Of a stretch of DNA of 64,000 nucleotides, positions 1-64,000 are shown piece by piece. Position 1 is the first letter of the stretch. Every line of letters starts with the position of its first letter. Below the pieces are notes generated by a model. It was given only the letters and a program-made list of their open reading frames with translations, was not told the origin of the DNA and made no database searches. This DNA is from Clostridiaceae bacterium (GTDB lineage Bacteria > Bacillota > Clostridia > Oscillospirales > QAMX01). The DNA is taken from NCBI GenBank assembly GCA_018384365.1, contig JAHAYX010000054.1, positions 83,316-147,315 of the forward strand, given 5' to 3'. The position numbers and the translations under genes were made by a program.

Positions 1-1
1 C

Positions 2-313
2 ATTATTGTAACGTCGCCGCAGGAGCTTGTTTCCATGATCGTCGGCAAGGCTGTGCGTATGGCGGAATTGATGAATATTCCGATTATTGGCCTGGTTGAG
101 AACATGAGCTATCTGAAGTGCCCGGACTGCGGGAAGGAAATCCGCCCGTTCGGCGACAGCCATATTGATTCGATCGCGGAATCCCACGGACTGCAGGTGC
201 TTGCCAAGCTGCCGATCAATCCCGAATTTGCGAAGGTCTGCGACGCCGGACTGGTTGAACTCTTTGAGGGAGACTATTTTGAACCGGTTGCCGACGCAAT
301 TGAAAAACTGTAA
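2..313 (+). CDS. Mrp/NBP35-family P-loop ATPase (Fe-S carrier), C-terminal part, truncated by window start
   Basis: Frame open from base 2; ...IPIIGLVENMSYLKCPDCGKEIRPFG... is the typical Mrp/ApbC C-terminal region with CPxC. Confidence 0.9.
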   Translation: MIVTSPQELVSMIVGKAVRMAELMNIPIIGLVENMSYLKCPDCGKEIRPFGDSHIDSIAESHGLQVLAKLPINPEFAKVCDAGLVELFEGDYFEPVADAIEKL

Positions 314-318
314 TGATA

Positions 319-361
319 AAAAAGGACCCCGGATATCCGTATCCGGGGTCCTTTTTGTTTT
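319..361 (+). terminator. Intrinsic terminator
   Basis: GGACCCCGGATA-tccg-TATCCGGGGTCC stem followed by T-run; A-run on the other side, so possibly bidirectional. Confidence 0.9.
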
Positions 362-363
362 TT

Positions 364-1308
364 CTAATTCAAGGCGCGCGCAAGTGCCTGGGCGTTTTCG
401 GTCATGACGTCGATATAAGTCACCTGGCCGAACTCACGGTCGCTGACATTGTGAAACGAGTTGAACATCAGGATTCCCGCGCCGGTTTCCTCACTGATTG
501 TCTGCGGCAGGGAGGAAAGCGAATAGGGCACGCTGAACACGAAGGGAATTTCCTCTTCCCGGATCTTGTCAATCAGGAAGGCAACGGTGGCCGCGCTGGG
601 CTCCGTCTGCGAGGAACAGCCGGGGAATGCGGCATAATAGGTAAGGCCGTATTCTTCCGTAAAATAACGCGCGGGGAAACGGTCGGCAAACACAACTGTT
701 GTGCGTTTTGCATTTGCCGCAATCTCCCGGAAGCGGGCATCCAGCTCTTCCAGCGCGGAGAGAAATTCCGCGGTATTTTCTTCATACGTCTCCGCGTTTT
801 CCGGATCGGCTTTCGTCAGGGTATCACACAGGGAACCGGCAATCTGCATGACGTTGACCGGGGAGAGCCACACGTGTTCGTCATATTCTTCGGATGTCTC
901 TCCGTGCGCATGGTCTTCGGTTTCAACTTCCATGCCTTCAACGGTCTCTTCCTCCAGCAGCGTGACACAGTCCATCATGCGGATGATGCGCATACTGTCA
1001 TTTTCAACGCTTTTCAGCAGCTCATCCACCCAAACGTCGCTTTCGCCGCCGTTATAAATAAAAATATCGCAGTTTTCGATATCAATCATGTTCTGCGGCG
1101 TGGGTTCATATTCGTGCGGATCAATGCCGGGACGGGTCAGCATACGGATTTGCACCCCTTCTCCGGCCACCTGCCGCGCAAAGTCATATGCCGGATAGGC
1201 GGACACGACAATGCGGAGTCCGTCCTCTTCTGTTCCGGCGTTCTGCGCAGTGCAGCCGGTGCAGAAAATCACGAGCATCAGCACGAGTGCCATCCAGAGT
1301 TTGCGCAT
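364..1308 (-). CDS. Metal ABC transporter substrate-binding lipoprotein (ZnuA/AdcA/TroA type)
   Basis: Lipobox (VIFCTGC), PHEYEPTPQNM, His/acid-rich loop (DHAHGETSEEYDEHVWLSP); start set at MRKLWMALV with GGAGG upstream. Confidence 0.88.
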   Translation of the reverse strand: MRKLWMALVLMLVIFCTGCTAQNAGTEEDGLRIVVSAYPAYDFARQVAGEGVQIRMLTRPGIDPHEYEPTPQNMIDIENCDIFIYNGGESDVWVDELLKSVENDSMRIIRMMDCVTLLEEETVEGMEVETEDHAHGETSEEYDEHVWLSPVNVMQIAGSLCDTLTKADPENAETYEENTAEFLSALEELDARFREIAANAKRTTVVFADRFPARYFTEEYGLTYYAAFPGCSSQTEPSAATVAFLIDKIREEEIPFVFSVPYSLSSLPQTISEETGAGILMFNSFHNVSDREFGQVTYIDVMTENAQALARALN

Positions 1309-1325
1309 GGGAAGCCTCCTAAAAA

Positions 1326-1373
1326 CGAGAATCATTTTCAAATTATCATACAGCAAAGGAAACGAAATGTCAA
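1326..1373 (-). promoter_or_regulatory. Promoter plus Fur-family-like operator of the metal-binding lipoprotein
   Basis: Minus strand TTGACA-17-TATGAT followed by TGAAAATGATTCTCG, a partial match to the 7-1-7 Fur/Zur/PerR consensus TGATAATNATTATCA, overlapping the predicted start site. Confidence 0.6.
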
Positions 1374-1451
1374 GCAATATTCCGGCGCGGACGCAGCAAA
1401 AAAGTCACGGCGCAAAGGATTCGCACCGTGACCCGTCGGGGAAAATTCGCA

Positions 1452-2261
1452 TTATTGGATTCCGTTTTGGAGAAAGGCCAGATAGGTATTGATGGTTTCC
1501 CAGTCCAGATGGTCCGGATGCATGCAGGGGGACTCCAAAGACATGGTTCCCTGATACTGCACGCGCTTCAAATGCGCAAAAAACGCGGGGTAGTCCACAT
1601 CGCCGCGGCCCGGCGCAGGAATGGGGTAGAGGGCCTTCCAGTCGCCCTTTTCGCCGTGGAAGTCGCTGATGTGCAGGTGTCGGACAGCGCCCTGCCAGAG
1701 CTCGGCGGCGGCACACTCCGCCTCCAGCTCCCGGTGAAACTGCGCGGGGCGGGTGTCAATGGTAAAGCCGATGCCGGGTTCGAGCCGGAGCAGGTCCCGG
1801 AAGTGCGCAAGCGGCGAACCATATACGCAGCAGCAGTTTTCGCAGAGCATATCGAGCCCATAGGAAAGTGCGGTTTCCCGCAGCAGCAGAACGCGCGCAT
1901 ACAGCCGCTCGAGATAGCGATCGGAATCCGGAATGCCCCAGATGTGCGTGACGACCTTTTGGGCGCCGATTGCACAGGCTGTTTCCAGATTGACCTTCCA
2001 TTTGTCCAGACATGCGCCGAATTCGCTGTCCGGTGCGGAACTGATCTGATCGCCGATGGCCTTGTCCGCGTGCAGAACGGGGAAGCGCAGACCGCTGGAC
2101 CGCAGTTCCGCAGTCATTTCTCCGAGTTTGTCATACCACATCGGGAACAGCATGAGTTCAAACCCGTCGCAGTGGATGTGATGGCCGTTTTCGGTCAGCA
2201 GATGATAATTGCCGCCATTCATGCGGCCCAGAAAAACGCCGGTTGAGCAATAAATCTCCAT
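1452..2261 (-). CDS. Sugar phosphate isomerase/epimerase family TIM-barrel protein
   Basis: AP-endonuclease-2-like motifs (CENCCC, HLHISDFHG, PGRGDVDYPAFF); start at MEIYCSTGVF. Confidence 0.75.
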   Translation of the reverse strand: MEIYCSTGVFLGRMNGGNYHLLTENGHHIHCDGFELMLFPMWYDKLGEMTAELRSSGLRFPVLHADKAIGDQISSAPDSEFGACLDKWKVNLETACAIGAQKVVTHIWGIPDSDRYLERLYARVLLLRETALSYGLDMLCENCCCVYGSPLAHFRDLLRLEPGIGFTIDTRPAQFHRELEAECAAAELWQGAVRHLHISDFHGEKGDWKALYPIPAPGRGDVDYPAFFAHLKRVQYQGTMSLESPCMHPDHLDWETINTYLAFLQNGIQ

Positions 2262-2342
2262 GGAACACCTCGTATCACAATGGGATTTATTATACGCCGA
2301 AAAAATGCCGAATTCAAGGACCGAAACCGTAGTTTTCAACGC

Positions 2343-2371
2343 TTGACAAACAAATGTTCGTGCTGTATAAT
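2343..2371 (+). promoter_or_regulatory. uvrBA promoter with LexA/DinR-like box in the spacer
   Basis: TTGACA (2343-2348), 17-nt spacer, TATAAT (2366-2371); CAAACAAATGTTCG (2347-2360) reads CGAACATTTGTTTG on the minus strand, close to the Gram-positive SOS box CGAACRNRYGTTYC. Confidence 0.75.
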
Positions 2372-2400
2372 ACTTAGGATGCAAATGGGGAGGGCGACGT

Positions 2401-4401
2401 ATGCCGAAATTTGAGGTTGTGAGCAAATATGAGCCGGCGGGCGATCAGCCAAAGGCAATTGATGCACTGTCACTCGGTGTTGAGATGGGGCTGGACGAGC
2501 AAACGCTGCTTGGCGTCACCGGTTCCGGTAAAACCTACACCATCGCAAAGGTGATCGAACGCGTCCAGCGTCCGAAGCTGGTGCTTGCGCACAACAAGAC
2601 GCTGGCTGCGCAGCTTTGCTCCGAGTTCCGGGAACTTTTTCCGAACAACGCGGTGGAATACTTTGTGTCCTATTACGACTATTACCAGCCGGAGGCCTAC
2701 ATCCCCTCTACCGATACCTATATAGAAAAGGATTCCTCCATCAATGATGAGATAGACCGGCTGCGCCATTCGGCAACCAGCGCGCTTTTCGAGCGCCGCG
2801 ACGTGATTATCATTGCATCAGTCTCCTGTATTTATTCGCTCGGTGATCCGCAGGAATATACGACACTGGGGATTTCCATGCGGCCCGGCATGGCGTTTGG
2901 CCGGGATAATCTGTTAAAGCGCCTGACGGCAATCCAGTACGAGCGCAACGATATGAACTTTGTTCGTAATACCTTCCGCGTGCGCGGAGATACGGTGGAG
3001 ATCTTCCCGTCCTATGCCACGCAGACCGCGCTGCGCGTGGAGTTCTTCGGAGATGAGATTGACCGCATCAGCGAAATCCATGTGCTGACCGGCCAGGTGG
3101 AGCGCCGCCTGAACCATGCGATTCTGTTCCCGGCTTCGCACTATGTTTCGTCCCCCGAGAAGCTCGAAGGGGCGATACAGGAGATTCAGCGCGAACTGGA
3201 GGAGCGGGAACGCTGGTTCCGCGAAAACGATAAGTTGATCGAGGCGCAGCGCATCCACGAACGGACGATGTATGACTGTGAAATGCTCAGCGAGATCGGC
3301 TTCTGCTCCGGTATTGAGAATTACTCGCGCGTAATCTCCGGGCGCGAGCCGGGCAGCGCGCCTTATACGCTGCTCGATTACTTCCCAAAGGATTTCCTGC
3401 TTGTCGTGGACGAGTCGCACGTAACGCTGCCGCAGGTGCGCGGGATGTATGCCGGCGACCACGCGCGTAAGCAGTCGCTGATTGATTATGGCTTCCGTCT
3501 GCCCAGCGCATTTGATAACCGCCCGCTCAATTTTGAGGAATTTGAGGAAAAAATCAATCAGGTGATCTATGTCAGCGCAACGCCCGGCGATTATGAACTG
3601 GAACGGTCCGGACAGGTTGTGGAGCAGGTGATCCGCCCGACGGGTCTTGTGGATCCGGAGGTGATTGTCCGGCCGGTTACGAATCAGGTGGACGATCTGA
3701 TCGGCGAGCTGAATGCCTGCATCGCGCGCGGCAGCCGCGCACTGGTTACCACTCTGACGGTGAAAACCACCGAGGATTTGACGGCATATCTGATGAATGT
3801 CGGCATCAAGGCGAAATATATCAACCACCAGATCGAAACGATCGAGCGCATGAAGCTGATCCGCGAACTGCGTATGGGTGAAGTCGACGTTCTCGTCGGT
3901 GTAAACCTGCTGCGAGAGGGTCTGGATATGCCGGAGGTTGATCTGGTGGCCATTCTGGACGCCGACCGCGAAGGCTTCCTGCGTTCGGGCCGCTCCATGA
4001 TCCAGATTATCGGACGTGCAGCGCGAAATGCAAACGGCCGCGTGATTATGTATGCGGATACCATCACGGATTCCATGCGCTATGCGATTGACGAGACGAA
4101 CCGCCGCCGCAAGCTCCAGATGGAGTATAACGAAGCGCACGGCATCACGCCGAAAACGATCGTCAAGGATGTGTATGACCTGATTGAAATCACGGCTTCC
4201 GATGACAAGGAGGAGCCGGAACGTCAGATGACCGGGCGCGAACGCACGGCGTTGATTGAAAAACTGCGCCGGAACATGAAGAACGCGGCAAAGATGCTGG
4301 AATTTGAATACGCTGCGCAGCTGCGCGACCGGATCGCGGAGTTGGAACGCGAAAACGTTTCCGTAAAAACCACGAGAGACAGGGAAAGGCAGAAATCATG
4401 A
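2401..4401 (+). CDS. uvrB: Excinuclease ABC subunit UvrB
   Basis: [21 protein letters not shown]..., [30 protein letters not shown]-terminal UVR motif; full-length 666 aa. Confidence 0.99.
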
Positions 4402-7217
4402 CGGAACATATTTATGTAAAAGGCGCGAGAGAGCATAATCTGAAAAATATCGACGTGGAGATCCCGCGCGATAAGCTCGTGGTATTCACAGGGCTTTCCG
4501 GCTCCGGAAAGTCGAGCCTGGCGTTTGATACGATTTACGCCGAGGGCCAGCGCCGCTATGTGGAATCACTTTCCGCATACGCACGGCAGTTTCTGGGGCT
4601 GATGGAAAAGCCGGATGTGGATTATATTGAAGGACTGTCGCCCGCCATTTCTATTGACCAGAAAACAACCTCCAAAAACCCGCGCTCCACGGTGGGAACG
4701 GTGACGGAGATCTACGATTACCTGCGTTTGCTCTGGGCGCGCATCGGTGTGCCGCACTGCCCGAAGTGCGGCAAGGAAATCCGCCAGCAGAGCATAGATC
4801 AGATCATCGACCAGCTGCTCTCGCTGGGCGAGGGAACGCGCCTTTCCGTACTTGCTCCGGTTGTCCGCGCGCGAAAGGGCGAGCATACGAAGATTTTTGA
4901 GGACGCACGACGCTCGGGTTATGTCCGTGCCCGCGTGGACGGCAATGTTTATGACCTTTCGGAAGAAATCAAGCTGGAAAAGAACAAAAAACACTCCATT
5001 GAGATCGTTGTGGACCGTATCGTGATTCGCGACGACGCGCGTTCGCGTCTGACGGACTCCATCGAGGTGGCGGCAAAACTCTCCGGCGGACTGGTGATGG
5101 CGGATGTCGTGGACGGCGAGACGATCCTTTTTTCGCAGAGCTATGCCTGTCCGGACTGCGGCATTTCCATCGAAGAAATGTCGCCGCGCGCTTTTTCCTT
5201 CAACAATCCCTACGGCGCCTGTCCGACCTGTACGGGACTTGGTATGCAGCAGAAGATCGATCCGGATCTGATTATTTCCAAGCCGGAGCTCTCTATCAAA
5301 GATGGCGCCATCAAAGCGATCGGCTGGTCGATCAGCGACCCGGACAGCGGTGCTGCCTGTATGATCCGCGCCCTTTCGGAACGGTATGGCTTCCCGCTGG
5401 ACGTGCCTGTGCGCGATTTGCCGGAGGAAACCATCCGGCTGCTGCTTTATGGCAACAAAGGCGAAAAAATCGCCGTGAAATACCCGAACCTGAAACGGCC
5501 GATCATGCAGGCCTTTGAGGGCATTATTCCGAATCTCGAACGCCGCTACCAGTACACGGGAAGCGAGTCGATGAAAGCGGAATATGAGGAGTATATGAGC
5601 GAAATCCCCTGCCCGGACTGCGGCGGAAAGCGTTTGAAAAAAGAAGTACTGGCCGTTACGGTTGGCGGCAAGAATATTTACGAATACTGCACTATGCCCA
5701 TCACGGAGGCAAAGGAGTTTGTCGAAAATCTGACGCTGACGCCCAAGGAAGAAATGATTGCGCACCGCATTATCAAGGAAATTCGGGAGCGTTTGGGCTT
5801 TTTGCAGAGCGTCGGCCTGGAATACCTGACGTTGTCGCGCTCCGCGGGAAGTTTGTCGGGCGGTGAAAGCCAGCGTATCCGGCTTGCCACGCAGATTGGT
5901 TCGTCCCTGATGGGGGTGCTGTATATTCTGGACGAGCCGTCCATTGGTCTGCACCAGCGGGACAATCAGAAACTGCTTGCCACGCTGAAACGTCTGCGTG
6001 ATATCGGCAATACGCTGGTCGTGGTTGAACACGATGAGGATACCATGTATGCCGCGGACTATATCGTGGACATCGGCCCGGGCGCGGGCGTACACGGCGG
6101 CGAGGTGGTGTGCACCGGCACGGTGGAGGATATCAAAGCGTGCCCGAACTCGCTGACGGGTCTTTATCTGAGCGGCCAGCGCCATATCGATCTGCCGGAA
6201 AAACGCCGCGAGGGCAACGGCCACAGCATCGTGATCCGCGGCGCGAGGGAAAATAACCTCAAGGACATTGATGCGGAGATCAAATTGGGGACACTGACCT
6301 GCGTGACCGGCGTTTCCGGCTCCGGAAAATCGTCGCTGATTAACGAAATCCTGTATAAAAGTCTTGCCTACGAGCTCAACGGCGCACGACAGCATCCCGG
6401 AAAGCATGACCGCATCGAGGGAATCGAGCATCTGGACAAAATCATCAATATTGATCAGTCGCCGATCGGACGTACGCCGCGTTCGAATCCTGCAACCTAC
6501 ACGGGCGTGTTCGGTGACATTCGAGAGCTCTTTGCGCGCACGCAGGACGCAAAAATGCGCGGGTATGGCCCGGGACGCTTTTCGTTCAATGTGCGCGGCG
6601 GACGCTGTGAATCCTGCTCCGGCGATGGCCTTTTGAAGATTGAAATGCACTTCCTGCCGGATATTTACGTGCCCTGTGATGTCTGCCACGGCATGCGCTA
6701 TAACCGGGAAACGCTGGAAGTACGCTATAAGGATAAAAATATTTACGAAGTGCTGGACATGACGGTGGATGAGGCACTGCCGTTTTTTGAAAATGTGCCA
6801 AAAATTTACCGCAAGATCAAAACACTCGCGGAGGTTGGCCTGGGCTATATCAAGCTGGGTCAGCCCTCCACAACGCTTTCCGGCGGTGAAGCGCAGCGCG
6901 TGAAACTGGCGACAGAGCTGTCGCGCCGCGCAACGGGGCGCACGATTTATGTGCTGGACGAGCCGACGACCGGCCTGCACGTCGCGGATGTGCATAAGCT
7001 GATTGATGTGCTCAATGCGCTTGTGGATGCGGGGAATACGGTGGTCGTGATCGAGCACAATATGGAAGTCATCAAGATTGCGGACCGTATCATCGATCTG
7101 GGCCCGGAGGGCGGAAACCGCGGCGGCACGATTGTGGCCTGCGGTACGCCGGAAGAGGTCGCAGCCTGCGAGGCATCGTATACGGGACAGTTCTTAAAGC
7201 CCTTTTTAAAACGATAA
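4398..7217 (+). CDS. uvrA: Excinuclease ABC subunit UvrA
   Basis: Two ABC domains, Zn-binding CPxC motifs, [15 protein letters not shown] overlap with uvrB; 939 aa. Confidence 0.99.
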
Positions 7218-7230
7218 CGCCGGAGGTTTT

Positions 7231-7779
7231 ATGAAAAACGAGTATCTGGATATGTTTTGCACGTTTGCCCGCATTGGCGGGCTGACGTTTGGCGGCGGTT
7301 ATGCGATGCTGCCGATCCTGCAGCGCGAAGTGGTGGAAAAACGCGGCTGGGCCACGGAAAACGAACTCTCCGATTACTATGCAATCGGCCAGTGTACTCC
7401 GGGCATTATCGCCGTCAATGTAGCAACCTTTATCGGAAACAAGCGCAAGGGAATTCTGGGCGGCATCACGGCCACGCTGGGCGTGGTTTTCCCGTCGCTG
7501 GTCATCATCACACTGATTGCGGCGTTTTTGCAGAATTTTGCGGATCTGGAGATCGTCAAGCATGCCTTCGCCGGTGTGCGCGTCGGCGTTTGTGTGCTGG
7601 TATTCAACGCAGTGGTGAAGCTGTGGAAGAAAGCCGTGATCGACATTCCGGCGTTTGTGATTTTTGCGATCGTGCTGCTTTTGATGGTGTTCCTGGATAT
7701 TTCCCCGGTTCTGCTCGTTATCGGCGCCGGAATTGCCGGTGTGATCGTGCAGGGAACCAGAAAGGCGGTGCGTAAATGA
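7231..7779 (+). CDS. Chromate transporter family protein (short-chain CHR, subunit 1)
   Basis: FARIGGLTFGGGYAMLPILQREVVEKRGW..., YAIGQCTPGIIAVNVATFIG. Confidence 0.92.
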   Translation: MKNEYLDMFCTFARIGGLTFGGGYAMLPILQREVVEKRGWATENELSDYYAIGQCTPGIIAVNVATFIGNKRKGILGGITATLGVVFPSLVIITLIAAFLQNFADLEIVKHAFAGVRVGVCVLVFNAVVKLWKKAVIDIPAFVIFAIVLLLMVFLDISPVLLVIGAGIAGVIVQGTRKAVRK

Positions 7780-8339
7780 TTTATCTGCAGCTTTTCTATG
7801 AGTTTTTCAAAACGGGCCTTTTTGCCGTGGGCGGCGGACTGGCAACGCTGCCGTTTTTGTATAATCTCTCGGACAAAACCGGCTGGTTTACGTATGAGCA
7901 GCTGGCGGACATGGTGGCAATCTCCGAGTCCACCCCCGGACCGATCGGCGTCAACATGGCAACCTATGTGGGATTTGAAACGGCGGGGATTCTGGGCGCC
8001 GTGGTTGCAACACTGGGACTGATCGCACCGGCGATTGTCATTATTGTGATTGTCGCGGGATTTTTAAAGAAATTCCAGGATAATCAGTATGTGCAGAACG
8101 TTTTCTATGGCCTTCGTCCTGCTTCGGTCGGTCTGATTGCGGCGGCTTTCGTGTCTGTGCTGACGATGTCTGTGATCCGGGTGGATCTTTTTCGGGCCTC
8201 GGGTGTGTGGACGGACCTGTTCAGCATCAAGGCGATCCTGTTGGCGGCCGTGGTGTATGTGTTGACCAACAAAACCAAATGGCACCCGGCATTTTTCCTG
8301 CTGGGTTCGGCGATTGTCGGCGTGATCTTCAAGTTTTAG
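7776..8339 (+). CDS. Chromate transporter family protein (short-chain CHR, subunit 2)
   Basis: FFKTGLFAVGGGLATLPFLYNLS..., ISESTPGPIGVNMATYVG; ATGA overlap with the preceding CHR gene. Confidence 0.92.
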   Translation: MIYLQLFYEFFKTGLFAVGGGLATLPFLYNLSDKTGWFTYEQLADMVAISESTPGPIGVNMATYVGFETAGILGAVVATLGLIAPAIVIIVIVAGFLKKFQDNQYVQNVFYGLRPASVGLIAAAFVSVLTMSVIRVDLFRASGVWTDLFSIKAILLAAVVYVLTNKTKWHPAFFLLGSAIVGVIFKF

Positions 8340-8372
8340 GGAAAAACGGCGCGCAGCGCCTGATAGAAACGG

Positions 8373-8424
8373 AAAAAAGCACCGCAGGCCGGGAAGCCGC
8401 GCTTCCTGTCTTGCGGTGCTTTTG
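8373..8424. terminator. Bidirectional terminator between convergent genes
   Basis: AAAAGCACCGCA...TGCGGTGCTTTT. Confidence 0.85.
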
Positions 8425-8437
8425 CTTATTTGGATTT

Positions 8438-9223
8438 TCAGCGAATGGACGCGGTAATGCCGGAGAGATCGTCAAAAACGTAGTCCGGTTTGACCGCGGA
8501 TTTTGCAAGATCTTCGGTTGTGGACTCTCCTGAGAGAACCAGAATGCTTGTGATACCGGCATTGACGCCCACGGCAATATCCGTATAGAGCCGGTCGCCC
8601 ACCATGGCGATGTCCTCATGCCGCAGACCGTATTTTTCGCACAGCGCGTCGATGATTCCGCGGTTCGGTTTTCCGACAATGTAATCCGGCCTGCGCCCGG
8701 TGGACGCTTCGACCAGCGCGAGCATGGAGCCGACGTCGGGAATGAAGCCGCCGTCCGTCGGGCAGTTAAAATCCGGATGTGTGGCGATAAACGGCGTGCC
8801 GTAACGCACAAAATCGCAGAGCTTCCGAAGTTTCTCATAGGTCAGATCGGTATCAAAGCCCAATACGGCGTAATCAATGTCCTGATCCGTCAGGACGAAG
8901 CCTGCCTCCCGGAATTCTTCCTCCAGCGAGGGCGTGCCAAGCAGGTAAATCCGCGCGCCCGGCTTTTGCTTGTTCAAATAAATGGTCGTGGCCTCACCGG
9001 AAGTGAAAACGCCGTCCGGTTCCACGGGAATCCCCATTTTTTCAAGATGCGCAAGATAGGCATAGCGGTTTCTGGTGCAGTTGTTCGTCAGAAAAATATA
9101 GTGCTTTCCCTGCTCCTTCAAAAGCGAGAGAAAGGGAAGCGTGCAGTCAAAGACGCGGTCCCCCAGGTAAATGGTGCCGTCCATGTCGAGCAAAAAAAGC
9201 GAGATATCGCGTAAATCTTTCAT
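8438..9223 (-). CDS. HAD-IIA family hydrolase (NagD/p-nitrophenylphosphatase type)
   Basis: FLLDMDGTIYLGDRVFD, FLTNNCTRN, VGKPNRGI, MVGDRLYTDI. Confidence 0.93.
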   Translation of the reverse strand: MKDLRDISLFLLDMDGTIYLGDRVFDCTLPFLSLLKEQGKHYIFLTNNCTRNRYAYLAHLEKMGIPVEPDGVFTSGEATTIYLNKQKPGARIYLLGTPSLEEEFREAGFVLTDQDIDYAVLGFDTDLTYEKLRKLCDFVRYGTPFIATHPDFNCPTDGGFIPDVGSMLALVEASTGRRPDYIVGKPNRGIIDALCEKYGLRHEDIAMVGDRLYTDIAVGVNAGITSILVLSGESTTEDLAKSAVKPDYVFDDLSGITASIR

Positions 9224-9277
9224 GAAATCCTCCGTATAGTTTGTCCGTATCGATTGTACCGTAAGGCGCAGGCGGTG

Positions 9278-10318
9278 TCAAGTGCGCGTGCGCAGATAAC
9301 TGCCGAGCAGACGATAGGCCACGGCGGCACAGGGAACGGCGAGAAAGGCGCCGGCTGTACCCAAAATGCGTGCGCCAAGCAGGACGGACAGCATTGTCCA
9401 GACGGCGGGAAGTCCAACGCTTGTGCCGACAATACGCGGGGAAATCAGATTGTTATCCAGCTGCTGCAGCGCCAGGATAAAGACGGCAAACCAGACGGCT
9501 TTGACCGGGTCGATGACCACCAGCAGCAGGACACAGGGAACGACCCCCAGAAGCGGGCCAAGGAAAGGAATCAGATTGCTGACGCCGGAGATGAGGGAAA
9601 GCAGCGGCGCATAGGGAATACCCGAAAGCAGGAGCCCGACAAGACAAAGCACGGTTAAAATGGCGGATTCGATCACGCGGCCGCTGATATACCGGGAAAA
9701 GATTTCGTTTGATGTACCGAAAAGGGTGCGCAGCTGCTGATATACTTTTGCAGGAAGGCAGGCGGAAAACAGTTTTCTGCACTGCGAAAGAATGAGGCTT
9801 TTGCAGCAAAGCAAGTAGATAAAAGAGACGAGGGCTGTGAAAATATCGGACACGGAGGCGGCAACTGCGCCGCCCATATGCCGCGTCAGGCGCCAGGCTT
9901 CGGAGAGCAGTCCGTTTCCCGCAGCTTTCAGCTGCTCCAGGAAAGCGGCGCCCTGCTGCGACACAAAACGGCGCACTGCATCCGGGATGGGGAGGCGATC
10001 GAGGGAGGAAATCAGCGCTGCCCAGTATCCGGGCAGACGCGCAGAGAGCAGTCCGGCGCTTTCGGTAATCCGGGGAACGAGGAGCGCCGCAAAGAGAAAG
10101 GTAAACGATAAAGTGCCGAGCAGCGCAGCGGATACGGCAAGCGCACGCCGCAGCTGTACGCGGCGGACGCCGGAAAACAGTCGTTCACAGCAGCGCGTAG
10201 GCATATCCAGAATGTAGGCAATAGCGGCTCCTGCCAGAAAGGGGGCAAATGTCCTGCGAAAGGCAATCAGTACGGCCAAGAATACGGCCGCCGGTACGAG
10301 ATATCTGCGTTTTGACAT
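9278..10318 (-). CDS. AI-2E family transporter (putative permease)
   Basis: Multiple TM segments, SGVSNLIPFLGPLLGVVPC, QQLDNNLISPRIVG, typical AI-2E/YtvI. Confidence 0.92.
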   Translation of the reverse strand: MSKRRYLVPAAVFLAVLIAFRRTFAPFLAGAAIAYILDMPTRCCERLFSGVRRVQLRRALAVSAALLGTLSFTFLFAALLVPRITESAGLLSARLPGYWAALISSLDRLPIPDAVRRFVSQQGAAFLEQLKAAGNGLLSEAWRLTRHMGGAVAASVSDIFTALVSFIYLLCCKSLILSQCRKLFSACLPAKVYQQLRTLFGTSNEIFSRYISGRVIESAILTVLCLVGLLLSGIPYAPLLSLISGVSNLIPFLGPLLGVVPCVLLLVVIDPVKAVWFAVFILALQQLDNNLISPRIVGTSVGLPAVWTMLSVLLGARILGTAGAFLAVPCAAVAYRLLGSYLRTRT

Positions 10319-10398
10319 GCTTCCTCCCCAATAGACGGAATTTCCTTCCCCGCTTGCATAAAACTTTTGAATACGGTATACTGGTTCGGGTGATTAAT

Positions 10399-11757
10399 AT
10401 GACAACAGCAACATTTCTATGTTCCATTCTGGCTCTGGTTCTTTCGGCGGCCGCATTTTTTGTGCTGCTTGGCCTGCGAAAAATGCTGCAGCATGCGCAG
10501 GAAAGACCGGAGGAAAAGCCCCTGGACGCCGGGGATCTTGCCAGGCTGCAGGACGCAGTCATGCAGGAAATCAGGCAGACCGGCCATGAAAATGTGAATC
10601 TGACGCAGACCAACATCAAAATGCTGGGCGATGCGTTTATCAGTGCATCGGACCGCACACAGGCTGTGCAGGATAAGCGGCTTACGGAGCTGACGGATCA
10701 GTTCTCCCGCCAGAGCGAACAGCTGCGAAAATCGCTCGGCGAGAGCATTGCGCAGTTTGACGAGCGTTTTGCTGCGTTTTCGCTTCAGAATGCACAGGCT
10801 CTGGCGGAGATCCGCGCGGGCGTGGAGCGCAGCATCAAGGCACTACAGGAGGATAACGCAAAGCAGCTCGACCGTATGCGTGAAACGGTGGACGAAAAGC
10901 TGCAGAAAACGCTGGATGAGCGCCTGAATCAGAGCTTTGCGGTCGTGAGCGAACGGCTGGAGCAGGTTTATAAGGGCCTGGGCGAGATGCAGACGCTGGC
11001 CTCCGGTGTGGGTGATCTGAAAAAAGTTCTTTCCAATGTCAAAACGCGCGGTATTTTCGGCGAAATTCAGCTTGGCGCGATTTTAGAAGAAATTCTGGCG
11101 CCGGAGCAGTATGAAACAAACGTGGTCACCAAAAAAGGTACGGCCAACCCGGTTGAATATGCGATTAAGCTGCCGGGCAACGACGGCGAATCGGTCTATC
11201 TGCCGATTGACGCCAAATTCCCGGCTGATGCCTATACGCGCGTGCGAGATGCTTACGACGCGGGAGATCCGGCAGAGCTCGCCGCGGCCAAAAAGACGCT
11301 GGAGGCGGCGGTCAAGTCTTTTGCCCGCGATATACGGGATAAGTATATCAGCCCGCCTGCAACAACGGAGTTTGGCATCATGTTCCTGCCCTTTGAGGGG
11401 CTGTATGCCGAAGTGGTTTCCTGCGGACTCGTGGAGGTCTTGCAGCGCGATTATAAGGTGAGCATTGCCGGGCCGACGACCATGGCGGCATTGCTCAACA
11501 GCCTGCAGATGGGTTTCCGCACACTTGCCATTCAAAAGCGCTCCGGCGAGGTCTGGAAGGTGCTTGGCGCGGTCAAAACGGAATTTGACCGCTTTGGCGA
11601 CGTCCTGGAAGCCACACAGAAACGGCTGGAGCAGACCAGTACGGAGCTGGACAAGCTCGTCGGCGTGCGTACCCGACAGATCCGCTCCAAGCTGCGCGGT
11701 GTAACGGCTATGCCGGAGGGCGAGGCTGCCGCACTGCTCGGCGATGCGGAGGAATAA
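10399..11757 (+). CDS. rmuC: DNA recombination protein RmuC
   Basis: N-terminal TM + coiled coil, then GIFGEIQLGAILEEIL, LPIDAKFPADAY, MFLPFEGLYAE. Confidence 0.95.
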   Translation: MTTATFLCSILALVLSAAAFFVLLGLRKMLQHAQERPEEKPLDAGDLARLQDAVMQEIRQTGHENVNLTQTNIKMLGDAFISASDRTQAVQDKRLTELTDQFSRQSEQLRKSLGESIAQFDERFAAFSLQNAQALAEIRAGVERSIKALQEDNAKQLDRMRETVDEKLQKTLDERLNQSFAVVSERLEQVYKGLGEMQTLASGVGDLKKVLSNVKTRGIFGEIQLGAILEEILAPEQYETNVVTKKGTANPVEYAIKLPGNDGESVYLPIDAKFPADAYTRVRDAYDAGDPAELAAAKKTLEAAVKSFARDIRDKYISPPATTEFGIMFLPFEGLYAEVVSCGLVEVLQRDYKVSIAGPTTMAALLNSLQMGFRTLAIQKRSGEVWKVLGAVKTEFDRFGDVLEATQKRLEQTSTELDKLVGVRTRQIRSKLRGVTAMPEGEAAALLGDAEE

Positions 11758-11788
11758 GCGCTTTGTCTGGGTAAAATCACGGATGAAA

Positions 11789-11823
11789 GAAGGACGGAGA
11801 AACATCCCGTCCTTCTTTTTTTC
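11789..11823 (+). terminator. Intrinsic terminator after rmuC
   Basis: GAAGGACGG...CCGTCCTTC followed by T-run. Confidence 0.85.
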
Positions 11824-11896
11824 GCGGGGAAGAAAGCGGAAAGTCTGCCCCGGAAAAACTGTCTGAAACTGCCGAGCGTATTTAACATTTCGTACA

Positions 11897-11925
11897 TTGA
11901 CGCTGTCCTGCGGCCTCGGTATAAT
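11897..11925 (+). promoter_or_regulatory. Sigma-70-type promoter of the ABC exporter operon
   Basis: TTGACG-17-TATAAT. Confidence 0.7.
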
Positions 11926-12035
11926 TTCTGTATAAGGATGATTGCCGTGTTCTGTCTGCGGGGGTCTATCTGCTTTTTTCGGAGTAAAAGGAACGTATTG
12001 CAGCAGACAGAAACTGCCCTGGAGGATTTTTTGAG

Positions 12036-12740
12036 ATGAGTGCATTTGTAGAATTCCATGAGGTGGGAAAAACTTACCGGATGGGCGAAGTGAAGATTGA
12101 AGCGCTTCATGATGTCAGCTTTGAAATAGAGCAGGGGGAAATCTGTGTGATCGTGGGCCCGTCCGGCGCGGGCAAAACGACGCTGCTCAATATTCTGGGC
12201 GGTATGGATACTCTGACGACGGGCCATGTGCTGCTGGATGGAAAAGAAATCTCCCGTTATGACAAGCGCCAGCTCACGTCCTACCGGCGGCATGAAATCG
12301 GCTTCGTTTTTCAGTTTTATAACCTTGTACAGAACCTCACGGCGCTGGAAAATGTGGAATTGGCATCGCAGATTTGCCGGGACCCGCTTGACGCAATGGA
12401 AGTACTCAAACGCGTGGGCCTGGAGCACCGCGCCGCAAACTTTCCTGCGCAGCTTTCCGGCGGCGAACAGCAGCGCGTTGCCATCGCGCGCGCACTGGCC
12501 AAGAACCCAAAACTTCTGCTGTGCGATGAACCGACCGGCGCTTTGGACTATGTAACCGGCAAAGCCATTTTGAAGCTGCTGCAGGATACCTCCCGTCAGA
12601 CCGGGATGACGGTTGTGATTATTACGCATAACCAGGCGATTACGGCGATGGCTGACCGGATCATTTCCGTGAAAAACGGCACGGTGGCCGATATGCGCAA
12701 AAACGAGCACGCAACGCCTGTGGAACTGATCGAATGGTGA
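12036..12740 (+). CDS. ABC transporter ATP-binding protein (LolD/MacB type)
   Basis: Walker [40 protein letters not shown]. Confidence 0.95.
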
Positions 12741-12743
12741 CGT

Positions 12744-15700
12744 ATGCTCAGAAGATCGGCTTTTCGGGAAATACGGTCGAGCCTGGGCCGTTATATCGCT
12801 ATTATTGCCATTATTGCACTGGGTGTGGGATTTTTCGCCGGTCTGCGCGTGACGAAAACCGATATGGTGAAAACGACAGACACCTATGTCAGAGAACATG
12901 GGCTTTTTGATTACCGTCTGCTCTCTACCGTCGGGTATGATGCGGACGATGTGGCGGCGCTTGCGGCGCTGGACGGCGTCCATGCGGCGGAGGGTTCTTT
13001 CAGCGTGGATTTTCTGACACAGACGGCAAACGGAAACGATTTAGTCCTGCGCGCACATTCCATTACCGATGTGACCAACACACTTTCGCTGGCTGCCGGC
13101 CGGCTGCCGGAAAAGGACAACGAATGTGTGGTTGATGCGCGCTATTATTCGGCGGATGCCATCGGGTCAACGATTGGAGTATCCGAATTGAATGACGAGG
13201 ATACGCGGGACCTCTTCCGCTATGACGAATATGAGGTTGTGGGTCTGGTCAACGCGGTATATTACCTGAACTATGAGCGCGGCAGCACGGCTCTTGGAAC
13301 CGGCAGCGTTTTTGCTTTCGTGTATATGCCGTATGGCGGATTTGATGTGGATTATTTTACGGATATCTCTCTGCTGCTCAGCGAAAGCGGTTATATTTAC
13401 AGCAGAGCATACGAGGACGCCGTAGACGCGATGGAAGAAAGCGTGACGGATGCGGCCGAACTGCGTGCGGAAATCCGTTTTCACAAGCTGACGGAGGACG
13501 CAGAAAAAGAAATTGCGGATGCCGAATCCGAACTGGCCGACGGCTGGGAGGAATATGAATCCGAGCGGGCGAAGGCGGAACAGGAACTGGCGGACGCCAA
13601 GCAGGAACTGGAAGACGGCGAAGCGGAAATCGCGGAAAACGAGCAGAAACTTGCCGATGCGAAAGCCGAACTGGCGGACGCCGAGGCAGAGCTTGCCGAC
13701 GGCTGGGCTTCTTATGAGGAGGGACTTGCGGAATATCAGTCGCAGCGCGCGGATGCGGAAAAAGAACTCTCTGATGCGGAAGAACAGCTGCTGGAACTGC
13801 GCCGGCAGGTGAACGATGGCTTCGTCCAGTTGCAGGGAACAGACCTGGACGCAGCTGAGGCAGAACTGAATGCCGCAAAGGCGGAGCTTGCAAACGCGCA
13901 GAGCCTGTATCGTACGATTTCCGGGGCTGTATCCTCCGGTGACCTGAGCGAAGCCGAACTGGCGGCGCTGGGGGCGTTGCTTGCAGAGGCTGGCTATTTG
14001 CCCGGGGGAATACAGAATATCACCATGCAGGAGCTGTCACAGATCCTGCAGCAGATGAGTATGGACCTGAAACGCGCACAAAGCGAGCTGGATGCCGCTG
14101 AAAAACAGCTGAACGAGGCAAAAGCTCAGGAGGCGGAGCTTTATCGGGCACAGGCGGAGGTCGACCGCGGTTTTGTGCAGCTGCAGGAGGCCCGCCGAGA
14201 GGCCGAACAGCGTTTTGCGGATGCCGAGGACGAATTGGCGGCTGCCTATGCGGAGCTGATGGATGGCGAAGCCGAAATTGCCGATGCCGCCCGTGAGCTT
14301 GCCGACGGGGAAGCAGAGCTGGCGGATGCACGCCAGGAATTGGCCGACGGCTGGCGTGAGTATGAGGATGCAAAGGCCGAGGCAGATGAAAAGCTGTCAG
14401 ACGCCTATCAGGAATTGAGGGACGGCGAAGCCGAACTGGCGGATGCGCGCCGGGAGCTGGCCGACCTGGAGGAACCGGATGTTTATGTGCTGGACAGAAG
14501 CACGAATGTGGGATATGTCTGCTTCGAGAGTGATTCCGATATCATTGAGGCGGTTTCCCGCGTGTTTCCGGCATTTTTCTTCTTCGTGGCGGCGCTCGTG
14601 TGTATTACGACCATGACGCGCATGGTGGATGAACAGCGCACGCAGATCGGTGTACTCAAGGCTTTGGGCTATACCAACATCGCCATTATGTCGAAGTTTA
14701 TGATTTACTCGGGCAGCGCCTCGCTGATTGGCTGCATACTGGGCTTTATCGGCGGCTCCATCATTTTCCCGAAGGTTCTGTGGTCGGTATATGACATTAT
14801 GTATGGATTTGCCGACATCATCCTGGTCTTTGACAATGGTTTGGCTGTGGTGATGATTGCCGCTTTCCTCTTCTGCGCGCTGGGTGCGACGTGGTTCGCC
14901 TGCCGGAATGAGCTGGCGGACGTTCCTGCGGAACTGATGCGTCCGAAATCACCGAAAAGCGGCAAACGCGTGCTGCTGGAGCGGATACCGCTGCTTTGGA
15001 ACCGCATGAAGTTTTTGCATAAGGTATCTATCCGCAATATTTTCCGTTATAAAAAGCGCCTTGTCATGATGATTCTTGGTATCAGCGGCTGTACGGCGCT
15101 GCTGATCACGGGCTTTGGCATCCGGGATTCGATCAAAAACGTTGCGGATTACCAGTTTAACGAAATTTCCCTCTATGATTACACGGTTACGCTTTCCGAA
15201 GGCGCAGAGGAGGAAACCGCAGAAAGGCTCCGTGAAGCCGGAGAAGGTACGATTGCCGATCTGCTGTTTGTGCATGAAAGCAGCATAGACCTCGTGGGAC
15301 CGGAGGAGACGAAGTCGGTGAATCTGGTCGTTTCCGACGGAAATCTGGATGCCTTCCTGGACCTTCACTATAACGGGCAGCAGATTGCTTATCCGGGCCC
15401 GGGAGAAGTGGCCATTTGCGACGCCCTTGCAGAGCGTCTGGGCATTGCAGTCGGCGATATGGTGACGCTCCGGACGAGCGATATGAAATCGCTGGAGGTG
15501 CGGGTAAGCGCAATCTTCCAGAACTATGTATTCTACTACGTATACGTAAACGCGGAAACCTGTGAAGCGCAGTGGGGCTATGTTCCGGAGTATAAAACGG
15601 GTTATGTAACACTTGCCGACGGCGAAGACGTGCACAGCTCTGCTGCAAAAGTGATGGATGCAGACGGTGTGACCGCCGTTTCCATTGCGGAGGATCTGCG

Positions 15701-16130
15701 CGATCGTGTTGCGAACATGATGTCGAGCCTGGATTACATTGTCCTGCTGATCGTGTGCTGTGCCGCCATGCTGGCGCTGATTGTGCTGTATAACCTGACG
15801 AACATCAATATCACAGAACGCATCCGGGAAATTGCAACGATCAAGGTTCTGGGGTTTACCGCAAATGAAACGGCGTCCTATGTCTTCCGGGAAAATATCC
15901 TGCTGACTGCCATGGGCGCACTGGTCGGCATTGTGCTTGGCAAACTCCTGCATATGTACGTGATGAATCAGATCCGGATTGATATGATCTCGTTTGATAT
16001 CCGTATTGCGCCGCTCAGTATGCTGCTCTCTCTCGGATTGACGTTTGTTTTTACCCTGGGTGTGAATCTACTGATGCGGATCAAGTTGGATAAAGTAAAT
16101 ATGGCGGAATCGCTCAAGTCGATCGAATAA
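12744..16130 (+). CDS. FtsX-like ABC transporter permease with long coiled-coil insertion
   Basis: Two FtsX-type TM blocks (VCITTMTRMVDEQRTQIGVLKALGYT; IREIATIKVLGFTANETASYVFRENILL) around roughly 330 aa of ELADAEAELADG-type heptad repeats; 1128 aa. Confidence 0.93.
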   Translation: MLRRSAFREIRSSLGRYIAIIAIIALGVGFFAGLRVTKTDMVKTTDTYVREHGLFDYRLLSTVGYDADDVAALAALDGVHAAEGSFSVDFLTQTANGNDLVLRAHSITDVTNTLSLAAGRLPEKDNECVVDARYYSADAIGSTIGVSELNDEDTRDLFRYDEYEVVGLVNAVYYLNYERGSTALGTGSVFAFVYMPYGGFDVDYFTDISLLLSESGYIYSRAYEDAVDAMEESVTDAAELRAEIRFHKLTEDAEKEIADAESELADGWEEYESERAKAEQELADAKQELEDGEAEIAENEQKLADAKAELADAEAELADGWASYEEGLAEYQSQRADAEKELSDAEEQLLELRRQVNDGFVQLQGTDLDAAEAELNAAKAELANAQSLYRTISGAVSSGDLSEAELAALGALLAEAGYLPGGIQNITMQELSQILQQMSMDLKRAQSELDAAEKQLNEAKAQEAELYRAQAEVDRGFVQLQEARREAEQRFADAEDELAAAYAELMDGEAEIADAARELADGEAELADARQELADGWREYEDAKAEADEKLSDAYQELRDGEAELADARRELADLEEPDVYVLDRSTNVGYVCFESDSDIIEAVSRVFPAFFFFVAALVCITTMTRMVDEQRTQIGVLKALGYTNIAIMSKFMIYSGSASLIGCILGFIGGSIIFPKVLWSVYDIMYGFADIILVFDNGLAVVMIAAFLFCALGATWFACRNELADVPAELMRPKSPKSGKRVLLERIPLLWNRMKFLHKVSIRNIFRYKKRLVMMILGISGCTALLITGFGIRDSIKNVADYQFNEISLYDYTVTLSEGAEEETAERLREAGEGTIADLLFVHESSIDLVGPEETKSVNLVVSDGNLDAFLDLHYNGQQIAYPGPGEVAICDALAERLGIAVGDMVTLRTSDMKSLEVRVSAIFQNYVFYYVYVNAETCEAQWGYVPEYKTGYVTLADGEDVHSSAAKVMDADGVTAVSIAEDLRDRVANMMSSLDYIVLLIVCCAAMLALIVLYNLTNINITERIREIATIKVLGFTANETASYVFRENILLTAMGALVGIVLGKLLHMYVMNQIRIDMISFDIRIAPLSMLLSLGLTFVFTLGVNLLMRIKLDKVNMAESLKSIE

Positions 16131-16160
16131 AAAATGCACCGGACGAACAAAACCGCCGCT

Positions 16161-16215
16161 CCGGAAACCCGCCCGCCAACGCATAGGTGCGTTGGCGGGC
16201 GGGCTATATTTCCGG
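16161..16215. repeat. Large bulged inverted repeat (CCGGAAA-CCCGCCCGCCAACGCA-tagg-TGCGTTGGCGGGCGGG-ctata-TTTCCGG)
   Basis: 16-bp perfect stem, 4-nt loop, plus a 7-bp outer stem across a 5-nt bulge; no T-run. Confidence 0.9.
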
Positions 16216-16280
16216 CACGAAAGCGATGCCTGCTGCATAAACTGCATAGAAAGCGATTGGCGAGAAAAGGAGGTTATCCT

Positions 16281-16775
16281 ATGGAAAGCGGCGGCACAGG
16301 AATACTTCCCGTTTTGCTCAGGCGGGGGTATCAGGCATATGCCGAGATGCGGGGGAGCGCGGAATATCCACTATTGCGAGGGCGCGTTTTGTTTTATCAG
16401 ACCGGGCAGGGTGTGCTGGTGACAGCCGATATTTCGGGTCTGCCCTTCGGAACCGGGAAGTGTGCAGGACGCATATTCGGTTTTCATATACACGAAGGCT
16501 CCTCCTGTCAGGAAGCGGCAGAGGGGGATCCTTTCCCGGGCACGCTGTCGCACTATAATCCGGGAGAATGTCTGCATCCCGCTCACGCCGGGGATTTGCC
16601 GCCTCTGTTCGGAAACCGGGGTCATGCTGTGATGGCGGTGTTGACCGACCGCTTCCGTGTACAGGATATCATCGGCAGAACGGTTGTGATTCATGACCGT
16701 CCGGATGATTTCAAAACACAACCCTCCGGTGATTCCGGCACCAAAATTGCCTGCGGAATCATCCGGCACAGATAA
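16281..16775 (+). CDS. Cu/Zn superoxide dismutase family protein
   Basis: FGFHIHEGSSC, SHYNPGECLHPAHAGDLPPL, GRTVVIHDRPDDFKTQPSGDSGTKIACGII; RBS AAAAGGAGG. Confidence 0.93.
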   Translation: MESGGTGILPVLLRRGYQAYAEMRGSAEYPLLRGRVLFYQTGQGVLVTADISGLPFGTGKCAGRIFGFHIHEGSSCQEAAEGDPFPGTLSHYNPGECLHPAHAGDLPPLFGNRGHAVMAVLTDRFRVQDIIGRTVVIHDRPDDFKTQPSGDSGTKIACGIIRHR

Positions 16776-16803
16776 ACAGGCGCAATGCCCCGGACGGTTT
16801 TGC

Positions 16804-16850
16804 AAAAAAATACCCCCATCCGGCAGTTTCAAACTGCCGGATGGGGGTAT
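16804..16850 (-). terminator. Terminator of the AGCS symporter gene
   Basis: 20-bp perfect stem ATACCCCCATCCGGCAGTTT-c-AAACTGCCGGATGGGGGTAT, T-run on the minus strand. Confidence 0.9.
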
Positions 16851-16863
16851 CAGAGTTGTTTGC

Positions 16864-18381
16864 TTATTTCTCCTGGCTGAGAGCGGCCTCCTGCTCTTCC
16901 TGAATATCATCGAAATAGGAGAGCATGGGCTTGACGTTTTTCGGGATTTTATCAAGCCGGCGCGCTGCATAGTTTTTGGTGATGGCCATGACGGTGCCGG
17001 ACAGCGTGACAACGCCGATCAGGTTGGGGATAGCCATCAGACCGTTGAAGGTATCGGAAAGGTCGATCACGAGGTCGGCATTGAGGGTGGAAGCTGCCAG
17101 AATGGTGATAATGAAAATCACTTTGTAAATCATTGTGGATTTTGTGCCGAACAGGAACTCCCAGGCCTTCGTGCCGTAATAACTCCAGCCGAGAACCGTG
17201 GAGAAGGCGAACAATGCGACGGAAACTGCAATGAAAATACCGCCGAAGGTGCCAAAATTCTTGGTAAAAGCTTCCGTTGCAAGGCCCAGCTTCGTTGCGC
17301 CGGAGAGGGATGCGCCGGTTTCCAGATCCACCACTCCGCTGGTCAGAATGACAAGCGCCGTCAGCGTACAAACGATGATGGTGTCAAAGAATACCTCAAA
17401 AATGCCCCAGAGACCCTGTGTGACAGGTTCTTTGACATTGGAAGTTGAGTGAACCATGACGGAGGAACCAAGACCGGCTTCGTTTGAGAATACGCCGCGC
17501 TTGAAGCCCCAGGTGATGGCCTGCATAATCACTGCGCCGCCGATACCGCCCGCAGCAGCCTTCAGGCTGAAAGCGCTGGTGAAGATGGCCTTGAAAGCTG
17601 CACCGACCATGCCGCGGTTCATGATGATGATGACCACTGCGCCGATAATGTAGAAAATGGCCATAAACGGAACGATACGCTCGTTTGCGCGCGCAATGCG
17701 CTTCAAACCACCGATGACGACGAGCGCCACGGCTACCATGACAATGCCGCCGATGATCAAACCGTCAACCGTGGTATTGTTCGTAAAGGAACCAAGCCCC
17801 ATAACGCTCTCGCGGATGGAGGTCACCTGGCCCATATTGCCGATACCGAAGGAAGCGAAAACGGCAAAGACGGAGAACAGGATCGCAAGTACTTTTGCAA
17901 GGTGCTTGCAGTGCTTTTTGGCGCCGAGACCGTCACGCAGGTAATACATGGCGCCGCCGCACCACTCGCCTTCCTTATTTCTGCGGCGGAAGAAGATGCC
18001 GAGCACATTTTCCGAATAGTTCGTCATCATACCGACGATGGCCGCCAGCCACATCCAGAAAACGGCGCCGGGGCCGCCCATCGTGATGGCATAGGCAATA
18101 CCCGCGATATTACCGGTGCCGATCGTGGCGGAAAGTGCGGTGCAAAGTGCCTGGAACTGGGAAATGGAGTTCTTGTCGCGGCTTTTCAGGATGTCCTTCT
18201 TGCGGAAAATGCTTCCGATCGTTTCACGCATCGTGTGGCCGAAGTGGACAAACTGAAACCCCTTCGTGAGTACGGTCATGAGGATGCCGGTGCCGATGAG
18301 CAGCAGCAGGGCAGGCGGACCCCAGACGATGTTGTTCACCACGCCATTGATGGATGACAGCCATTCAACAAACGAATTCAT
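16864..18381 (-). CDS. Alanine/glycine:cation symporter family protein (AGCS, AlsT-like)
   Basis: TGNIAGIAYAITMGGPGAVFWMWLAAIVGMMTNYSENVLG, FKRGVFSNEAGLGSS, GWSYYGTKAWEFLFG. Confidence 0.96.
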   Translation of the reverse strand: MNSFVEWLSSINGVVNNIVWGPPALLLLIGTGILMTVLTKGFQFVHFGHTMRETIGSIFRKKDILKSRDKNSISQFQALCTALSATIGTGNIAGIAYAITMGGPGAVFWMWLAAIVGMMTNYSENVLGIFFRRRNKEGEWCGGAMYYLRDGLGAKKHCKHLAKVLAILFSVFAVFASFGIGNMGQVTSIRESVMGLGSFTNNTTVDGLIIGGIVMVAVALVVIGGLKRIARANERIVPFMAIFYIIGAVVIIIMNRGMVGAAFKAIFTSAFSLKAAAGGIGGAVIMQAITWGFKRGVFSNEAGLGSSVMVHSTSNVKEPVTQGLWGIFEVFFDTIIVCTLTALVILTSGVVDLETGASLSGATKLGLATEAFTKNFGTFGGIFIAVSVALFAFSTVLGWSYYGTKAWEFLFGTKSTMIYKVIFIITILAASTLNADLVIDLSDTFNGLMAIPNLIGVVTLSGTVMAITKNYAARRLDKIPKNVKPMLSYFDDIQEEQEAALSQEK

Positions 18382-18420
18382 AGTTGTTCCTCCTGATTTT
18401 TGTCTTGGATATGGCCATGT

Positions 18421-18458
18421 AAAAAAAGAGAGAATTCACCGATTTGGCAAATTCTCTC
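18421..18458 (-). terminator. Intrinsic terminator between the riboswitch and the AGCS gene (expression platform candidate)
   Basis: Minus strand GAGAGAATTTGCC-aaatc-GGTGAATTCTCTC-TTTTTTT. Confidence 0.85.
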
Positions 18459-18501
18459 AATTCGAAAAACATTCATCCTGAATAAAAAATCAGAGGAATG
18501 A

Positions 18502-18672
18502 CATTCTCCGTCCTTTTGCCTGAGAGATTTCAGTAAACAATACTGTTGCACCTTCGGCACTGCGGTTAACGCAGCTTCTCCGGAGTACTATCCGCGTACA
18601 GTCCCCGACAGCTGCCTGTCACCTGAGAGTGTTACTCCTTCGGCGGTCATGGACCTTTTCCTGCACGCTTCA
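18502..18672 (-). ncRNA. Glycine riboswitch, tandem aptamers
   Basis: Minus strand ...GCCGAAGGAGTAACACTCTCAGGTGACAGG... and ...TCCGGAGAAGC...TGCCGAAGGTGCAA...CTCTCAGGCAAAAGGACGGAGAA: two copies of the CCGAAGG.../CTCAGG... core, upstream of a glycine/alanine symporter. Confidence 0.9.
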
Positions 18673-18780
18673 CATAGCACATATCAAATTATAGTACATA
18701 TTTTATACATATTTAAAATGCTTGTCAAGTGCTGCGGGAAAATAAAATACAGAAAGGTGAAATTTTATAAAAACTGTGCA

Positions 18781-18817
18781 AAAAAAGGCGCTGCATTTCG
18801 TCATACAGCGCCTTTTT
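18781..18817. terminator. Intrinsic terminator of the Gfo/Idh/MocA gene
   Basis: AAAAAAGGCGCTG...CAGCGCCTTTTT. Confidence 0.85.
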
Positions 18818-18823
18818 GTCTAT

Positions 18824-19972
18824 TCAAACCTCTGGAATCACGATTTCCACTTCGCGGCCCAGTTCTGCGGAGCGCGAAATGCCGTCCAGAATGGCCTGGT
18901 TGTAAAGAATCTGCCGGGAGGAAATCGGCGAGGGCGCGCCGGTCTGCACGGCATCGAGGAAAGCACGCACCTTTTCATAGAAAATGCGTCCGGCGTTGGA
19001 TTCCTTCGGCGGAATCACGGTTTCCACCTGCGCGCCGCCGACGTCGTGATAATACACGAGCGGACGATCCAGGCCGTAGCCGTTCCAGCATTCCGTGGAG
19101 GGGATCCGCAGGCCGCCCTTGGTTCCCAGGATGAGAGAGTCGCCCGTTGTATCCATGTGCATGGCCCAGGAAATGCGGAAATCACAGATGATGCCGCCTT
19201 CCAGACGGATGAACGCCGCCGCAAAATCGTCCACATTGAAGCGCGAAGCGTCGCTTTCCGGATAATACTCTGTGCTTGCGCCAAAGAAACCGGAGGTATA
19301 GCCCGTGACGGTCAGAGGCTTCGGATAACCGATGGCATTGAGCACAACATCCAGTGCATAGCAGCCGATATCGCCAAGTGCGCCGATGCCGCCGGTTTTC
19401 TTCTCAATGAAGGTGCTGCCGGGGATTCCGCGGCGCCGCCCGCCGCCCGTCTGGATATAATAAATATCGCCGAGCACACCGGAATCCACGATTTTCTTGA
19501 TCATCTGGAAATTGACCTCGTAACGAGGCTGGAAGCCGATATCCACGATCTTACCGCTCTCTTTTTCGGCGCGGCAGATTGCCAGCGCTTCGTCAAGAGT
19601 GACCGTCATGGGCTTTTCCAGCAGAACGTGCACGCCGGCTTTCAGCGCGTCGACCGTACAGACACAGTGCGTGGTGTTATACGTGCAGACACTGACGGCG
19701 TCGAGCTCTTCCTGTTCCAGCATGGACTTGTGGTCCGGATAAAAATGAACGTTTGTGATGCCATAACGCGCGGCAAACTTTTCGGCTTTCCCGGGGATCA
19801 GGTCGGCCAGCGCAACGATTTCCACGTCATCCATTTGCAGATAGCTTTCCGCATGGGATTCGGCGATCCATCCGGTTCCGATAATGCCGACTTTGAGCTT
19901 GCGGTTGTAGTTCGTTTGCGTGCATTCTTCATCGGGACGGAATTTGCTTAAAACATCAGACATATGCGGCAC
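18824..19972 (-). CDS. Gfo/Idh/MocA family oxidoreductase
   Basis: KVGIIGTGWIAESHAESYLQ, VLLEKPMTVTLDEA, GALGDIGCYALDVVLN. Confidence 0.95.
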   Translation of the reverse strand: MPHMSDVLSKFRPDEECTQTNYNRKLKVGIIGTGWIAESHAESYLQMDDVEIVALADLIPGKAEKFAARYGITNVHFYPDHKSMLEQEELDAVSVCTYNTTHCVCTVDALKAGVHVLLEKPMTVTLDEALAICRAEKESGKIVDIGFQPRYEVNFQMIKKIVDSGVLGDIYYIQTGGGRRRGIPGSTFIEKKTGGIGALGDIGCYALDVVLNAIGYPKPLTVTGYTSGFFGASTEYYPESDASRFNVDDFAAAFIRLEGGIICDFRISWAMHMDTTGDSLILGTKGGLRIPSTECWNGYGLDRPLVYYHDVGGAQVETVIPPKESNAGRIFYEKVRAFLDAVQTGAPSPISSRQILYNQAILDGISRSAELGREVEIVIPEV

Positions 19973-20137
19973 ATCCTTTCCATATCTGTTGAAAACGCAG
20001 AAGGCGATTTGCTGTGTTTTAGACGGATTTATTCCGATACGCTCAGACTATCATAGATGGAAACGGATGTCAACGCTTTACTTTTTCCGATCCTTCTCCT
20101 ATAATGAAAACAGAATAGGTGTTGGGAGGAATGTTCT

Positions 20138-20953
20138 GTGAAAACGTTACCGGTAGCACTTCAGATTTACACGGTCCGCGACGAAGCGGAGCGGGATTTT
20201 GCCAAAACCATGCGTGCTGTGCACGAAATGGGTTATGATTATGTGGAGCCGGCCGGGCTTTATGGAATTCCGGCGCCGGAGTACCGACGGATTCTGGAGG
20301 AAAACGGTCTGAAAGCGATTTGTGCCCATGTGCCGATCGTGGAACTGATCTCCGATCTGGACCGCACACTGGCGGATTACCGGGAAATCGGCTGCGAATA
20401 CCTGGCCATCCCGTACCTGCCCGAGGAAATGCGTCCGGGAACGCCGGGATTTGCCGAAACGCTGCGCCAGATCGAGCGCATTGCCCGCGCTTCTGCGGCG
20501 CTTGGCATGCCGCTTTTGTATCACAACCACGATTTTGAATTTGTGCAGATGGAGGATGGCAGCTTCGGCCTGGATTATCTCTATCGTGTGATTCCGGCAG
20601 AACTTCTGCAGACCGAACTGGACGTTTGCTGGGTAAAGGTCGCGGGACAGGATCCGGTTTCCTATATCCGGCGCTATGCCGGCCGCAGTCCGATTGTGCA
20701 TTTGAAGGATTTTGTCGGGGAAAAGAGCGAAAATATGTACGAACTGATCGGAATGGAGAAAAAACCGTCCGCCGCGCCGCAATCCTTTGCCTTCCGGCCG
20801 GTGGGACAGGGCGTGCAGGATTTCCCGCCGATTCTGGAAGCTGCTGTGGAGGCCGCCGCACGCTATGTTGTTGTGGAACAGGACGCCTGGCAGGGTCCGT
20901 CGCTCGCGGCGGCGCGTGAAAGCCGCGAATATCTGCGTTCGCTTGGATGGTGA
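20138..20953 (+). CDS. Sugar phosphate isomerase/epimerase family protein
   Basis: LQIYTVRDEAERDFAKTMRAVHEMGYDYVEPAGLYG, LLYHNHDFEF, VHLKDF. Confidence 0.92.
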   Translation: MKTLPVALQIYTVRDEAERDFAKTMRAVHEMGYDYVEPAGLYGIPAPEYRRILEENGLKAICAHVPIVELISDLDRTLADYREIGCEYLAIPYLPEEMRPGTPGFAETLRQIERIARASAALGMPLLYHNHDFEFVQMEDGSFGLDYLYRVIPAELLQTELDVCWVKVAGQDPVSYIRRYAGRSPIVHLKDFVGEKSENMYELIGMEKKPSAAPQSFAFRPVGQGVQDFPPILEAAVEAAARYVVVEQDAWQGPSLAAARESREYLRSLGW

Positions 20954-21013
20954 CCTTTCCCTGCGCGCGGAATCAGGGAAAACCGGACGGAAATCAGGAC
21001 GCAGGAGGTGCCC

Positions 21014-22306
21014 ATGAAAAGGACATCTGTAATCGGAATATGGATTCTGGTACTTTTGCTGCTGTTTACGTCGTGTACGGGCGAAAACGCTGGTATGCCG
21101 GAAATGTCGGACCAGGCGGCTGCTGCGCCGGAGACCGGCGGCACAGAAGATACGGGAGAGACAGAAAAACCTACACCGGATGCTGAACCGGCGCAGGCGC
21201 CATACCTGCCCGGCTGGGACGAGGAGGTGCCGTCGCTCTGTGAGACCTATGACGGGGTTTTCCGCGTCGGTGCGGCGGTGAACACTGCACAGCTCCGGGA
21301 AGGCACGGATTTTTACCGCCTCATCACCCGGCATTACAACACGTTTGTGACCGAAAATGAGATGAAGCCGATGTATTTGAATCCGTCGGAGGGAACGTTC
21401 TGTTTTGACGCTGCGGACCGCTTTGTGGAATTCGGCGAGGAGAATGACGTGCTTCTGCGCGGCCATACGCTGGTATGGCATTCTCAGGCCCCCGACTGGT
21501 GGTTCCTGGGCGAGGACGGCGGCCGCGCCGAAAGCGAGCAGCTGCTGGCCCGCCTGGAAGAGTATATTACGACCGTTGTTTCCCGCTATAAGGGCCGCAT
21601 CCATACCTGGGATGTTGTGAATGAAGCGGTTTCCGATTCAAACGGCGGGCTCCGCCGCGACAGCGAGTCCTCGCAGTATGCGTCCATTATTGGGGATCTG
21701 GATGGGGACGGCAAAGATACGGACTATATCGAAAAGGCGTTTTACTGGGCTGACGCCGCCGACCCGGACGCGCAGCTGATCCTTAACGATTATAGTCTGG
21801 AAAGCGACGTGAATAAGCTGAACGCCTTCTACAAACTGGCGAAAGAACTGCTGGAAAAGGGTGTTCCGATTGACGGCGCGGGAATTCAGGCGCATATCCA
21901 GATTGGATATCCCTCCATTGCCGTGTTTGAAATGGCAATTGAAAAACTTGCGGAACTGAAAGAGATAAGCCCGGATTTTACGGTGCAGATTACGGAACTG
22001 GATGTATCTATTTTTGACTGGGGAGACCAGAGCACCGAAAAGGAACTGACTCCGGAGCTGCAGACAAAGCTGGCGGAGCGCTATGCCGATCTGTTTGAGA
22101 TGTTCCGGCGTCAGGCAGAGAAGGGAAATCTCGACATGGTGGTGACCTGGGGCGTGTATGACGGCCGGAGCTGGCTGGATAACTACCCCGTATCGGGGCG
22201 GACGAATGCACCGCTGCTTTTCGACCGTCAGATGTATACAAAACCGGCCTTCTGGGGCGTGATCGACCGGGCTTTGATCCCGGACGCCGTGGCAGAAATG
22301 CCATGA
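21014..22306 (+). CDS. GH10 endo-1,4-beta-xylanase, predicted lipoprotein
   Basis: Lipobox LLLLFTSC; FYRLITRHYNTFVTENEMKPMYLNPSEG, HTLVWHSQAPDWW, TWDVVNEAVSD, TELDVSIFDWG; RBS AGGAGG. Confidence 0.95.
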   Translation: MKRTSVIGIWILVLLLLFTSCTGENAGMPEMSDQAAAAPETGGTEDTGETEKPTPDAEPAQAPYLPGWDEEVPSLCETYDGVFRVGAAVNTAQLREGTDFYRLITRHYNTFVTENEMKPMYLNPSEGTFCFDAADRFVEFGEENDVLLRGHTLVWHSQAPDWWFLGEDGGRAESEQLLARLEEYITTVVSRYKGRIHTWDVVNEAVSDSNGGLRRDSESSQYASIIGDLDGDGKDTDYIEKAFYWADAADPDAQLILNDYSLESDVNKLNAFYKLAKELLEKGVPIDGAGIQAHIQIGYPSIAVFEMAIEKLAELKEISPDFTVQITELDVSIFDWGDQSTEKELTPELQTKLAERYADLFEMFRRQAEKGNLDMVVTWGVYDGRSWLDNYPVSGRTNAPLLFDRQMYTKPAFWGVIDRALIPDAVAEMP

Positions 22307-22322
22307 CAAGGCAAATAAAACG

Positions 22323-22363
22323 AAAAGGCTTCCGCCGGAATCATTTCGGCGGAAGCCTTTTTT
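22323..22363. terminator. Terminator between convergent genes
   Basis: AAAAGGCTTCCGCCG...CGGCGGAAGCCTTTTTT. Confidence 0.88.
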
Positions 22364-22367
22364 AAAC

Positions 22368-23537
22368 TTACATCACATAGGACTTATCAACCTGGATGAC
22401 CGTGAAGTAATTCGGATATTTCTCCTGAATTTTCTTCGTGATGAGGTCGATAGCCTCCTGATCCGTGAGCTGGACGTCCATGGGCACGACGACGTCAAAA
22501 ATCAGGTTCGTGTGGGTGCGGCCGGTTACCATCCGGAAATCGTGAACGGTCAGCTTCGGATGAATGCTGTGCGCAATTTCGGCAACCTCACTCCGCAGCT
22601 GTGTGATGGCCTCGTTGTTTGTCTCGATCGGGTCCATATGTATCGTGGCATCACAGCCCAATTTGCTGCGCAGTTCCCGTTCGATCAGGTCGATTTTGTC
22701 ATGCAGGGCAAAGATATCGCCATTTCCGTTGACTTCTCCGTGCAGGGAAACCATAATGCGGCCGGGACCGTAATCGTGAACGATCAGGTCGTGCATACCG
22801 ACGATTTCCTCGTGAGACATGACGATGTCGTGCACCTGCTTGACAAAGTCCGGATCCGGGGGATTGCCGAGCAGGGGACTGAGCGTTTCGCGCGCGGCGC
22901 TGTATCCGGCAAACAGGATGAAGCAGGCCACCGCAACGCCGCACCAGCCGTCGATGTTGATGCCGGTGAAGCGCATGATGAGAATGGCAATCAGGACAAA
23001 TGTGGTTGCAATTGCATCGCTCAGGCTGTCTGTTGCCGTGGCACGCATTGCCGCGGAATCAATCCGCCTGGAAATACGGCGATTATAGAAGCTCATATAA
23101 AGCTTGACGCAGATGGAAACAACCAGAATGAGGATGGAGAGCAGACTGGTATCGATATCGTCGGGGTGCAGGATCTTTTCAATGGAGCTTTTGCCGAGCT
23201 CGAAGCCCATCAGGATGATGGCGGCCGAAACGATAAAGCCGGAGATATATTCAATCCGTCCGTGGCCGAAGGGATGGTCTGCATCCGGCTTCATGCCGGC
23301 AAATTTGAAGCCGATCAGCGTGATGAGCGAGGAACCGGCATCGGAAAGGTTGTTGAACGCATCGCTCATGATGGCGATGGAACCGCACTGCAGGCCGGCC
23401 AGATATTTTCCGAGGAAAAGCAGGATATTCAAGCAGATCCCCACAATGCTGGCCAGTATGCCGTAAGACCGGCGGACCTTTTGATCGCCGACGTTCGCGT
23501 AGTCTTTAATAAATAGTCGGGAAAGCAACGTAATCAT
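22368..23537 (-). CDS. Cation diffusion facilitator family transporter
   Basis: SIAIMSDAFNNLSDAGSSLITLIGFK, PDADHPFGHGRIEYISG, C-terminal cytoplasmic domain. Confidence 0.95.
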   Translation of the reverse strand: MITLLSRLFIKDYANVGDQKVRRSYGILASIVGICLNILLFLGKYLAGLQCGSIAIMSDAFNNLSDAGSSLITLIGFKFAGMKPDADHPFGHGRIEYISGFIVSAAIILMGFELGKSSIEKILHPDDIDTSLLSILILVVSICVKLYMSFYNRRISRRIDSAAMRATATDSLSDAIATTFVLIAILIMRFTGINIDGWCGVAVACFILFAGYSAARETLSPLLGNPPDPDFVKQVHDIVMSHEEIVGMHDLIVHDYGPGRIMVSLHGEVNGNGDIFALHDKIDLIERELRSKLGCDATIHMDPIETNNEAITQLRSEVAEIAHSIHPKLTVHDFRMVTGRTHTNLIFDVVVPMDVQLTDQEAIDLITKKIQEKYPNYFTVIQVDKSYVM

Positions 23538-23692
23538 AACAAAAAACCTCTATTCATTCTGATTCATTCATTGCGGCATTGGATTCTCTCCATCATACTA
23601 TAAACTGTAAGAACCGTCAATAGTTTTCCATGTGATTTTGAAAACAGGAACGGCGGCAGGAAGAGTGGAAGAGAAAGGAAAGAAAAACGCCT

Positions 23693-23718
23693 GCCGGAAT
23701 AGCACCGGCAGACGCTGC
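23693..23718 (-). terminator. Intrinsic terminator
   Basis: Minus strand GCGTCTGCCGG-tgctatt-CCGGCAGGCG-TTTTT. Confidence 0.75.
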
Positions 23719-23741
23719 TGCGCAGGGAAAAGAAAGGGGAC

Positions 23742-24311
23742 TCAGATGTTTTCCCGGATTTCTTCGACGATTTCCAGAACCTCGATGTCACCGGCTGCAA
23801 GCGTTTCCCAGATCGGCGGCTCCCCGTCCACATTCGGCAGGTTTTGCCAATAATGATCTGCCATGGCACGGTTTTCCGCTTTGTTCAAGGAAGGGGAAAA
23901 GCAATTGTTGGCGTCCCCCACGAAGATACTGCCGCGCACCTTCAGCTTGACAATATGATAGGTGGGCCGCTTCCAGTCCACAAAGAGCTGGCTCCACAGT
24001 TTGGAGTCGGAGAGCAGCTGCGATACGTACAGGCAGGAGAGTCGGGAAGGATAGTCCGGGTATTTTTCGCGTCTGACTTCCTCAAGCGCCAGTTCGCGCA
24101 GCGCAACAGCCGTGTGGTGTTCCAGCGCTGCGGCGTCAAAACGCTCCGGGTGCGCATAAATTTCTTCCACGATCGGCCTTTTTTCCATGACACGGCGCCA
24201 GACACCGTTGTGATGCGTTTCGTCAAAGAAAATGTGCTGGCCGATATGCATAGGCCGGTCGGTCACAACATGATAAGCCGTGAATTCCGGCGGTGTGCAG
24301 TTCTGATGCAT
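23742..24311 (-). CDS. DUF2441-like conserved protein
   Basis: YHVVTDRPMHIGQHIFFDETHHNGVWRRV N-terminus resembles DUF2441 proteins. Confidence 0.55.
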   Translation of the reverse strand: MHQNCTPPEFTAYHVVTDRPMHIGQHIFFDETHHNGVWRRVMEKRPIVEEIYAHPERFDAAALEHHTAVALRELALEEVRREKYPDYPSRLSCLYVSQLLSDSKLWSQLFVDWKRPTYHIVKLKVRGSIFVGDANNCFSPSLNKAENRAMADHYWQNLPNVDGEPPIWETLAAGDIEVLEIVEEIRENI

Positions 24312-24327
24312 AAAAGAGAGTCCTCTC

Positions 24328-25596
24328 TCAATACTGAAAATGATTAAAAAGCAGACCTGTCAGAATTTTCGGGTAAAAATAAGTGGATTTCTGCGGCATT
24401 TTGTCACCCGCCAGCGCAACGTCCTTGATCTGACGCACGCGCGTGGGGTTGATGATAAACGCGGCCTGTGCGCGGCCCGCGTCCACTTCAGCAATCGCCT
24501 CCGCCGCGTCACGCGTATAGCGCAGATTTTCTCCACGCGCCATATTTTCGCGGTCGATGCCGAAGCACGGTTCGAGGATCAGGCTGTGCAGGATGGCAAC
24601 GTCCAGCCCGCAGTAAGCGGCGGAACGGTCCGGCGCGGCGGCAGACATTGCCGCAGGATCGGTCAGCGTCAGGAGCCAGGCTTTGCTGCCTGCATAAAAG
24701 ACAAAAGCGGGCGCTTCCGCCTGCGCAAGCAGGGCATTCATTTCCTCCGTCCGGATTTCACGCGCGGCAAACGTCCCGGCCAGCGCAGCAAGTGTCTTTT
24801 TGGCGCTGAAATCGGAAAGTCCGAACAAAATACGGTGCGTCGGCAGGACGACAAGGCCCGGCTGGTCGATATCGACCAGCATCATCATCACGCAGTCTGC
24901 ATTGCCTGCATCCCCTTTTGTCTCGCGCAGGTAATTGCGGTAATTGATCGCGGTTTCATAGCGGTGATGTCCGTCTGCGATGAAGAGCTGATGCCCGGCA
25001 AAGGCATCAGTCAGGGCTGAACACTGTGCCTCGTCGCTTTCGATCCACAGACGGTGGGTCACGCCGTCGGCATAGGTGAATGCAATATCGGGGCGGCGCG
25101 CAGCCATGCGGTCGATTTTCGGCGTAATGGTGTGCTCGTCGTCGATATACATGGAATACACCTGGCTGAAGTTGCAGCCGGTGGCAACCATCAGGTCAAA
25201 ACGGTCCTTTTTTGCTTTGGAAAGCGTTTCTTCATGCGGCAGTACAATTCCTTTGGAAAACTCCTCCAGTACAACGCGCGCAATGACGCCGCGCAGGGAA
25301 TAGGTTCGGCCACCGACGGAGAATTCCTCCTCGTAGACATAGAAAGCGTCGCGGTCGCGGATTTCCAAAACGCCCTCGTCCAGCCATTTCTTCAATGTGG
25401 CGGCGGCATTGGCATACCGCGCCGCGCCTTCGCCCGGCGCCAGCTCCAGACGGATTGCGTTGTGCGGTTCCTCCTGATAGAGCCGTGCCTGCTCGGCAGG
25501 CGGGATGATATCATACGGCGGGCAGCAGAGCTTTGCCAGCTCCGCCGGACGGTTTTCATGAAACATCATTGCGCGAAACGGTCTTACTTCGGCCAT
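24328..25596 (-). CDS. DUF1015 family protein
   Basis: VRPFRAMMFHENRPAELAKLCCPPYDIIPPAE, VLPHEETLSKAKKDRFDLMVATGCNFSQVYSMY, IADGHHRYETAINYR. Confidence 0.88.
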   Translation of the reverse strand: MAEVRPFRAMMFHENRPAELAKLCCPPYDIIPPAEQARLYQEEPHNAIRLELAPGEGAARYANAAATLKKWLDEGVLEIRDRDAFYVYEEEFSVGGRTYSLRGVIARVVLEEFSKGIVLPHEETLSKAKKDRFDLMVATGCNFSQVYSMYIDDEHTITPKIDRMAARRPDIAFTYADGVTHRLWIESDEAQCSALTDAFAGHQLFIADGHHRYETAINYRNYLRETKGDAGNADCVMMMLVDIDQPGLVVLPTHRILFGLSDFSAKKTLAALAGTFAAREIRTEEMNALLAQAEAPAFVFYAGSKAWLLTLTDPAAMSAAAPDRSAAYCGLDVAILHSLILEPCFGIDRENMARGENLRYTRDAAEAIAEVDAGRAQAAFIINPTRVRQIKDVALAGDKMPQKSTYFYPKILTGLLFNHFQY

Positions 25597-25732
25597 ACAT
25601 TCACCTCAAAAAAATTTTGGTTTATTTTGAAAATTCCAAGGCACAGAATCCCCGGATATACAGGAACTGGCGTGATAAACTTCCCGCATTGGGAAATACT
25701 AATGGCGTCCCAAAAATGCGGAGGTGCGAAGA

Positions 25733-25900
25733 ATGAATAATTTTGTAAAAGGCGCCGCGGCTGGCCTTCTGGTCGGTTCGGCGGTCGCAATGATAGCGAT
25801 ACCGATGACACACAAGCAAAGCCCCAGAAAGCGCGTCAGCCGCGCATTGAAATCGATGGGTGACCTCGTCGAGGATATCGGTGGGGTTTTCCGGGGCTGA
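25733..25900 (+). CDS. Small YtxH-like membrane protein (55 aa), absent from the supplied ORF track
   Basis: GGAGG RBS; MNNFVKGAAAGLLVGSAVAMIAIPMTHKQSPRKRVSRALKSMGDLVEDIGGVFRG: Gly/Ala TM helix then basic/amphipathic tail. Confidence 0.7.
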   Translation: MNNFVKGAAAGLLVGSAVAMIAIPMTHKQSPRKRVSRALKSMGDLVEDIGGVFRG

Positions 25901-25919
25901 GGCAGGAGAGATCCTGCCT

Positions 25920-27212
25920 TTACATATCGGCAAGCTCTCCCGTGAGATGGTCTCCGTCTGCGGCGGTGATCCGCACGCGGCGAATCTGACCCTTTAAGTC
26001 CTCCGGATATGCGACGCTGATGGGCAGATAGTTTCTGGTGTGACCCTGTTGTACGCCGGGGACGCCTGCTTCAAAGAGTACGTCGTCTAAGAGTCCCGCC
26101 TGACTGCGCAGGAACGCATCGCGCATTTCTGCGGCAACTGCGGCGGCCTCATGCGCGCGCGCCTCCCGTACAGCGCGCGGCAGCTGCGTCATGGCGGCAG
26201 CCGGCGTACCGGGCCGCTCGGAATACGGAAAGACGTGCATGGCGGAAAAGGAACATTTGCGGAGGAAGGCAAGCGTTTCGGTAAATTCCTCCTCTGTTTC
26301 GCCGGGGAAGCCCGTGATCAGATCGGCTGTGATGCCTGCATGCGGGAAAAACTCCCGCAGCAGGGAAACGGATTCATAAAACCGCGCGGTATCATAGCGC
26401 CGGTGCATACGCGAGAGGGTGGCGTCGCAGCCAGACTGCAGGGAGAGATGAAAATGCGGCAAAAGATTTGGCAGCGCGGCCATGCGGCGGCAGAATTCCC
26501 GCGTGACTGTGCGCGGTTCCAGCGAGCCCAGATGGATGCGTACTTCCGGCGCTGCCCGGCAAAGCGCTTCCAGCAGATCGGCAAGCCCGGTACCATCGCG
26601 GAAGTCCAGCCCGTAGGAAGAAATCTCAATGCCGGTCAGCACGATTTCCAGATACCCCTCGCCGCGGAGTCGCTGCACCTCCGAAACCGCGTCCGCAAGC
26701 GGCAGCGAGCGCACATGGCCGCGGGAATAGGGAATCATGCAGTACGTACAGTAGTTGTCGCAGCCGTCCTGCACCTTCAGCAGTGCGCGGGTGCGGCCCT
26801 CAAAGCCGCCGGCCGGCAAAAACTCAAACGCTTCGCCGCGCGCATACGGCGCGACGTGGGTTTCCGGGGAACGTCCGGCAAAAGCCTGTTCGAGCAGCGT
26901 GAGGAACCGTTCGCGGTCCCGCGTGCCAAACACAACGTCGGCGCCGAGCGCGGACGCGGCCTCGGGAGAAACCTGCGCAAAACAGCCGCAGATGCCGATG
27001 ACGGCCTCCGGCGCACGCCGGCGGGCGCCGCGCACCATTTGCCGGGATTTGCGGTCGCTCTCCGCCGTAACGGTGCAGGTATTGATGACGTAAACATCCG
27101 CCGGGGCGGAAAACGGCACGATTTCGTGGCCGCGCGCCCGGGCAAGCTGTTCCAGCGCCTGTGTATCAAACTGATTGGCTTTGCAGCCAAGCGTGTAAAA
27201 AGCAAATTTCAT
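25920..27212 (-). CDS. mtaB: tRNA t(6)A37 methylthiotransferase MtaB
   Basis: KFAFYTLGCKANQFDTQ, radical SAM CDNYCTYCMIPYSRG, C-terminal TRAM-like region. Confidence 0.93.
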   Translation of the reverse strand: MKFAFYTLGCKANQFDTQALEQLARARGHEIVPFSAPADVYVINTCTVTAESDRKSRQMVRGARRRAPEAVIGICGCFAQVSPEAASALGADVVFGTRDRERFLTLLEQAFAGRSPETHVAPYARGEAFEFLPAGGFEGRTRALLKVQDGCDNYCTYCMIPYSRGHVRSLPLADAVSEVQRLRGEGYLEIVLTGIEISSYGLDFRDGTGLADLLEALCRAAPEVRIHLGSLEPRTVTREFCRRMAALPNLLPHFHLSLQSGCDATLSRMHRRYDTARFYESVSLLREFFPHAGITADLITGFPGETEEEFTETLAFLRKCSFSAMHVFPYSERPGTPAAAMTQLPRAVREARAHEAAAVAAEMRDAFLRSQAGLLDDVLFEAGVPGVQQGHTRNYLPISVAYPEDLKGQIRRVRITAADGDHLTGELADM

Positions 27213-27386
27213 GGAATACCCCATTTTATTCGGAATCCTGCAAATTCATGCGAATCATGTTTTATTATAGTATAACTTCCGCTTTAAAACAAGGCCGAAA
27301 ACGGTCGGAAAACGCATAAATTCATCGTCCTGACATAGAATACTCCTGTCAAACCGTAAAAATTCCTGTAATATAGGTGGTATTCT

Positions 27387-28520
27387 ATGAAAAAACTGTT
27401 TTTTGCAGTGCTTGCAGCGCTGATGCTCACCGCAGGCACATTTGCCGCGCCGGCGCCGCCGGAAGTTGCCGCGCCCAGCGCGATTTTGGTGGAGAGAACC
27501 TCCGGCACCGTGCTGTATGAGAAGAATTCGCATGAAAAACTGGCCCCTGCCAGCGTGACAAAGATCATGACTATGCTGCTGACGGTGGAGGCACTGGAAC
27601 GGGGACAGATCAGACTGGAGGACGAAGTCGTTACTTCCGACCACGCGGCCTCTATGGGCGGTTCCCAGATTTATCTGGAGCCCGGCGAGCGGATGTCCCT
27701 GCACGATATGCTGAAATCCATCGCGGTCAGCTCCGCAAACGATGCCTGTGTTGCGGTGGCGGAACACATCGCGGGAAACGAGGCAACTTTTGTCGCCATG
27801 ATGAATGACCGCGCCGCGGCGCTGGGTATGCAGGACACACATTTTGTCAACTGCTGCGGTCTGGATTCCGAGGAACATTACACGACGGCCTATGATATTT
27901 CCCTGATGTCCCGCGAGCTTTTAAAACACGAAATGATCCGCGCTTACACGACCATCTGGATGGACACCGTTCGTGGCGGGGAGTTCGGGCTTTCCAACAC
28001 CAATAAGCTGGTCCGCTTCTATGACGGAACCACCGGAGTAAAGACCGGTTATACCTCGAAGGCCGGGTACTGCGTTTCCGCATCCGCAGAGCGGGAGGGG
28101 ATGGAACTGATTGCCGTCATCATGAAAGCCGACACGTCTCCGCACCGCAATGCGGACGCCTCCGGGCTTTTGAACTTCGGATTTGCGAACTATGCGGTGG
28201 TGGGCCTTGGCGAAGGGGAAAACGGCGCGGAGGAAATCCCTGTCATATTGGGCAGACAGGACTGCGTGAAGGTAGAACTTGCGGAAAATGCACAGGTGCT
28301 GATTGAAAAGGCGCAGGCGCCGAAGGTGGAAAAGCAGCTGGTGCTGGCGGAAAGCCTGGAGGCGCCCGTTGAAAAGGGCCAGAAGGTGGGAACGCTGGTT
28401 TTCTCGCTGGAAGGAGAGCAGCTGGCAGAGGTTCCAGTTGTCGCAGCGGACGCGGTGGAGCGTCTTGGCACAATGGATATCTACGGCGACATTCTGAAGT
28501 CCTTACTTTTGAAGAAATAA
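27387..28520 (+). CDS. D-alanyl-D-alanine carboxypeptidase (DacA/PBP5-type)
   Basis: LAPASVTKIMTMLLTVEAL (SxxK), SSAND, KTGYTSKAGYC (KTG); signal peptide. Confidence 0.96.
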   Translation: MKKLFFAVLAALMLTAGTFAAPAPPEVAAPSAILVERTSGTVLYEKNSHEKLAPASVTKIMTMLLTVEALERGQIRLEDEVVTSDHAASMGGSQIYLEPGERMSLHDMLKSIAVSSANDACVAVAEHIAGNEATFVAMMNDRAAALGMQDTHFVNCCGLDSEEHYTTAYDISLMSRELLKHEMIRAYTTIWMDTVRGGEFGLSNTNKLVRFYDGTTGVKTGYTSKAGYCVSASAEREGMELIAVIMKADTSPHRNADASGLLNFGFANYAVVGLGEGENGAEEIPVILGRQDCVKVELAENAQVLIEKAQAPKVEKQLVLAESLEAPVEKGQKVGTLVFSLEGEQLAEVPVVAADAVERLGTMDIYGDILKSLLLKK

Positions 28521-28657
28521 TCCGGCGCGCGGACGGTTTCCGCGCGCTACATAAGGCTCCTGAAAAATAATTTACATGTTACGCATTGCCACCGTGCAAA
28601 ATCTGTGTTAAAATACAGGTAGTCAGTTCCCCATGACAGAAAAGGAGGAGATGCGAT

Positions 28658-29071
28658 TTGGTTAAGGTAATTGTCGGCAAGAAGGGTTCAGGCAAGACCA
28701 AGATGTTGATTGATATGGTAAATCATGCCGTGGATGAGGATCATGGAAGCATCGTTTGCATAGAGGCAGGACGTAATCTGACTTATGATATTAACCACGC
28801 GGCACGTTTGATTGATATATGCGATTATCCGCTTGCACCCGGTGTCGACTCTCTGTTTGCTTTTATCTGCGCAGTATACGCACAGAATTTTGATGTGACA
28901 AACATCTTCATCGACAGCCTGCAGAAAGCTGCCCGTGTGGATGATATTGCGGAGTTCGAACGCTTTATCAAGCAGCTCGACGAGTTCAGTGAGCAGCACC
29001 ATATCAAGTTTACGGTGATGCTGAGCTGTGATCGCGATGTGGCGGAAGAGCATCTGAGCAAATACTTATAA
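28658..29071 (+). CDS. Small P-loop ATPase-like conserved protein
   Basis: VKVIVGKKGSGKTKMLIDMVN (Walker A); TTG start with AAAGGAGG RBS. Confidence 0.7.
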   Translation: MVKVIVGKKGSGKTKMLIDMVNHAVDEDHGSIVCIEAGRNLTYDINHAARLIDICDYPLAPGVDSLFAFICAVYAQNFDVTNIFIDSLQKAARVDDIAEFERFIKQLDEFSEQHHIKFTVMLSCDRDVAEEHLSKYL

Positions 29072-29084
29072 AAGCTGACAGCAG

Positions 29085-29118
29085 GCGCCGCGCCACAAAC
29101 GCGGCGCTTTCCTTTTTT
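29085..29118 (+). terminator. Intrinsic terminator
   Basis: GCGCCGCG...CGCGGCGC then TTTCCTTTTTT. Confidence 0.75.
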
Positions 29119-29184
29119 ACGCCGCATGCGCATAGGGAGAAGCGGCGTGCATATACTGAAAAAGACAAAACTTACGCGAGGTGC

Positions 29185-29925
29185 TTGATTTTGGGACGCA
29201 GACGTTCTGGCGGCTGTTTATACGCAGTTATTTTCTTTATCGCGTTGATTCTCTCCATCCTGCTGCTTGCCGTGATGTTTTCATCGGTGAAAAGCACGGA
29301 CGGCGGAACCCTTTTGACCGAAATCCTGGAACGGATTGGCATAGAAAGTAAAAATGAGGATTCCTCCGGTGAGAAAAGCGGGGGAAGCGGGGCGGGCCGC
29401 CCGGGCCTTTCCGGCCAGAACAGCCCGGAGGACGAAACATCGGACTCCGGCATCGCTGCCTTACCTTCCACGGATGCCATCCGTATTGAAGTAACGCAGG
29501 AAAAACTGCGGGAACTGCTGGAAGCCGCCATGGAGGATTCTTTCCCGCTGACGCTGGACGAAGTGGTGATTTCGGCGGATTCCACGCTGACCTTTTCCGG
29601 CCGGGCGGAACGCGATCGGTTCCTGGAAATGCTGGAGGATGAAGGTTCGGCGCTTGGTGCGCTGGAACGGATGACGCTGCAGCTGGCACCGGAGGAAATA
29701 CCGTTCAGCGCACGGGTCGGCGTGACCTATGACGCAGCGGAAGGGACGATTGCGCTGGAACCCCAGGAACTGACGGTGGCGGAGCTTTCCATTCCGACGG
29801 CGCTGCTGCCGGATGCTCTGGTGGAAAAGCTGAACACGGCGCTGACAGACTTTTTCGCAACCTATGGGCGGACGCCGGCCGGCGTGACGCTTTATGATGG
29901 CTATATGCGCATTTACTTTGAATAA
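29185..29925 (+). CDS. Hypothetical single-pass membrane/exported protein
   Basis: N-terminal TM (LYAVIFFIALILSILLLAVMF), Ser/Gly-rich linker, folded-looking C-terminus; no family recognised. Confidence 0.6.
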   Translation: MILGRRRSGGCLYAVIFFIALILSILLLAVMFSSVKSTDGGTLLTEILERIGIESKNEDSSGEKSGGSGAGRPGLSGQNSPEDETSDSGIAALPSTDAIRIEVTQEKLRELLEAAMEDSFPLTLDEVVISADSTLTFSGRAERDRFLEMLEDEGSALGALERMTLQLAPEEIPFSARVGVTYDAAEGTIALEPQELTVAELSIPTALLPDALVEKLNTALTDFFATYGRTPAGVTLYDGYMRIYFE

Positions 29926-29971
29926 ATGCGTGGAATCCCGACTAAAACAACGATTTTTTTGAGAAAAAGTG

Positions 29972-30000
29972 TTGACAATTCCCTGCTCAAATGATATACT
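29972..30000 (+). promoter_or_regulatory. rplU operon promoter
   Basis: TTGACA-17-TATACT. Confidence 0.8.
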
Positions 30001-30006
30001 TTCAAA

Positions 30007-30084
30007 GGCCGCATTTGGGCGGGTTATAAGTCGGCTTGCCGCACCCGCCGGAGCGTGACTCTAAAGAAGAAGAGAGGTTATTTC
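30007..30084 (+). ncRNA. Putative ribosomal protein L21 leader
   Basis: Structured GC-rich leader GGCCGCATTTGGGCGGGTTATAAGTCGGCTTGCCGCACCCGCC directly upstream of rplU. Confidence 0.65.
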
Positions 30085-30396
30085 ATGTACGCAATTATTG
30101 AGACCGGCGGTAAGCAGGTCAAAGTGACCGAGGGCGAGATCGTCTACATCGAAAAGCTGAATGTCTCCGCTGATGAGACCGTCACTTTCGACCGTGTTCT
30201 GGCTTGCGGCGAGGTTGGCGAGGCCAAGCTCGGCAATCCCTATGTTGAGGGCGCAACTGTAACCGGTAAAGTTTTGAAAAACGGCAAATCCCCGAAGATC
30301 ATGGTCTTCAAGTATAAGGCAAAGAAGAATTACCGTCGCCGTCAGGGCCATCGTCAGCCCTACACGAAGGTTCAGATCGAAAAGGTCAACGCATAA
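30085..30396 (+). CDS. rplU: 50S ribosomal protein L21
   Basis: [25 protein letters not shown]...[19 protein letters not shown]. Confidence 0.99.
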
Positions 30397-30710
30397 TGAC
30401 TGTCGTCACGTTCTTCCGTAAGGACGGCGCTTATCTTGGCTTTCAGGCAGGCGGACATTCCGGACATGCGCCGCGCGGAGCGGACATTGTCTGCGCAGCC
30501 ATCTCGGCTGCGGTGGGTCTTGCCGAGTGTGAGATTACGGATGTGCTGAAGCTTCCGGCGGAAGTCGTGGTGGATGATGAAAATACCGAAGTCTCCGTGC
30601 GGTTTCAAGAGCCGTGTGAGGCTGCGCAGCCGGTTTTCCGGGCTCTTTGCCTGTATCTGACCCGGCTTGCAGGGGAATACCCCCGTTTTCTCAAAATTAT
30701 GGAGGTGTAA
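30396..30710 (+). CDS. prp: Ribosomal-processing cysteine protease Prp
   Basis: GHSGHAPRGADIVCAAISAAV (His/Cys motifs) between rplU and rpmA. Confidence 0.95.
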   Translation: MTVVTFFRKDGAYLGFQAGGHSGHAPRGADIVCAAISAAVGLAECEITDVLKLPAEVVVDDENTEVSVRFQEPCEAAQPVFRALCLYLTRLAGEYPRFLKIMEV

Positions 30711-30713
30711 CAT

Positions 30714-30998
30714 ATGTTGAAGATTGGTATCCAGTTCTTTGCTCATAAAAAGGGCGTTGGTTCTACAAAAAACGGTCGTGACTCCGAATCGAAGCGCCTT
30801 GGCGTAAAGCGTCAGGACGGTCAGGTCGTTGCCGCCGGTAATATTCTGGTTCGTCAGCGCGGCACGAAGATCCATCCCGGCACGAATGTCGGCCGCGGAA
30901 GCGATGACACCCTCTTTGCTCTGGTCGACGGTACTGTTCGTTTCGAGCGTGCCGGCCGCGATCGCAAGAAGGTTTCTGTTTACGAGCTTGAGCAGTAA
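30714..30998 (+). CDS. rpmA: 50S ribosomal protein L27
   Basis: [37 protein letters not shown] with Prp-type N-terminal extension. Confidence 0.99.
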
Positions 30999-31012
30999 GC
31001 AAACGAAAACTG

Positions 31013-31045
31013 TCCCGAACCTTTCTATAAAGGTTCGGGATTTTC
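31013..31045 (+). terminator. Intrinsic terminator after rpmA
   Basis: TCCCGAACCTTT-ctat-AAAGGTTCGGGA-TTTTC. Confidence 0.75.
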
Positions 31046-31081
31046 ACTATATCCGGAAAACCTTGAAAAAGGGATATTTGT

Positions 31082-31381
31082 ATGAAATACTTCAGTTTAG
31101 AGAGAATATTGGATGAAAACGGCGTTGTGACGCGATGCCCATCCAAGTTTGGCCAGCGGCTTCTCGTTGTGGAGTATGTAGCGAAGGCATTTCAGCCGGA
31201 CCGTACCTATACGGAGCTGGAAGTGAACGATGTGATTCGCTCGAAGATTGCGTTTTCCGACTACGTGACCCTGCGGCGGGAGCTGGTGGATTTCGGATTC
31301 CTCACGCGCAGTGCCGACTGCCGGGAATATCGCCGCGCGGCAGAGCTTCCAACGGCGGAAGCAATTCTGGAGAAATTTTGA
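31082..31381 (+). CDS. DUF2087 domain-containing protein
   Basis: YVAKAFQPDRTYTELEVNDVIRS...DYVTLRRELVDFGFLTRSADCREYRR. Confidence 0.88.
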   Translation: MKYFSLERILDENGVVTRCPSKFGQRLLVVEYVAKAFQPDRTYTELEVNDVIRSKIAFSDYVTLRRELVDFGFLTRSADCREYRRAAELPTAEAILEKF

Positions 31382-31399
31382 GTTTGTAGGTGAATCCTC

Positions 31400-32671
31400 A
31401 TGTTTGTTGATATCGTAAAAATCCGCGTACAGGCCGGCCGGGGCGGTGACGGCGCCGTCTCCTTCCATCGTGAGAAGTATGTTGCGGCGGGCGGACCGGA
31501 CGGCGGCGATGGCGGCCGCGGCGGCAATGTGGTGTTCCTGGCGGATAATCATATGTCCTCGCTGATGGACTTCCGCTATACGCGGAAATATGTTGCCGGA
31601 AACGGCGAAAACGGCCGCGGCGCGCGCTGCTATGGAAAATCCGGCAAGGATGTCGTGGTAAAAGTGCCGCGCGGCACGCTCATTCGGGAGGCGAAGAGCG
31701 GCGCGCTGATCAAGGACCTTTCGGATAACGAACCCTTTATCGTGGCGCATGGCGGCCGCGGCGGCTGGGGAAACAGCCATTTCGCAAATGCACAGCGCCA
31801 GGTGCCGCGTTTTGCGCATCCGGGACTGCCCGGGGAGGAGTTTGAACTGATTCTGGAACTGAAACTTCTGGCGGACGTGGGCCTGATCGGCTTCCCGAAC
31901 GTCGGTAAGTCCACGCTGCTGTCCGTCATCTCCGCCGCGCGTCCCAAGATTGCCAATTATCATTTTACAACGCTTGTGCCGAATCTCGGCGTGGTTGCCG
32001 TGGACGAAACCACATCGTTTGTTGCGGCGGATATCCCCGGCCTGATTGAGGGCGCCGGTGAGGGCGCCGGACTGGGCCATTATTTCCTGCGCCATGTGGA
32101 GCGCTGCCGTCTGCTTCTGCATCTGGTGGATGTTTCCGGCATTGAGGGACGTGATCCGATCGAGGATTTTGAGACGATCAACCGCGAACTTGCGGTTTAC
32201 AGCGAGGCACTGTCCAAACGTCCGCAGATTGTGGTGGCCAATAAGACGGATATGATTCAGGATGAGGAGGCATTCCACCGCTTCCGTGCATATATTGAGG
32301 AGCTGGGTCTGCCGTATTTTGAGATTTCAGCCGCAACAACGGCCGGTGTGCGCGAAGTTGTCCGTGCCGCGGCGCAGAAGCTCTCCGAACTCCCGCCGGT
32401 GATTGTGTTCGAGTCGGAGTATGTGCCGCCCGTTATTGATGAAGGCGCTTCCCGAGAGGTGGAAATCACCGTCGAGGAGGGCGTTTATTATGTCGAAGGC
32501 ACCTGGCTGGAGCGCCTGATCCAGAGCACCAACTTCACGGATTATGAATCGCGTATGTTCTTTGATAAAACGCTGCGGGAAGCCGGTGTCTATGATAAGC
32601 TGGAGGAGATGGGCATTTCTGAAGGTGATACGGTTGACGTGGAAGGCTATCAGTTTGATTATGTTGTATAA
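31400..32671 (+). CDS. obgE: GTPase ObgE/CgtA
   Basis: FVDIVKIRVQAGRGGDGAVSFHREKYVAAGGPDGGDGGRGG, LIGFPNVGKSTLLSVISAARPKIANYHFTTL, C-terminal OCT domain. Confidence 0.99.
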   Translation: MFVDIVKIRVQAGRGGDGAVSFHREKYVAAGGPDGGDGGRGGNVVFLADNHMSSLMDFRYTRKYVAGNGENGRGARCYGKSGKDVVVKVPRGTLIREAKSGALIKDLSDNEPFIVAHGGRGGWGNSHFANAQRQVPRFAHPGLPGEEFELILELKLLADVGLIGFPNVGKSTLLSVISAARPKIANYHFTTLVPNLGVVAVDETTSFVAADIPGLIEGAGEGAGLGHYFLRHVERCRLLLHLVDVSGIEGRDPIEDFETINRELAVYSEALSKRPQIVVANKTDMIQDEEAFHRFRAYIEELGLPYFEISAATTAGVREVVRAAAQKLSELPPVIVFESEYVPPVIDEGASREVEITVEEGVYYVEGTWLERLIQSTNFTDYESRMFFDKTLREAGVYDKLEEMGISEGDTVDVEGYQFDYVV

Positions 32672-32711
32672 CGCCGCACAGCGGTAGAAATAGAACGGAG
32701 GTAGGATTTTT

Positions 32712-32777
32712 ATGCGCTATCATACCGTTTTACGTGAAATCTGCTCCATACAGGGTTCATGCTGCATCTTCCGATGA
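32712..32777 (+). CDS. Putative 21-aa leader peptide MRYHTVLREICSIQGSCCIFR
   Basis: ATG 9 nt after GGAGG; ORF terminates inside the left arm of the 32748-32824 inverted repeat upstream of the GNAT gene. Confidence 0.45.
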   Translation: MRYHTVLREICSIQGSCCIFR

Positions 32778-32824
32778 TGCTTTGTATGGAGTAACTGACA
32801 TCATCGGCAGCATATACCCTGTAT
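32748..32824 (+). promoter_or_regulatory. Imperfect long inverted repeat with an alternative 9-bp stem (attenuator-like leader)
   Basis: ATACAGGGttcATGCTGC...CCGATGATG pairs with CATCATCGG-CAGCATataCCCTGTAT; CTCCATACA (32744-32752) alternatively pairs with TGTATGGAG (32783-32791). Confidence 0.6.
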
Positions 32825-32871
32825 TTCCGGATAAAAGAACAAACTATCATGGAAATAAGGAGTTTTATGCG

Positions 32872-33291
32872 ATGTTTACAATGAAATATGCCGAGGAAAA
32901 AGACCTTTCTGTCTGCAAAATGCTGGACAGCCACATTTCGGACGCCGAGCTTGCCTGGAAACTGCGCGAGCACCGGTATTATATTCTGTCAGACGGAGAA
33001 ACTCCGATCGGCGTACTGCGGTATAATCTCTTTTGGGACAGCGTTCCGTTTTTGACGCTGATTTTCATTGAAGAGAGCTGCCGCGGCCGCGGATATGGCC
33101 GGATGGCCATGGCCCGCTGGGAAGACGAAATGCGCGTGGCCGGTCACGGCATGGTGATCATCTCCACGCAGGCGGATGAGGACGCCCAGCACTTTTACCG
33201 GAAGCTGGGCTATCATGACGCCGGAGGCTTCGTTGTGGATGTTCCGGGCTATGAACAGCCGCTGGAATTGTTCCTGACCAAAGCACTGTAA
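32872..33291 (+). CDS. GNAT family N-acetyltransferase
   Basis: ESCRGRGYGRMAMARWEDEM (acetyl-CoA site), HFYRKLGYHDAGGF; AAGGAG RBS. Confidence 0.93.
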   Translation: MFTMKYAEEKDLSVCKMLDSHISDAELAWKLREHRYYILSDGETPIGVLRYNLFWDSVPFLTLIFIEESCRGRGYGRMAMARWEDEMRVAGHGMVIISTQADEDAQHFYRKLGYHDAGGFVVDVPGYEQPLELFLTKAL

Positions 33292-33328
33292 AAAGAGTGC
33301 AGCCCATGGGCTGCAGCGTAGAAAAAAG

Positions 33329-33361
33329 AAACGCCTGTCAGTTTTCTGACAGGCGTTTTTG
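33329..33361. terminator. Bidirectional terminator
   Basis: AAACGCCTGTCAG-tttt-CTGACAGGCGTTT. Confidence 0.88.
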
Positions 33362-33370
33362 TGCGTTTTT

Positions 33371-33715
33371 TCAGTTGATAACCAGCGCAAACAGCTTGAC
33401 GGGTTCGTCCTCTTCGTTTGCGATTGCATGGAAGGCGCCGCCACCGGTATAAATGATATCGCCGGCTGTGACAGTCGACACTTCGCCGTTATCATCCACA
33501 ACGGCTTTGCCCTGTGTGATGATGTAAAGCTCCGCATCCGGACCGTGCGGGTGGCGGCCGATGGAACAACCTTTTTCCAGGGTCGTTTCCGCCGCAACAC
33601 GCAGCTTCCCAAGGGATTCTTCCGGCGTCAGCAGATCCAGAAACTGCACACTGCCGTTTCCGCCGCGCACACCTTCCACGGTGCGGATCTGCATTTCGCC
33701 CTTGCGCTTAATCAT
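33371..33715 (-). CDS. Cupin domain-containing protein
   Basis: GCSIGRHPHGPDAELYIITQGKAVVDDNGEV...GDIIYTGGGAFHAIAN. Confidence 0.92.
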   Translation of the reverse strand: MIKRKGEMQIRTVEGVRGGNGSVQFLDLLTPEESLGKLRVAAETTLEKGCSIGRHPHGPDAELYIITQGKAVVDDNGEVSTVTAGDIIYTGGGAFHAIANEEDEPVKLFALVIN

Positions 33716-34172
33716 CGTCTTCGTCCTCGCCGTCGCAGCAGCCATCCTCACAGCAGTCGTCGTCGCAGTGGTCGCAGCCACAGTCGCAGACAGGATGGAA
33801 TTCCATCACACGGCCGCACTTCGGGCACTCCAGAGAACCTTCCTCCAGAATGTCGCCGTCGATATACAGCTCTTCGCCGCAGCCCGGGCACTTGATTTCA
33901 AAGAAATCGTCGTCGTCCTCATCCTCATCTTCATCCTCGTCGTCCTCTTCATCATCATAGAAGTCGTCTTCGAGGGAGGTGAGGTCTTCGTCGATGCCAT
34001 CGACCTGATCGCCGAGATCAATGATGTCATCCTCAATGTCGAGCATATCATGGACGATATCGTCAAGCACGTCGGCAATGGCGTTTAAAACTTTGGTTTC
34101 TTTCTTTTCGGGATCCAGTTCAAGACCTGCCATCAGGCCCTTCAGATAAGCTACCTTTTCCTGTGAAGTCAT
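33708..34172 (-). CDS. Acidic Zn-ribbon protein with Cys/Asp-rich tail (CD1247-N-like)
   Basis: YLKGLMAGLELDPEKKETKVLNAIADVLDDI... acidic linker, CPGC...CPKC, tail CDCGCDHCDDDCCEDGCCDGEDEDDD. Confidence 0.75.
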   Translation of the reverse strand: MTSQEKVAYLKGLMAGLELDPEKKETKVLNAIADVLDDIVHDMLDIEDDIIDLGDQVDGIDEDLTSLEDDFYDDEEDDEDEDEDEDDDDFFEIKCPGCGEELYIDGDILEEGSLECPKCGRVMEFHPVCDCGCDHCDDDCCEDGCCDGEDEDDD

Positions 34173-34191
34173 AGTTTCCTCCTGCCGCAGG

Positions 34192-34749
34192 TTATGCGCG
34201 GCTCAGATACTCGCCAACGCGGGTGTCGATCTTAATCTTGTCGCCTACATTGATGAAGAGCGGAACCTTGATTTCTGCGCCGGTCTCCAGCGTAGCGGGC
34301 TTCATGGTGTTCGTGGCGGTATCGCCGCGGACGCCGGGCTCGGTTGCCGTGATCTCCAGCTCCACGAACGTGGGCGGCTCAACAGCAAAGACGTTGCCCT
34401 TGTAGGACAGGATCTTAACCATCATTTCTTCCTTGACGAACTTCAGGCTGTCGCCGAGAACGTGGCTGTCGATCGGGATCTGCTCGAAGGATTCCATATC
34501 CATGAAGTAGTAGAGATCGCCGTCTGCATAGAGATACTGCATTTCGCGGCGCTCAACATAAGCGTTTTCAAATTTGTCGGTCGGGCTGAACGTACGCTCC
34601 GTCACAGCGCCGGTAATGACGTTCTTGATTTTGGTACGGACGAAAGCTGCGCCCTTACCGGGTTTTACGTGCTGGAATTCGACGACCTGGCAGACCTGGC
34701 CATCCATTTCAAAGGTAACACCGTTGCGAAAATCGCCGGCAGTGATCAT
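34192..34749 (-). CDS. efp: Elongation factor P
   Basis: [44 protein letters not shown]. Confidence 0.99.
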
Positions 34750-34949
34750 ATAAAAACCTCCATCAATATATAAATTGCTCACAGCTGACATCAGTATACG
34801 ACAAAACAAGCTATTTGGCAAGTATTATATGAAAATTTGTGATAATTTTGCCTTCGCGCATAACAAATGCGCCGCCGGCATAGGATATTTTGGCGTGATA
34901 GATAAAACGGTATGCAAAATACGCCGCATTTAAATTTTGGAGGCCCCCG

Positions 34950-36299
34950 ATGAACATTCTTTCTGTGTTGACGAGCGTTTCTGATGCCATATGGAGCGCT
35001 CCTGTGATTTTCGCCCTGTTTCTGCTTTTTATTTACATATCGTGGAAATCCGGCTTTCCACAGAGATATATTCCGTTTGGTGTCCGCACGGCGTTTGCAG
35101 GCGGCAGCGGCGTTTATAAAAGCCTCAGCCTCAGCCTGGCGGCGGTGTTGGGCGTCGGAAACATTGTGGGCGTTGCCCTGGCTATATCGTTTGGCGGGGC
35201 AGGGGCCGTGTTCTGGTGCTGGCTTGCGGGATTGACAGGCGTCGGCGTGCAGTATGCGGAGTGCCTTTTTTCGCTGAAATACCGGATACAGGACAAAGGC
35301 GGCGCCGCGCACGGAGGCCCCATGTATGTCATGCGCACAACCGGCCGCAAAGGGAGCGCGCTGCTGTATGCAGCGGCGGTCTGCCTGTGCGGCATTGCAA
35401 TGGGGGCGCTGATCCCGGCAAATTCGGTCTGCGAGGTGCTGGGAAAGGCGGGACGCCTTCCGCAGCCGCTGTTGGCCGCACTGATCACCATCCCTGCCGC
35501 GGTTGTGATTCTGGGGGGAGCAAGACGGATATTCGAGTTTTGCGCCGGCGCAGTGCCGGTTATTTTGGTGTGTTATATCGGCATTTGCCTGGCGGCACTT
35601 TGTATCTGCCGGAAGGAAGTGTTCCCGGCGCTGACACTGATTCTCAAGGAGGCGTTCAGCCCGGTATGCGCGGTTTCGGGATTGACGGGCTACGGCGTCG
35701 GACGCGCCGCACGCTGGGGCGTTGCGCGGGGACTTTTTTCGAGCGAGGCCGGAATGGGAACAGCCGGCATCAGCGCCGCTGCCTCAGAACGCGGCGTCGC
35801 GGCGGAACAGGCAATCGGCTGCGCCAGTTCGACGGTGTGGGATACGATGGTGCTGGCCGCACTGACCGGCGTGACATTTGTTGCGGCGGCGCTGCACGGC
35901 GGATACGGCTTTGGCAATGCACTTGCGCTTGCGGACCGCGCCTTTGCGCTGGTACCGATTGTCGGCCGGTATGTGCTGCCGGTCAGCATTACCATACTCG
36001 GCTTTTCCACGATCGTCGGCTGGTATTATATCGCGGAGCAGGCATACCGTTTCCTGTTTGGCGGACGCACTGTGCGGATTTTTTCCCTGGCCTGGATTGC
36101 CGCTGCCTTTGCCGGGGGAATGACGTCCATGGAACTTGCCTGGACGCTCTCCGACATCCTCTGCGTTTTCATGATGGCGCCCAATCTTGCCGCCGTGCTC
36201 CGCCTGCTGCCGGGTGCCAAAAACGATGCATATAAATTGAAATTGCTTGCCGCGACCCGGCAAAAAGTCAGGAGAAAAGATACTTTTCGTGCGGTTTAA
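34950..36299 (+). CDS. Alanine/glycine:cation symporter family protein (AGCS), second copy
   Basis: GVGNIVGVALAISFGGAGAVFWCWLAGLTGVGVQYAECLFSLKYR, WGVARGLFSSEAGMGTAG. Confidence 0.94.
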   Translation: MNILSVLTSVSDAIWSAPVIFALFLLFIYISWKSGFPQRYIPFGVRTAFAGGSGVYKSLSLSLAAVLGVGNIVGVALAISFGGAGAVFWCWLAGLTGVGVQYAECLFSLKYRIQDKGGAAHGGPMYVMRTTGRKGSALLYAAAVCLCGIAMGALIPANSVCEVLGKAGRLPQPLLAALITIPAAVVILGGARRIFEFCAGAVPVILVCYIGICLAALCICRKEVFPALTLILKEAFSPVCAVSGLTGYGVGRAARWGVARGLFSSEAGMGTAGISAAASERGVAAEQAIGCASSTVWDTMVLAALTGVTFVAAALHGGYGFGNALALADRAFALVPIVGRYVLPVSITILGFSTIVGWYYIAEQAYRFLFGGRTVRIFSLAWIAAAFAGGMTSMELAWTLSDILCVFMMAPNLAAVLRLLPGAKNDAYKLKLLAATRQKVRRKDTFRAV

Positions 36300-36383
36300 T
36301 GTTTACAGAAAATTCATCCTAAACCGCAGCCGATGCAATATAATGAAACAGGAAGCTACAAAAGAATGGAGGCATATATTCCT

Positions 36384-37073
36384 ATGGCAAAAAAAGCATT
36401 GATCATAGAAGACGACGCAAATATCCGCGAATTGATGCGGCTTTATCTGGAAAAAGACGGATTTGAGGTCTATGGCGCGGCAGACGGCGGAAACGGTCTG
36501 CGCGAGTTCAAGCGCGTGGAGCCGGATATTGTCCTGCTGGACATCATGCTGCCCGTGATGGACGGCTGGCAGGTCTGCCATGAGATCCGCCGCGAGTCCA
36601 CGACGCCGATTATCATGCTCACGGCAAAGGGAGAAACGTCCGATAAGATTTCCGGACTGGAAATGGGCGCGGACGACTACATCGTAAAGCCCCTGGAAAT
36701 GAAGGAAGTCATTGCGCGCGTACACGCGGTGATGCGCCGCTATGCGCCTGAAACCGTTTCCTCCAAGCGTCTGGTGTTTGACGGACTCATTATCGATATG
36801 GAGGCCTATGACCTGACGGTCGCCGGAAAAAAAGTGGATACGCCGCCCAAGGAAATCGAGCTGCTCTACTTCCTGGCATCCAATCCGAACCGCGTTTTCA
36901 CGCGCTCGCAGCTTTTGGACGAGGTGTGGGGCTTTGACTACTTCGGCGACACCAGAACCATTGACGTACACGTGAAACGCCTGCGTGAAAAGCTGGAAAA
37001 TGTCAGCGATGAATGGGATCTTGCAACGGTCTGGGGTGTTGGATACAAGTTTGAACTGAGGAAAAATTCTTAA
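36384..37073 (+). CDS. OmpR/PhoB-family response regulator
   Basis: KALIIEDDANIRELMRLYLEKDGFEV, DIVLLDIMLPVMDGW, winged-helix GFDYFGDTRTIDVHVKRLREKL. Confidence 0.98.
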   Translation: MAKKALIIEDDANIRELMRLYLEKDGFEVYGAADGGNGLREFKRVEPDIVLLDIMLPVMDGWQVCHEIRRESTTPIIMLTAKGETSDKISGLEMGADDYIVKPLEMKEVIARVHAVMRRYAPETVSSKRLVFDGLIIDMEAYDLTVAGKKVDTPPKEIELLYFLASNPNRVFTRSQLLDEVWGFDYFGDTRTIDVHVKRLREKLENVSDEWDLATVWGVGYKFELRKNS

Positions 37074-37088
37074 AACAGGGGATTTGGT

Positions 37089-38543
37089 ATGAAAAGCCTG
37101 TTTTGGCGCTATTTGACGATGACGCTGCTGCTCCTGCTGATCTGCTTCAGCCTGTTCGGCGTGTGCTATATTGTCCAGACCTATACGTATACACTGGGAC
37201 AGCTGCAGGATATGCTGGACCAGGACTCCGAGAATGTTTCCAATCTGGCGGAACTTTTCTTTGAACGCAGGGACAATGCGATCCTTCGTTCCATGTTTTT
37301 GGCGGGTGTGTCCGCAATCGTCTGTGAAAATGACGAACAGGTGATGATCTGCGATGCAAACGGCCTGCTTTTATACTATGCCAATACAGAAGGCTATTCA
37401 GAAGGGTTCACGCTTCAACTTTCGGACGATATCATGAGCCGCGTGAAGAAAAATGGCGTATACGCGGAAGTAGGTACGCTGGGCGGTGTGCTGAGCACGG
37501 TGAACTATACGAGCGGACGCAGCGTGATCAAGGCGGACGGCACACTGCTGGGTGCGGTGTTTGTCTCCGCTTCTCCGGGTTCTGCCCGGGATATGTTTGA
37601 GTATTACCAGCGCATTTTCTTTATTATCGGCATGGTTGTTTTGATGGTGGGCATGGTGATTTCCTACATCATGGCGCGAAATATGGCGAAACCGCTGCGC
37701 ATGATGACAAAAGCTACGCGCGCATACGCGCTGGGCGACTTTTCCGTCCGCCTGCCGGAGGACAGAACCGACGAGATCGGCGAATTGGCGCACAGTCTGA
37801 ATCAGATGTCTGCTTCGCTCAACAAGCTGGAGGAACTGCGTTCATCGTTCATTGCCAACGTTTCGCATGAGCTGAAAACGCCGATGACCACAATTGCCGG
37901 CTTTGCGGACGGCATTCTGGACGGCACCATTCCGCCGGAGCGAGAACGGGAATACCTGACCATTATTTCGCACGATACGCGCCGCCTGTCGCGCCTGGTT
38001 GTGCGTATGCTGGAGGCCAGCCGCCTCTCATCCGGCCAGATCCAGCTGCACCCCACAATTTTTGATATCAGTGAGATGATCCGCCTGAATATCCTGGAGT
38101 TCGAGGGCCGGATTGAAGAAAAAAATATGACAGTGGACGTCTTTTTTGAGCAGGACGTCATGAATGTCACGGCGGACCAGGACAACATCACACAGGTGGT
38201 GTACAACCTGCTTGACAACGCCTGCAAATATGGCGCGGAAAACGGCGTGCTGCGTGTTTCCGCGATCCATGAGAACACCAAAACGCGCATCACCATCGCA
38301 AACTCCGGTAAGGAGATCCCGGCGGATATGCTGCCGTATATTTTTGACAGATTCTATAAGACGGACAAGTCACGTGGCGTGGATTCCAACAGCACAGGAC
38401 TGGGCCTTTTTATTGTCAAATCCATCCTGAATATGCACGGCGAGGAAATCCATGCGACCAGCCGTGACGGCGTGACGACCTTCACCTTTACGCTGCCGAC
38501 TGCGCCGGAAAAACAGCCTGGACAAACGGGAAGACATTCCTGA
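37089..38543 (+). CDS. Sensor histidine kinase with HAMP domain
   Basis: FIANVSHELKTPMTTIAGFADGILDGTI, HATPase_c N/G boxes (LLDNACKYG, STGLGLFIVKSILNMHGEEI), two TM segments. Confidence 0.98.
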   Translation: MKSLFWRYLTMTLLLLLICFSLFGVCYIVQTYTYTLGQLQDMLDQDSENVSNLAELFFERRDNAILRSMFLAGVSAIVCENDEQVMICDANGLLLYYANTEGYSEGFTLQLSDDIMSRVKKNGVYAEVGTLGGVLSTVNYTSGRSVIKADGTLLGAVFVSASPGSARDMFEYYQRIFFIIGMVVLMVGMVISYIMARNMAKPLRMMTKATRAYALGDFSVRLPEDRTDEIGELAHSLNQMSASLNKLEELRSSFIANVSHELKTPMTTIAGFADGILDGTIPPEREREYLTIISHDTRRLSRLVVRMLEASRLSSGQIQLHPTIFDISEMIRLNILEFEGRIEEKNMTVDVFFEQDVMNVTADQDNITQVVYNLLDNACKYGAENGVLRVSAIHENTKTRITIANSGKEIPADMLPYIFDRFYKTDKSRGVDSNSTGLGLFIVKSILNMHGEEIHATSRDGVTTFTFTLPTAPEKQPGQTGRHS

Positions 38544-38558
38544 TTTGGGGGAAAATTT

Positions 38559-40223
38559 ATGGACTTTCGTGATCAAGATAACAGGACGCCCGAAGAGAAA
38601 CCGGCTGCACAGCCGCTGCCGGAGCAGGACACCCCGATTCCATCTGCCGGTCAGGACGAAAACAACACACATTCCCAGGAATGGTCCGGAAGCATAGCAG
38701 AGAACCCTGACGCCGCTCCGCTTTCTGCACCGGCGGCTGTTTCGGACTGTCCAAACGGTGAGGCACAGCCCTCTGCAGCTCCGCAGCCTCCCGCTGCACC
38801 GCAGCCGCCATGGCTGCGCACTGGAACTGCCCCCGCGGCATACACCGCGCCATACAGACAACCCGGATATTCCTCCTATACAGACCCGCTCCGCAGCCCG
38901 GGAATCCCGGCAAATGCGCCGGATGGTGCCTATCGGACGAAGAAAAAACATACGGGCAGAAATGTCTGCCTGCTGATCCTGGCTTTTGTATTTGCATTGG
39001 CGCTGGGCGGCGGCATGATGTTCTGCGCGATTTATACCGGGGCAATGGCGGATCTGGAGCAGCTGCTGCGCGACCCGTTTGCCGGGCCGCATGATGTACC
39101 GTCGGAAGGCTCGATTCCGGACGGCGGCGATACGCTTCCGCCGGACGATACGCCGCCGGATAACCTGCCGGACGGGGAAGAAAACCAGGACAGCAGCAGC
39201 GCACCGGGCGGCAGCGCACAGAAACCGTTTGTTCCGGTTGAAGGTGCGCCGCTTCTGAACATTGTCTCCGTGGAGGATGAGGGGGAAAACTATCGGGAAG
39301 AGCTGGATATCCCCTCGATTGCGGAGCTTGCACAGCCTTCGGTTGTCGGCGTGATCAAATATGTCAGCGAAAATCCCCAGGAGGGCTACACCATCGGCTC
39401 CGGCACGATTTTCACGGAGGATGGTTTTATCATCACCAACGAACACGTGGTTTCGGATCCATACAGCATTACGGTACTCCTGTATGACGGCACGGAATAC
39501 GAAGCAGAGGTCGTTGCCTCTGATGATGATGCAGACATTGCTGTTCTGAAAATTGACGCGCACGGCCTGACGCCCGCGGAATTCGGAGATTCCACGCAGC
39601 TGCGTGTCGGTGAAATCTCCGTGGCGATCGGCTGCCCGGCATCCGTGGATCTGCAGGGCACGACGACGGCCGGCATTATTTCCGCGCTGGACCGCGTGAT
39701 TACCGTGGATGCCGCCGGACGCACCATGCGCCTGCTGCAAACGGACGCGGCTATCAATCCGGGCAATTCCGGCGGCCCGCTTCTCAATAAATACGGTCAG
39801 GTCATCGGCATCAATACTGTGAAGATGAGCTCGACCATGTATGAGGGTTTGTGCTTTGCTATCCCCACCAGCGAACTGGAAACGATCGTTTCGGATCTGT
39901 TTACCTATGGCTATGTGCGCGGCTATCCGGCAATCGGTATCATGGCAAGTTCCGTGATGGCGGCGGAGGATGACTACGGCGGCTCGCCTGCCGGCGTCCT
40001 GGTGGCCAGCATTGACCCGCTGAGCGGCGCTTACGGCCTGGTGGAAGTGGGCGATATCATTACGCACTGCAACGGCACAGAGGTGATTGCCGTGGCGCAG
40101 ATCAATACCATTAAAAACCGCCTGAAGGTCGGCGATACCATTACGCTCACCATTTACCGGAAGGGTGAAACCTTTGATGTAGAGATTGTTCTGGTCGATC
40201 AGTACGATCTTTCGGGAGATTAA
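38559..40223 (+). CDS. HtrA/DegP-like membrane-anchored S1C serine protease with PDZ domain
   Basis: ITNEHVVS, DADIAVLKID, NPGNSGGPLLN catalytic motifs; Pro/Ala-rich N-terminus, TM, C-terminal PDZ. Confidence 0.97.
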   Translation: MDFRDQDNRTPEEKPAAQPLPEQDTPIPSAGQDENNTHSQEWSGSIAENPDAAPLSAPAAVSDCPNGEAQPSAAPQPPAAPQPPWLRTGTAPAAYTAPYRQPGYSSYTDPLRSPGIPANAPDGAYRTKKKHTGRNVCLLILAFVFALALGGGMMFCAIYTGAMADLEQLLRDPFAGPHDVPSEGSIPDGGDTLPPDDTPPDNLPDGEENQDSSSAPGGSAQKPFVPVEGAPLLNIVSVEDEGENYREELDIPSIAELAQPSVVGVIKYVSENPQEGYTIGSGTIFTEDGFIITNEHVVSDPYSITVLLYDGTEYEAEVVASDDDADIAVLKIDAHGLTPAEFGDSTQLRVGEISVAIGCPASVDLQGTTTAGIISALDRVITVDAAGRTMRLLQTDAAINPGNSGGPLLNKYGQVIGINTVKMSSTMYEGLCFAIPTSELETIVSDLFTYGYVRGYPAIGIMASSVMAAEDDYGGSPAGVLVASIDPLSGAYGLVEVGDIITHCNGTEVIAVAQINTIKNRLKVGDTITLTIYRKGETFDVEIVLVDQYDLSGD

Positions 40224-40264
40224 GAGGAAAGTCGGTGTTTTTCACACACCGGCTCTCTTTTTAC
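40224..40264 (+). terminator. Intrinsic terminator after htrA-like gene
   Basis: GTCGGTGT...ACACCGGC then TCTCTTTTTA. Confidence 0.7.
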
Positions 40265-40350
40265 TTGAAATTCTTGCCGCTTGCCCCAGAAATTCAAACT
40301 TTAAAACCGTTTCGCACCGATGTATAATCTCCATACGAGGTGATGATCGG

Positions 40351-40800
40351 ATGAAGGTACAGAAAACTGGTCCCGACAGCGTTTTGCTGGTATTAAATGT
40401 GTCGGAATTGCAGGATAAAAACGAACTGCGGCGGCGCGCCCGCGAAGCGCTTGCCAGCGAGGGTATTCCGGCCGGGGAAACGCCCGAAATGACGGCCTAT
40501 ACGGCCGGCGGAAAGGCCGTGGTGTTTGTGTGCGCCGGGGAAAGGCATGATACATACTTCGGATTTGACACGGCGGACGATCTGATGGATGCCGCCTGTG
40601 AAGCGGAACGCTTATTCCCAAAGGCCGGGGCAAGCCTGCGCCGCGCAGACGGCCGGTTTTATCTGACAACAGATTGCCGCCGTGCAGCAGAACTGCTGCG
40701 GGAATATGCCTCCGTAATCGCGGAAGACGGCGGGCTTTGTGAAAACAGTGAAGTGATACTCGCGCAGAGCGCGTTTCAAATTTTATCTGGTCGGTGCTGA
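40351..40800 (+). CDS. MecA-like adaptor (tentative)
   Basis: HDTYFGFDTADDLMDAACEAERLFPKAGASLRRADGRFYLTTD resembles the MecA C-terminal domain. Confidence 0.5.
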   Translation: MKVQKTGPDSVLLVLNVSELQDKNELRRRAREALASEGIPAGETPEMTAYTAGGKAVVFVCAGERHDTYFGFDTADDLMDAACEAERLFPKAGASLRRADGRFYLTTDCRRAAELLREYASVIAEDGGLCENSEVILAQSAFQILSGRC

Positions 40801-41274
40801 ATGGAAAAAGACAACTATATGGGACTTGCAATTGAATTGGCGCGGGAAGCGCTTGCCGACGGTGAAGTCCCCGTCGGTTGTGTCATCGTGCGGGACGGTA
40901 CGGTGATCGGACGCGGACGCAACCGCCGCGAAGGCGGCTGTGACGCAACGGCCCACGCGGAAATTCTGGCGATACAGGAGGCGTGCCGCGCCGTGGGCGG
41001 CTGGCGGCTTTCGGAATGTACGTTATATGTCACGCTGGAGCCCTGCGCCATGTGTACCGGTGCAATTGTGAATGCGCGTATCCCTGTTGTGGTATATGGC
41101 GCACGCGACCGGCTTGCCGGGGCGTGCGGCGGCGTTTTAAACCTCTTTGAAGAGGGCTTCGGCCATCACCCGAAGCTGTATGGCGGCATACGGGAGCAGG
41201 AGTGCGCGCAGCTGCTTGCCGCTTTCTTCCAGGAAAGGCGTCAGGCCGCCGGCTGCACGGAGGAGAACATCTGA
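40801..41274 (+). CDS. tadA: tRNA adenosine(34) deaminase TadA
   Basis: TAHAEILAIQEACR, TLEPCAMCTGAIVNARI. Confidence 0.97.
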   Translation: MEKDNYMGLAIELAREALADGEVPVGCVIVRDGTVIGRGRNRREGGCDATAHAEILAIQEACRAVGGWRLSECTLYVTLEPCAMCTGAIVNARIPVVVYGARDRLAGACGGVLNLFEEGFGHHPKLYGGIREQECAQLLAAFFQERRQAAGCTEENI

Positions 41275-41345
41275 AAGTTTTGCGCGAAGGCTGTTTTTTC
41301 CGTTGACATCCTCTGTAAGTTGTGCCATAATAGGGTTAACTTATT

Positions 41346-42299
41346 ATGGAGGATTTTATGGATTTTAACGGATATAAAAAACCAAGCGTTCCACTTTCGG
41401 ACGTGATACACGAATTTGACCTGGAAGTGCTCAATGCCCCGGAGGGAATGGAGCATATTATGGTCGAATCGGATGACATCAACCGTCCCGGGCTTCAGCT
41501 GACGGGATTTTTTGATTATTTTGACCCAAACCATCTGCAGATTTTCGGAAATGAAGAGATTTCCTATCTGGAACGTATGGAGCCGGAGGAGCGTGCGGAA
41601 ATTCTGGACAAGCTTTTTTCCTATCAGCTGCCTGCCCTGATCATCAGCCGCAATCTGGAGCCGGTTCCGGAGTGTCTGGAGATGGCAAAGCTCCATAAGG
41701 TGCCGCTGCTCCGCTCGCGCGAGTGGACGAGCACACTCATGAGCGATATGCTCTCCACGCTGAAGGTCTGGCTTGCGCCGCAGATCACGCGTCACGGCGT
41801 GCTGGTTGAGGTGTACGGCGAAGGTATCCTCATTCTGGGCGATTCCGGCATCGGTAAAAGTGAAACCGCCATCGAACTTGTCAAGCGCGGCCACCGCCTG
41901 ATAGCGGACGACGCGGTGGAAATCCGGCGTGTCTCCAATCGCACGCTGGTTGGCAGCGCACCGGAAGTGATCCGTCATTTTGTCGAACTGCGCGGCATCG
42001 GCGTGATAGACGTCCGCCGTATTTTCGGTATGGGCTCCGTCAAGATGACGGAACGTGTGGATTTGGTTATCAAGCTGGAACCGTGGGAAGAGGGCCACAG
42101 CTACGACCGTCTGGGCGTGGAAGCGCAGGAAATCAACATTCTGGATATCCATGTGCCCCTGGTGACGATCCCGGTCCGTCCGGGACGGAATCTGGCGGTG
42201 ATTCTGGAGGTTGCGGCCATGAATAACCGTGACCGGAAGATGGGCTTCAATGCGGCGCACGAGCTTTTGAACAGATTAAACGACGATTTTGGCAATTGA
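41346..42299 (+). CDS. hprK: HPr kinase/phosphorylase
   Basis: GILILGDSGIGKSETAIELVKRGHRLIADDAVEI, VELRGIGVIDVRRIFG. Confidence 0.98.
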   Translation: MEDFMDFNGYKKPSVPLSDVIHEFDLEVLNAPEGMEHIMVESDDINRPGLQLTGFFDYFDPNHLQIFGNEEISYLERMEPEERAEILDKLFSYQLPALIISRNLEPVPECLEMAKLHKVPLLRSREWTSTLMSDMLSTLKVWLAPQITRHGVLVEVYGEGILILGDSGIGKSETAIELVKRGHRLIADDAVEIRRVSNRTLVGSAPEVIRHFVELRGIGVIDVRRIFGMGSVKMTERVDLVIKLEPWEEGHSYDRLGVEAQEINILDIHVPLVTIPVRPGRNLAVILEVAAMNNRDRKMGFNAAHELLNRLNDDFGN

Positions 42300-42340
42300 C
42301 AGACTTGGAAGGTCAGGCGTTGTTTATAGAATTGTATGAG

Positions 42341-42367
42341 AAGGTACGGGGATCCCGTACCTTTTTT
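42341..42367 (+). terminator. Intrinsic terminator after hprK
   Basis: AAGGTACGGG-gat-CCCGTACCTT-TTTT. Confidence 0.88.
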
Positions 42368-42506
42368 CTATGAAATGAGGAAGGAGATTTTTACTTTAAC
42401 CGCTTCATTTTATGGGAAAGATAAGCTATAATAGAAGCAGGATAGTTTGGCTGCGGCGGGATCACGCGCCGGGCCGTTTCCGATCACTGAAACGGGAGGT
42501 CTGACT

Positions 42507-43406
42507 TTGCAGGAACTGATCAGGGAAATCACACAAAAGCTGCCGGAAACGGTGGTGAAAGAACACGAACCTCTTGCAAGGTATACCTCGTTTAAGATTG
42601 GGGGACCGGCGGAATTGCTTTTGCTGCCGCAAACGGCCTCCGATATTCCTCCGCTGCTTGCCATTTTGAATCGCTGCGGCGTACCTGTGCATATTCTGGG
42701 GGGCGGCACCAACCTGCTGATCCCGGATCAGGGCGTTTCCGGCGTTGTTTTAAAGGTCGGATGCGGCGGCGCGGAGCGCACCGGTGAAAACACGATTTCG
42801 GTAGGCTCCGGCTGCGCCAAAGCATCCGCGGCGGTATTTGCACAGACGCAGGGGCTGGCAGGCCTGGAATTTCTGCACGGAATTCCCGGTACGCTGGGCG
42901 GCGGCATTTCGATGAATGCGGGTGCCTATGGCGGCGAACTTTCGCAGGTGGTGACGAATGTCACGGTCTGCGACCGAACGGGCGCCGTGACGCAGCTGCC
43001 GGCGGAGGCGCTGGCTTTTGACTACCGGCACAGCCTGTTCCGGGAGCGCCGGGATCTGACGATTCTCAGCGCCGAACTTACGCTGACGCAGGACGATCCT
43101 GCCGCGATTCGTGCGCGTATGGACGATCTGATGACGCGCCGGCGTGAACGTCAGCCGCTGGAATACCCTTCGGCCGGCAGCACATTCAAGCGCCCGGCGG
43201 GATATTTTGCCGGAAAATTGATTGAGGACTGCGGATTGAAGGGATTTACGGTCGGCGGCGCGTGCGTTTCGGAAAAACACGCGGGATTTGTGATTAACCG
43301 GGGCGGCGCCACGAGCGAGGATGTGCACCGCGTGATCGACCATGTACAAAAGCAGGTGTTCCGCACGTTCGGCGTGGAACTTGTGTGTGAAATAGAAATG
43401 TGGTGA
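42507..43406 (+). CDS. murB: UDP-N-acetylmuramate dehydrogenase
   Basis: YTSFKIGGPAELLLLP, LGGGTNLLI, GIPGTLGGGISMNAGAYGGE, YPSAGSTFKRP; TTG start after GGGAGGT. Confidence 0.97.
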   Translation: MQELIREITQKLPETVVKEHEPLARYTSFKIGGPAELLLLPQTASDIPPLLAILNRCGVPVHILGGGTNLLIPDQGVSGVVLKVGCGGAERTGENTISVGSGCAKASAAVFAQTQGLAGLEFLHGIPGTLGGGISMNAGAYGGELSQVVTNVTVCDRTGAVTQLPAEALAFDYRHSLFRERRDLTILSAELTLTQDDPAAIRARMDDLMTRRRERQPLEYPSAGSTFKRPAGYFAGKLIEDCGLKGFTVGGACVSEKHAGFVINRGGATSEDVHRVIDHVQKQVFRTFGVELVCEIEMW

Positions 43407-43409
43407 ACT

Positions 43410-44312
43410 ATGTCTTTTTCGCAGGAGGTCAAGCGGGAACTCTGCGCAGTTCCGGTGGAACGGGACTGTGATGCGCTTGGCGAATGCTACGGAATTTTAT
43501 TGTTTGCGAATTTATTCCGGCAAAACGGGATACGAATTATTACGGGAAATGAAAATATCGCCGAACGGGTGCAGCTTTTGTTTGCGCGCGCGTTTGACTT
43601 ACAGATAAGCCCCCGGCGCGGTGCGCGCGAGGGAAGATACGTCTTTGAATTAACCAAAAAAGCACAGCTGCACCGGGTTTTCAATGCGTTCGGCCTGGAT
43701 CCGAACGCCTCAGGCGTCCGGATGAACCGTGCGATTTTAGAGGAGGACTGCTGTAAGGCTGCCTTTTTGCGCGGAGCATTTTTGTCGGGCGGCAGCGTGG
43801 CGTCCCCGGAGTCGCGGTACCATCTGGAATTTGTCACGCCGCATTACGTGTTTTCGACGGAAATGACGGCGTTTCTGATGGATGCGGAATTTCAGCCGAA
43901 AGTCACGCGGCGGCAGTCCAAATATGTGCTTTACTTTAAGTCGAGCGAGGCAATTGAGGATTTTTTGATCCAGACGGGCGCGCCGGTCTGCGCGCTGGCC
44001 GTTATGCAGGCAAAAGTTGTGAAGGACGTGCGCAACCAGATCAACCGTCACGTGAACTGCGAAACGGCGAATATATCCAAAACCGTGGACGCCGCTGCGG
44101 CGCAGCTTCGCGCAATCCGGATGCTGCAGGAGGACGGACGCCTGCAATTACAGCCGCGCGCCGTGCAGGAAGCGGCGCATATCCGCATGGCAAACCCGGA
44201 GTCGTCGCTCTCTGTCCTGGCAGCGTCTTTGGACCCGCCCGTCAGCCGGGCGACTTTGAGTTACAGACTGAAAAAACTGGTGGCGCTTGCCGAGGAACGG
44301 GAAGGCCTGTGA
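43410..44312 (+). CDS. whiA: DNA-binding protein WhiA
   Basis: MSFSQEVKRELCAV, GAFLSGGSVASPESRYHLEFV, C-terminal HTH SLSVLAASLDPPVSRATLSYRLKKL. Confidence 0.97.
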   Translation: MSFSQEVKRELCAVPVERDCDALGECYGILLFANLFRQNGIRIITGNENIAERVQLLFARAFDLQISPRRGAREGRYVFELTKKAQLHRVFNAFGLDPNASGVRMNRAILEEDCCKAAFLRGAFLSGGSVASPESRYHLEFVTPHYVFSTEMTAFLMDAEFQPKVTRRQSKYVLYFKSSEAIEDFLIQTGAPVCALAVMQAKVVKDVRNQINRHVNCETANISKTVDAAAAQLRAIRMLQEDGRLQLQPRAVQEAAHIRMANPESSLSVLAASLDPPVSRATLSYRLKKLVALAEEREGL

Positions 44313-44313
44313 G

Positions 44314-47300
44314 GTGAGAAAAGTGCCGGATTTCGTGCATTTACATCTGCATACGGAGTATAGCCTGCTGGATGGCGCCTGCCGGATCCGAGATATCATG
44401 GCGCGCGTGAAGGAGGCCGGCCAGACGGCTGTTGCCATTACGGATCACGGCGTGATGTATGGCGTGATCGACTTTTACCGCGCCGCAAAGGCAGCCGGCA
44501 TTAAGCCGATCATCGGCTGCGAGGTCTATGTGGCGCCGCGCACGCGTTTTGACCGCGATCCGGAGCTGGATACACGCCCCATGCATCTGGTGCTGCTGGC
44601 GGAAAACCAGACCGGCTACCGCAATCTCTGTTATCTGGTCTCCATGGCATATGTGGAGGGCTTTTATAATCGTCCGCGCGTCGATATGGACCTTCTGGAA
44701 GCGCATCATGAGGGGATCATTGCCTGTTCGGCGTGTGTGGCGGGCGCCGTGCCGCGCCTGATTCTGGAACGGAATTATGAGGCGGCGCGGGATCTGGCAC
44801 TGGAATATCAGCGCATCTTCGGCAAGGGCAATTATTTCCTGGAACTGCAGAATCACGGGATGCAGGAGCAGCTGGAGGTCAATGCGGGGCTTCAGCGCAT
44901 CGCGCGCGAGACGGGCATCGAACTGGTTGTGTCAAACGACGTGCACTACCTGCGCCGCGAGGACGCCTATGTGCAGGACGTAATGATGTGCATTCAGACA
45001 GGGCACACTGTGGATGAGACAGACCGTCTGCGCTACGACTCACAGGAGCTTTACTTAAAAACAGCCGACGAAATGGCGGAGCTTTTCCCGGATTATCCGG
45101 AGGCGCTTGCCAACACGGTGAAGATTGCCGAGCGCTGCAATGTGGAATTTGAGTTCGGCGTGTATCATTTGCCGGAGTATAAGACGGAAGATTCGCGCGA
45201 CCATTACGAAATTCTGCGCGATAAGTGCAATGCGGGCCTGATGGAACGCTATGGCGACCGCGCGGAGCAGTACCGCGAACGGCTGGAGTATGAAATCGGT
45301 ATTATCCATCGCATGGGCTTCTGCGACTACTTCCTGATCGTGCAGGACTTTATTCTGTACGCAAAAAACAATCAGATTCCGGTCGGCGGCGGCCGTGGAT
45401 CTTCGGCAAACAGCATCGTCAGTTATTGCCTGCATATCACGGATATCGACCCCATGCGCTTTGACCTCTTCTTTGACCGCTTCCTGAACCCGGAGCGCGT
45501 CAGTATGCCGGATATCGACATGGATTTCTGTTATATCCGCCGCCAGGAAATCATCGATTACGTCAAACATAAGTATGGTGACGATCATGTGGCGCAGATC
45601 GTGACATTTGGCACCATGGCCGCGCGTCAGGCTGTGCGCGATGTCGGCCGCGTTTTGAACGTTTCCTATGCGGAGACGGATGCCATAGCCAAGCTGGTCC
45701 CCACGGAACTGCATATGACGATCGAACGTGCGCTGGAAACCTCGCCGCAGCTGCGGGAACGTTATGAAAACGACGAGACCACGCGCCGCGTGATTGATAC
45801 GGCGCGCCGCATAGAGGGTATGCCGCGTCATGCGTCCACCCATGCCGCGGGCGTGGTCATTACGGACCGCCCGGTATACGAATATGTGCCGCTCTCCCGA
45901 AGTGATGATACGGTTGTGACGCAATTCGGCATGGTCACACTGGAGGAACTGGGCCTTCTCAAGATGGACTTCCTCGGCCTGCGCAACGTTACGGTTGTGG
46001 ATGACGCACAGCGTCTGGTTCGCGAACGCGTGCCGGGCTTTGATATCCATAAGGTGTCGGACGACGATCCGGCAACCTATGAAATGCTGGCGCAGGGTAA
46101 AACGTCCGGCATTTTCCAGATCGAAAGCGCCGGAATGACCAATCTGATGATGCAGATGAAGCCGCGTTCCATCGAAGATATCACAGCGGCGGTGGCACTG
46201 TACCGGCCCGGCCCGATGGATTCCATCCCGCGCTTTATCGAGTGCCGGAATGATCCGTCCAGGATCACCTATAAGGATCCGCAGCTGGAGGAAATCCTGC
46301 GGCCAACCAACGGCTGCATTGTCTATCAGGAGCAGGTCATGTCCATCTGCCGGAAACTGGCCGGCTATTCGCTCGGACGTGCGGATATTGTACGCCGTGC
46401 GATGAGTAAGAAGAAATATGATGTGCTGGAGCGTGAACACGCCGCCTTTGTGAAGGGCGCGATGGCACACGGCGTGAAACGCGAGGCGGCGGAGTCTATT
46501 TTTGAGGAAATGCAGGAGTTTGCGCGCTATGCGTTCCCAAAGGGACACGCGGTTGCCTATGCGTTGATTTCCTATCAGACGGCTTATCTGAAATGTCATT
46601 ATCCGCGCGAGTATATGGCGGCGCTTTTAACCTCCGTGTTGGGCTTTACGGAAAAAATGGTCGGCTATATCACGGAATGCCGCGCTATGGGCATCCGTGT
46701 ACTGCCGCCGGACGTCAATGAGTCGCGCGGCGACTTCACAGTGGCGGGCGAGAGCATCCGATTCGGCCTGGTGGCAGTGAAAAATGTGGGCCGCGCGTTT
46801 ATCGAGAAACTGATTGCGGAACGTGACAGCGGGGGACGTTTCCTCAGCTTTAAAAATTTCTGCGAGCGGATGTACGGTGTGGATCTGAACCGCCGCGCGC
46901 TGGAAAGCCTGATTTTGGCGGGTGCGTTTGACAGCCTCGGCGTGCGCCGTTCCCAGCTGATGGCGGTATGTGACCGGGTACTGTCCGGCATTGCACAGAC
47001 TAACCGTTCCAATCTGGAAGGCCAGCTTGATATGTTCGGCATGATGGCGGGAGAGTCCGCCGCCGCAGAGGAAACGGAATTGCCGAATACCCCGGAGTTT
47101 GAACGCGGCCGTCTGCTTGCCATGGAAAAGGAAGTGACCGGCCTTTATATGAGCGGACATCCGCTTGAGAGCCGGACGGAGGAACTTCGTGCGATTGGCG
47201 CGGTGCCGCTTGCGCGGCTCGGTGCAGAGGACGGCGGATACGCAGACGGCGATTTTATTATGGTTGCCGGAATTCTGGGGCCTGTGCGCCTGAAAACCAC

Positions 47301-47823
47301 AAAGTCGAATTCCATGATGGCCTATACGGTGCTGGAGGATCTGACGGGCAGTGTGGAAATGATGATTTTCTCCAGGATGCTCTCCAGTGCGTCCGCGGTG
47401 ATCCGGGAGGGGGAAATCGTCATGGTGCGCGCTCAGATCACGGCACGGGAAGAGGAAGCGCCAAAGCTGAAATGCGAGGAAATTGCGCCTCTCTCGGCAC
47501 AGGGATTTCCGGGAGGCCGGTTTCAGAACCGCCGGAGCGGCGAATACCGGGATGCACGGAACGCATCGGCTCCGGAAACGCAGGGAAATCTGCCAAAATC
47601 CTCACAGGCAAAGCTTTTTATCCGCGTGAACGACGAAAATGAGGAAAAACTTTCCCGTGCGCGGGCACTGGCCAATATTTTTATCGGGAGCATGCCGGTG
47701 GTGCTTTATGACGACCGGACAAAAGAAAAATCCCGCCTTGACCGCGCGGTCTCGGATGACGGCCTGTTCCTTTCCGAGATGCGGCGGCTGATGGGAGAGG
47801 AAAATGTGGTCCTGAAGCAGTAA
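44314..47823 (+). CDS. dnaE: DNA polymerase III subunit alpha (DnaE)
   Basis: PHP domain FVHLHLHTEYSLLDGACRI, GRGSSANSIVSYCLHITDIDPM, PDIDMDFCYIRRQEII; GTG start chosen. Confidence 0.98.
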   Translation: MRKVPDFVHLHLHTEYSLLDGACRIRDIMARVKEAGQTAVAITDHGVMYGVIDFYRAAKAAGIKPIIGCEVYVAPRTRFDRDPELDTRPMHLVLLAENQTGYRNLCYLVSMAYVEGFYNRPRVDMDLLEAHHEGIIACSACVAGAVPRLILERNYEAARDLALEYQRIFGKGNYFLELQNHGMQEQLEVNAGLQRIARETGIELVVSNDVHYLRREDAYVQDVMMCIQTGHTVDETDRLRYDSQELYLKTADEMAELFPDYPEALANTVKIAERCNVEFEFGVYHLPEYKTEDSRDHYEILRDKCNAGLMERYGDRAEQYRERLEYEIGIIHRMGFCDYFLIVQDFILYAKNNQIPVGGGRGSSANSIVSYCLHITDIDPMRFDLFFDRFLNPERVSMPDIDMDFCYIRRQEIIDYVKHKYGDDHVAQIVTFGTMAARQAVRDVGRVLNVSYAETDAIAKLVPTELHMTIERALETSPQLRERYENDETTRRVIDTARRIEGMPRHASTHAAGVVITDRPVYEYVPLSRSDDTVVTQFGMVTLEELGLLKMDFLGLRNVTVVDDAQRLVRERVPGFDIHKVSDDDPATYEMLAQGKTSGIFQIESAGMTNLMMQMKPRSIEDITAAVALYRPGPMDSIPRFIECRNDPSRITYKDPQLEEILRPTNGCIVYQEQVMSICRKLAGYSLGRADIVRRAMSKKKYDVLEREHAAFVKGAMAHGVKREAAESIFEEMQEFARYAFPKGHAVAYALISYQTAYLKCHYPREYMAALLTSVLGFTEKMVGYITECRAMGIRVLPPDVNESRGDFTVAGESIRFGLVAVKNVGRAFIEKLIAERDSGGRFLSFKNFCERMYGVDLNRRALESLILAGAFDSLGVRRSQLMAVCDRVLSGIAQTNRSNLEGQLDMFGMMAGESAAAEETELPNTPEFERGRLLAMEKEVTGLYMSGHPLESRTEELRAIGAVPLARLGAEDGGYADGDFIMVAGILGPVRLKTTKSNSMMAYTVLEDLTGSVEMMIFSRMLSSASAVIREGEIVMVRAQITAREEEAPKLKCEEIAPLSAQGFPGGRFQNRRSGEYRDARNASAPETQGNLPKSSQAKLFIRVNDENEEKLSRARALANIFIGSMPVVLYDDRTKEKSRLDRAVSDDGLFLSEMRRLMGEENVVLKQ

Positions 47824-47901
47824 ATGAATGTTTTTGTGAAAAAAAGATGGAAAATAACCGCTGAATGTGGTATACTGCTGAGAAGAAGTAAGCCCAGCAG
47901 C

Positions 47902-47925
47902 CGTCATGCCGGAACCGGCATGACG
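47902..47925. repeat. Perfect 24-nt inverted repeat CGTCATGCCGGAACCGGCATGACG
   Basis: 11-bp arms around AA, between a TATACT -10 (47871-47876) and the asp23 RBS; no T-run. Confidence 0.85.
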
Positions 47926-47958
47926 TGAGATATTATCCGGCGAAAAGGAGAACTTCGT

Positions 47959-48327
47959 ATGAAAGAAGAAGAAAAGACCTTAGGAACGGGAAACGTCAAG
48001 ATCTCCGAGGACGTTGTTGCGTCCATTGTGACCATCGCGGCAAACGAGGTCGAAGGCGTCGCGGTGACGCCTGCGTCAGCGCTTGATTTTGCCGAGCGCT
48101 GGGGCAAAAAGGGTATGGGCCGCGGCGTGCGTGTGACGCTCGAGGAAAAAACCGTTGCGATCGAACTTTGCGTACAGATGACTTATGGCATCAAGATCCC
48201 GCAGACTGCCCTGAAAGTACAGCAGAAGGTTAAAATGGCTGTTGAATCCATGACCGGCCTTACGGTGCGCAATATCAATGTCACGGTATCCGGTGTCAGC
48301 TTTGATAAGGAGAAAAAGGGCGAATAA
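47959..48327 (+). CDS. Asp23/Gls24 family envelope stress response protein
   Basis: GNVKISEDVVASIVTIAANEVEGV...VQKVKMAVESMTGLTVRNINVTVSGV-type pattern. Confidence 0.95.
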   Translation: MKEEEKTLGTGNVKISEDVVASIVTIAANEVEGVAVTPASALDFAERWGKKGMGRGVRVTLEEKTVAIELCVQMTYGIKIPQTALKVQQKVKMAVESMTGLTVRNINVTVSGVSFDKEKKGE

Positions 48328-48342
48328 GCCCGAACGACCAGT

Positions 48343-48795
48343 ATGAGCCGAAAAACTGCAAGAGAACTTGCGCTGCACATGATCTTTGAAATGGATTTCA
48401 CGGGCGAGCCCTGCGGCCCGCTTTTGAGCAAACGCCTGAATCCGGACTGCTTTTCCGGTTTTGCCGGGGAGGACAAGCTCTATCAACAGCTTCCGGACGA
48501 GCGCGATGCAGCGTATATCCGCCGCCTGACGACGGGCGTGAGCCAGCATCTCGCAGAGCTGGATACTTATATCGAGCGATACAGCGTGGGCTGGAAGTTC
48601 GGACGGATTTCCAGAATTGTCACGTGTATTATGCGCCTGTCCATGTTTGAAATCCTGTATCTGCCGGATGTCCCGAATTCGGTTTCCATCAATGAGGCCG
48701 TGGAGCTTGCCAAACGCTATGACACGCCGGAGGCCGCTTCGTTCATCAATGGCATCCTGGGTACGTTTGTGCGGAAGGAAGTCAGTGAGTCATGA
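48343..48795 (+). CDS. nusB: Transcription antitermination factor NusB
   Basis: SRKTARELALHMIFEMDF..., ISRIVTCIMRLSMFEILYLPDVPNSVSINEAVELAKRYDTPEAASFINGILG. Confidence 0.96.
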   Translation: MSRKTARELALHMIFEMDFTGEPCGPLLSKRLNPDCFSGFAGEDKLYQQLPDERDAAYIRRLTTGVSQHLAELDTYIERYSVGWKFGRISRIVTCIMRLSMFEILYLPDVPNSVSINEAVELAKRYDTPEAASFINGILGTFVRKEVSES

Positions 48796-49754
48796 CGGGC
48801 ATCCTGGCATTTGACACATCGAATTATACAACGTCGGCCGCTTTTCTGGATGCGTCGACAGGCCGCGGCGCAAATGTGTCGCGGCTTTTGCCGGTTGAAG
48901 CGGGGAAACTCGGCCTGCGCCAGAGCGACGCCGTATTCGCGCACGTAAAGGCGCTGCCGGAGATTGTAGGGGAGCTCACGGGCCGCCCGGAATACGGAAA
49001 GCCGGAAGTATATGCCGCGTCGGTATCGCCGCGCGCAGTGGAAGGCTCTTATATGCCGTGCTTTCTGGTTGGCGAGGGTTCGGCACGTGAAATGGCGTCG
49101 GCGCATCATGCGCCGTTTTATGCGTTTTCTCATCAGCAGGGGCATATTGCCGCGGCGGTCTATTCGGCCGGACGTCCGGAGCTGCTGCGCGCGCCGTTTT
49201 TGGCGTGGCATTTATCCGGCGGTACAACGGAACTATTGTTTGTACAGCCGGACCGCGAGCTGATTGTGCGGGAAGAAATCATCGGCGGCACAACGGATAT
49301 TTCAGCCGGCCAGCTGATCGACCGCGCGGGCGTGCTGATGGGCCTTGGCTTCCCGGCAGGAAAGGCGCTGGCGGCAATTGCCGCGGCCGAGCCCGGCAGC
49401 AATGCCTATCCGGTACGTTGTACGGACAGCCGCTTTTCGCTCTCCGGCATGGAAAACCGTGTGCGGGATATGCATACCGCCGGCCGCCCGGACCATGAGA
49501 TTGCCAATTTTGTTTTGAATACCATTCTCTCCGCCATCGAGCGCGCAACGAAACAGGCGCTTTTGCGCTATCCGGGCGTACCGGTACTGTGCTCCGGAGG
49601 CGTTGCCTCCAATGAACGCATCCGGCGCTGCATGGCGGAGCGCTTTGACGCGGCGTTTGCACGTCCGGAACTCTCCACGGATAACGCCATGGGGATTGCC
49701 GTGCTGGCCACGATAAAACTGGAAGGAAAATTACCGGAATGGACACTCGTATGA
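48792..49754 (+). CDS. Kae1/TsaD-family (peptidase M22-like) protein
   Basis: ILAFDTSNYTTSAAF, AFSHQQGHIAAA (HxxxH), LAWHLSGGTTELL; shorter than canonical TsaD. Confidence 0.85.
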   Translation: MTGILAFDTSNYTTSAAFLDASTGRGANVSRLLPVEAGKLGLRQSDAVFAHVKALPEIVGELTGRPEYGKPEVYAASVSPRAVEGSYMPCFLVGEGSAREMASAHHAPFYAFSHQQGHIAAAVYSAGRPELLRAPFLAWHLSGGTTELLFVQPDRELIVREEIIGGTTDISAGQLIDRAGVLMGLGFPAGKALAAIAAAEPGSNAYPVRCTDSRFSLSGMENRVRDMHTAGRPDHEIANFVLNTILSAIERATKQALLRYPGVPVLCSGGVASNERIRRCMAERFDAAFARPELSTDNAMGIAVLATIKLEGKLPEWTLV

Positions 49755-50977
49755 TCCTGTCCGTATCGGATATCAACCAGCATCTGCGTGCGTTGATCTC
49801 CACGGACGATATCCTCTCCTCGGTCTATGTGCGCGGAGAGCTTTCCAACTTCAAGCTGCATTCGTCCGGACACGCCTACATGACGATGAAGGATGAAGGC
49901 GGCGTTTTGCGCGCCGTGATGTTCCGTTCAAGTGCGTCGAAGCTGAAATTCCGGCCGGACAATGGCATGAAGGTCATTGCACATGGCCGGGTGGACGTTT
50001 TTCCGCGCGATGGACAGTATCAGCTCTATATCGACGAGCTGATTCCGGACGGCGTTGGCGCGCTGTATGTAGCCTTTGAACAGCTGAAAGAGAAATTGGG
50101 AGCCGAGGGGCTTTTTGACCCGGCCTGTAAAAAACCGATCCCGCGCTGTCCGATGCGGATTGCGCTGGTCACATCGCCGACAGGCGCGGCGGTGCGCGAT
50201 ATGCTGCGCATCCTGCGCGCCCGGTGGCCCATTGCGCGCGTGCGGATTTATCCGGTTCGCGTACAGGGACCGGAGGCCCCGGCGGAAATCTGCGAAGGCC
50301 TTGCGTTTATCAATGAGCACCGGTTGGCCGACTTGATTATCACGGGCCGCGGCGGCGGCTCTATCGAGGATCTCTGGGCATTCAATGACGAGCGGGTCGC
50401 CCGTGCGATTTTTGCCTCGCGCATCCCGGTGATTTCCGCCGTGGGACACGAGCCGGACTTTACGATTGCGGACTTTGTGGCGGATCTGCGCGCGGCAACG
50501 CCGTCAAACGCGGCGGAACTTGCCGTCCCGGACCGCACGGAACTGGCGGCACAGCTGCGCATGACGGGAGCACGCATTTTGCAGCTGGAACGTCACCGCA
50601 TTGTGCTGGACCGGCAGCGTGTGGCAGCGCTGGCTTCCAAACGGGTGCTGACCAGCCCGATGAACTATATCGAAGATCGCGCGATGGCGCTGGAGCATTG
50701 TGCCCAGCGCCTTCAGGATGCCGTACAGCGCGGCATGACGGCAAGACGGGAGCGCCTTGCACGCGGTGCAGGCGTTTTGGATGCGCTCAGCCCCATGAAG
50801 GTGCTTGCGCGCGGGTATGCCATGACAACGGATGACCGGGGCGCGATTGTGAAAAGCGTTTCCCAGTTGCAAAGCGGTGGAAAGATAGAACTGCGTCTGA
50901 TGGACGGCAGCGCAAGCTGTCGTGTTGACGAAGTACGGATAGGAGCAGACAATGGAAGAAAAAAAGATGACGTTTGA
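49739..50977 (+). CDS. xseA: Exodeoxyribonuclease VII large subunit
   Basis: VRGELSNFKLHSSGHAYMTMKDE, VTSPTGAAVRDMLRIL, GRGGGSIEDLWAFNDE. Confidence 0.98.
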   Translation: MDTRMILSVSDINQHLRALISTDDILSSVYVRGELSNFKLHSSGHAYMTMKDEGGVLRAVMFRSSASKLKFRPDNGMKVIAHGRVDVFPRDGQYQLYIDELIPDGVGALYVAFEQLKEKLGAEGLFDPACKKPIPRCPMRIALVTSPTGAAVRDMLRILRARWPIARVRIYPVRVQGPEAPAEICEGLAFINEHRLADLIITGRGGGSIEDLWAFNDERVARAIFASRIPVISAVGHEPDFTIADFVADLRAATPSNAAELAVPDRTELAAQLRMTGARILQLERHRIVLDRQRVAALASKRVLTSPMNYIEDRAMALEHCAQRLQDAVQRGMTARRERLARGAGVLDALSPMKVLARGYAMTTDDRGAIVKSVSQLQSGGKIELRLMDGSASCRVDEVRIGADNGRKKDDV

Positions 50978-51197
50978 ACAGGCTCTCGCACGCCTGGAAG
51001 AGATCGTGGCGCTGCTGGAAAAGGGTGATGCGCCGCTTGATCAGTCGCTGGAACTTTACGAAGAAGGCGCGGCTCTGGTGCGCCGCTGCAACTCGGCGCT
51101 GGAACAGGCGGAACGCCGCGTAACCATTCTGATGAAGGATCAGGAAGGTACCGTGACGGAGCAGGTGTTTGATGCGGGGGCGCTGGATGAAGCATAA
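50952..51197 (+). CDS. xseB: Exodeoxyribonuclease VII small subunit
   Basis: MTFEQALARLEEIVALLEKGDAPLDQSLELYEEGAALVRRC. Confidence 0.97.
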   Translation: MEEKKMTFEQALARLEEIVALLEKGDAPLDQSLELYEEGAALVRRCNSALEQAERRVTILMKDQEGTVTEQVFDAGALDEA

Positions 51198-52074
51198 AGA
51201 ACGGCTCGCGGAATATGCGGGCATGGTAGAGGCCGGTCTCGACCGGCTGCTGCCGCTGGATGGCCTGCGGCAGGATCAAGTGATGGAGGCCATGCGTTAC
51301 AGCGCGCTGGGCGGCGGAAAACGCCTGCGCGGTGCGTTTATGCTGGAGTTCTGCCGGATCTCCGGCGGCGATGTGCAGGCGGCGCTGCCTTATGCCTGCG
51401 CGATTGAGATGATTCATGCGTATTCGCTGATTCATGATGATCTTCCCTGTATGGACAATGACGATATGCGCCGCGGAAAGCCCTCGTGCCACCGCGCATT
51501 TGACGAGGCAACGGCGCTTTTAGCCGGTGACGGACTCTTAAACCGTGCGTTTGAAACGGCTGTTTCCGAGGAAGCCGCCGGACGCCTGGATGCGGCTCGT
51601 GTCCTGCGCTTGACGCGGGAACTGGCCGGCGCCGCAGGCTTTTATGGCATGATCGGCGGCCAGTGCATTGATCTGGCGTATGATGGGCGCATGCCGGATC
51701 TTGCCACGCTGAACGAACTGATCGCGCTGAAAACCGGCGCGCTCATCCGTGTGGCGTGCCGCATGGGCTGCATTGCGGCCGGTGCGTCGGAGGCACAGAT
51801 TGCGGCGGCGGATACGTTCGCGGCACGTCTGGGTCTTGCTTTCCAGATCCGCGACGATATGCTGGACGTGGAGGGCGACGCATCAGTGCTTGGCAAGGCC
51901 ACGCATGCGGATGAACGCCAGGGTAAAACAACCTATCCGGCACTGCTGGGTATGGAGGCCTGCCGCCAGGAGGTGGATCGCCTGACCGGCGAAGCGGTGG
52001 AGGCACTGGACCAGTTTGCAGACCGTGAGTTTTTGACAGAGCTTGCCTGGTCGTTGACAAGCCGTTTGAAATAA
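51187..52074 (+). CDS. ispA: Polyprenyl synthetase (farnesyl/geranyl diphosphate synthase)
   Basis: GGGKRLRGAFM, YSLIHDDLPCMDNDDMRRGKPSCH, FQIRDDMLDVEGD. Confidence 0.96.
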   Translation: MKHKERLAEYAGMVEAGLDRLLPLDGLRQDQVMEAMRYSALGGGKRLRGAFMLEFCRISGGDVQAALPYACAIEMIHAYSLIHDDLPCMDNDDMRRGKPSCHRAFDEATALLAGDGLLNRAFETAVSEEAAGRLDAARVLRLTRELAGAAGFYGMIGGQCIDLAYDGRMPDLATLNELIALKTGALIRVACRMGCIAAGASEAQIAAADTFAARLGLAFQIRDDMLDVEGDASVLGKATHADERQGKTTYPALLGMEACRQEVDRLTGEAVEALDQFADREFLTELAWSLTSRLK

Positions 52075-52095
52075 TACAGTTTGAGGCAGGACTTT

Positions 52096-53601
<1,506 letters not shown>

Positions 53602-53612
53602 GACGGGGCAGG

Positions 53613-55184
53613 ATGGGTAAGCAAATCGAAATATTGGATACAACGCTGCGGGATGGCGCACAGGCGCGCGGCATCTCCCTTTCCGTGGATGATAAACTGA
53701 ATATCGCAGCTTCGCTCGATATGTTGGGAATTTCCTACATCGAATTCGGAAACCCTGCGACCGGCGAACGGGAGCTGGAGGGCTTCCGCCGGGTGCGCCG
53801 GCATTCGCTGGAGACAAGCCGGGTGGCAGCCTTCGGTGCGACGCGCCGCAAGAACACGCCGGTGGCAGAAGATGCGGGCGTGCGGGCGCTGGAGGCGTCC
53901 GGAGCGGACACGATTGTGATTTTCGGCAAGTCGTGGGACCTGCACGTTGATCATGTACTGGGGACCACAAAAGAGGAAAACCTGGCAATGATCGCGGATA
54001 CCGTGGCGCACTTTGCGGCACGCGGCTGTCATGTGATCTATGATGCGGAGCATTACTTCGACGGCCGGAGATCGGATCATGACTACGCGCTGGAAACGCT
54101 GCGCACAGCCGTGCAGGCCGGTGCGCATTGCATCACGCTCTGTGATACCAATGGCGGCACGATGCCGAATGAAATCTACGAGGCAACCCGGGAGGCAAAG
54201 GAACTGCTGCGCGTGCAGATCGGCATCCATTGCCACGACGACTGCGGACTTGCGGTCGCGGGAACGCTGGAGGCTGTGCGGGCCGGAGCGACGCTGGTGC
54301 AGGGCACGCTGCTGGGTTTTGGCGAGCGCTGCGGAAATGCAAAGCTGACTACGATTCTTCCAAACTTGCAGTTGAAACTCGGCTATGACTGCATTCCGGA
54401 AAAAAATATGCCGATGCTGACGACAATCGCGCGGCAGGTTGCAGAAATCGCCAATATCTCCATCCCGTCTTATTCACCCTATATCGGTTCCAATGCTTTT
54501 ACCCATAAAGCCGGTATGCATGCGGATGGTGTTCTAAAGCTTTCGCGAACCTTCGAACACGTTTCACCGGAGGATGTCGGCAATATGCGTCGAATCCTGA
54601 CCTCCGAGATGTCCGGACGAAACGCCCTGTACCATAAAATTCAGCGGATTGCGCCGGAGTTGGACCGCGATTCGCCGGAAATCCAGCGGATCATTGAGAA
54701 ACTGAAGGAAGCGGAGCAGAATGGCTATACGTTTGAGGCGGCGGAAGCCAGCTTTGAACTGATGGTGCGCAGGGAAACCGGCCGTATGCCAAACTTTTTT
54801 GATCTGATTTTCTATAAAACCATCGGAGAACAGCCGTTCTCCAGCACGATGTCCTCGTCTGCGGTTGTGAAGCTGCGGGTGGGGGACCGGGAGGCTGTCA
54901 ATGCCGCCGAGGGCGAAGGCCCGGTTCACGCGCTCGATACGGCACTGCGCAAAACGCTCGACGAATTTTATCCGCGGCTGGCGGAATCGTACCTGTGCGA
55001 CTTCAAGGTGCGCGTGCTGAACCCCGAGGCCGCGACGGCGGCAAAGGTCCGCGTTTTAATGACTTCCACGGACGGAGATGCCACCTGGTCGACGGTTGGT
55101 GTTTCACCGGACATTCTGGAAGCCTCCTGGACGGCGCTTTCAGAGGCTGTGGAATACAAGCTGATACGGGACGCAAAGCTGTAA
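53613..55184 (+). CDS. cimA: Citramalate synthase
   Basis: [85 protein letters not shown]. Confidence 0.95.
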
Positions 55185-55202
55185 ATCCTGCAAAAATGAA
55201 TG

Positions 55203-55309
55203 AAGAGCCTTGGCGTGTTTCATTATTCCGGATAATGCCGCCATATGGGGATAAAATACCCTGTATGGTGAAATTAGATAGAATATGAAGCGGCTAACGG
55301 CTCTTTTTT
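55203..55309 (+). ncRNA. Candidate multi-branched structured RNA / complex terminator after cimA
   Basis: AGAGCC...GGCTCT closing stem followed by TTTTT; internal hairpins ATTAT-tccgg-ATAAT and CCATATGGGG-ataaaata-CCCTGTATGG; GCCGC (55237-55241)/GCGGC (55290-55294). Confidence 0.5.
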
Positions 55310-55345
55310 CGCATAGTATCAATGGAAAAGGATAAACCTGCGTGG

Positions 55346-55417
55346 TATAATAAGATACACGTTTTTAAAACGTGAAATTTCGGATGCATAATCCTTCACA
55401 GGAAATTGCACTGTGAA
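55346..55417 (+). promoter_or_regulatory. -10 element followed by two palindromes upstream of TSCPD gene
   Basis: TATAAT (55346-55351), CACGTTTT-t-AAAACGTG (55358-55374), TTCACAG-n9-CTGTGAA (55395-55417). Confidence 0.55.
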
Positions 55418-55439
55418 TACAATAGACAGGAGGGTCAAA

Positions 55440-55682
55440 ATGAAGTATACAGTCAGCGGTGTCTGCTCAAGAAGCGTGGAATTTGATATCGAAGACGGTA
55501 TCGTGAAGAATGTGGTTTTCGACGGCGGCTGCAACGGGAATACTAAGGGTATTGCAAAGCTTGTTGAGGGCATGGATGCAAATGAGGTGATCCATCGTCT
55601 GCGCGGTGTCACCTGCGGCAGAAAAGGCACCTCCTGCCCCGATCAATTGGCTCAGGCACTTGAGAAAGCTATGAAAGGGTAA
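55440..55682 (+). CDS. TSCPD domain protein (TIGR03905-like)
   Basis: FDIEDGIVKNVVFDGGCNGNTKGIAKLVEGMDANEVIHRLRGVTCGRKGTSCPDQLAQAL. Confidence 0.92.
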   Translation: MKYTVSGVCSRSVEFDIEDGIVKNVVFDGGCNGNTKGIAKLVEGMDANEVIHRLRGVTCGRKGTSCPDQLAQALEKAMKG

Positions 55683-55688
55683 GACAGT

Positions 55689-57083
55689 ATGAAACTTACG
55701 ACTGTGAAAGAAATCTTCCGGGATTACGAACAATTCCTGGGAACGGAAATCACGCTGGGCGGCTGGATCCGCACCTCGCGCGATTCCAAGGCTTTTGGCT
55801 TCATTGAATTGAACGACGGCTCCTATCTTACAAACATACAGATTGTTGCAACAGAAGAAAAACTCCCGAATTTCCGGGAAGTGATGAAGTATAATGTCGG
55901 CGCGGCCATTATCGTCCGCGGTACGCTGGTCAAATCGCCGGGCGGCAACCAGCTCTTCGAGGTGCAGGCTGAGGAGATCACGCTCGAAGGCGCCTCCTCT
56001 CCGGACTATCCGCTGCAGAAAAAGCGTCATTCCGTGGAATTCCTGCGTGAAATTGCGCATCTGCGTCCGCGCGCGAACCTGTTTAACGCGGCCTTCCGCG
56101 TCCGCAGCGAAGCGGCCTATGCCCTGCACAGCTTTTTCCATGACCGTGGCTTTGTGTATGCCCACACACCGATCATCACGGCGAGCGACTGCGAAGGCGC
56201 GGGCGAAATGTTCCGCCTGACCACGCTGGATGCGAAGAACCCGCCCATGACTGAGGATGGCGAAGTGGATTTCAGCCAGGATTACTTTGGCAAGCAGGCC
56301 AACCTGACCGTTTCCGGCCAGCTCAACGCAGAAACCTTTGCCATGGCCTTTGGAAAGACCTATACCTTTGGACCGACCTTCCGCGCAGAGCGTTCCTTCA
56401 CACCGCGTCACGCGGCTGAGTTCTGGATGATCGAGCCGGAGATCGCTTTTGCGGATCTTGAGGACGATATGAAGCTGGCCAGTGACATGACGAAGTATGT
56501 CATTGCCCATCTTCTGAAACACTGCCAGGCAGAGATGGAATTCTTCAATAAATTTACCGACAAGGGTCTGCTGGAACGCCTGAACTTCATCGTGGAGTCC
56601 GATTTCGGTGTGTTGCCGTACACGGACGCCGTGCGTGAACTGGAAAAGAACAACGCAAACTTTGAATATCCGGCCTATTGGGGCTGTGACCTGCAGACGG
56701 AGCACGAACGTTATATCACGGAAGTGATTATGAAGAAGCCGACTTTCGTGATCAATTATCCGAAGGAGATCAAGGCTTTCTATATGCGCCTGAATGACGA
56801 CGGAAAGACCGTAGCGGCCATGGATATGCTGGTTCCGGGCATTGGCGAGCTGATCGGCGGCAGCCAGCGTGAGGAGCGCCTGGATGTTCTGCAGCGCCGT
56901 ATGGCAGAATGCGGTCTGAAGGAAGAGGACTACTGGTGGTATCTGGATCTGCGTCGTTTTGGCGGCACGCGCCACGCGGGCTATGGTCTGGGCTTTGAGC
57001 GTTTCCTGATGTATGTGACAGGCATTGCAAACATCCGCGATGTCCTGCCCTTCCCGCGCACCACCGGTTCTGCGGAATTCTAA
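55689..57083 (+). CDS. asnS: Asparaginyl-tRNA synthetase
   Basis: Class II motifs; [53 protein letters not shown]. Confidence 0.98.
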
Positions 57084-57107
57084 TCCCTGAAGAGGAGTAA
57101 TCCGACC

Positions 57108-58385
57108 ATGAATTATGAAAAGATGACAGAGACGGAGCTCCGGCATGAGCTGGAACTGCTCTCTGCTCAGTTCGAACAATATCGATCACAAAATCTGAAG
57201 CTGAATATGGCGCGCGGTGTCCCGTGCCCCGAGCAGCTGGACCTTTCGATGGGAATCACCCATTCCGTGGAAACACGTGAGGACTGTTTCACGGAAAACG
57301 GTACGGACTGCCGCACGTATGCGGCAAATCTGTTCGCCGGTGTGCCGGAGCTGCGCCGCCTGTTTGCCGAAGTGTTTGACGTGCCGGAGGATTATATCAT
57401 CATCGGCGGTAACTCGAGCCTGAATATGATTTACGACACGGTAGCGCGCATGATGCTGTTTGGCTTGCCCGGCGGCGACGGCCCCTGGTTCGGCAAGCAC
57501 ATCAAATTCCTCTGTCCTGCGCCGGGCTATGACCGCCATTTTAAGATCCTTGACACCTTTGGCATTGAACTGGTGACAGTTGAGATGACGCCGGACGGCC
57601 CGGATATGGATGCCGTTGAGGAACTTGTGAAGGATCCGGACGTGCGCGGCCTGATCTGCGTGCCGAAGTTCTCGAATCCCACGGGTGTTGTGTTCTCGAG
57701 CGAAGTGGTGCATCGCCTGGCCAAAATGGAAACCGCTGCGCCGGATTTCCGTATTATCTGGGATAATGCCTACGCCATCCACTACGTATATGAAGATGTC
57801 CCGCTGGACGATATTTTCGCCGTTTGCCGCGAGTACGGCCACGAGGACCGTGTGTTGTATTTTTCCTCGACCTCCAAGGTTACGTTCCCGGGTGCGGGTG
57901 TTGCCTTCATGGCGATGGACCCGCTGAATCGCGATTGGATGATGCCGGCTCTGCAGACGCAGACGATCGGCCCCGACAAGATGAACCAGCTGCGCCATGT
58001 TCGTTTCTTCAAAACGCCGGACGCCATGCGTGAACATATGTCGCGGCACGCCGCGATCATGCGCGCACGCTTTGACGCCGTGAAAGAGACCTTCCAAACC
58101 GGTCTGGCGCCGTATGGCATCGGTGACTGGGGCGATCCGAAGGGCGGCTATTTCTTCAGCCTGAACCTGCCGGACGGCTGTGCACAGAAAACCTATGAGC
58201 TCTGCCGCGAACTTGGCGTGAACCTGACGCCCTCTGGGGCAACTTACCCGCACGGAAATGATCCGCGTGACCGCAATCTGCGTATTGCGCCGACCTTCCC
58301 AGCTGTTGAAGAGCTGAAAGCTGCGATGGAAGTCCTGTGCATCTGCGCAAGGTTGGTCTATGTGAAAAAGCTGCTGAGTGAATAA
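57108..58385 (+). CDS. Class I/II aminotransferase (type Ic aspartate aminotransferase-like)
   Basis: LNMARGVPCPEQLDLSMGI, CPAPGYDRHF, PKFSNPTGVVFS, FSSTSKVTFPGAGVAFMA (PLP Lys). Confidence 0.9.
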   Translation: MNYEKMTETELRHELELLSAQFEQYRSQNLKLNMARGVPCPEQLDLSMGITHSVETREDCFTENGTDCRTYAANLFAGVPELRRLFAEVFDVPEDYIIIGGNSSLNMIYDTVARMMLFGLPGGDGPWFGKHIKFLCPAPGYDRHFKILDTFGIELVTVEMTPDGPDMDAVEELVKDPDVRGLICVPKFSNPTGVVFSSEVVHRLAKMETAAPDFRIIWDNAYAIHYVYEDVPLDDIFAVCREYGHEDRVLYFSSTSKVTFPGAGVAFMAMDPLNRDWMMPALQTQTIGPDKMNQLRHVRFFKTPDAMREHMSRHAAIMRARFDAVKETFQTGLAPYGIGDWGDPKGGYFFSLNLPDGCAQKTYELCRELGVNLTPSGATYPHGNDPRDRNLRIAPTFPAVEELKAAMEVLCICARLVYVKKLLSE

Positions 58386-58387
58386 CA

Positions 58388-58425
58388 TAAAAACAGCGTC
58401 GGAGCAAATCCGACGCTGTTTTTTT
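58388..58425. terminator. Bidirectional terminator between convergent aminotransferase and rubredoxin genes
   Basis: AAAAACAGCGTCGG-agcaaat-CCGACGCTGTTTTTTT. Confidence 0.9.
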
Positions 58426-58432
58426 ATGCGGT

Positions 58433-58591
58433 TTACTCAGCTTTCGAGAAGCTGTCCTTGCCGACGCCGCAGAGCGGGCAGACAAAATCCTCCGGGAGAT
58501 CTTCCCACTTGGTGCCGGGCGCGATGCCGTTGTCCGGATCGCCCACGGCCTCGTCATACTCATAACCGCAAATGTCGCATACGTACTTCAT
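58433..58591 (-). CDS. Rubredoxin (52 aa), absent from the supplied ORF track
   Basis: Reverse-complement translation [52 protein letters not shown] with CxxC...CxxC. Confidence 0.97.
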
Positions 58592-58665
58592 ACTGGTAAC
58601 ACTCCTTTTTATGAATTCATGAACGGAACAAGTCCGTCATCACACTTGAAATACTGCGGGAAGTC

Positions 58666-60504
58666 TTATTCCACGCGCTCAAAATCTTCGGGGCCGTGTT
58701 TGCACAGCGGGCAAACAAAATCGGCAGGCAGTTCGTCGCCTTCGTAGAAATAACCGCAGATTTTGCAGACCCAGCCACGCTTTTTCTCCTGCATGGGCTG
58801 AGGCTTGGGTTTGATATGATCAAAATAATAGCTGTATGTGACCGACGGCTCGCCGGACAGCACTTTTGCCTCTGTGATTTCCGCTACAAAGAGAGTATGC
58901 GTGCCGTAATCCTCAGTTTTGACGACTTTTGCAGAGAAGAACGCGTTGGTGTGCTCCGGCAGATAGAACAGGCCGTTCTCACTTCTGGCTTCGCTTCCGT
59001 CCAGCTTGTTGACATCGCGTCCGCTCTGGAATCCGAACTGCTGGAACACCTTAAACGGCACGCTTTCCGTCAGAACGGAAACATTAAAGACGCCGGTGCG
59101 CAGGATCATGTCATGGGTATAATTGGCCTTATTCACGGCAATGGAAATGCGTTTCGGGGAATCCGTGATCTGTGTGACCGTGTTGATGATGCAGCCGTTA
59201 TCGCGGCCGTTTTCACGCGCGGAGAGAACGAACAAACCATAGGAAAGCTTGAAGAACGCAGAAGGCTCAACCGTGGTATTGCCGCTGCCTTCCGTGCTTT
59301 CGGGTTTCTGGAACGTTGCAAGGATCGCCTCAACCAGTGCGTCGATTTCTGCGCTCTGCGCTTCCTTCAGGGAAGAACGGACATCCAGTACATTGTCCAG
59401 GACGGTGATGTTTTTCAGCGGCGCAAACAGTTCGCGCATGAGTTTACCGGAAGTAGGCGCCCAGGAACCGTTCTGGATCAAGGCGACCGTGCGATTCTGG
59501 ATGTTATGGGCGACCAGATCGTGCAGGAGAGATTCCATCGTGACAAAAATACCGGCATTATAGGTCGTCGAAGCAAAGACCAGATGACTGTAACGGAATG
59601 CGGCCGCAATGATATCGGACACAGGGGTGACGGAAACGTCGTACATCACGGTTTTTACACCGCGGTCGCGCAGCCGCGAGGACAAAACCTCAGCAGCGTT
59701 TTCGGTATTGCCGTAAACCGAGGCATAGGCGATCATGACGCCGGTTTCTTCCGGCGTGTAGGTGCTCCATTTCACATATTTGTCCAGGAAATCGCCAATA
59801 TTGGCGCGCCAGACGAAGCCGTGCAGCGGGCAAATCATGTTGATTTCAAGCGCGGAGGCTTTTTTCAGCAGCGCCTGCACCTGCGTGCCGTACTTGCCGA
59901 CGATATTGGTGTAATAGCGGCGCGCTTCGTCCAGATAATCCCGCTCGAAATTGACTTCATCGGCAAACATGGCGCCATTCAGTGCGCCGAACGTGCCGAA
60001 TGCATCCGCCGAGAAGAGAATCTTGTCCACGGTGTCATAGGTGACCATGACCTCCGGCCAGTGCACCATCGGCGCCATAACAAAGGTCAGGTTGTGATGA
60101 CCGGTATTCAGAATACTGCCTTCTTTGACAATGTAGGCCTTGTCCGAAAGATCCAGATCAAAGAACTGACGGATCATAGTCTCCGTTTTGGCATTGCAGA
60201 CAACGACGGTATCCGGCCAGCGGCGCAGAACTTCCGCAATGGTGGCGGAATGATCCGGCTCCATATGCTGAACAACCAGATAATCCAGCTTACGTCCGGC
60301 CAGCGCATGCTCCAGATTTTCAAAGAAGACGCGGCTGACGGCCTTGTCCACCGTATCAAAGAGAACGGTTGTATCGTCCAAAAGAAGATAGGAATTATAG
60401 GAAACACCATCCGGGACGGAATAAACGCCCTCGAACATGGCAAGCCTGCGGTCATTGCCGCCGACCCAGACGAGGTCTTTTGTGACTTGTTTGGTGCAAT
60501 ACAT
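58666..60504 (-). CDS. Flavodiiron protein fused to flavin reductase-like and rubredoxin domains
   Basis: MBL-fold diiron motif HMEPDHSA, flavodoxin domain (IAYASVYGNTENAAE), flavin reductase-like domain, C-terminal rubredoxin WVCKICGYFYEGDELPADFVCPLCKHG. Confidence 0.95.
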   Translation of the reverse strand: MYCTKQVTKDLVWVGGNDRRLAMFEGVYSVPDGVSYNSYLLLDDTTVLFDTVDKAVSRVFFENLEHALAGRKLDYLVVQHMEPDHSATIAEVLRRWPDTVVVCNAKTETMIRQFFDLDLSDKAYIVKEGSILNTGHHNLTFVMAPMVHWPEVMVTYDTVDKILFSADAFGTFGALNGAMFADEVNFERDYLDEARRYYTNIVGKYGTQVQALLKKASALEINMICPLHGFVWRANIGDFLDKYVKWSTYTPEETGVMIAYASVYGNTENAAEVLSSRLRDRGVKTVMYDVSVTPVSDIIAAAFRYSHLVFASTTYNAGIFVTMESLLHDLVAHNIQNRTVALIQNGSWAPTSGKLMRELFAPLKNITVLDNVLDVRSSLKEAQSAEIDALVEAILATFQKPESTEGSGNTTVEPSAFFKLSYGLFVLSARENGRDNGCIINTVTQITDSPKRISIAVNKANYTHDMILRTGVFNVSVLTESVPFKVFQQFGFQSGRDVNKLDGSEARSENGLFYLPEHTNAFFSAKVVKTEDYGTHTLFVAEITEAKVLSGEPSVTYSYYFDHIKPKPQPMQEKKRGWVCKICGYFYEGDELPADFVCPLCKHGPEDFERVE

Positions 60505-60549
60505 GGCATACCCTCCAGTGTGGTTTTATATATCAGTATTATACTATAT

Positions 60550-60590
60550 ATTATACTAAAAAGCTATAATATAATGGTTGCAATCGCAAC
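60550..60590 (-). promoter_or_regulatory. Candidate Crp/Fnr-type operator and divergent promoter of the flavodiiron gene
   Basis: GTTGC-aatc-GCAAC (60577-60590); minus-strand TATAAT at 60555-60550 puts the palindrome centre near -40.5. Confidence 0.6.
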
Positions 60591-60637
60591 AGAACTGTGA
60601 TAAAATACAGAAAAACTTATCTTGGGAGCCGCACGCG

Positions 60638-61306
60638 ATGTATCAGGATCTTATCAGCAAGTGTATTTTGTTTTCCGATCTTTCCCGGGAAGATCTTGCC
60701 TATGCACTGCACTTTTTTTCCGCCACGGAAAAAATCTATGAAAAGGGAGATTTCCTCAACCGGGTGACAGCCCCTTTGGAGTATTTCGGGCTGGTGCTGT
60801 CCGGTACCATTCAGGTTTATATGGATGATATCGACGGGAATCACATGATTATGGCAAACGTTGGGGAAGGGGATACGTTTGGCGAATCGCTGTGCTTTCT
60901 TCACCGTGATGCCCCCGTTTATATTTGCAGCGTGACGGATTCCGTGGTGCTTTGGATGAATACGGACCGGATCAAGCATCCGGACGCGTCATTCGATTAC
61001 CGCGACATCCTGCTGGCAAACCGCTTCACGGCAATGCTGGCCAGCCGCACGCTTGCCATGAACGACCGGATTCAGATCCTGTCCAAAATATCCATCCGGG
61101 ATAAGCTGATCACCTTTTTTTCGCAGTACAGCAATCAATATGGAAAGCAGGAATTCACGATCCCCTTTGACCGCAGTGACATGGCAACCTATCTTGGCGT
61201 GAACCGCAGTGCCCTATCGCGAGAGCTTGGGAAGATGCGGGACGAGGGAATTATCGATTTTCACAAAAATACCTTCCTGATCAAGAATATTTTTCCCATC
61301 AAATGA
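60638..61306 (+). CDS. Crp/Fnr family transcriptional regulator
   Basis: N-terminal cNMP-binding fold (GLVLSGTIQVYMDDIDGNHMIMANVGEGDTFGES), C-terminal HTH (SDMATYLGVNRSALSRELGKMRDEGII). Confidence 0.95.
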   Translation: MYQDLISKCILFSDLSREDLAYALHFFSATEKIYEKGDFLNRVTAPLEYFGLVLSGTIQVYMDDIDGNHMIMANVGEGDTFGESLCFLHRDAPVYICSVTDSVVLWMNTDRIKHPDASFDYRDILLANRFTAMLASRTLAMNDRIQILSKISIRDKLITFFSQYSNQYGKQEFTIPFDRSDMATYLGVNRSALSRELGKMRDEGIIDFHKNTFLIKNIFPIK

Positions 61307-61316
61307 CGTCTTTATC

Positions 61317-61359
61317 CGTTGCTTATGCAACGCAATGTCCCGGCGGTATGCTGTATAAT
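61317..61359 (+). promoter_or_regulatory. Candidate Crp/Fnr-type operator and promoter of the ABC importer operon
   Basis: CGTTGC-ttat-GCAACG (61317-61332); TATAAT at 61354-61359 puts the palindrome centre at -41.5. Confidence 0.65.
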
Positions 61360-61385
61360 ACCACCAGTGAGACGAAAGGAGTCGA

Positions 61386-62366
61386 ATGAACATGAAAAAA
61401 GCAATTTCACTGATATTGGCGCTGGCGCTCATCGTTATGGCATTTGCCGGATGTGCTGCCCAGCCGAAGGAAGAGGATGTCACCATCCGCATCGGCGGCC
61501 TGAAGGGCCCGACCTCCATGGGCCTTGTCAAGGTTATGGAAGATAACGAAAATGGCGCCGCTGCCAACGATTATGCGTTTACCATTGCGGGAAGTGCGGA
61601 CGAAGTCACACCGAAGCTCATCCAGGGTGAACTGGATATCGCGGCTGTGCCTGCAAACCTGGCTTCCGTGCTCTATAACAATACCGATGGCGCCGTTCAG
61701 CTGCTGGCTGTTAACACGCTGGGCGTGATTTACATCGTGGAAAAGGGCGAAACGATCCAGTCCGTTGCGGATCTCGCCGGCAAGACCATTTATGCGACCG
61801 GTAAGGGCTCCACGCCGGAGTATGCACTCCGCTATATCCTTGCGGAAAACGGCATTGACCCGGACCAGGACGTTACCATTGAGTGGAAGAGCGAGCCGAC
61901 GGAGGTTGTTTCCACCCTTGCGGCGACTGATGGCGGCGTGGCCATGCTGCCGCAGCCGTTTGTCACGGTGGCACAGGGTACGGTTGAGGGCCTGCGCATC
62001 GCCGTCGACCTGACGCAGGCATGGGATGCTCTGGAGAACGGCAGCATGCTGATCACCGGCGTTCTGCTGGTGCGCCGTGACTTTGCGGAGCAGCATCCGC
62101 AGGCGATTGAAAACTTCCTGAAGGAATATGAAGCCTCGACCAAGTATGTAAACGAGAATAATGCCGACGCAGCGCAGCTGATTGAAAAGTTTGACATCGT
62201 CAAGGCTGCTGTTGCAGAAAAGGCTCTGCCGTATTGCAACATTACGTACATCGCCGGCGCTGATATGAAGGCCCCGATGGATGGCTATCTCAAGGTGCTG
62301 TTTGATCAGAATCCTGCGTCCGTGGGCGGAACGCTGCCGGACAGTGATTTCTACTATGAGGGATAA
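61386..62366 (+). CDS. ABC transporter substrate-binding lipoprotein (SsuA/NrtA/THI5-like fold)
   Basis: Lipobox VMAFAGCAAQ; IRIGGLKGPTSMGLVKVME..., LIQGELDIAAVPANLASVLYN. Confidence 0.9.
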   Translation: MNMKKAISLILALALIVMAFAGCAAQPKEEDVTIRIGGLKGPTSMGLVKVMEDNENGAAANDYAFTIAGSADEVTPKLIQGELDIAAVPANLASVLYNNTDGAVQLLAVNTLGVIYIVEKGETIQSVADLAGKTIYATGKGSTPEYALRYILAENGIDPDQDVTIEWKSEPTEVVSTLAATDGGVAMLPQPFVTVAQGTVEGLRIAVDLTQAWDALENGSMLITGVLLVRRDFAEQHPQAIENFLKEYEASTKYVNENNADAAQLIEKFDIVKAAVAEKALPYCNITYIAGADMKAPMDGYLKVLFDQNPASVGGTLPDSDFYYEG

Positions 62367-63108
62367 GAAAAAACTGCAAAAATTCGCCGCTGTTTTGCTG
62401 ACGCTTGCCATCTGGCAGGCGGCAGCAATGGCGTTGGATCAAAAGTTATTGCTGGCCTCGCCTCTCTCCGTACTGGCGAGGCTTGCGAGCATTTGGCAGG
62501 AACCTGCTTTTTTCTCCTCCGTCTGGTTCAGCTTTATCCGGATTGTCGGTGGTTTTGGTCTGGCGCTTGTGCTGGGCGTGCTGCTGGCAATCCTGGCCGG
62601 AAAATTCCCCGTGCTCGAAACCTTTTTCTGGCCGGTCTTTACGGCGATCAAGTCGGTACCGGTTGCATCGTTTATCATCATCAGCCTGATCTGGCTCACG
62701 TCCTCGGAACTCTCGATCTTTATTTCCTTCCTGATGGTCCTTCCGATTGTTTACACGAACGTGCTGGAGGGAATCCGCAGCACAGACCGGAAAATGACGG
62801 AGATGGCGGATGTGTTCCATATTCCGTGGAACCGGCGATTGATGTATATCTGGCTGCCGCAAATCCGTCCCTATCTGATTTCGGCGTGCAGTATGTCCCT
62901 GGGACTCTCTTGGAAGGCGGGCATTGCTGCGGAGATCATCGGCATCCCGGACGGTTCGATCGGTGAAATGCTTTACAATGCCAAGGCCTATTTGAACACC
63001 GTGGACCTCTTTGCCTGGACGGTGATCATCGTGGCAATCAGTGTTGCATTTGAAAAGCTCTTCCTGGCGCTGCTGCGCTATGGTTTCCGAAAGCTGGTGC
63101 GGGTATGA
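62356..63108 (+). CDS. ABC transporter permease (SsuC/TauC-like)
   Basis: Six-TM MetI-like; EAA-type loop EMADVFHIPWNRRLMYIWLPQIRPYLISACSMSLGLSWKAGIAAEIIG. Confidence 0.93.
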   Translation: MRDKKKLQKFAAVLLTLAIWQAAAMALDQKLLLASPLSVLARLASIWQEPAFFSSVWFSFIRIVGGFGLALVLGVLLAILAGKFPVLETFFWPVFTAIKSVPVASFIIISLIWLTSSELSIFISFLMVLPIVYTNVLEGIRSTDRKMTEMADVFHIPWNRRLMYIWLPQIRPYLISACSMSLGLSWKAGIAAEIIGIPDGSIGEMLYNAKAYLNTVDLFAWTVIIVAISVAFEKLFLALLRYGFRKLVRV

Positions 63109-63689
63109 AAGATGTACTTGTGCAGGGACTTTATAAAAATTTCGGCGAGAAACAGGTGCTTGCGGATTTTTCGGCAGTGTTTCCGGCGGGACGCGTCACC
63201 TGCGTGATGGGACCGTCCGGCTGCGGCAAAACGACGCTTTTGAATATTCTGCTGGGTCTGGAGCGCGCCGATCAGGGGACGATTGAGAATCTACCGCCGC
63301 GTATTTCCGCCGTTTTTCAGGAAGAGCGGCTTTGCGAGGACTTTTCAGCCGTAACAAACGTGCGTCTTGTGACCGGGAAAGTTCTGCGTGACGAGGAAAT
63401 TGTCGAATGTTTGGAGGCGTTTGGCCTTGCAGGCAGTACGCATGTGCCTGTGCGGGAGCTTTCCGGCGGCATGAAGCGGCGTGTAGCAATTGCACGCGCA
63501 GTATTGGCGGAGGGCGAACTCCTGATTCTGGACGAACCATTTAAGGGTCTGGACGAAACGACACGGAAAACTGTCGCCGCTGAGGTGAAACGGCGTATCC
63601 AGGGCCGTACGGTGATTATGGTGACGCATGACGCCGATGAAGCGCTGTTGATGGACGCTGAAGTATTGGAAATGAGGACTTTGGTATGA
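63105..63689 (+). CDS. ABC transporter ATP-binding protein (SsuB/TauB-like)
   Basis: [61 protein letters not shown] overlap. Confidence 0.95.
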   Translation: MKDVLVQGLYKNFGEKQVLADFSAVFPAGRVTCVMGPSGCGKTTLLNILLGLERADQGTIENLPPRISAVFQEERLCEDFSAVTNVRLVTGKVLRDEEIVECLEAFGLAGSTHVPVRELSGGMKRRVAIARAVLAEGELLILDEPFKGLDETTRKTVAAEVKRRIQGRTVIMVTHDADEALLMDAEVLEMRTLV

Positions 63690-64000
63690 AAATTACGACA
63701 AAACAGGAAATTTTAGAGCTGCTTGCCCTGCCGTATGCGGAATTTCAACAGACGGTGATTCCGGCGGCGAAGCAGACGTATATCGAGCGGCGCGGAAATG
63801 AACTTGTCTCAAGCGCCATGCTCGGCTTTTCAAATATCTGCAAAAACCGCTGCCTTTATTGCGGGATGCGCGCCGGAAGTTCCGTGGAGCGTTATCGCAT
63901 TGCAGCGGACGACGTCATTGCAGCCGCACGCACAGCAAAGGAAATGGGCTTCCGTCGGATGTTCGTGATCAGCGGCGAAGACCCCAAGTATGGCTATGAA
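63686..64000 (+). CDS. HydE-like radical SAM protein (N-terminal part, truncated by window end)
   Basis: LGFSNICKNRCLYCGMRAGSSVERYRIAADDVIAAARTAKEMGFRRMFVISGEDPKYGYE: radical SAM CxxxCxxC plus HydE/BioB-like SGEDP motif. Confidence 0.8.
   Translation, partial: MKITTKQEILELLALPYAEFQQTVIPAAKQTYIERRGNELVSSAMLGFSNICKNRCLYCGMRAGSSVERYRIAADDVIAAARTAKEMGFRRMFVISGEDPKYGYE

Follow-up and report, generated by a model that had tools for sequence, protein, structure and literature searches.

The palindrome GTTGC-N4-GCAAC, which stands on both sides of a Crp/Fnr-type regulator gene in the 64-kb stretch of DNA analysed here (the window), is most probably the operator of the regulator encoded between its two copies. 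We give a probability of about 0.88 to the reading that this regulator activates an ABC importer operon and a flavodiiron gene in class II fashion and represses its own gene. The evidence consists of the putative operator sites themselves, their conservation in relatives, a fixed spacing to predicted promoters, the same sites in trans and a correlation between recognition helix and operator; from these we infer binding, activation and autorepression.

The regulator gene (60638..61306, + strand) encodes 222 aa, with the recognition helix NRSALSREL at residues 189-197. Putative operator 1, GTTGCAATCGCAAC (60577..60590), is an exact match to GTTGC-N4-GCAAC between the divergent flavodiiron and regulator genes. 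Putative operator 2, CGTTGCTTATGCAACG (61317..61332, core 61318-61331), lies just after the stop codon of the regulator gene. Both sites were located exactly in the preliminary description of this DNA. The predicted -10 element TATAAT of the importer operon (61354..61359, + strand) starts at a distance of 29.5 bp from the midpoint of operator 2, and that of the flavodiiron gene (TATAAT, 60550..60555, - strand) at 28.5 bp from the midpoint of operator 1, in agreement with the positions of -41.5 and about -40.5 previously calculated from the hexamers starting at 61354 and, on the minus strand, at 60555. The value of -41.5 assumes that the -10 hexamer occupies positions -12 to -7, and all -10 elements are predictions. 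The predicted regulator promoter (60578..60606, + strand) is composed of TTGCAA at 60578-60583, inside operator 1, a 17-bp spacer and TAAAAT at 60601-60606. Operator 1 is centred at about -29.5 of the predicted start of the regulator transcript and overlaps its -35 element, so autorepression is the natural reading. In the proposed mechanism, a regulator dimer on 61318-61331 at -41.5 would activate the importer operon, comprising the genes for a substrate-binding protein (SBP), permease, ATPase and HydE-like radical SAM protein, as a class II activator. On 60577-60590, at about -40.5, the regulator would activate the flavodiiron gene on the opposite strand, and operator 1 bound in this way would cover the regulator's own -35 element and limit regulator synthesis.

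The flavodiiron gene (58666..60504, - strand) encodes a multidomain protein of 612 aa with ODP beta-lactamase, flavodoxin, flavin reductase and rubredoxin-like domains according to Pfam and NCBIfam. The core target in the importer operon is the SBP gene (61386..62366, + strand), encoding an SsuA/NMT1-like lipoprotein. It is followed on the same strand by the permease gene (62356..63108; BPD_transp_1), for which the start at 62356 was deduced from its overlap with the stop codon of the SBP gene, and by the ATPase gene (63105..63689; ABC_tran, E 9.1e-27). The HydE-like radical SAM gene (63686..64000, + strand) is cut by the contig end, and its fragment matches TIGR03956 with E 1.8e-16. The gene is probably split by the assembly break, with a remainder that looks like the C-terminal part at the start of contig C25 (G000:C25:1-609). 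The earlier term 'HydE-like' is right as to the family, but complete homologs reach 159-186 bits against the TIGR03956 cut-off of 254.6 and thus score below the level set for HydE. Reading the importer operon as part of hydrogenase maturation was considered and is weakened by the lack of HydF and HydG above cut-off in the organism's own genome (88.7% complete). Since HydF was not found in the genomes of two genus-mates either, a hydrogenase link is unsupported in this genus. HydF follows at locus L013 and lies near the regulator gene at L171 (G036), so such a link may hold in other genera.

Only two exact copies of GTTGC-N4-GCAAC exist in the window, where 0.13 are expected, and two or more copies appeared in 1 of 100 shuffled windows. 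The 2.11-Mb draft genome holds 5 copies, and also 5 of the reversed control pattern. The remaining three genomic copies all lie within long open frames, and whole-genome counts gave no enrichment over the reversed control in this genome or in family genomes. The motif by itself is at background frequency, so its evaluation must rest on position and on relatives. The preliminary description had named background frequency in the genome as grounds for giving up the operator, and this is literally what was found; we uphold the operator because of the position of the sites, their conservation and the sites in trans. The whole-genome frequency would also suit mere chance, but both window copies are intergenic, promoter-positioned and within 755 bp of each other, although the rate across the genome predicts 0.0005 copies for the two gaps, and they are conserved in relatives, which makes a chance origin of the palindromes negligibly probable. 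In several family members (L148-L152, L154, L165) runs of TTGCAA-like repeats occur near ABC ATPase genes, in some cases directly after a TATACT box, with GTTGC palindromes inside. The extra GTTGC sites of these loci were left out, as several lie in TTGCAA-rich runs and look like operators of another regulator. The sites of L155, L156 and L157 (G013, G015) were also omitted; they belong to a dispersed repeat with GTTGCTTACGCAAC that is apparently unrelated to the operator.

Homologs of the regulator were collected by a contig search (L011-L034) and from 394 genomes of the same order. Perfect palindromes with GTTGC arms adjoin the genes of homologs whose protein identity ranges from 85% to about 30%, placed downstream ahead of the importer operon, upstream, or on both sides. 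The SBP gene adjoins the regulator gene in most close homologs, and a GTTGC site directly 3' of the regulator gene was found at 24 distinct loci, the window counted. Among 25 downstream sites, the distance from the centre to the best -10 hexamer is 29.5 bp in 19 or 20, depending on which of two scorings is used, and 28.5 bp in 3, consistent with the predicted class II position at the importer operon. L011 and L012 have an equivalent of operator 1 in the corresponding position, and upstream-type GTTGC sites also occur in L016, L048, L049, L030, L031 and L032. At 8 of the 14 upstream GTTGC sites, 17.5 bp separate the site centre from the first base of the regulator gene's predicted -10 element, which favours the autorepression previously suggested from a site in the regulator's promoter core. 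On the flavodiiron side, the 28.5-bp spacing of the window recurs in L011 (G002), where the divergent flavodiiron protein is 87% identical to that of the window. Conservation at orthologous promoters, which the preliminary description had called for, was therefore found for the importer and regulator sites, but for the flavodiiron site at this type of locus in two species only. Perfect adjacent sites were absent from 14 of 48 regulators with Arg at CRP-position 185 (Arg185-type), some of which have imperfect sites or sites in trans.

At loci of the hcp/frdX type, a spacing of 29.5 bp recurs between the upstream site and a leftward -10 element in 46 of 58 cases, and the regulator's own predicted -10 element begins 21 bp before the site in 51 of 58, a location that suggests autorepression by roadblock. 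AsrA genes in L030 and L112 adjoin regulators with GTTGC sites. At L023 (2339-8954) a GTTGC site comes after a homologous regulator gene and precedes genes that, by eye, encode a NifH-like protein, two NifD/K-like proteins and a Fec-type importer, which would place a nitrogenase-like cluster behind a putative operator of this type.

The site is also found away from the regulator gene. In seven genomes with a close regulator, no importer operon was found beside it (G012, G036, G057, G115, G127, G290 and G357); their importer SBP genes are on other contigs, and the GTTGC palindrome lies upstream in 7/7, at 29.5 bp from a -10-like hexamer in six of these unlinked operons and at 28.5 bp in one. 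Five SBP homologs come from four genomes that lack such a regulator (G014, G017, G049, G112), and none of the five has a GTTGC site. In the reverse test, genomes were picked by a GTTGC site at the SBP gene, and G092, G142, G144, G262, G283 and G319 all encode an Arg185-type regulator with the helix RSALSREL or RSALCREL. G019 is an exception, with a GTTGC site at its SBP gene and the regulator not found in its draft genome.

Palindrome 2 could instead be the terminator hairpin of the regulator gene, as it lies just past the stop codon and could fold into a stem of 6 bp and a loop of 4 bases, and the palindromes of L018 and L050 are longer and followed by a T-run. There is, however, no T-run after palindrome 2 in the window, the same letters stand upstream of the regulator gene and before unlinked importer operons with equal spacing to the -10 element, and the arm letter varies with the recognition helix of the regulator. 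We consider a terminator highly improbable.

The pattern GTTGC-N4-GCAAC-N21/22-TATAMT was scanned over the 394 genomes and gave 77 matches of site plus promoter in 69 genomes, compared with 7 for the reversed control. The recurrent first genes behind these matches are importer SBP genes and flavodiiron genes (L234, L235, L243, L246 and the window type), so that flavodiiron genes elsewhere do carry such sites; further recurrent targets are Hcp/FrdX (L216, L241) and NrdD (L191). Because these targets recur in other genomes, the pairing of flavodiiron and importer is not peculiar to the window, and the regulon previously proposed to join both gains support as a prediction. As flavodiiron, Hcp, FrdX and NrdD are the recurrent targets of the clade, we guess that the regulator responds to NO or to a related redox or oxygen stress. 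Besides these targets, L189, L190 and L192 (site at 1500) encode proteins of 93-97 aa resembling the NrdD C-terminus, each with its own predicted GTTGC class II promoter beside a Crp/Fnr gene. Membrane proteins of 176-187 aa, ECF S-component-like by eye, lie behind a GTTGC class II promoter in L193, L194, L209, L210, L233, L247 and L248; that of L193 had no NCBIfam match.

The recognition helix and the innermost base of the operator were compared in 128 distinct regulators, counting those with a perfect flanking GTTGX site. Arg at position 185 goes with GTTGC in 34/34, and regulators without it go with T (27), A (25) or G (8), never with C (60/60); all 25 GTTGA sites go with Gly at 182. The diverged specificity relative to FNR that was earlier proposed from the helix NRSALSR is in keeping with these counts. 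Fisher's test for the association of Arg185 with C gives p ~2e-26 only if the rows are independent, which they are not. According to the tree, Arg185 changed only about three times and an independent-pairs test is not significant, so the correlation has little phylogenetic power. G092 and G142 each carry an Arg185-type and a GTTGT-type regulator, and such paralogs with different putative operators, to which the GTTGG-type second regulator of the organism's own genome can be added, lend partial support to the rule. As an internal control, the relative in L033 with Arg180 and Pro181 has GTATCttatGTTAC upstream, which differs from the published HcpR2 motif in a single letter. The regulators at L019 (6648-6800) and L025 (6660-6760) have Gln180 (NQSALSREL) and sites of the form GTTGC-N4-GCAAT, in which the outer base is half-degenerate, as the Arg180/G3 rule predicts.

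A second Crp/Fnr paralog of the same genome, with the helix VERSALSAEL (G000:C4:17521-18147; L007, L169), is divergent from an FrdX-like ferredoxin gene. On the frdX side it has a GTTGG-N4-CCAAC site 22 bases ahead of TATACT, again a 29.5-bp spacing, and its regulon, with another operator, probably runs parallel to that of the window regulator. The existence of this gene could suggest that another transcription factor binds the GTTGC sites and that the neighbouring regulator is a bystander. Against this, the arms of the operator co-vary with the helix of the neighbouring regulator, site and Arg185-type regulator co-occur across genomes also when unlinked, and the other clear Crp/Fnr gene has a GTTGG site of its own. 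A bystander role is very unlikely.

With the neighbouring regulator as the cognate factor, the innermost operator base within the Ser181 HcpR-related clade would follow residues 182 and 185, with C for Arg185, A for Gly182 and T or G otherwise. In its broadest form, the proposal is that a clostridial Crp/Fnr clade reads GTTGX-N4-X'CAAC with X set in this manner, that paralogs run separate regulons, and that the GTTGC branch is an undescribed stress regulon coupling flavodiiron detoxification of O2 or NO to the import of a compound on which a HydE-like radical SAM enzyme acts; we regard the odds of this wider proposal as even. It would add residues 182 and 185 to the published Crp/Fnr recognition rule, which covers residues 180 and 181. 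For a regulator family common in Clostridia, the operator, the promoter geometry and the targets are now predicted, and an importer with unassigned substrate, together with a HydE-like radical SAM protein, becomes tied to a flavodiiron/Hcp-type stress response, which is a concrete lead to function.

Membership of the regulator in the Crp/Fnr superfamily is clear from PF00027 cNMP_binding (43.4 bits, E 3.4e-11) and PF13545 HTH_Crp_2 (42.2 bits, E 7.9e-11), both above cut-off, while no curated equivalog was found among the NCBIfam profiles. Its AlphaFold model (pLDDT 91) resembles the FNR, CRP and HcpR folds. The regulator has only three cysteines (Cys 9, 86 and 97) and is therefore not FNR: it lacks the N-terminal [4Fe-4S] cysteine cluster, and its putative operator is GTTGC-N4-GCAAC instead of TTGAT-N4-ATCAA. 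CRP was rejected with 25.6 bits for NF008732 against a cut-off of 266 and an operator other than TGTGA-N6-TCACA; sensing of cAMP or by an Fe-S cluster is unsupported by the regulator sequence. The HcpR2 type of Rodionov, GTAACnnnnGTTAC with Pro181, does not fit a regulator with Ser at 181 and a GTTGC site. The preliminary description compared the regulator with FNR; the divergence from FNR stands, and the closest group is amended to clostridial HcpR. We file the regulator as a member of an HcpR-related Ser181/Arg185 clade and not as HcpR itself.

It might nevertheless be an ordinary HcpR of the hybrid-cluster-protein response, with the importer incidental. Distant members of the clade have hcp, frdX and flavodiiron genes as neighbours, with sites at hcp promoters in L028, L031, L216 and L241 and equal class II geometry at the hcp/frdX loci, and HcpR is NO-responsive in the literature (PMC12750200, PMC12915319). 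But hcp is not adjacent to the window regulator in its gene neighbourhood, a separate GTTGG paralog adjoins frdX in the same genome, and regulators of the window's subclade are most often partnered with the importer operon, in trans as well. An ordinary HcpR is improbable, though less so than a bystander role. The tree separates the importer-linked regulators, as a supported group (98), from the hcp/frdX-linked ones, but its deep forks are weak (66).

The accessible text of Rodionov et al. 2005 (PMC1274295) gives the HcpR2 consensus as GTAACnnnnGTTAC for Pro181 proteins and notes a Ser181 HcpR2 subgroup (C. thermocellum, C. difficile) with a deviating motif. A search of the accessible literature for the operator string GTTGCNNNNGCAAC returned no paper; the Ser181 motif of PMC1274295 sits in a figure and may already be of the GTTG type. 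A search for HcpR with GTTGC gave nothing relevant, and a 2004 match with GTTGC concerns Desulfovibrio Zur.

Among known systems, HcpR and HcpR2 of Clostridia and Bacteroidetes are like the window regulator in sequence, gene neighbourhood and a 14-bp palindromic site. HcpR2 combines Pro181 with GTAACnnnnGTTAC, whereas the window regulator combines Ser181 with GTTGC-N4-GCAAC and a putative importer/flavodiiron regulon. The HcpR of Porphyromonas gingivalis (PDB 9day), an NO-sensing member of the superfamily found by both sequence and fold, is about 20% identical to the window regulator and has the helix NRQSLARSL. Its heme ligand Met68 immediately precedes the aligned segment, close to a part of the window regulator that is not conserved, and has no clearly conserved equivalent there. 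E. coli CRP shares the fold, the equivalents of Arg180 and Arg185, the outer G of the half-site and the class II position of -41.5, but has Glu181 and a TGTGA half-site where the window regulator has Ser and GTTGC and no sign of cAMP. E. coli FNR shares the fold, the 14-bp palindrome and activation from -41.5, which is predicted here, and the regulator model has its best structural match in FNR of A. fischeri; the helix of E. coli FNR reads TVETISR, whereas the window regulator has NRSALSR and no N-terminal cysteine cluster.
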